22,201 nt of DNA from a virus. The position numbers and the translations under genes are program-made. Below the pieces are notes generated by a model. That model had not been told where the DNA came from, did no database searches, and saw only the letters and a program-made list of their open reading frames with translations. The stretch spans positions 1-22,201 of the IMG/VR virus record IMGVR_UViG_3300023184_000565; one strand, written 5' to 3'. Each line of letters starts with the position of its first letter. Position 1 is the first letter of the stretch. This document shows positions 1 through 22,201 of this stretch, one piece after another.

Positions 1-1
1 C

Positions 2-730
2 GAACGATTCGACTTCGTCGGTGACCTCGTCACGATGGTTTCGAATAAGACGTCGGCTTCAGCGATTATCACTGGCGAGGGCGGACTCGGTAAGACCTAC
101 ACCGTCATCAAGACGCTGGAAGCGAACGGTCTGGAAGACGCGAGCAACCTGATGGAAGCGGAAGACGAAGACGAAATCATGGAACGCGACGATAAGCAGT
201 TCACGATCGTCAAAGGCTTCTCGACCGCCAAAGGTCTTTACCGTATTCTGTTCGAGCACAGAAATTCGTTCCTGGTTTTCGACGACTGCGACAACGTCCT
301 GAAAGACCCCGTTGCACTGAACCTCCTCAAAGGGGCCCTTGACAGCTACGATAAGCGTATCATCAGCTGGAATTGTGAGAGCAAGGGTGACGATGATCTC
401 CCGCGCTCCTTCCAGTTCAACGGTGGCGTGATCTTCATCAGTAACCTCACGCTGGCCACCCTCAATCAGGCGCTCCGCTCACGCTCACTGTGCGTTGATC
501 TGAGCATGACGCTTGAGCAGAAGATTGAGCGTATGGGTAGCCTAATAGCAATGGAAGAATTCATGCCAGAAGTTTCCATGCAGTTTAAGAAGGACGCGCT
601 GGCTCTGATCGATGCGAATAAGAAGATTGCTAGCGAGATCTCACTGCGCACTCTGATCAAAGTCGCGAAGATTCGTGCTGGCGGCGCTAAGAACTGGAGC
701 AAACTTGCAGAATATGTTCTGAGCAATTAG
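2..730 (+). CDS. AAA+ / P-loop ATPase, 5' end outside the window
   Basis: The reading frame is open from the left edge, so the true start lies upstream; the first internal ATG (35) falls only 13 codons before the Walker A motif GEGGLGKT and is unlikely to be the start. A Walker B-like segment (FLVFDDCD, about 65 residues after Walker A) and a sensor-1-like strand (GVIFISNL) followed by an SRS arginine region (NQALRSRSL) fit an AAA+ ATPase. Phages often carry such stand-alone ATPases near replication or nucleotide genes, but the substrate cannot be told. The gene is clearly more GC-rich than most of the window, which suggests a different history from the AT-rich genes downstream. It ends 9 nt before a tRNA. 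The P-loop ATPase assignment is secure; the exact family is not. Confidence 0.8.
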   Translation, partial: ERFDFVGDLVTMVSNKTSASAIITGEGGLGKTYTVIKTLEANGLEDASNLMEAEDEDEIMERDDKQFTIVKGFSTAKGLYRILFEHRNSFLVFDDCDNVLKDPVALNLLKGALDSYDKRIISWNCESKGDDDLPRSFQFNGGVIFISNLTLATLNQALRSRSLCVDLSMTLEQKIERMGSLIAMEEFMPEVSMQFKKDALALIDANKKIASEISLRTLIKVAKIRAGGAKNWSKLAEYVLSN

Positions 731-739
731 TATTTTTTA

Positions 740-816
740 GGGCCCTTAGCTCAGATGGTTAGAGCAGCGAACTCATAATTCGTCGGTCCTCGGTTCAAAT
801 CCGAGAGGGCCCACCA
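740..816 (+). tRNA. tRNA with anticodon CAU (Met elongator or Ile2)
   Basis: A full cloverleaf can be folded. The acceptor stem is GGGCCCT (740-746) with AGGGCCC, followed by A and an encoded CCA. The D stem is GCTC/GAGC, the anticodon stem GCGAA/TTCGT with loop CTCATAA, and the T stem CTCGG/CCGAG with loop TTCAAAT. The anticodon is CAT. The fully paired first position (G1-C72) and the lack of three GC pairs in the anticodon stem argue against an initiator tRNA. The choice between elongator Met and the lysidine-modified Ile2 (AUA reading) cannot be settled by eye; the CTTAGCTCAG start resembles bacterial Ile2 tRNAs. It lies 9 nt after the ATPase stop and could be co-transcribed with that gene. 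Confidence 0.93.
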
Positions 817-864
817 GATTTTCGGTAGTATTTTGCGAAATATCGCGTTTCACCAGTGTATAGA

Positions 865-884
865 GGGGTGGGGGCTAAGGGGGG
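865..884 (+). other. G-rich tract in the gap before the HNH gene
   Basis: Three runs of guanine (4, 5 and 6 long) lie within 20 bases of the 190-nt gap between the tRNA and the HNH gene. Splitting the longest run would allow a G-quadruplex on the plus strand. The gap (817-1006) otherwise shows T-runs around 917-936 and a 12-bp palindrome at 981-992, but no gene. Confidence 0.3.
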
Positions 885-980
885 CCGGATGCGATGCGAG
901 CGGTGGTATCCATAGATTTTTTTGAGAATTTTTTTTGACAATTTCCGGCGGCGAAAACCACTGGTCAAAACATAACGGCC

Positions 981-992
981 GATAGGCCTATC
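981..992. promoter_or_regulatory. 12-bp perfect palindrome upstream of the HNH gene
   Basis: GATAGGCCTATC is a perfect palindrome 14 nt upstream of the GTG start of the HNH gene and just before its ribosome binding site (GAAAGG). It could be an operator or a small RNA hairpin near the start; its role is inferred only from position. Confidence 0.3.
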
Positions 993-1006
993 TGAAAGGT
1001 ATCAAA

Positions 1007-1540
1007 GTGAACATTGAAGAACGCCGTGAATATCAACGCAATTATCGAGCCAATAACGCTGATAAGTTCTTAGAATATAGTCGCAATTATCGAGCCAATA
1101 ACGCTGATAAGTTCTTAGAATATAGTCGCAATTATCGAGCCAATAACGCAGATAAGGTATCCTCGACCAACAAGAAACAGCGAGAAATCAGGAAGAATGA
1201 TCGATCGAAGATGGCTAGTGTGTTATTGTCTAAAACATTGACTGGAAGAAAAAGAAACACGCGCATCCTAGAACACAACCTAACGACTGCGTATATACAG
1301 GGTATCCTAGAAAAACAAAATTATTGTTGTGCGTTCACTGGTATTAAGTTAGATCATAAGACTGGTAAGAATAATCTCAGGATGGCTTCTGTTGATCGCA
1401 TAAATTCTAAGAAGGGTTATGTTGAGAACAATATCCAGATCGTGCTGAACAGTATGAACAAGGCTAAGGGTGAATCTACGGATAAGGAATTCCGCAAACT
1501 TCTGGAAGAAATTAAAGCCTTGACACTTAGCCACGAGTAG
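1007..1540 (+). CDS. HNH endonuclease (homing type) with repeated basic N-terminus
   Basis: A 177-residue protein starting at GTG (1007), chosen because GAAAGG lies 7-8 nt upstream. The N-terminal third is a basic and aromatic repeat, NYRANNADKFLEYSR, present twice plus a partial third copy. Similar YR/NK-rich stretches precede many phage HNH nucleases and probably contact DNA. The C-terminal half carries the HNH-like core: YCCAFTGIKL, then ASVDRINSKKGY, then NNIQIVLNSMNKAKGE. This pattern is typical of free-standing phage HNH homing nucleases that nick DNA at unoccupied sites. The last codons (KALTLSHE) overlap the -35 half of a strong promoter (1520-1548), so the gene ends inside a regulatory site used elsewhere in the window. 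Assignment to HNH is good; activity is inferred. Confidence 0.82.
   Translation: MNIEERREYQRNYRANNADKFLEYSRNYRANNADKFLEYSRNYRANNADKVSSTNKKQREIRKNDRSKMASVLLSKTLTGRKRNTRILEHNLTTAYIQGILEKQNYCCAFTGIKLDHKTGKNNLRMASVDRINSKKGYVENNIQIVLNSMNKAKGESTDKEFRKLLEEIKALTLSHE
1037..1156 (+). repeat. 45-nt tandem repeat inside the HNH gene (2.7 copies)
   Basis: Two identical 45-nt units (1037-1081 and 1082-1126) are followed by about 30 nt of a third (1127-1156) that differs by one base (GCT to GCA). The unit is a multiple of three and encodes the 15-residue repeat RNYRANNADKFLEYS in register. The near-perfect DNA identity shows a recent expansion by slippage or recombination. Confidence 0.95.
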
Positions 1541-1548
1541 CGTATAAT
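1520..1548 (+). promoter_or_regulatory. Consensus sigma70-type promoter
   Basis: TTGACA (1520-1525), a 17-bp spacer and TATAAT (1543-1548) give a perfect match to the host vegetative promoter. The -35 context GCCTTGACACTTAGCC recurs at the promoters at 2210, 3227 and 4256. The -35 element lies in the last codons of the HNH gene. Transcription would begin near 1555 and feed the small-gene block starting at 1573. Confidence 0.9.
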
Positions 1549-1572
1549 GATTGTTCAACATAGGAGCGTGTA

Positions 1573-1731
1573 ATGACATCATGGGAATTTGAATCGTTCA
1601 GAATCGGACGCTTGTTTCACTTTAATGGATGTGACTTCATCAAGCAGTCGACGCGCACTGCACGGATGCTAAGTAACAGTCGAATCTTTTACTTCAGCAA
1701 AAAAGAAATTATTTACCCTATTGCACACTAA
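1573..1731 (+). CDS. Small unknown protein (52 aa)
   Basis: An ATG with a well-placed GGAG (1563-1566) follows the promoter at 1520-1548 by about 25 nt. The product (MTSWEFESFR..., ending KEIIYPIAH) is basic and aromatic, with one cysteine and no recognisable domain. Position as first gene of a strong promoter suggests an early-expressed host-interaction peptide; that is inference. Confidence 0.6.
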   Translation: MTSWEFESFRIGRLFHFNGCDFIKQSTRTARMLSNSRIFYFSKKEIIYPIAH

Positions 1732-1738
1732 GGATTAT

Positions 1739-1822
1739 ATGAACGAACGAATTAAAGAACTGATCGAAGAATGCACCACAGTTGAGAACGGTGTGATGCA
1801 GGGGCGGCAGGGAGTTGAATAA
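1739..1822 (+). CDS. Very small phage protein (27 aa)
   Basis: The frame encodes MNERIKELIEECTTVENG followed by VMQGRQGVE. It has an upstream AGGA (1731-1734) and its stop overlaps the next start as TAATG. The MNE-IKEL start is typical of small phage early proteins. No function is known; the tight coupling supports it being a real gene. Confidence 0.5.
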   Translation: MNERIKELIEECTTVENGVMQGRQGVE

Positions 1823-2049
1823 TGGAACACGTCTACTTATCAAAACGAAATCTGCTCACTTTGCTATCCAAGCTGGAACGACTCGAAAAAGGTGAAGAAA
1901 CATTTTGTGCAATAATTAAATATCAAAATTTACAGGATCCGTATTGCAATTCTATGGAAGAACTCATGGTGGCTGCGATTCCGGACGAAAAGTTCTATGT
2001 CAATAGAACGCCTGGTCCTGTAGATTCATTGGATGAACCCAAATTATGA
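1822..2049 (+). CDS. Conserved small phage protein (75 aa)
   Basis: The start overlaps the previous stop (TAATG), with GGGAG about 9 nt upstream. The protein opens MEHVYLSKRNLLTLLSKLER and ends with an acidic, proline-containing tail (NRTPGPVDSLDEPKL). The pattern SKRNL-TLLSKL-R...GEE..C..IK and a later DE-FY..R.PGPV resembles a small conserved protein of many enterobacterial and related phages. No biochemical role is known to me. It is the third gene of the 1520 promoter unit. Confidence 0.75.
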   Translation: MEHVYLSKRNLLTLLSKLERLEKGEETFCAIIKYQNLQDPYCNSMEELMVAAIPDEKFYVNRTPGPVDSLDEPKL

Positions 2050-2201
2050 AACATATAGCGTCGATGATAGGAGTTACGATTTGGGTTAGTGGTTGGATTA
2101 TCGCAAATGGATTTTGGAGCACATTCTTTGCCGTGGTAATTCCATTTTATTCTTGGTATCTTGTAATCGAACATTTTTTGATAAAATATAATCTGCTGTA
2201 A
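2046..2201 (+). CDS. Small membrane protein (51 aa)
   Basis: The ATG overlaps the preceding stop as ATGA (2046-2049). The product has two hydrophobic stretches, about residues 5-20 (ASMIGVTIWVSGWIIA) and 23-42 (FWSTFFAVVIPFYSWYLVIE), consistent with a two-pass or hairpin membrane peptide. Such short membrane proteins commonly sit beside the previous gene in phage early regions. Function unknown. Confidence 0.6.
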   Translation: MKHIASMIGVTIWVSGWIIANGFWSTFFAVVIPFYSWYLVIEHFLIKYNLL

Positions 2202-2209
2202 AATAAGCC

Positions 2210-2238
2210 TTGACAATTAGCCAAATACCGTTTATAAT
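2210..2238 (+). promoter_or_regulatory. Consensus sigma70-type promoter
   Basis: TTGACA (2210-2215), 17 bp and TATAAT (2233-2238). The surrounding GCCTTGACAATTAGCCA matches the other repeated promoters of the window. Transcription would start near 2245, giving a leader of about 23 nt to the gene at 2268. Confidence 0.9.
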
Positions 2239-2267
2239 AGTTATGTAAATACACAATAGGAAATAAA

Positions 2268-2408
2268 ATGAGCATTTTGAGTAAGATAGAAGATATGTTG
2301 ATAGGCGGAAAATCATGCAAAGATATCAGTCAAGAACTGAATTTGGAATTGAGCGTAGTCGAAGGAATCTATCGCGCACTGGGTGCGAAGATGAGTGCTG
2401 GTCATTAG
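2268..2408 (+). CDS. Small helix-turn-helix-like protein (46 aa)
   Basis: First gene of the 2210 promoter, with TAGGA about 8 nt upstream. The 46 residues are almost all predicted helix. The segment GKSCKDISQELNLELSVVEG followed by IYRALG reads like a minimal helix-turn-helix. The gene at 3709 encodes a similarly built segment (IEDM...HQIAKLTGLPAEDI). It may bind DNA or the host polymerase; this is inference from helical pattern only. Confidence 0.6.
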   Translation: MSILSKIEDMLIGGKSCKDISQELNLELSVVEGIYRALGAKMSAGH

Positions 2409-2528
2409 ATGATTTTTGATATGTTATTTGCATATTGTGTAGTCTTCACTGTGACCATGATCGTATTGATATTCACCGTTGTTGATTTTTTTATGATTCA
2501 TCGCAAAAAAAGGGATGATGAAAAATGA
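2409..2528 (+). CDS. Single-pass membrane peptide (39 aa)
   Basis: The ATG immediately follows the preceding TAG, implying translational coupling. Residues 3-29 are strongly hydrophobic (MLFAYCVVFTVTMIVLIFTV) and are followed by a basic tail (HRKKRDDEK), so a membrane anchor with the tail in the cytoplasm is likely. No family recognised. Confidence 0.5.
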   Translation: MIFDMLFAYCVVFTVTMIVLIFTVVDFFMIHRKKRDDEK

Positions 2529-2713
2529 ACACAATGTTGGTGTGGATTTTGATCGTTCATCTAACGGGTGATCCTAACATTACAACCTTTACGATCGATA
2601 ACATCGAGTCAGAAAAAGAATGTTTCGCGCTGTCAGATAAAATACACACGCGCGAATACAGATTGACTTCCAAGATTGAAACTTTGTGTTTCTCTGTTAA
2701 GAAAATTAAATAA
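2525..2713 (+). CDS. Small protein with N-terminal hydrophobic segment (62 aa)
   Basis: The start overlaps the previous stop (ATGA). A short hydrophobic N-terminus (MNTMLVWILIVHLTG) could be a signal or anchor. The rest is polar, with two cysteines (in ESEKECFAL and IETLCFSV) that could pair in the periplasm. Small phage proteins with a similar layout are common, but no function is assigned. Confidence 0.5.
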   Translation: MNTMLVWILIVHLTGDPNITTFTIDNIESEKECFALSDKIHTREYRLTSKIETLCFSVKKIK

Positions 2714-2715
2714 TT

Positions 2716-2910
2716 ATGAAAACTAAATTGCAGATAGGCAAATATTACAATCACAATCCGAATCATTTTAAATTCGCAAGAACTTATGATATGGGATCAT
2801 ATTATTATGGTTTAAATTCTTATGAAGAATGGGGTTGGACTGGAGTCATTTTAGCATGCGCATTGATTGTATTGGTCTCTAGCGGTCTCTATTATGTTGA
2901 TTTTTATTAG
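2716..2910 (+). CDS. Small membrane protein with Tyr/Asn-rich N-terminus (64 aa)
   Basis: The N-terminal 40 residues are rich in Tyr, Asn and Gly (KYYNHNPNHFKFARTYDMGS). Residues about 43-62 form one transmembrane helix (TGVILACALIVLVSSGLYYV). It starts 2 nt after the previous stop with only a weak ribosome site, so coupled translation is likely. Function unknown. Confidence 0.5.
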   Translation: MKTKLQIGKYYNHNPNHFKFARTYDMGSYYYGLNSYEEWGWTGVILACALIVLVSSGLYYVDFY

Positions 2911-2918
2911 GCACGAAT

Positions 2919-3194
2919 ATGAGTTATAGTCGTTGGGGCAATTCTTGCTGGTATACGTTCTATTCTGATTTCTTTACATCTTCTAAAAAAGAAGAACAAA
3001 CCATGGCATGCTGGTATGGCGTAGATAAAGAGGCATGCATAGATTGGACGTATGCCGAAATTTTGAAATTGGTCAATAATCGTCAGGATATTAAAATTTG
3101 TGCACGTTACGGTTGCACAAAAGAGGAAGCAGCTGAACTTATCGGATATATGAAGCGTTTTATGGCTGATGTAGAATCGGGAACTTATCTATAA
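2919..3194 (+). CDS. Small phage protein with MSYSRW start (91 aa)
   Basis: The N-terminus MSYSRWGNSCWYTFYSDF is a signature I recognise from small conserved phage proteins of unknown role. The C-terminal half (ILKLVNNRQDIKICARYGCT, then KEEAAELIGYMKRF) is helical and could be a small helix-turn-helix. Five cysteines are scattered through it. It is the last gene before the next promoter at 3227. Confidence 0.6.
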   Translation: MSYSRWGNSCWYTFYSDFFTSSKKEEQTMACWYGVDKEACIDWTYAEILKLVNNRQDIKICARYGCTKEEAAELIGYMKRFMADVESGTYL

Positions 3195-3226
3195 TAATCA
3201 ACGACTTACGAAAGCCCAAAAAAGCC

Positions 3227-3255
3227 TTGCCATTTAGCCAGACTTCGCTTATAAT
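3227..3255 (+). promoter_or_regulatory. Sigma70-type promoter, TTGCCA variant
   Basis: TTGCCA (3227-3232), 17 bp and TATAAT (3250-3255), preceded by two A-rich GCCC blocks. Together with the following leader (ATGATAAATGATAAAGGAAA) this region is nearly identical to the promoter block at 4256, showing a duplicated expression cassette. Confidence 0.85.
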
Positions 3256-3285
3256 GGTTGTATGATAAATGATAAAGGAAATGAA

Positions 3286-3495
3286 GTGAGCTGGATTCTC
3301 GAAGGAAAGCAAGTGGCTGGCAAATATTTCGGTCAGAGTTTCGAAGGTGTTGTGGTTGAAAGTCGCGTTCGCTACGGCGGAAAAGTCTCTCACACGATAG
3401 AACTTCATTCTCCGATTGAAATGCGGTGGAGAACCGAACCCGTGTCGCGTATTATCGTGACGCCGGAAGATGACGAAGAATTGATTGTTCTTTAA
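3286..3495 (+). CDS. Small phage protein, beta-rich (69 aa)
   Basis: An upstream in-frame ATG (3262) exists, but the codons between it and GTG 3286 are the same leader that precedes the gene at 4315 and contain the ribosome site AAAGGA. GTG 3286 is therefore the better start. The segment GKYFGQSFEGVVVESRVRYG followed by HTIELHSPIE looks like a small beta-barrel and resembles a conserved phage protein of unknown role. It ends acidic (TPEDDEELIVL). Confidence 0.65.
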   Translation: MSWILEGKQVAGKYFGQSFEGVVVESRVRYGGKVSHTIELHSPIEMRWRTEPVSRIIVTPEDDEELIVL

Positions 3496-3509
3496 TTATG
3501 GAGATTTGC

Positions 3510-3716
3510 ATGAAAAGTCAAAAAGATATCACTAATGAAATAATCGACGAAGCGATGTGTCAGATTATTTCTGGCGTGAATACGAGCAGTGTTCTTTGTG
3601 TTCTTTTGGGTAAGTATCAAAATGTGTCGTTGTCTAAGCTGAAGTCGTTGGTTTATATTGCTTACGAAGATGCGATGAATTATAAAAATGATATGGAGAA
3701 TGTGTCATATGAGTAA
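3510..3716 (+). CDS. Small unknown protein (68 aa)
   Basis: ATG 3510 is preferred over ATG 3498 because GGAG (3500-3503) sits at the right distance from 3510. The protein (MKSQKDITNEIIDEAMCQII...) is mostly helical and has no motif I recognise. Its end overlaps the next gene. Confidence 0.5.
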   Translation: MKSQKDITNEIIDEAMCQIISGVNTSSVLCVLLGKYQNVSLSKLKSLVYIAYEDAMNYKNDMENVSYE

Positions 3717-3966
3717 GATGGCTGAGATGGCGCTGGAAATCGAAGATATGTTTTATGATGACAATCTTGACGCTCATCAAATCGCAAAACTGACTGGACT
3801 CCCGGCAGAAGACATCGCCGCATATATCGACAAAATTCTCAGGATTCCGGAAGACGAGCCTTATGATGGATTTAACTCGGACGCGGAAGCAGACGCAGAT
3901 GCTCTCGCTTCTGCAGGATGGGGAACTGACGAAGATTATGGTTGTTCGGCTGAGGATATGCTATAA
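3709..3966 (+). CDS. Small acidic helix-turn-helix-like protein (85 aa)
   Basis: ATG 3709 has GGAGA about 10 nt upstream and overlaps the previous gene by 8 nt. Residues 9-45 (EIEDMFYDDNLDAHQIAKLT followed by GLPAEDIAAYIDKIL) resemble a minimal HTH like the one encoded at 2268. The C-terminal half is very acidic (many Asp/Glu), which may mimic DNA or contact a protein partner. That reading is speculative. Confidence 0.55.
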   Translation: MSKMAEMALEIEDMFYDDNLDAHQIAKLTGLPAEDIAAYIDKILRIPEDEPYDGFNSDAEADADALASAGWGTDEDYGCSAEDML

Positions 3967-4061
3967 TGGAAAAAGAGACGATTTTTGAGGCATTTCTTGG
4001 GGCGACGTGTGTTTTCGCTCTCCCGTTCGTAATCTTCATCATTGGATGTGCCTTTTCGTAA
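3966..4061 (+). CDS. Membrane peptide (31 aa)
   Basis: The start overlaps the previous stop (TAATG). The product has a short polar start (MEKETIFEAF) and one hydrophobic helix (FALPFVIFIIGCAF). It is the last gene before two consecutive terminators. Function unknown. Confidence 0.45.
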   Translation: MEKETIFEAFLGATCVFALPFVIFIIGCAFS

Positions 4062-4078
4062 GAATAGGAGCCGCGAGG

Positions 4079-4097
4079 CGCTCTGTGGAGCGTTTTT
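4079..4097 (+). terminator. Intrinsic terminator
   Basis: CGCTC (4079-4083), loop TGTG, GAGCG (4088-4092) and five T (4093-4097) form a short hairpin plus T-run, 18 nt after the preceding stop. Confidence 0.6.
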
Positions 4098-4126
4098 GAG
4101 CCACAGGTAAGGGGTAAGTATCCCCG

Positions 4127-4169
4127 AAAACGGGCCCTCTCTTAAAACGCGTTCTAGCGGTCCGTTTTT
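4127..4169 (+). terminator. Second intrinsic terminator
   Basis: AAAACGGGCC (4127-4136) pairs with GGTCCGTTTT (4159-4168, one G-U pair), with the T-run at 4165-4169 forming the 3' side. It lies 30 nt after the first terminator, so this 190-nt gap insulates the 3227 transcription unit from the 4256 promoter. Confidence 0.6.
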
Positions 4170-4226
4170 CCCTTAATAATCAGTGACTTATAACCCCTTG
4201 TTTTCATTCATGTTTTTAAATGACCA

Positions 4227-4255
4227 AAAAAAGCCCAAAAAAGCCCAAAAAAGCC
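4227..4255 (+). repeat. Three phased A6 tracts (10-bp unit AAAAAAGCCC)
   Basis: Three units of AAAAAAGCCC at 4227, 4237 and 4247 (the last ends GCCT) directly abut the -35 box at 4256. A-tracts repeated once per helical turn bend DNA and resemble promoter UP elements. The 3227 promoter has a shorter version. The effect on promoter strength is inferred. Confidence 0.85.
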
Positions 4256-4284
4256 TTGCCATTTAGCCACGAATCCCTTATAAT
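4256..4284 (+). promoter_or_regulatory. Sigma70-type promoter, TTGCCA variant with A-tract UP region
   Basis: TTGCCA (4256-4261), 17 bp and TATAAT (4279-4284). The downstream leader ATGATAAATGATAAAGGAAA is shared with the 3227 promoter. Transcription would begin around 4291. Confidence 0.87.
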
Positions 4285-4314
4285 GGTTGTATGATAAATG
4301 ATAAAGGAAACGAA

Positions 4315-4686
4315 ATGAACGAACTGACTCGCGTTGAAGAACTCCAGTCGCATTACAGCGACTTTTACAAGGACGTGCACGGTTTCCGTCCGCGTAGTTC
4401 TACTGATGAGCAGTGGAATTCGGAGGAGTGGCTCAGTGGTGAGATCGACGGGCTCCATGAGTATCTGCGGATACTGGGTTCTACCCCGCAGGGTCGCGTG
4501 CAGCTGCGTGAGATGGGGTTCTGCACCGACGACAAAGAAGCGGATGAAGAATGGGCGGCAGCAGAAGCCCGCGAACGTGCCGAGGAAGAAGCTCGGTATC
4601 AAGAAGCTGATCGCATGGATGCGGTCTTGGCTGAACTGTCGGCTCCGCTGACCGAAGCTGAACAATTTGAACAGGATATGAAATAA
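4315..4686 (+). CDS. Conserved phage protein with YSDFYKD-HGFRPR motif (123 aa)
   Basis: ATG 4315 is chosen over in-frame ATG 4291 because 4291-4314 is the repeated leader holding AAAGGA. The segment HYSDFYKDVHGFRPRSST is a signature I recognise from conserved phage proteins of unknown function. A long Glu/Ala-rich helix follows (EEWAAAEARERAEEEARYQE), probably a coiled coil. The gene is noticeably more GC-rich than its neighbours, suggesting mosaic origin. It ends in DMK-stop, whose DNA (GGATATGAAATAATG) provides the start of the next gene. Confidence 0.75.
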   Translation: MNELTRVEELQSHYSDFYKDVHGFRPRSSTDEQWNSEEWLSGEIDGLHEYLRILGSTPQGRVQLREMGFCTDDKEADEEWAAAEARERAEEEARYQEADRMDAVLAELSAPLTEAEQFEQDMK

Positions 4687-4847
4687 TGGAATCAGTCTCA
4701 ACCCTTAAATATTTCTTAACAGATGACGATTTATCTGTTCCGCATGTGTGTGGTGTGCTGGCGCGACATTTTGGTAAGTGTCCTGCGTGTGAGGCAATAG
4801 AGAAACGATGGGCTGAAGAAGACCGCCATGTTGAATCCTGCGTGTGA
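4686..4847 (+). CDS. Small protein with CPAC motif (53 aa)
   Basis: It starts at the TAATG overlap of the previous gene. The central segment VCGVLARHFGKCPACEAIEK has three cysteines and a histidine that could bind one zinc ion, but there is no clear second pair. Early-region phage protein of unknown role. Confidence 0.5.
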   Translation: MESVSTLKYFLTDDDLSVPHVCGVLARHFGKCPACEAIEKRWAEEDRHVESCV

Positions 4848-4854
4848 GGCTGTT

Positions 4855-4881
4855 ATGACCCCGAAAAAGGATATGAAATAA
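4855..4881 (+). CDS. Eight-codon mini-frame (leader or remnant)
   Basis: MTPKKDMK-stop. Its DNA end GGATATGAAATAATG is identical to the end of the 4315 gene. It may serve only to couple translation into the gene at 4881, or be a remnant of a duplicated gene end. Evidence for a functional peptide is weak. Confidence 0.25.
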   Translation: MTPKKDMK

Positions 4882-5054
4882 TGAGTGATCTTTATACATA
4901 CGGTGTTTATCTGTCGGGTCGGTTGGTCTTTTCCAGTGAACCCATGTCGGAGGCTGATGCTGAAGGTGCGGCTGAGTGGATGCGCTTGCTGGAAGCCGAG
5001 GGTTGTGTGGTGGAAGTTAATGAATGTGAGCCGTATGAAATGGAGATGAAATAA
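4881..5054 (+). CDS. Small acidic protein (57 aa)
   Basis: The start is in the repeated junction GGATATGAAATAATG, which supplies GGA about 10 nt upstream. The product (MSDLYTYGVYLSGRLVFSSE...) looks like a small alpha/beta fold and ends PYEMEMK. Its own end repeats the junction in the form GGAGATGAAATAATG. Function unknown. Confidence 0.55.
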   Translation: MSDLYTYGVYLSGRLVFSSEPMSEADAEGAAEWMRLLEAEGCVVEVNECEPYEMEMK

Positions 5055-5182
5055 TGAATGATGAATTGAAAGCAATTGCGGTTGAAGCCGGAGCACCCGA
5101 GGATATGTTGAATAAACTTTGGTTCAATGTATTTTGCCAGAAGTTCGCATATCTGATAGCCGAAGAACTGGGGAAAGAATAG
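5054..5182 (+). CDS. Small phage protein with LWFNVF motif (42 aa)
   Basis: The start overlaps the previous stop (TAATG). MNDELKAIAVEAGAPEDMLN is followed by KLWFNVFCQKFAYLIAEELG, a helix pair of a kind seen in small conserved proteins of tailed phages. No function known. Confidence 0.55.
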   Translation: MNDELKAIAVEAGAPEDMLNKLWFNVFCQKFAYLIAEELGKE

Positions 5183-5184
5183 TC

Positions 5185-5355
5185 ATGGAAAATTATGTGA
5201 AGTGTTCTGCTTGCGGTGAGGATCATCCTGTTGATAAGAAATATGTCGCCTTTGAAAACATCGAAGAAGATTTTCAGGGTCGGGATGTAGTGACATTTGT
5301 ATGCATCACCCATCCTGGTCAATCGCAAAAATCACTTGTATACGGAAAACGATAA
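5185..5355 (+). CDS. Zinc-ribbon-like small protein (56 aa)
   Basis: ATG 5185 is preferred because it follows GGGGAAAG and the previous stop by 2 nt. The protein has CSAC near the start and CITH near the end, about 33 residues apart. This is a CxxC...CxxH arrangement that could hold one zinc ion (zinc ribbon). It may bind nucleic acid; no specific role is claimed. Confidence 0.6.
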   Translation: MENYVKCSACGEDHPVDKKYVAFENIEEDFQGRDVVTFVCITHPGQSQKSLVYGKR

Positions 5356-5642
5356 TGCAAAAAATTGTAATCAATAAATGTCACGGTGGTTTCGGATTGT
5401 CTGATGCAGCGATGCGTCGATATGCCGAAATCAAAAATATCGAGGATGTAAATACAATTCACATTTACGATATTCGCCGTGATGATCCAGCATTGGTTCA
5501 AGTTGTAGAAGAACTAGGTGAGAAATCCTCTGACAGATACGCAGATTTGCACGTCGTTGAAATACCAGAAGGTGTTTCCTGGTTGATAGGGGAATATGAT
5601 GGACTCGAACATGTAGCTGAACGCCACAGGACTTGGTATTAA
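5355..5642 (+). CDS. Conserved phage protein with INKCHGGFGLSD start (95 aa)
   Basis: The start overlaps the previous stop (TAATG). The N-terminus (IVINKCHGGFGLSDAAMRRY), the central IRRDDPALVQVVEELGEKSS and the C-terminal EYDGLEHVAERHRTWY match a small protein I recognise as very widespread in tailed phages of proteobacteria. Its biochemical role is not established. The good family match makes the gene call secure. Confidence 0.85.
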   Translation: MQKIVINKCHGGFGLSDAAMRRYAEIKNIEDVNTIHIYDIRRDDPALVQVVEELGEKSSDRYADLHVVEIPEGVSWLIGEYDGLEHVAERHRTWY

Positions 5643-5659
5643 TTTAGGAGAAATTTAAA

Positions 5660-6115
5660 ATGAGTAAATATACTGTGAAATTGGAAGAAGATAAAAACGG
5701 AGATTTGATTCTTCCGTTCTCTGATAAATTGTTGAAAGAAATAGGCTGGAAGGAAGGCGATACATTACAATGGAAAGATAATGAGAATGGGACTTACACA
5801 TTGAGCAAAAAAGATGAGGGTATTCAAACTGAATGGATTCTTGTAGAGACCGTGTCGCAATTTCGTCAACGGTATGTTGTTGAGGTTCCGAAAGGAAAAT
5901 CTGACTACGCTTTGGATAGTGTGACTATGGAAGACGTCAAAGAATTTAGTCAGAAACATCTAGGCGAAACGATTGTCTCGCATCGCGTGATTTCGGAGAA
6001 AGATGCATTGGATTTGTTTGATGAAGACAATGATTATCTCAAAGACTGGACTGATGACAAAAAAATGGAATGCGGATTCACTCCAGTCGGATATTCTAAA
6101 GACGAGGAAAAGTAA
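5660..6115 (+). CDS. AbrB-like domain fused to a phage-conserved domain (151 aa)
   Basis: A strong ribosome site (TTAGGAGAAA) precedes ATG 5660. Residues 3-50 (TVKLEEDKNGDLILPFSDKL, then GWKEGDTLQWKD) read like a SpoVT/AbrB or MazE-type swapped-hairpin DNA-binding domain. The remainder (ETVSQFRQRYVVEVPKGKSD, YALDSVTMEDVKEFSQKHLG, DEDNDYLKDWTDDKK) matches a conserved phage protein normally found alone, as far as I recall. The fusion may be a phage regulator. The N-terminal assignment is less sure than the C-terminal one. Confidence 0.65.
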   Translation: MSKYTVKLEEDKNGDLILPFSDKLLKEIGWKEGDTLQWKDNENGTYTLSKKDEGIQTEWILVETVSQFRQRYVVEVPKGKSDYALDSVTMEDVKEFSQKHLGETIVSHRVISEKDALDLFDEDNDYLKDWTDDKKMECGFTPVGYSKDEEK

Positions 6116-6307
6116 ATGCCTAATATGTCTTATTGCAAATTCGAAAATACATTAGCTGATCTTGAAGAGTGTCGTGGAGAAATGACTCATTGTGATTCGA
6201 TTGAAGATATGGATTTGAGTCCGACCGAACTATCTGCATTACATCAAATGGTAGAATGCTGTTCTGAGATCGTAGAGATGTATGAAAATATGATTAAACT
6301 TAAATGA
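6116..6307 (+). CDS. Conserved phage protein with MPNMSYCKFENT start (63 aa)
   Basis: The start directly follows the previous TAA. MPNMSYCKFENTLADLEECR is a signature I recognise from many tailed phages; five cysteines are present. The rest is helical and acidic (LSPTELSALHQMVECCSEIV). Function unknown. Confidence 0.8.
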   Translation: MPNMSYCKFENTLADLEECRGEMTHCDSIEDMDLSPTELSALHQMVECCSEIVEMYENMIKLK

Positions 6308-6319
6308 AAGGGAATGATT

Positions 6320-6607
6320 ATGAAGCGTAATGAAAAAATGAGTATGTTGACTGAGCTTTTGAAAAAAGGTAATAACCGATTCACAGTAGACGAATTGGTT
6401 GCTGCGGCGGGGTCTGAACGTGTGGCGCGAAGCTCTATTTGGCTATCCCGTCATGACGCAGGAATGAAACTAGAAGCAGTTCGTGATGGTGGTCGAAAAG
6501 TAATCGCGTATATTAATTTGACTCCACAACCAGTCGAACAAAAAGTTATTACGAAACCAGAACCAATTAAACCAGTCTCTCAGCGATTCGAAGATGTAAT
6601 GCTATGA
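6320..6607 (+). CDS. Winged-helix-like small protein (95 aa)
   Basis: ATG 6320 is preferred over in-frame ATG 6314 because AAAGGG (6307-6312) is correctly spaced. The segment MLTELLKKGNNRFTVDELVA, followed by SERVARSSIWLSRHD and VIAYI, has the helix-helix-helix-strand pattern of a winged helix. A proline-rich tail (TKPEPIKPVSQRF) follows. A small DNA-binding regulator is possible. The end overlaps the dNMP kinase start by 4 nt. Confidence 0.55.
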   Translation: MKRNEKMSMLTELLKKGNNRFTVDELVAAAGSERVARSSIWLSRHDAGMKLEAVRDGGRKVIAYINLTPQPVEQKVITKPEPIKPVSQRFEDVML

Positions 6608-7308
6608 CCACGACCACATATCCAAAGAATTGTATAATCGGTATATGCGGTTCCATTGGATCTGGAAAAGACACAGCTGCTGAATATTTGGTTGAACACT
6701 TCCAGTTCACTCGATTATCTTTTGCGTCTGTTTTGAAAGACGCGTGCGCAGATATATTCGGATGGGATCGTGCAATGTTGGAAGGCAAGACTGCCGAAGA
6801 TCGTCATAGCAGAGAAAGCGTAGATGAATGGTGGGCAAATCGTTTAGAAATTAAAAACTTCTCTCCCAGATATGCGCTTCAATATGTCGGAACCGAATTA
6901 TTTCGTGACGTTCTGCATAAAGACATATGGGTATTTGCATTGGAAAATACTATTCAGAAATATGATCGCGTTGTAATTTCTGATGTTAGATTTCCAAATG
7001 AAATAGATATGCTTCGACGTTTGGGTGGACATGTGTGGTCGGTTTATCGCGGCGAACAACCAAAATGGTATAAACCGATTCAAACTATTCTATGCGATTG
7101 TCCATCAGATGATGAAGCTCGCTCGACGATCAATTTTCAGTATCCACACGTTCATGAGTCTGAATGGGCATGGATTGCTACTGAGTTTGATTATGTCATT
7201 CCAAATGATAATAGTCTTTCCGATCTTTATGAAAAGGTTCGAATTGGTTATGCTAACATAAAACTTATGGCACCACTTCCAATTTTTAAAGAATATAAAA
7301 ATGAATAG
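6604..7308 (+). CDS. Deoxynucleoside monophosphate kinase (T4 gp1-like)
   Basis: A 234-residue P-loop kinase, close to the 241 residues of T4 gp1, which phosphorylates dTMP, dGMP and modified dCMP for phage DNA synthesis in the host cytoplasm. Walker A GSIGSGKDT lies at residues 16-24. The segment RYALQYVGTELFRD and the later VVISDVRFPNEID (Walker B-like strand and the base/substrate region) are typical of phage and Firmicutes dNMP kinases. It overlaps the previous gene (ATGCTATGA junction) and the next by 8 nt, so these genes form one unit. I am confident of the family; the substrate range is inferred. Confidence 0.88.
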   Translation: MTTTTYPKNCIIGICGSIGSGKDTAAEYLVEHFQFTRLSFASVLKDACADIFGWDRAMLEGKTAEDRHSRESVDEWWANRLEIKNFSPRYALQYVGTELFRDVLHKDIWVFALENTIQKYDRVVISDVRFPNEIDMLRRLGGHVWSVYRGEQPKWYKPIQTILCDCPSDDEARSTINFQYPHVHESEWAWIATEFDYVIPNDNSLSDLYEKVRIGYANIKLMAPLPIFKEYKNE

Positions 7309-7852
7309 ATTTATTCTAGATTCTGATCCTGTCATTGCAGCACAAATGCATTGCAATAAACATGTGGTGAAAATGATTCTTGAGGAAGCTCAAATGCTTT
7401 CTACTGCTCATCGTATTCTCGATGGCATATCGGAAGTTTCATCTACAAAGACTGGGCGGAAGATTACTAGATGGCGAGTGAGTGATCCGCGTGAAGATGT
7501 CCTGTATAAGGCTTCGCACGTGAATCATCCATGCACAATATGGTGTCGCGCCACAAATTCAAATTATGAGTGGGCATATTCTTTATTTATAAATCTTTGT
7601 AAAGAATACACAAGTCGTTATGGAAGAATCCATATGACGGAAACTAAATTGTTGGATATATTGAAAGCTACGCCAAAGAATATTCCACACGGACCTTTGA
7701 CTAAATTTCCGCAGGCGATGCCCGACGAATGTAAGACTGAAGATTCTATAGCAGCATATCGGAATTATTATTTATACCACAAAAAGAAAATTGCACGATG
7801 GACAAAAAGAAATATTCCAGACTGGTTTTCAAAAGAGGAGTTAACTAAATAA
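7301..7852 (+). CDS. Conserved phage protein of unknown function (183 aa)
   Basis: Starts 8 nt inside the kinase gene. The N-terminus FILDSDPVIAAQMHCNKHVV followed by KMILEEAQMLSTAHR, then HVNHPCTIWCRATNSNYEW, and FPQAMPDECK...AYRNYY are strong signatures shared with uncharacterised proteins of T4-like phages of marine bacteria, as I recall. Many conserved His, Asp and Trp residues suggest an enzyme, possibly metal-dependent. Placement between dNMP kinase and PhoH suggests nucleic-acid metabolism. No activity is claimed. Confidence 0.75.
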   Translation: MNRFILDSDPVIAAQMHCNKHVVKMILEEAQMLSTAHRILDGISEVSSTKTGRKITRWRVSDPREDVLYKASHVNHPCTIWCRATNSNYEWAYSLFINLCKEYTSRYGRIHMTETKLLDILKATPKNIPHGPLTKFPQAMPDECKTEDSIAAYRNYYLYHKKKIARWTKRNIPDWFSKEELTK

Positions 7853-7856
7853 CATT

Positions 7857-8093
7857 ATGCCTACATACACTTTCCGAGACACAATAACAAATATCGATGA
7901 AGATATTTTTATGAAATATTCTGAGGTAGAATCATACCTAGAAAACAATCCTAGTAAGATTAAGATCGTCACAGCGCCAAGTATTATCTCTGGCGTTCAG
8001 AGTGGAACAAATAAACCAGACGAAGGATTTCGGGATATCCTTCGAACAATTAAAAAAAATAACAGAAGGAGCACGATCAATACATTTGATTGA
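7857..8093 (+). CDS. FmdB-like small protein without zinc cysteines (78 aa)
   Basis: MPTYTFRDTITN resembles the start of FmdB-family zinc-ribbon proteins, but no cysteine is present anywhere, so the ribbon cannot bind zinc. The C-terminal KPDEGFRDILRTIKKNN matches a small protein found in T4-like cyanophages. The ribosome site is weak, so it may depend on coupling. Function unknown. Confidence 0.6.
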   Translation: MPTYTFRDTITNIDEDIFMKYSEVESYLENNPSKIKIVTAPSIISGVQSGTNKPDEGFRDILRTIKKNNRRSTINTFD

Positions 8094-8126
8094 TAACGAC
8101 TCTTTCACTAGCCCGAGGAGAAGTAA

Positions 8127-8861
8127 ATGCAAGCATCAGTTCATTTCTTTGAAAATTCCGTCGAATCAAAAAAGAGGTTAAGAAAAAGAATCACAGAAGC
8201 ATCTACAAATTTTTCATTACTTAAAGTAGATCCAATTACGGAGAATCAAAAAAGGACGTTTGAAGCATTTAGATCAAACAAAAATTTGATGTTGCATGGA
8301 GTTGCAGGAACAGGTAAGACATTTATATCATTGTACCTCGCGCTAGAAATAGCATTGCTTGGTAAGAAGAATCACCCAGTAACAATTATTCGCTCAGTTG
8401 TTCCCACAAGAGATATTGGATTTCTTCCAGGCACGCTAGAAGAAAAGATTGCAGTATATGAGCAACCATATCATTCCTTGTGTTCTGAATTGTTCAATTT
8501 AAAGAATGCTTATTCAGAATTAAAGAAAAGAGGATTCGTAGATTTTTCAACAACTTCATTCCTTCGCGGCTTGACTTTCCATAACACAACAATTCTTGTT
8601 GATGAATGCCAAAATTTAAATTTTTCAGAACTAGACACAATTATGACCCGTTGTGGAGATGGATGCAGAATTATATTCTGTGGAGATTTTAGACAAACTG
8701 ATTTAAATAAACAAGACGAACGCGCAGGTCTCACTAAATTTATGAACGTAATAAAGTCTATGAACAGTTTTCAATTTATCGAGTTCAATAGAGAAGATAT
8801 TTGTCGATCTAAACTTGTTAAAGAATATATCAATGCCAAATTAAATTTTAATATTATGTGA
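8127..8861 (+). CDS. phoH: PhoH-like P-loop ATPase
   Basis: A good ribosome site (GAGGAGAAG) precedes ATG 8127. The 244-residue protein has Walker A GVAGTGKT (58-65), the motif SVVPTRDIGFLPGTLEEKI (about 90-108) that is characteristic of PhoH, and Walker B ILVDECQNL (about 156-164) followed by GDFRQTDL. PhoH proteins are widespread in tailed phages, especially marine T4-like ones. They are predicted RNA/DNA-dependent ATPases or helicases, and a phosphate-starvation role is known only for bacterial relatives. It is followed by a new promoter at 8871. Confidence 0.93.
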   Translation: MQASVHFFENSVESKKRLRKRITEASTNFSLLKVDPITENQKRTFEAFRSNKNLMLHGVAGTGKTFISLYLALEIALLGKKNHPVTIIRSVVPTRDIGFLPGTLEEKIAVYEQPYHSLCSELFNLKNAYSELKKRGFVDFSTTSFLRGLTFHNTTILVDECQNLNFSELDTIMTRCGDGCRIIFCGDFRQTDLNKQDERAGLTKFMNVIKSMNSFQFIEFNREDICRSKLVKEYINAKLNFNIM

Positions 8862-8870
8862 AAGAATGCC

Positions 8871-8899
8871 TTGACAATTATCTATAGGTGAAGTATAAT
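8871..8899 (+). promoter_or_regulatory. Consensus promoter producing a probable leaderless mRNA
   Basis: TTGACA (8871-8876), 17 bp and TATAAT (8894-8899). Only five bases (ATATT) separate the -10 box from the ATG at 8905, so the transcript is expected to begin at or next to the start codon. The context GCCTTGACAATTA is shared with the early promoters. Confidence 0.85.
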
Positions 8900-8904
8900 A
8901 TATT

Positions 8905-9567
8905 ATGAATAAATTTAAACATGATCTTGTGTCTCTTCCAGAAATTAAAGCAACTCAAACTGAGAACGGAAGATTTTATCTTGGATCTAGTGGACAGAAA
9001 TATGCATCAGTAACAACTGTTCTCGGTCGAAGGAAAGAAAAGCGGAAATCTCTAGCTGAGTGGCGTGAGCGAATTGGAAATGCAAACGCCAACAAAATTT
9101 CTGGAAGAGCATCTAGGCGAGGAACGTCTGTTCATAAATTGGTCGAACGATTTGTTATGAACGAGGAGATGGATCTCCGTAAAGAAATGCCACTAAATAT
9201 TGAAATGTTCAGATCCATCGAACCAATTATAGTGGAAAATTTGAAACTTGTTCGAGCAGTAGAAATAGGTCTGATATCAGACACACTAAGACTGGCTGGA
9301 AGAACAGATGTAATCGGAACGTGGAAAGAGTCTAATGCTGTAATTGATATCAAGACTTCTACTCGCGCGAAGGAAGAATCACAGATACTTGATTATTTTT
9401 TACAGTGCACCGCATATGCTATTATGTTTGAGGAAGCCACTGGTATAAAAACTCCAGATATTGTTGTAGCAATCGCTCTAGAAGATGGTGTACCGCAAAT
9501 TTTTGAGAAGAAAAGGGAGGACTATGAGCCAATTCTGATGGATTTTTTAGAGAAGTATAATAAATAG
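8905..9567 (+). CDS. RecB/Cas4-type PD-(D/E)xK exonuclease
   Basis: The 220-residue protein shows the RecB-family nuclease motifs in order: SVTTVL near residue 35, RGTSVHKLVE with His77, AGRTDVIG with Asp135, VIDIKTS with Asp148 and Lys150, and LQCTAYA with the Gln167/Tyr171 pair. Such nucleases act on single-stranded or end-resected DNA in recombination and replication. The start at 8905 is supported because the N-terminal SVTTVL region is part of the fold, yet no ribosome site precedes it; the mRNA appears leaderless. It lies next to PhoH. Family assignment is strong; the specific role is inferred. Confidence 0.85.
   Translation: MNKFKHDLVSLPEIKATQTENGRFYLGSSGQKYASVTTVLGRRKEKRKSLAEWRERIGNANANKISGRASRRGTSVHKLVERFVMNEEMDLRKEMPLNIEMFRSIEPIIVENLKLVRAVEIGLISDTLRLAGRTDVIGTWKESNAVIDIKTSTRAKEESQILDYFLQCTAYAIMFEEATGIKTPDIVVAIALEDGVPQIFEKKREDYEPILMDFLEKYNK
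9559..9566 (+). promoter_or_regulatory. T4-like late promoter candidate AATAAATA
   Basis: AATAAATA at the stop codon of the nuclease gene fits the NATAAATA late-promoter pattern of T4-like phages. It lies about 90 nt upstream of the exported peptide gene at 9658. The site is short and could be chance in AT-rich DNA. Confidence 0.35.
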
Positions 9568-9609
9568 ATTACTTGTCAACGAATCTATAGTTCGCGCGTT
9601 AAATATATG

Positions 9610-9637
9610 TTGACGTTTTTTTTATATTATGTATATT
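9610..9637 (+). promoter_or_regulatory. Sigma70-type promoter candidate
   Basis: TTGACG (9610-9615), 16 bp and TATATT (9632-9637), with a perfect TATAAT further on at 9637-9642 that would need a 21-bp spacer. It precedes the AAGGAG ribosome site of the gene at 9658. Confidence 0.5.
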
Positions 9638-9657
9638 ATAATCACTAAGGAGTTCTT

Positions 9658-9813
9658 ATGAAATCATTTATCGCAATTATCGTTACCATGTTTGCTTCAC
9701 AAGTGTTCGCTGCAGACGCACCTAAAGTAGAAGCTAAGAAAGACGCTCCTAAGGCGGAAGCCAAAAAAGTAGAAGCAAAGAAAGACGCTCCTAAAGCAGA
9801 AGTAAAGAAGTAA
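9658..9813 (+). CDS. Tiny exported Lys/Ala-repeat peptide (51 aa)
   Basis: ATG 9658 follows AAGGAG. The first 19 residues (MKSFIAIIVTMFASQVFAA) form a textbook signal peptide with an AxA-like cleavage site (VFA-AD). The mature part is about 33 residues of repeats: ADAPKVEAKKDAPKAEAKK then VEAKKDAPKAEVKK. It is low-complexity, strongly lysine-rich and likely unstructured in the periplasm. Similar small Ala/Lys/Glu-rich exported peptides exist in bacteria without clear roles. It has its own promoter and a following inverted repeat, so it may be a small self-contained unit. Confidence 0.7.
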   Translation: MKSFIAIIVTMFASQVFAADAPKVEAKKDAPKAEAKKVEAKKDAPKAEVKK

Positions 9814-9822
9814 AGGAGTAAA

Positions 9823-9876
9823 TTTGTTGCACACTGATTGTCAGTCAAAGCGTTACGGCTTTCAGTGTGCAACAAA
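9823..9876 (+). repeat. 15-bp perfect inverted repeat (stem-loop)
   Basis: TTTGTTGCACACTGA (9823-9837) is the exact reverse complement of 9862-9876, with a 24-nt loop. It follows the exported peptide gene by 9 nt. In RNA it would be a very stable hairpin without a T-run after it, so it may block 3' exonucleases, end a transcript by another route, or act as a small structured RNA. Confidence 0.9.
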
Positions 9877-9910
9877 CAGAAGACGCTTGATTAAATAAAG
9901 ATCGATAATA

Positions 9911-10600
9911 ATGGCATCTACGACACTTGAATCATACTACACTGAAGCACCAGATAATTATAACATAAATGGCATTATTCATGTTGGTGCCAATAATGCG
10001 GAAGAATTTAATTTCTACGATAGGTTCCCTGGTCCGAAATTGTATTTTGAGCCTATTCCAAATGAGGCACAGAAGATTAAGAACAAAATTGGCGATGTTC
10101 CGCGGCGTGGAAATTGTCCTGTCACTGTCGAGGTTCTTGCGTGTGGATCACAAAATCTAGATAAAATTATACTACATGTTGCTACTAATGATGGAAATTC
10201 AAGCTCCATTCTAGATGGTAAAAATTCTGGACATTTTGCAAGATTTGGAATTGACACTCAATCGGACATTCTGGTAAAAATGGTTCGCCTCGACACATAT
10301 ATGGAAACTCATCTACAAGATCTCGAGAGACTCGGCGCGCCTCTACCACCGTATAATACATTGATAATCGACACTGAAGGTTATGATTTAGAGGTCCTCA
10401 AAGGTGCAGAAATTACTCTTAAAAGTATAAACTATCTCATGGTTGAAAGTTGGTCCGATAACTTCTTCATTGGCGCACCGACTTTCGATGAACAGAACAG
10501 CTGGATATTGTCTCGCGGATTTAAATTGATAAAGAGCGACTGGTTCGGTGGAGACAATCCGAGTTTCGGAAATCAGATCTATAAGCGAGATTCGATTTAG
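9911..10600 (+). CDS. FkbM-family methyltransferase
   Basis: The 229-residue protein has the SAM-binding loop IIHVGANNAEEF (about 22-33), the FEPIPNEA strand (46-53) and the FkbM signature LIIDTEGYDLEVLKGAE (about 151-167). FkbM enzymes transfer methyl groups to hydroxyls, often on sugars, and in phages and marine viruses are linked to glycan or surface modification. The ribosome site is weak, and a TTAAATA sequence upstream (9891-9897) may be a late promoter. The substrate is not predictable. The gene ends 34 nt before the tmRNA promoter. Confidence 0.85.
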   Translation: MASTTLESYYTEAPDNYNINGIIHVGANNAEEFNFYDRFPGPKLYFEPIPNEAQKIKNKIGDVPRRGNCPVTVEVLACGSQNLDKIILHVATNDGNSSSILDGKNSGHFARFGIDTQSDILVKMVRLDTYMETHLQDLERLGAPLPPYNTLIIDTEGYDLEVLKGAEITLKSINYLMVESWSDNFFIGAPTFDEQNSWILSRGFKLIKSDWFGGDNPSFGNQIYKRDSI

Positions 10601-10633
10601 TCCATCAATTGTAAAAACGATAAAATTTTGAAT

Positions 10634-10641
10634 TATAAATA
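10634..10641 (+). promoter_or_regulatory. T4-type late promoter TATAAATA upstream of the tmRNA
   Basis: A perfect match to the T4 late-promoter octamer. T4 late transcripts begin roughly 12 nt downstream of it, which would be around 10652-10654, exactly where the pairing part of the tmRNA acceptor piece begins (TGCTGT 10655-10660). A gp33-like co-activator is encoded at 16105 in the same window. Confidence 0.6.
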
Positions 10642-10876
10642 TGATGTTGGTTATTGCTGTATGAAGTGAAGTAAAAGGTGTTCTGGACGCGGGTTCGATT
10701 CCCGCCACCTCCACCAGTAAGCATTTTGATGCCTATTAGATTATAAGGTTGATCGCTTATAATACGGCGTGTGATGAGTGCTTACTGATGGGGGTGTCTA
10801 GGTTTCGACAGGGCAGACGAGTAGCGGAACAGACAGCACGTCAGGCGATCGACGTAAATGAAGCAAAACTATAAAT

Positions 10877-10921
10877 GCAAACGACGCATTTTACAATGAG
10901 GATCTTCGCCTAGCGGCGTAA
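10877..10921 (+). other. tmRNA tag reading frame ANDAFYNEDLRLAA
   Basis: GCA resume codon at 10877, then 14 codons and TAA at 10919-10921. The tag begins AND, as in many proteobacterial tmRNAs, and ends LAA, the ClpXP/ClpAP recognition end. A small hairpin (CGCC/GGCG, 10907-10918) and GAG/CTC around the stop resemble the P5 stem that usually holds the tag stop. Confidence 0.9.
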
Positions 10922-10936
10922 ACTCACGAGGATTTG

Positions 10937-10973
10937 CAGGTTGTTCCTTGTCATCAAAACAACCTGTGTTTTT
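10937..10973 (+). terminator. Intrinsic terminator of the tmRNA gene
   Basis: CAGGTTGTT (10937-10945) pairs perfectly with AACAACCTG (10958-10966), followed by TG and five T (10969-10973). It gives a clear 3' end for the coding piece precursor. Confidence 0.8.
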
Positions 10974-11040
10974 CATTTATTATTCCTAATCGTATTGAAG
11001 ACAGGAGTGATTTTGTCAAAAGAAGAGGAGGGAACACAAG

Positions 11041-11544
11041 ATGAAATATTTCATCGGATTTATAGTGGGCGTTCTATTCATAATATCATGCAGTCAATCC
11101 CCAACGACAGTCAGAGCAGAAGAAAATTTTACTGAGGTAGATATTAAACATGTAGAGTGTATGGCCAAGGCGATATATTTTGAATCGAAAGACGAACCAC
11201 TGGTTGGACAATTAGCTGTTGGTCTTGTTGTAAAGAATAGATCTATGAGTGACATATTTCCAAAGGATATATGCTCAGTTGTTTACGAAGGACCACAAGA
11301 TTCTAAAGGAAAGCCAATTCAGAATCGTTGTCAATTTTCTTGGTATTGTGATGGTCGACCAGAAAAGATTTTAGATATCGCGAAATGGGAGAGAGCGTTA
11401 TTTTTAGCTAAAGCGATTTTGATGGATAGAATTTTTGACTTCACTGATGGTGCATTATTCTTTCATAGCGTATCTGTGACTCCGAACTGGAAATTGAAAA
11501 AGATAGGATCTATAGGCAATCATATATTTTATAAGAAGGCTTAA
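11041..11544 (+). CDS. SleB-type cell wall hydrolase, exported or lipoprotein
   Basis: A very strong ribosome site (AGGAGG) lies 9 nt before ATG 11041. The N-terminus (MKYFIGFIVGVLFIISCSQS) is a signal peptide with a possible lipobox IISC, so the product may be lipid-anchored at Cys17. The core (CMAKAIYFESKDEPLVGQLA, then VGLVVKNRS, then QFSWYCDG and ALFFHS) matches the Hydrolase_2/SleB lytic transglycosylase domain, with the catalytic Glu in the IYFES motif. Such enzymes cleave peptidoglycan; in phages they act in lysis, entry, or as host-envelope remodelling genes. Its stop overlaps the start of the PP-loop gene (TAATG). Confidence 0.87.
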   Translation: MKYFIGFIVGVLFIISCSQSPTTVRAEENFTEVDIKHVECMAKAIYFESKDEPLVGQLAVGLVVKNRSMSDIFPKDICSVVYEGPQDSKGKPIQNRCQFSWYCDGRPEKILDIAKWERALFLAKAILMDRIFDFTDGALFFHSVSVTPNWKLKKIGSIGNHIFYKKA

Positions 11545-12710
11545 TGATAATAACTGCCGAAACTGCAAAGCACTTGTATAATACAGGATATTATAAATGT
11601 AACGATCAAATTTTCTATTCTAAAATTCAGGCTTGTATATATTCATCGTCAGTTAAGAAACCAATTACATGGATTTATAATGACGTAATCTTCAATAATT
11701 ATAATTGGACAATTGAACCGCAAGAAACATTAGATGAATTATATAACAAACGAGCAAGACAGTTACGGGAAAAATATGATTATCTAATAATAAGTTTCAG
11801 CGGCGGCGCGGATTCATACAACGTGGTGCAAAGTTTTATTAGACAAGGATTACACATTGATGAAATTGTTACAAATCATTTAACAAAGGGCACAGAAAAG
11901 TTAGTGGTCCTAGATAAGAAAGTAACTAATCCGTGGAACTTAAACGCGGAACATGAATTACAAGCAATTCCTCGATTAAAAGAAATACAAAATGCGTGTC
12001 CAAGAACTAAAATAACAGTGTTAGATACAACAGATACAGTTATGTCAGAGTTACAAGGAAAAAAAGACGAAGAATGGATACTTGAACGAAAAAGTAATCT
12101 AACTTTTGCTATGTTTTATAGATTTAATCATTTTCATTTTTCATCAGTCAAAAAACAATTTGATAAAAATATATCCATTGCCATAGTTACTGGGATTGAT
12201 AAACCCAGAACAGAAATGCACGGAAATAGATTATCTCTTACATTGAGCGATGCAGGTGCTGTTAGCTTTTCTGGTATTCACGATCATACCGAATACCCTA
12301 ATGCAAATATTGAGCATTTCTATTGGGGTTGTGATGGAATCAATATAATGTGCAAGCAAGCACATGTAATTAAGAATTGGTTAACGGTAAATAAAACTTA
12401 TCAATCATTGTGGAAAGATGTGACATTTGAAAAATGGGTCACAATCCTAGAACCTATCACAAAAGATATCATATACTCCACATGGAATCCGAGCTGGTTT
12501 CAAGTAAATAAAGCTACTGGTGGTTGGCATACTGAATTCGATAGATGGGCATATGCCCTAGCTGGAAATAAAGAATTAGCTGTTTGGAATGCAGGAATAC
12601 AGTATGTTGCTAAATCTGCCCCTGATTATATTCATTTAAATGATAAGGGAGATCCTGACCAGTTGACTGCCATTCGAAAGCATTTTTATATCGGACATAT
12701 TCCACAATAA
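11544..12710 (+). CDS. PP-loop (ATP pyrophosphatase) family protein, 388 aa
   Basis: Residues 79-91 (DYLIISFSGGADS) carry the SGGxDS PP-loop of ATP-adenylating enzymes such as asparagine synthetase, GMP synthetase, QueC and PAPS reductase relatives. It binds the pyrophosphate of ATP to activate a carboxyl, sulfate or similar group. A Trp/His-rich C-terminal half (HFYWGCDGINIMCKQAHVIK and later HTEFDRWAYALAG) has no family I recognise. No glutaminase domain is present, so any nitrogen or sulfur donor must come from elsewhere. It is translationally coupled to the SleB gene and followed by a late promoter/hairpin. The family call is good; the substrate is unknown. Confidence 0.75.
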   Translation: MIITAETAKHLYNTGYYKCNDQIFYSKIQACIYSSSVKKPITWIYNDVIFNNYNWTIEPQETLDELYNKRARQLREKYDYLIISFSGGADSYNVVQSFIRQGLHIDEIVTNHLTKGTEKLVVLDKKVTNPWNLNAEHELQAIPRLKEIQNACPRTKITVLDTTDTVMSELQGKKDEEWILERKSNLTFAMFYRFNHFHFSSVKKQFDKNISIAIVTGIDKPRTEMHGNRLSLTLSDAGAVSFSGIHDHTEYPNANIEHFYWGCDGINIMCKQAHVIKNWLTVNKTYQSLWKDVTFEKWVTILEPITKDIIYSTWNPSWFQVNKATGGWHTEFDRWAYALAGNKELAVWNAGIQYVAKSAPDYIHLNDKGDPDQLTAIRKHFYIGHIPQ

Positions 12711-12711
12711 G

Positions 12712-12746
12712 TATAAATAGTATATCTAAAATCGATATACTATTTA
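12712..12746 (+). promoter_or_regulatory. TATAAATA late promoter embedded in a 13-bp hairpin
   Basis: TATAAATA (12712-12719) overlaps the 5' arm of a perfect inverted repeat, TAAATAGTATATC (12714-12726) with 12734-12746 and loop 12727-12733. The hairpin ends 2 nt before the AAGGA ribosome site (12749-12753) of the gene at 12762. A late transcript starting near 12731 would lack the 5' arm, so only read-through RNA could form the hairpin. Confidence 0.7.
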
Positions 12747-12761
12747 ATAAGGAATTATTAC

Positions 12762-13742
12762 ATGTCAAATCCTCGAAAACTTACATGGCTTATCGCACAC
12801 GAACCAGTTGAACTGTTTCAACGCACGGTTGTGGCTTTTGCTGAAGAACTAGATAAGGTATTACCAGGACAATTTGAAATCAAAGCGTTAACAGTGCCTG
12901 AATATGTGGATATACATCCAGAGCTTAATGTGTTGAATACCATTAACGGTGGTGATTTAACGCGAAGAGATATAGCTACTGAGGCATTGTTTACTGCATT
13001 AAATGATGATATTGATTTAAGCCAAACACAAACGCATATTGTTGCAATGAAAAATCCTCTATTCCACCTTTTGGACATACCTTATTTGTTTACTGATCAT
13101 GATCATGTCAATAGGGTATTAGATGGTGACATTGGTGTAGATCTATGTTCTAATTTAGAAAAAACTAGTGATTTTAAAGCACTAGGATTTACTTATAGCG
13201 GTGGATATCGAGTTGTTGGTAGTAATCACAAGATCAATAACATTAAAGAGTTGGGTGAGCAAAAAGTTCTTGTAGCAACTCATTTAGGTCCTCGCACTAA
13301 GACTTTCGAAGTATTTGGATCAACCACGGTACCAGTCAGTCCACATCTTTGGGCAGGATATGATAATATATATGAAGGAACTGGTGCTACTGCTATTGAT
13401 ACAACATATTTGCGATTCAAAGGAACTCATATATTAAAAACCAATCATAGTTTATTTATTACCACTATCTTGTCATCTAAGAAATTTTGGACAACATTGA
13501 GTAACGAGCAACAGGATGCGTTCACTAAAATAGTTAAAACTGTAGCAATCATTGAACGAGAGTGGGCAATTGAAGAATCTGCTAAGTTTGAAAAAAAATT
13601 CAAAAATAATGGTGTTGAGTTTACTGAGCTTGATACGGCAAGTGATAAGATAATGAAATATATGTGTAAGAAAAAAGTTCATAGTTTTTACCAAAATCAC
13701 AAAGGATTTAAACCATTCATGGCGCGAATACAAAACAGTTAA
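12762..13742 (+). CDS. TRAP-type (DctP-like) solute-binding protein without signal peptide
   Basis: The 326-residue protein contains the DctP family hallmark NPLFHLLDIPYLFTDHDHVN followed by RVLDGDIG (about residues 105-130), where periplasmic TRAP receptors have the same PFLF-dyeha pattern. The later segments (ALGFTYSGGYRVVGSN, IKELGEQKVLVATHLGPRTK and LSNEQQDAFTKIVK) also follow the family order. Unlike true TRAP receptors it begins MSNPRKLTWLIAHEPVE with no signal peptide, and no membrane subunits are nearby. It may therefore bind a small acid in the cytoplasm or have another role. Ribosome site AAGGA is well placed. The next gene overlaps (TAATG). Confidence 0.82.
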   Translation: MSNPRKLTWLIAHEPVELFQRTVVAFAEELDKVLPGQFEIKALTVPEYVDIHPELNVLNTINGGDLTRRDIATEALFTALNDDIDLSQTQTHIVAMKNPLFHLLDIPYLFTDHDHVNRVLDGDIGVDLCSNLEKTSDFKALGFTYSGGYRVVGSNHKINNIKELGEQKVLVATHLGPRTKTFEVFGSTTVPVSPHLWAGYDNIYEGTGATAIDTTYLRFKGTHILKTNHSLFITTILSSKKFWTTLSNEQQDAFTKIVKTVAIIEREWAIEESAKFEKKFKNNGVEFTELDTASDKIMKYMCKKKVHSFYQNHKGFKPFMARIQNS

Positions 13743-14383
13743 TGAAAACTCTTTTGGTTATGACTGGACCGCAAGGCTCCGGAAACCACCTTTGGAGTAA
13801 AGTGTTAGCTGAAACTCCAAAGGTGTGTGGGTGGTCGGATTTATCTAAAACATACTGGATCAGCCACGCAACCGAACCGTTCGCTGAGTTATGGGAAAAT
13901 CCTCATTTATTTCAAACTACCACATTCCCATATGACTACTATGTGACTAGCATCAGTTGTCCGTATATGCCTAAGGGTAATTTTAAACTATATGATGAGG
14001 CTGGACGAGTAATACCAAAATATTTAGAATTTTTCGAACAAGCTAAACTTGCTGGATTTAATATTAAGCTGGTCGTTATTGGTCGTGAATTTAACATTCT
14101 TAATTTACAACAAAAACGATTACGAAACACTGTCACCACTCCTAGATTTATTGATCAGCTAGATTTACTATTAAAATATGATCCAGTATTCATTAGCACG
14201 GAATTATTATATCTATACCGAATGCATTACGTAAAGCAAATATCTAAACTGCTGGATTTTCCCATTGCTATTAGCCACGAATCGTTGGAAAATATTTTGA
14301 AGGATAATTCAAATCTTAAATACATTAAGCCAGCTGATGCTGAACAAGTTTGGTTGGATGATGTAATTAAAGGAAAGAAATGA
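13742..14383 (+). CDS. P-loop protein, sulfotransferase- or kinase-like (213 aa)
   Basis: The N-terminus MKTLLVMTGPQGSGNHLWSK has a P-loop in which the usual GK-T/S is replaced by GNHLW. This variant (GSGNHLW) resembles the PAPS-binding loop of sulfotransferase-like proteins seen in marine phages and bacteria, rather than a typical kinase. The rest (YYVTSISCPYMPKG..., KLVVIGREFNILNLQQKRLR) includes an IGRE-x-N-LQQKR region suitable for phosphate or PAPS contacts. Translation is coupled on both sides. Sulfotransferase is the favoured but unproven reading. Confidence 0.5.
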   Translation: MKTLLVMTGPQGSGNHLWSKVLAETPKVCGWSDLSKTYWISHATEPFAELWENPHLFQTTTFPYDYYVTSISCPYMPKGNFKLYDEAGRVIPKYLEFFEQAKLAGFNIKLVVIGREFNILNLQQKRLRNTVTTPRFIDQLDLLLKYDPVFISTELLYLYRMHYVKQISKLLDFPIAISHESLENILKDNSNLKYIKPADAEQVWLDDVIKGKK

Positions 14384-15243
14384 AAAATTTGTTGTGTGTG
14401 TTGTTGTTGTTAAGCTCAATAAATGCAATAGCAAAGGAAACGGTTCAGGTAGTATTTCCATTTCTCGTTGCTCCTGTATTTGGTCACAAACTTATTGAAG
14501 AAGCAAATAAAATTCAAAACGACTGGCACTTTATTATAGTCCCAAAAACAGGAGCGGGTGGCGAAATAGCAATTAATAATGTAATTAATAATAAAAATAA
14601 AACATTATTAATGACCAATAGTAGTTTTTTTATTAGATCATCAATATACGCTAAAAGCAGTTCTACTGAGTCGCAGTTTAGACTAGTAATATCTCAATGT
14701 GATCAACCAATGGTAGTTATCAGTAAAAAATACAAAGAATTTTCTGATATAGATAAATCACAACGTCTAACTGTTGGAGTGAGTGGACTTGGCACAACCA
14801 CACATTTAGTGGCGTCGGAGCTAATGAAAAAATTTCCAAATATCACAGTTATTCCTTATAATGGAACTTCAGATACATTGAAAGCAGTATTGAGTGATGA
14901 AGTTGATATTTCAATTGGTTTTATTAAACAATGGCAAGGGTCTATCGAAGCAGGATATGTAAATGCATTAGGACTCACTGGAAGCATTCCATATTTACGT
15001 ATTCCTTTAATGTTTGAGATGTCAAATATTACAAACAATTATTTCCTAGCGTCATATACAAACACTTCATTGCAAATTTATGAAGAATGGAAAAAAATAT
15101 TTGAACAAGTAAATGTTTCCTCCACTATTCAAACCAGTTATAAAGATGAGTTTTGTACTCCAATAAAAAGTAGTTCTACATGGATTAATGATCAGCAACA
15201 ACATTGGAAAAAATTGACTAAAGACGTAAAAGTAGAACAATAA
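14380..15243 (+). CDS. TctC/Bug-type periplasmic solute-binding protein
   Basis: The 287-residue protein starts with a clear signal peptide (MKNLLCVLLLLSSINAIA, cleavage near residue 18). The segments VPKTGAGGEIAINNVI, TVGVSGLGTTTHLVASELMK and IPYNGTSDTLKAVLSDEVDI are hallmarks of the tripartite tricarboxylate transporter receptors (TctC/Bug), which capture carboxylic acids in the periplasm. It lacks accompanying TctA/TctB membrane genes. The start overlaps the previous stop (ATGA) with AAAGGA upstream. A second solute-binding protein of a different family lies two genes upstream, which is unusual for a phage. Family confident, ligand unknown. Confidence 0.83.
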   Translation: MKNLLCVLLLLSSINAIAKETVQVVFPFLVAPVFGHKLIEEANKIQNDWHFIIVPKTGAGGEIAINNVINNKNKTLLMTNSSFFIRSSIYAKSSSTESQFRLVISQCDQPMVVISKKYKEFSDIDKSQRLTVGVSGLGTTTHLVASELMKKFPNITVIPYNGTSDTLKAVLSDEVDISIGFIKQWQGSIEAGYVNALGLTGSIPYLRIPLMFEMSNITNNYFLASYTNTSLQIYEEWKKIFEQVNVSSTIQTSYKDEFCTPIKSSSTWINDQQQHWKKLTKDVKVEQ

Positions 15244-15244
15244 A

Positions 15245-16039
15245 ATGACACAACGTATATTAATCATGGGTTTGCCTGGTTCTGGTAAAACAACATTGGC
15301 AACTGGTTTAAAAAATAAATTAGAAACGGATGGAAAAACGGTAACTTGGTTCAATGCCGACGAGATCCGTAAACGATTTAACGATTGGGACTTTAGCGAA
15401 GCAGGACGTATACGTCAAAGTAAACGTATGTTTGATCTAACAGTTTATGAATGCGAAACAGATTATGCATTGTGTGACTTTGTCGCACCATTAGTTGAAA
15501 TGCGTAACAATTTTAAAGCTGACTGGACAATTTGGATGGACACTATCCGCGAAAGTCGCTATGCTGATACTAATGCTGCATTTATTGAACCTGAAGTATA
15601 CGACTTTCGTGTCATAGAACAAGATGCTGAAAAGTGGACTGAGTTCATTGGTGATCATATCTTTGAGAACAGTCGACGTCCTATCTTTGATTGGAAGAAA
15701 GAAACTGTGCAGATGTTAGGTCGGTGGCAACCATGGCATGAAGGACATCGTGCATTATTTGACCGTTTAATTGCTCGAACTGGACAAGTGATTATTCAAA
15801 TACGTGATGTTCAGGGATGGCAAGGTAGTAATCCATTCGAAGTAGAAAAAGTCAAAAGATTTATCAAGCGTGATCTAGATCCTATATATCAAGGACAATA
15901 CGAAATACAAATCGTTCCTAACATTGTGCATATTGGTTGGGGTCGCGGAGTAGGATACACAAGTGGAGAAGAAATGTTTGATGAAAAAATAACTAGTATC
16001 AGTGCTACGAAGATTAGAAAGAGTCTTGGAATCAAGTAA
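15245..16039 (+). CDS. Fusion of CysC-like kinase and HxGH nucleotidyltransferase
   Basis: Residues 1-145 resemble adenylylsulfate (APS) kinase: Walker A GLPGSGKTT (9-17), WFNADEIRKRFNDWDF (35-50) like the CysC DGDxxR region, and DFVAPLVEMR (78-87). Residues 155-264 carry GRWQPWHEGH (159-168) and ISATKIR (252-258), the two nucleotide-binding signatures of the nucleotidylyltransferase superfamily (NMN adenylyl- or cytidylyltransferases). The protein could phosphorylate a small molecule and then attach a nucleotide, or act in PAPS or NAD supply. Gene order kinase then transferase is the reverse of bacterial NadR. Substrates cannot be read from sequence. Confidence 0.8.
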   Translation: MTQRILIMGLPGSGKTTLATGLKNKLETDGKTVTWFNADEIRKRFNDWDFSEAGRIRQSKRMFDLTVYECETDYALCDFVAPLVEMRNNFKADWTIWMDTIRESRYADTNAAFIEPEVYDFRVIEQDAEKWTEFIGDHIFENSRRPIFDWKKETVQMLGRWQPWHEGHRALFDRLIARTGQVIIQIRDVQGWQGSNPFEVEKVKRFIKRDLDPIYQGQYEIQIVPNIVHIGWGRGVGYTSGEEMFDEKITSISATKIRKSLGIK

Positions 16040-16044
16040 ATACC

Positions 16045-16073
16045 TTGACAATTAACTCCAAATGAAGTATAAT
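16045..16073 (+). promoter_or_regulatory. Consensus sigma70-type promoter upstream of gp33
   Basis: TTGACA (16045-16050), 17 bp and TATAAT (16068-16073). The -35 context CCTTGACAATTA is shared with the promoters at 2210 and 8871. Transcription would start near 16080, 25 nt before the gp33 start. Confidence 0.9.
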
Positions 16074-16104
16074 AGTTATAATAATCACAATGGAGTGCGG
16101 TTCT

Positions 16105-16356
16105 ATGGAACAATCTGAAGGGCTTGATGAATTAAATTTTATCACCCAAGAAAAATTTCTTGATCTAGTCGAGACATATGTTAAGACGAAAAAGATGTCT
16201 TATATGGAGGCCATCGTATATGTTTGTGAAGAAATTAAGTTAGAGTATGAAAGTGTTCCAAAATTGATCAATATCAAAATGAAACGATTGATTAAGAACG
16301 AAGCACTATCTAATAACATGTTAAAAAAGAAAAAGTCTGCGAGGTTACCGATTTGA
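16105..16356 (+). CDS. 33: Late-promoter transcription co-activator (T4 gp33-like)
   Basis: ATG 16105 is chosen over in-frame ATG 16090 because GGAGTG (16092-16097) is then a correctly spaced ribosome site. The 83-residue protein (ITQEKFLDLVETYVKTKKMS, YMEAIVYVCEEIKLEYESV, LIKNEALSNNMLKKKKSARL) matches the pattern of gp33 in T4-like phages, in particular the MSY-EAI-VCEE and EALS-N-L segments. gp33 links RNA polymerase beta-flap to the sliding clamp and is needed for late transcription. Its position upstream of gp59 and gp32 matches the T4 order. It is shorter than T4 gp33 (112 aa) but similar to cyanophage versions. Confidence 0.75.
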   Translation: MEQSEGLDELNFITQEKFLDLVETYVKTKKMSYMEAIVYVCEEIKLEYESVPKLINIKMKRLIKNEALSNNMLKKKKSARLPI

Positions 16357-17012
16357 ATATGGAAATCGAACCAATTACTAGTTACAACGAAAATGTCGAA
16401 AATATTAAGACATATGATAACTTCATGGATGATGAATCACATAAAATTATCGAAAAGGAAGTAAAGGCTTCACCACTACGATCAGACTGGTCTTCTTCCA
16501 GTGGTCATAAGGCTAGTTGGCATTGGCACAGTAGTATATTTGAAGATGTTCGACATCTACCCGTCGCATCAGATAAAGACATTCAAAAAATTAGTGAAAA
16601 AACTCCAAATATTATAAAACTGTGGGAACAAATACAGAAAAAAATTATTGAAACTCGAGAGTATAAATGTGATTTTGCTAGAGCATATATTAATGCTCAC
16701 ACGTATGGAACTGATGGATTGATTCATTCAGATGATGGCGATTACACCGCAATCTATTATCCCGTATGTAATTGGGATGTTGAATGGGAAGGTGGAACAT
16801 GTTTTTATAATAAAAATAAAACAGATGTTATTCATTATAACGCATATGTTCCGAATAGATTAGTTATATTCAATGCTAACATACGTCACAGGGCGATGCC
16901 TGTCACGAGAGAATGTTATAAACTTCGATCTGTTATTGTTTTTAAATGTATAATCGATATTAATTCAGAACAATACGCTAGAAAATATTATCTTGACAAT
17001 CCAATTAAATGA
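16353..17012 (+). CDS. 2-oxoglutarate/Fe(II) dioxygenase
   Basis: The TTG at 16353 overlaps the gp33 stop and has GAGG 8 nt upstream; ATG 16359 is the alternative start. The 219-residue protein contains the iron-binding HxD (His125-Ser-Asp127 in LIHSDDGDYTAIYYP), the distal His179 (RHRAMPV) and Arg192 (KLRSVIVF) for 2-oxoglutarate. This is the prolyl-4-hydroxylase-like double-stranded beta-helix pattern. Such enzymes are common in T4-like marine phages, with unknown substrates (protein, DNA base or small molecule). It sits between gp33 and gp59, which are adjacent in T4. Confidence 0.87.
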   Translation: MNMEIEPITSYNENVENIKTYDNFMDDESHKIIEKEVKASPLRSDWSSSSGHKASWHWHSSIFEDVRHLPVASDKDIQKISEKTPNIIKLWEQIQKKIIETREYKCDFARAYINAHTYGTDGLIHSDDGDYTAIYYPVCNWDVEWEGGTCFYNKNKTDVIHYNAYVPNRLVIFNANIRHRAMPVTRECYKLRSVIVFKCIIDINSEQYARKYYLDNPIK

Positions 17013-17021
17013 GAGTATGAT
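16993..17021 (+). promoter_or_regulatory. Promoter producing a probable leaderless gp59 mRNA
   Basis: TTGACA (16993-16998), 17 bp and TATGAT (17016-17021), partly inside the end of the oxygenase gene. Five bases (ACATT) lie between the -10 box and ATG 17027, the same geometry as at 8905. Confidence 0.8.
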
Positions 17022-17026
17022 ACATT

Positions 17027-17626
17027 ATGGAAGGCACAAAAGCATATACAAGATATCTCGCGTTGAAGCTACACTTCACGACGGACTATGATTATTTTCG
17101 TTATGGTGGAAAGACACGCGCAATGACGAATGAATCTTTCGAGAAGAGAAAGGACACATTCTTTTTTCGAAAAATAGAAAGACGATATAACGATCAAGAA
17201 TTAACAGATTTTTTTGTTTCTAATTTTGTCGACAATAATAAAACAAAATGGATCGGAGAATTATCAAACGTCAATGCAGAAAAAACTTATGCGAATTGGA
17301 AGAAAAGAATTCAATCCTTTTCATATACATTTGAGCAAGATCTGTTGATTGCGAAAGAAAAACTTCACACAGCTAATCCTGCAGAACTTTGGGAATCAGT
17401 AGCAGGTGGACATCCAGAAATTCTTAAATTATATCTTGGTAAAAAGATAAGTATCGAAACTCTTGTCGGATCTAATATTGTTTTAAACTATCTACCCAAA
17501 TGGGATCGCGAAATAAAGGATACTATCATTTGGCCGGATGTGAGTAAATCTATTCGTAAATATAGTCCATTCATACATATGAATAAGATGGATCTGACAA
17601 AAATAATTAAGAAAGTTTTTCTATAA
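17027..17626 (+). CDS. 59: Replicative helicase loader (T4 gp59-like)
   Basis: The 199-residue protein follows T4 gp59 (217 aa) along its length: YDYFRYGGKTRAMTNESFEK with RKDTFFFRKIERRY near the N-terminus, FVSNFVDNNKTKWIGELSNV in the middle, and a C-terminal helical half (AELWESVAGGHPEILKLYLG). T4 gp59 binds fork DNA and gp32 and loads the gp41 helicase. The location near gp33 and gp32 matches T4. No ribosome site precedes the ATG; the transcript is probably leaderless. Confidence comes from sequence pattern and gene order together. Confidence 0.8.
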   Translation: MEGTKAYTRYLALKLHFTTDYDYFRYGGKTRAMTNESFEKRKDTFFFRKIERRYNDQELTDFFVSNFVDNNKTKWIGELSNVNAEKTYANWKKRIQSFSYTFEQDLLIAKEKLHTANPAELWESVAGGHPEILKLYLGKKISIETLVGSNIVLNYLPKWDREIKDTIIWPDVSKSIRKYSPFIHMNKMDLTKIIKKVFL

Positions 17627-17635
17627 TAATTCATG

Positions 17636-17643
17636 ACTAAATA
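17636..17643 (+). promoter_or_regulatory. Late-promoter-like ACTAAATA upstream of the 17687 gene
   Basis: GACTAAATA here is repeated exactly upstream of gp32 (18598-18606). It matches the TAAATA core of T4-like late promoters. It lies 43 nt from the start codon. Confidence 0.4.
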
Positions 17644-17686
17644 TAGTCGACTAAGAAAAATACTCAAAATATGAGGAATATATTAT

Positions 17687-18553
17687 ATGTCTAATTCATT
17701 CTTTACTTCATCAGATGTTGAACGAGTATCAGGAAATACTCGTGGAACAAATTCAGTTATTACAGAAACAAAAGATAATTTAACCAAACTTAGAGCACAT
17801 GAAGCTACAATAAATTTTATGAATGGAAGTTCTGTTTATAGTGAACTCGAACTAGCATATGGAAAATATCTATTTGTGCCATACGATATTCCTAGGATTA
17901 AAATCGACGACATTGATAAGTTTATCGTTTTTTTCAATAAAAATGCAAAACATGCGAGCAAGACCGTAAGTGATTTAGCTTCAGGCACATTTCCCGCATC
18001 AAATCGCACTTACAGGACTATAGACAGTGTAACGCCAGGATGGACTCCGATTTGGTCATTGAATCCGATAGAGCAAATCTATACTGAATTTCCTGAAATT
18101 TTTCAACAGGTGCATGACTATATGCCTTGGGTAGGAAATAAAAACTTCAGATGGAATATGTGGTCGAGCTCAAAGGACACACCAGCACATCGCGATTTTA
18201 CTAGTATGGTGGATGCGCCGACTTCAATGCGTGTGAAATTATTCGATAATAATGATATAGAAACTTTGTATTTGATAGTAGATCCAATCAAGAAACATAC
18301 AAACATACATGCGAGTATACCAAAACTTCCAGAGACAAATTCATTTGCTTGGAATAACTTAAGAACCAAACACGGAAGCTTCAAGATTATTGATAGAATG
18401 AAAATATTACTCATTTGGCGAGGGCGATTGCTCACTGATCAACAGGTTAATCAGTATGTAGATTTGCTAGATAGAAGTATTGCAAAATATAAAGATACTC
18501 CACATCTGTGGATCGATGATAATAGTGCTAGTGACTACATAAATTTAGATTAA
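17687..18553 (+). CDS. Probable 2OG/Fe(II)-type or cupin-fold oxygenase (288 aa)
   Basis: ATG 17687 follows GAGGA. Residues 160-172 (SSSKDTPAHRDFT) hold an HxD-type motif (His168, Asp170), and residues 225-247 (LRTKHGSFKIID, then ILLIWRGR) provide a distal His229 and Arg245. This spacing is like asparaginyl/aspartyl hydroxylases of the 2-oxoglutarate oxygenase superfamily. The N-terminal 150 residues (with TPGWTPIWSLNPIEQIYTEF) are unfamiliar. It lies between gp59 and gp32 and shares its upstream leader with gp32. Enzyme class is a moderate-confidence inference. Confidence 0.55.
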   Translation: MSNSFFTSSDVERVSGNTRGTNSVITETKDNLTKLRAHEATINFMNGSSVYSELELAYGKYLFVPYDIPRIKIDDIDKFIVFFNKNAKHASKTVSDLASGTFPASNRTYRTIDSVTPGWTPIWSLNPIEQIYTEFPEIFQQVHDYMPWVGNKNFRWNMWSSSKDTPAHRDFTSMVDAPTSMRVKLFDNNDIETLYLIVDPIKKHTNIHASIPKLPETNSFAWNNLRTKHGSFKIIDRMKILLIWRGRLLTDQQVNQYVDLLDRSIAKYKDTPHLWIDDNSASDYINLD

Positions 18554-18566
18554 TCTAAATTTTTAT
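18541..18566 (+). terminator. 22-bp perfect palindrome at the gene end, possible terminator
   Basis: AAATTTAGATT (18541-18551) is followed by its exact reverse complement (18552-18562) and then TT. The stop codon TAA is at the centre. An AT-rich hairpin followed by T residues could weakly terminate transcription; it could also be a protein-binding site. Confidence 0.45.
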
Positions 18567-18598
18567 AATGATAATTTTACTAAAAGGGGAATTTCGTG

Positions 18599-18606
18599 AC
18601 TAAATA
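18599..18606 (+). promoter_or_regulatory. Late-promoter-like ACTAAATA upstream of gp32
   Basis: Part of the GACTAAATA element shared with 17635-17643. A second shared block, ATACTCAAAATA (18655-18666 and 17660-17671), and AGGAATAT then precede both start codons. Confidence 0.4.
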
Positions 18607-18679
18607 ATAATGCAGCACATGGTAGTTAGTGGTTAAGAAAACATACTTCGAATCATACTCAAAATACAAGGAATATTAT

Positions 18680-19564
18680 ATGGCAGAATCATTTGCATCA
18701 CTGAAACGCTCGCGCGACACTTCAATGGATCGCCTCACTAAAGAACTTGATAAGTTCACCAACACAACCAAAAAGAACGAAGACGATCGCTTCTGGAAAG
18801 CAGAAGTAGATAAGAGTGGTAACGGCTACGCAGTTATCCGTTTTCTTCCCGCACCTCAGGGTGAAGATCTTCCGTGGGTTCGCTTGTGGAATCATGGTTT
18901 CCAAGGTCCTGGTGGTTGGTATATCGAAAACTCGCTGACAACTCTCAATCAGAAAGATCCTGCTGGTGAGTTGAATAGTAAGTTGTGGAACAGCGGAAAT
19001 GAGAAAGATAAAGAAACTGCTCGCAAACAAAAGCGTCGGTTGAATTATGTTACTAACATTTACGTTGTGAAAGATCCAGCACATCCGGAAACTGAAGGAA
19101 AAGTGTTTCTCTATAAGTTTGGTAAAAAGATTTTCGACAAGCTGAATGAGAAAATGAATCCGGAGTTTGAGGATGAGAAAGCAATCAATCCTTTCGATCT
19201 TTGGAATGGTGCGAACTTCAAGCTGAAGATTCGTAATGTTGAAGGCTATCGTAATTATGACAAATCAGAATTCGATGATGTAAGTCCATTAGCAGAAGAA
19301 GAAGAATTGGAACGTATTTGGAAGTCCGAGTATCCTCTTTCGCCGCTAGTTGCTCCTGATCAGTTCAAATCGTATGCTGAATTGTCAGCGCGTCTGGATA
19401 AAGTTTTGAATACTGGCGCTGCAATATCTGAGGAAGATATGCCAACATTCGAAACACGTGCAGTTCCAAAAACAGCAGAAGCCAAGTCGCTTCCTTCTAA
19501 AAACGCTGTTCATGAAGACGAAGATGACACATTGGCTATGTTCGAAAAATTGGCTCGAGACTAG
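18680..19564 (+). CDS. 32: Single-stranded DNA-binding protein (T4 gp32-like), cysteine-free
   Basis: ATG 18680 follows AAGGAATAT; the upstream in-frame GTG (18629) would add 17 leader-derived residues and is rejected. The 294-residue protein matches T4 gp32 (301 aa). It has a basic N-terminus (SLKRSRDTSMDRLTKEL) like the cooperativity domain. The core runs through GYAVIRFLP, NHGFQGPGGWYIE, NIYVVKDPAHPETEGKVFLY, KFGKKIFDKLNEKM and WNGANFKLKIRNVEGYRNYD, and the acidic C-terminal tail is HEDEDDTLAMFEKLARD. T4 gp32 holds zinc with one His and three Cys; here the corresponding stretch (ENSLTTLNQKDPAGELNSKL) has none, and the protein has no Cys at all. It coats ssDNA during replication and recombination. 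Confidence 0.93.
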   Translation: MAESFASLKRSRDTSMDRLTKELDKFTNTTKKNEDDRFWKAEVDKSGNGYAVIRFLPAPQGEDLPWVRLWNHGFQGPGGWYIENSLTTLNQKDPAGELNSKLWNSGNEKDKETARKQKRRLNYVTNIYVVKDPAHPETEGKVFLYKFGKKIFDKLNEKMNPEFEDEKAINPFDLWNGANFKLKIRNVEGYRNYDKSEFDDVSPLAEEEELERIWKSEYPLSPLVAPDQFKSYAELSARLDKVLNTGAAISEEDMPTFETRAVPKTAEAKSLPSKNAVHEDEDDTLAMFEKLARD

Positions 19565-19585
19565 ACTAGTCTAACTTCGATTGAC

Positions 19586-19617
19586 GGGCGGATCCTGCAA
19601 TGGGATCCGCCCTTTTT
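19586..19617 (+). terminator. Strong intrinsic terminator after gp32
   Basis: GGGCGGATCC (19586-19595) pairs perfectly with GGATCCGCCC (19603-19612) across a 7-nt loop, followed by five T (19613-19617). It ends the rightward block at the point where the leftward genes also end; the stop codon of the 19616 gene lies in the T-run. On the minus strand no T-run follows. Confidence 0.9.
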
Positions 19618-21520
19618 ATGCTGCTTTCAACACAGCTGCAGTAGATTCGACAGCCTTTCTGAATACATCATCGTTCATTCGAACCTGCATAGTCATTTTT
19701 TGAACTTTGGAAGCATCTTCATTGCCAGATTTCATAGTATTGCTTTCATTGTTCACTATTGGTGGAAGAACTGTAACAGAGTTTTGAGCTTCTGATGCGT
19801 CCATCGTTGCAGCTGTTACTGCGCTTCCAGAAGTTTCACTGGCGGGTGGAGGAGAAGATGCGACTGGTGCTCCTTCTCCCGTGTCTCCACCTCCACCAGA
19901 GGATCCGCTTGCTACAGCACCGCCGGATGTTCTGCCTCCACCCCCAGCCGAGGAAGCCGCAGACATATCACCCTTTCCACCATTTGCAATATCTGTGATC
20001 CGATCTAATCCGCCATAGAGTTTTAAATCTCTTTCAGAAAGAGGAGATTCTTTATTTGATTGCAGTAGTCCCTGAGCTTCTTTCTGATTTAATTTAGCTC
20101 CTTTAGATTCTACTTTTTCTGGAGGTTTAGCTTTCAAGTAATCAGTAACAGCTTCTTGTGCTGAATTTTTAATTTCTATCATGCGTTCTGCAACTTTATC
20201 TTTACCAACTGCAAATAGATCATCAGCTGGGTATTGACCATAAACATCTTTATAGACATCATTTGCAAGATTAGCAACTGTTGCCGGAATTGCAGTCACT
20301 AAACTTCCAGCCCCGCCGGCAACTTCAAGAGATGCACCAACATAATTACCCTTCACCAATTCATAGATACCCAATCCAGCACCAATTGCAGCACCTAAAA
20401 ATGGTATAGATTTACCCAATCCCTTCATCATTGCCTTTGGAAGCAATTTTGAAATTGCAGCAGCTATTTTACCTGCTATTTTATTTTTTTGTGGAGCGCC
20501 AGCAGCTGCACTAGCAACAGCACCACCGCCGCGTTGAAATGCTCTTACTGCGTCTCCATTGGCCGCGTGTTCTGCAGCTGCAGTTCCTGCTTTACCTAAA
20601 GCCTTTGCTCCCGTCTCTACGCCCAAGGTTGCTGCGCGTTCAGCAGAAGTTGTAGCAATCTTTTTCGCTGTAATTTCTGCTGCAGCTTTTCCACCAATAC
20701 CTAACATCCCTAGCAAAGAAGTTACGCCCAACATATCCATTATATCAAAATTATAATCTTCTTTATCTGCATCAGCGGTTGGATCAGTTATTCCGAGCAT
20801 ATCTGTAATGGGAGAAAGCATTTCTCCGATCGCACTTCTAAATAGAAGCGCAGATCCAAACAATCCAGCAATTGCTCCGAACATGAGCAACTTATTCATA
20901 TCAGTTTTTTTGTCTTTAACTTTTTCTGGACTTCCTATCTTATCAGCTGTCGGATCTGACTCTAATTGTTTTTCTTGTGTATCTCTTATAGATCTACGCA
21001 TTCTTTCGTTATCATCTTCGAATGCGTTTAATATCTTATTCAGTATGGATATAATTACATCGTTATCAGTGTAACCTTTATTTTTAGATTCTTTTTTTTC
21101 TGGAGAACCATTATCAGTGGTATCAGAAAGATTATCTTCTTGTATCTGTTTTTTCTTTTTAAATAGACCACTAAAAATTTTCTTTCCTACACCTGTAGCT
21201 AGTAATGCGATAGAAGCAGTCATATCAGCATCACCACCAAATGCGGCTGCAGCACCCATCGCCTTTAAACCCATTGTAGGTGTTACTCCAGAATTTTCTT
21301 CATCTTCTTTAGAATCATTTAATTCGATTTCTAATTTCTTCTTTTCTTTTAAAAGAAGCTGTTGCTTAGTTTTCCATTCGTGTGCACGCTCTGGTGTCCA
21401 GTTAATATATCCTTCTCTAGCAGGAATAGCATCATGATCTTTTATCAGCTGAGATTGAAGTTCCAACATTTCTGCTATAGATATTGCTTTACGTTTTTTC
21501 TTTTTTGGATTCTTAGCCAT
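19616..21520 (-). CDS. Probable virion structural protein (634 aa)
   Basis: A long leftward gene whose ATG overlaps the stop of the peptidase gene (TAATG). The N-terminus is highly basic (MAKNPKKKKRKAISIAEMLE) and followed by a charged coiled-coil region (residues about 40-75). Several Ala/Gly-rich hydrophobic segments follow (for example LLMFGAIAGLFGSALLFRSA and IPFLGAAIGAGLGIYELVKG), then a Gly/Ser/Pro-rich low-complexity stretch (SAGGGGRTSGGAVASGSS). The C-terminus (VQKMTMQVRMNDDVFRKAVE) is well ordered. Such composition occurs in phage tail-tip, tape-measure-like or injected proteins. No specific T4 homologue is recognised. Confidence 0.6.
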   Translation of the reverse strand: MAKNPKKKKRKAISIAEMLELQSQLIKDHDAIPAREGYINWTPERAHEWKTKQQLLLKEKKKLEIELNDSKEDEENSGVTPTMGLKAMGAAAAFGGDADMTASIALLATGVGKKIFSGLFKKKKQIQEDNLSDTTDNGSPEKKESKNKGYTDNDVIISILNKILNAFEDDNERMRRSIRDTQEKQLESDPTADKIGSPEKVKDKKTDMNKLLMFGAIAGLFGSALLFRSAIGEMLSPITDMLGITDPTADADKEDYNFDIMDMLGVTSLLGMLGIGGKAAAEITAKKIATTSAERAATLGVETGAKALGKAGTAAAEHAANGDAVRAFQRGGGAVASAAAGAPQKNKIAGKIAAAISKLLPKAMMKGLGKSIPFLGAAIGAGLGIYELVKGNYVGASLEVAGGAGSLVTAIPATVANLANDVYKDVYGQYPADDLFAVGKDKVAERMIEIKNSAQEAVTDYLKAKPPEKVESKGAKLNQKEAQGLLQSNKESPLSERDLKLYGGLDRITDIANGGKGDMSAASSAGGGGRTSGGAVASGSSGGGGDTGEGAPVASSPPPASETSGSAVTAATMDASEAQNSVTVLPPIVNNESNTMKSGNEDASKVQKMTMQVRMNDDVFRKAVESTAAVLKAA

Positions 21521-22201
21521 TATACAGCCTTCCTAAAAATATTATTTTGAGTCTTATTATTTTCTACTGTAGCAATGATCGTTTTTTCTATTTTTTTACT
21601 TGGAGAAGCTAATGCGCTTGCGGTATCTGCAACTCCGACGTGCATATGTGGTCCTGTTGTATATGGCGCTTTATTTCCTTCTGGTGGATTATAATATTCA
21701 TTCATCACTTGAGAAGGTTTCACACCAGGAATAGTTTTTATCTGTTCTTTTATTTCTTGTGATTCTTCGACGCTTGGCATATGATCTAATACAAAGTCTA
21801 GACCCTGACCAACAGCATGTTGACTCTTTGGATGTTTTTCTTTATGGAACTTATCATTAAGACCAGTGTAAAATTTAAATCCCTTTACTTGATCTTGAAT
21901 CGCTAATGCTACACTAACAGCTGCTTTTGATAATGGTCCGCCTTGCCAGACATCTCCTGTAGGTCTGACTTTAATACCCGAACCTTTGATTTGTTTTTCA
22001 CTTTGTATTTTTGGATCTTCTACTTCAACAGGCGCACCTTGTTTTGGTGCTGATTCTACTGGAGGGGGGACCTCGACAGGTGCAGGCGGTGCTACAACTG
22101 GTTTAGGTGCAGGCGGTGCTTCGACTGGTTTAGGTGCAGGCGGTGCTTCGACTGGTTTAGGTGCAGGCGGTGCTACGACTGGTTTAGGTGCAGGCGGTGC
22201 T
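21520..22201 (-). CDS. M15-type D-Ala-D-Ala peptidase-like protein, 5' end outside the window
   Basis: The frame is open from the right edge to the stop at 21520-21522; the internal ATG at 21780 lies within the domain and is not the start. Translation shows a Pro-rich repeat (APPAPKPVE/V), then GGPLSKAAVSVALAIQDQVK, FKFYTGLNDKFH, KHPKSQHAVGQGLDFVLDH and YTTGPHMHVGV. The SxHxxGxxxD motif and the later HxH provide the zinc ligands of M15/VanY-type peptidases. This suggests cleavage of peptidoglycan peptide bonds, probably as a tail-associated lysin. It is co-oriented with and overlaps the probable virion gene. Confidence 0.78.
   Translation of the reverse strand, partial: APPAPKPVVAPPAPKPVEAPPAPKPVEAPPAPKPVVAPPAPVEVPPPVESAPKQGAPVEVEDPKIQSEKQIKGSGIKVRPTGDVWQGGPLSKAAVSVALAIQDQVKGFKFYTGLNDKFHKEKHPKSQHAVGQGLDFVLDHMPSVEESQEIKEQIKTIPGVKPSQVMNEYYNPPEGNKAPYTTGPHMHVGVADTASALASPSKKIEKTIIATVENNKTQNNIFRKAV
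22079..22201 (-). repeat. 27-bp tandem repeat encoding a Pro-rich linker
   Basis: The 15-mer GGTGCAGGCGGTGCT recurs every 27 bp at 22079, 22106, 22133, 22160 and 22187, reaching the window edge. On the minus strand each unit encodes APPAPKPVE or APPAPKPVV. It is a flexible, extended linker N-terminal to the peptidase; copy number probably varies. Confidence 0.95.

Follow-up and report, generated by a model that had tools for sequence, protein, structure and literature searches.

A permuted, two-piece tmRNA gene of betaproteobacterial type in a recurrent genomic slot of T4-like phages

The window, i.e., the whole stretch of DNA analysed here, comprises positions 1 to 22,201 of IMG/VR virus record IMGVR_UViG_3300023184_000565 (22,201 nt). 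The T4-like gene surroundings that had been read from the letters were recovered by family searches, and the genes for PhoH, a PDDEXK exonuclease, dNMP kinase, gp59 and gp32 assign the window, as judged from its gene content, to a water-borne T4-like phage. Its gp32 is closest to those of Pelagibacter phage HTVC008M, marine cyanomyoviruses and Methylophilales phage Melnitz (about 60%). Between these markers lies a permuted tmRNA gene, in the order PhoH, PDDEXK nuclease, tmRNA, cell-wall hydrolase, gp33, gp59, gp32 (Table 1).

Table 1. Features of the tmRNA gene and of its genomic slot in the window
Feature	Position	Strand	Evidence
PhoH, upstream slot marker	8127-8861	+	PF02562 1e-42
PDDEXK nuclease, upstream slot marker	8905-9567	+	PF12705; phrog_298 3e-57
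Promoter-like element (putative): T4-late-type TATAAATA overlapping -10-like TATGAT	10634-10641; 10640-10645	+	sequence, relatives' spacing
Permuted tmRNA gene (precursor)	10652-10968 (approximate edges)	+	Rfam, ARAGORN, L030 alignment, 3' pseudoknot stem
Acceptor piece (3' half of tRNA-like domain), CCA 10714-10716	10652-10716	+	sequence, covariance-model alignment
P2, acceptor-piece strand GCTGT (partner 10833-10837)	10656-10660	+	covariation
T arm GCGGG-TTCGATT-CCCGC	10689-10705	+	covariance model
Acceptor stem, 3' strand CACCTCC, U70 at 10710	10706-10712	+	sequence, covariance model
IVS helix, left arm, 12 bp, takes in C75 and A76 of CCA	10715-10726	+	fold, covariation
Intervening segment (IVS), 73 nt, putatively excised	10717-10789	+	sequence; PMC3985003
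IVS helix, right arm	10776-10787	+	fold, covariation
Coding piece: acceptor stem, D-loop-like stretch, tag, 3' pseudoknot	10790-10968	+	sequence, covariance model, pseudoknot survey
Acceptor stem, 5' strand GGGGGTG	10790-10796	+	sequence
D-loop-like GGTTTCGAC	10801-10809	+	sequence, covariance model
P2, coding-piece strand ACAGC	10833-10837	+	covariation
Tag frame ANDAFYNEDLRLAA-stop, resume codon GCA at 10877	10877-10921	+	ARAGORN and separate extraction
3' H-type pseudoknot: stem 10937-10945/10958-10966; second stem 10926-10931/10946-10951	10926-10966	+	second stem by inspection
Cell wall hydrolase, downstream slot marker	11041-11544	+	PF07486 6e-20
gp33-like late-transcription coactivator, slot marker	16090-16356	+	32% match, Melnitz gene 90 (annotated late-transcription coactivator)
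gp59 helicase loader, slot marker	17027-17626	+	PF08993 3e-14
gp32 single-strand binding protein, slot marker	18629-19564	+	PF08804 2e-42; 60% identical to HTVC008M

Several further genes surround the slot markers. An FkbM methyltransferase gene (9911-10600) lies directly left of the tmRNA, and positions 11544-15243 hold a PP-loop-motif protein (SGGADS), a DctP-type TRAP receptor (PF03480 3e-24) and a TctC-type receptor (PF03401 5e-11). The IMG/VR contig 3300010885_033323 (L030) carries the same tag in the same slot and is 96% identical to the window over tmRNA and hydrolase, but it lacks both the FkbM gene, with the break at the tmRNA edge, and the PP-loop/DctP/TctC block; the presence or absence of FkbM points to a recent insertion or deletion. 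Another contig (L052) has all three proteins of the block as distant homologues (32-34%), in the same order and 1-3 kb before its tmRNA. The product of 15245-16039 has a kinase-like N-terminal part (APS kinase family, 8e-10) and a C-terminal part that is nucleotidyltransferase-like by eye, and a 60% identical relative is found near the tmRNA of L028.

The sequence-only reading had proposed a permuted, two-piece tmRNA gene on a phage and had named covariance models and ARAGORN as the check, and both bear it out. The Rfam model RF04321 (tmRNA_permuted) matches at 10655-10921(+) with 144.2 bits (E 7e-29) and RF01850 (beta_tmRNA) at 10615-10953 with 124.8 bits (E 5e-38), exceeding the gathering cut-offs of 47 and 84 bits, respectively, while ARAGORN independently reports a permuted tmRNA (tmRNA*) at 10624-11012 with the tag ANDAFYNEDLRLAA; these matches are not due to chance. 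The gene order is permuted, with the CCA-ending acceptor half (10706-10716) 5' of the GGGGGTG half (10790-10796), and the 7-bp acceptor stem with G3.U70 that had been proposed from the two halves is formed by CACCTCC-A-CCA and GGGGGTG. The gene thus has the order of the halves, the score, G3.U70 with the T arm, and the tag with its degron that define permuted tmRNA (RF04321/RF01850), together with the evolutionarily supported pairing between the pieces (P2 and an acceptor pair) and 3' pseudoknot. Its left edge was placed at about 10651, where the similarity of L030 to the window restarts past the FkbM gene, and its right edge by the conserved 3' pseudoknot stem. The 335 nt around the tmRNA fold 2.9 standard deviations more stably than shuffles.

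The predicted 9-bp helix of the spacer was found as described, since CAGTAAGCA (10715-10723) and TGCTTACTG (10779-10787) are exactly reverse-complementary, and wobbles continue the pairing to 12 bp. As had also been anticipated, the helix prolongs the acceptor stem: the minimum-energy fold shows a nearly continuous rod made up of the acceptor pairs, A73-U(-1), one C.A mismatch and the 12-bp IVS helix. When IMG/VR was scanned for halves in permuted order separated by 55-85 nt, at least 119 stretches were found, dereplicated at the level of identical sequences. The scan pattern required GGGG/CTCC at the acceptor ends and prescribed the IVS length and a large part of the T loop, and the conservation of these among the matches is therefore a product of the search; the IVS helix, pair 5-68, P2, the tag and the 3' stem were unconstrained. 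Further viral scans found 39 contigs with an IVS of 25-54 nt and 21 with an IVS of 0-24 nt. In 97 distinct phage spacers among the matches listed, 10.6 of the 12 helix positions are paired on average versus 7.75 when arms are swapped between phages, and at the variable positions +4 to +9 of the same spacers 92% are paired versus 59% in mated arms (maximum 65%). Single pairs are realised by several standard pair types across the phages of the matches listed. The IVS helix is real and covarying. It is not phage-specific, a possibility that we ruled out because Thauera carries a short version. In sampled bacterial beta genes (Accumulibacter, Thauera, others) the IVS measures 1-4 or 29-42 nt versus 73 nt in the window; a pattern search of genome contigs with a 32-62 nt spacer gave no match, and the sampled bacterial beta genes mostly differ from this pattern in length or letters. 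Permuted bacterial tmRNA precursors are thought to be cut into two pieces (PMC3985003, PMC11915505), according to the former by tRNA-processing enzymes. The helix alone does not demonstrate cleavage, and we infer the processing of the phage precursor into two RNAs.

The unconstrained elements outside the spacer tell the same. The P2 pairing common to both halves, likewise foreseen in the sequence-only reading, has five pairs that are 90-97% paired across phages among the matches listed, compensatory changes included, and most pairs are lost when a strand is slid by 1-2 columns. Acceptor pair 5-68 is paired in all 120 phage sequences listed, as G-C, A-U or C-G in 119. The 3' pseudoknot stem is present in 79 of 85 phages among the matches listed, with 55 distinct stem sequences, as against 18% in shuffles. 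Of 107 phage tags extracted from the matches listed independently of ARAGORN, 104 have the terminal -AA, and 12 tag peptides each occur with two or three DNA sequences that differ by synonymous codons. The covarying IVS helix, P2 and 3' stem and the kept tag degron therefore argue that a working two-piece tmRNA is under selection, the traces of which are seen in the tag, the joints of the two pieces and the precursor helix.

These features also weigh on the idea of a competitive decoy, in which the phage RNA would serve mainly to titrate SmpB or ribosomes of the host and to damp its trans-translation. Such an RNA is expected to bind SmpB and is made by phages in which SmpB was not detected, and tmRNA is reported to be inhibited by an RNA that resembles that of mycobacteriophage DS6A and consists of the tRNA-like domain only (PMC4131195, PMC11915505). 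However, a decoy would need no tag, whereas synonymous and compensatory changes have left the tag frame, degron and 3' pseudoknot intact; we consider a decoy highly improbable and rejected it on account of these conserved elements.

Some tags are unusual in themselves. Two permuted tmRNAs (L031, L114) have a tag frame of 29 aa ending in LAV (AKANTGEVTVSGKNVKFSARTAQRQSLAV and a close variant) in place of the usual 10-14 aa with an AA end, and the tags of L093, L309 and L314 end in LKVA instead of LAA. In the bacterial order of Accumulibacter, a one-piece tmRNA (L221) has the tag ANDSFYGESRLAA, which resembles the phage tags ANDAFYGEDRLAA and ANDAFYNEDLRLAA.

The genomic place of the gene is as telling as its structure. 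Where IMG/VR contigs include the flanking genes, PDDEXK, tmRNA, cell-wall hydrolase, gp33, gp59 and gp32 recur in this order and in one orientation, and the tmRNA of the window lies likewise between PDDEXK and gp33/gp59/gp32 on the same strand. To keep the slot sample independent of the tmRNA, contigs were drawn by their PDDEXK protein and a slot was taken as complete when gp33, gp59 or gp32 was also seen (n = 43). A downstream tmRNA is present in 29 of the 43 complete slots, always permuted and never one-piece, in a sample that leans towards relatives of tmRNA bearers because the query alignment came mostly from tmRNA-bearing phages. About one third of the complete slots have no tmRNA, which is therefore not essential to every member of the lineage. 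All 15 slot contigs run against Rfam pass RF04321; by type, L321, L322, L392, L393 and others are alpha, while L327, L341 and L380 are beta. The occurrence of both types in one neighbourhood indicates replacement in place, or old divergence, on top of vertical descent. The distances between tmRNAs correlate more weakly with those between flanking proteins (Mantel r 0.19-0.50) than the flanking proteins do among themselves (0.55-0.84), thus recombination or replacement probably occurred. In one of the alpha-type contigs, a manA RNA directly follows the tmRNA (L392 6454-6630).

A fixed genomic place across a large phage lineage makes the tmRNA look like a standing viral part and not a lone acquisition. 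The sequence-only reading had envisaged a striking acquisition from an alphaproteobacterium, cyanobacterium or betaproteobacterium; the betaproteobacterial type holds (RF01850), whereas the isolated event does not, given a slot common to many phages and the report of permuted phage tmRNAs in 2022 (PMC9004378). Phage tmRNAs tend to be catalogued as rare curiosities; here, most complete slots of a T4-like lineage hold one. The same conservation contradicts a relic, left by integration or by transduction of host DNA, in which a decaying ssrA copy was caught by chance. The gene ssrA is often an integration site and its fragments occur in prophages (PMC9004378), but the phage gene is whole, sits in a fixed slot in dozens of T4-like contigs, and shows strong covariation and a conserved degron, and none of the families found in the window is an integrase. 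We therefore rejected both a host relic and an integration remnant, to which we give next to no chance.

The TATGAT of the window stands at the same distance from the tmRNA as the -10 element of relatives, and no sigma-70 match with a -35 element was found upstream of the tmRNA in the window. Among the matches listed, a sigma-70-like -10 element at fixed spacing precedes the tmRNA in 22 of 75 phage upstream regions (7.5 in shuffles) and a -10 plus a -35 element in 17 of 75 (1.1 in shuffles); L030 has no -10 element at the position of the window's TATGAT. The window's own putative tmRNA promoter is weak by consensus. With TATGAT overlapping the T4-late-type TATAAATA, the tmRNA may thus be transcribed late, early or by read-through from upstream. 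Timing matters for the proposal, put forward for Melnitz (PMC9004378), that a functional tmRNA benefits the phage chiefly through proteolysis and not rescue, by early tagging of host proteins that recycles amino acids. The strictly kept proteolysis tag agrees with it, but the promoter element of the window looks as T4-late as early. Trans-translation tags anything on stalled ribosomes, and we know of no preference for host proteins, so that proteolysis as the chief benefit seems improbable to us.

We consider it very probable, from the sequence marks described, that the gene encodes a functional phage-resident permuted tmRNA of betaproteobacterial type, which would rescue ribosomes during infection with SmpB, AlaRS and proteases of the host. 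A search that recovered SmpB in 10 of 14 control genomes detected none in 44 distinct phage records, which include fragments. A single precursor would be transcribed, in which the IVS helix could keep the two halves together while host tRNA-processing nucleases cut out the IVS. The products would be an acceptor piece with its CCA end near 10716 and a coding piece from G10790, held by the acceptor stem and P2. Host AlaRS may charge this RNA via G3.U70, and host SmpB and EF-Tu may bring it to ribosomes stalled on cut mRNAs; the sequence marks for alanylation and SmpB binding are present. Translation would restart at GCA 10877, the product tagged with ANDAFYNEDLRLAA would be degraded by host proteases, and the ribosome could be released for phage translation, to the presumed benefit of the phage. 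A bolder extension, which we regard as rather doubtful, is that the slot is a long-term viral ribosome-rescue module in which alpha and beta types are exchanged in place to suit the host, the long covarying helix times maturation, and the phage controls trans-translation. Why a phage needs its own ribosome rescue is testable in isolates, i.e., Melnitz on OM43 and Moby on Stenotrophomonas, and the slot markers allow more such tmRNAs to be found.

Permuted phage tmRNAs as such are already known. According to PMC9004378, 53 of 133 unique phage tmRNA structures are two-piece, 50 of them marine or aquatic, and 17 of 47 Melnitz-related contigs carry a two-piece tmRNA; the tmRNA database holds 79 phage sequences (PMC11915505). 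In the literature consulted on phage tmRNAs, we found no functional test of a permuted one, nor a statement of what we regard as new here, i.e., the fixed slot and how prevalent it is across the wider lineage, its occupation by both alpha and beta types, and the covariation of the spacer helix. Compared with betaproteobacterial tmRNA, the gene of the window matches RF01850/RF04321 at full length above the gathering score, whereas sampled bacterial beta tags are mostly ANDERFALAA and its own is ANDAFYNEDLRLAA. In the order of Accumulibacter the permuted form is a minority, with 3 of 60 genomes passing the cut-off of the permuted model. In a poorly resolved tmRNA tree of 146 columns, from which alpha genes, Melnitz and the cyanophage were left out as unfit for the sequence-cutting pattern, most bacterial beta genes cluster together, and the only companions of the window are phage sequences; because of this poor resolution we name no donor. 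The Stenotrophomonas Menderavirus phages (Moby, IME-SM1, Bhz51) resemble the window in a permuted tmRNA that is beta by Rfam, with similar IVS length and the same helix register. Theirs, however, lies in another slot, in a tRNA cluster beside ribonucleotide reductase, has the tag VAANDDSYTVRIAA (ARAGORN) and is about 77% identical to the window over 36% of the query. The ssrA of Melnitz EXVC044M (MZ577097), a two-piece tmRNA published in 2022 (PMC9004378), is permuted like that of the window and shares its slot between PDDEXK and gp33/gp59/gp32, with the gene order PhoH, PDDEXK, tmRNA, gp33, gp59, gp32. It is alpha-type (RF01849, 106.7 bits), while the window is beta-type, and it has the tag ANDNYVPVDYALAA in place of ANDAFYNEDLRLAA and a longer IVS. 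In Melnitz the tmRNA is directly followed by a glutamine riboswitch (L258 13616-13664), whereas the Rfam search detected no riboswitch in the window, which thus departs from the Melnitz-style pairing of alpha type and glutamine riboswitch; the cell wall hydrolase lies upstream of the tmRNA in Melnitz and downstream of it in the window.
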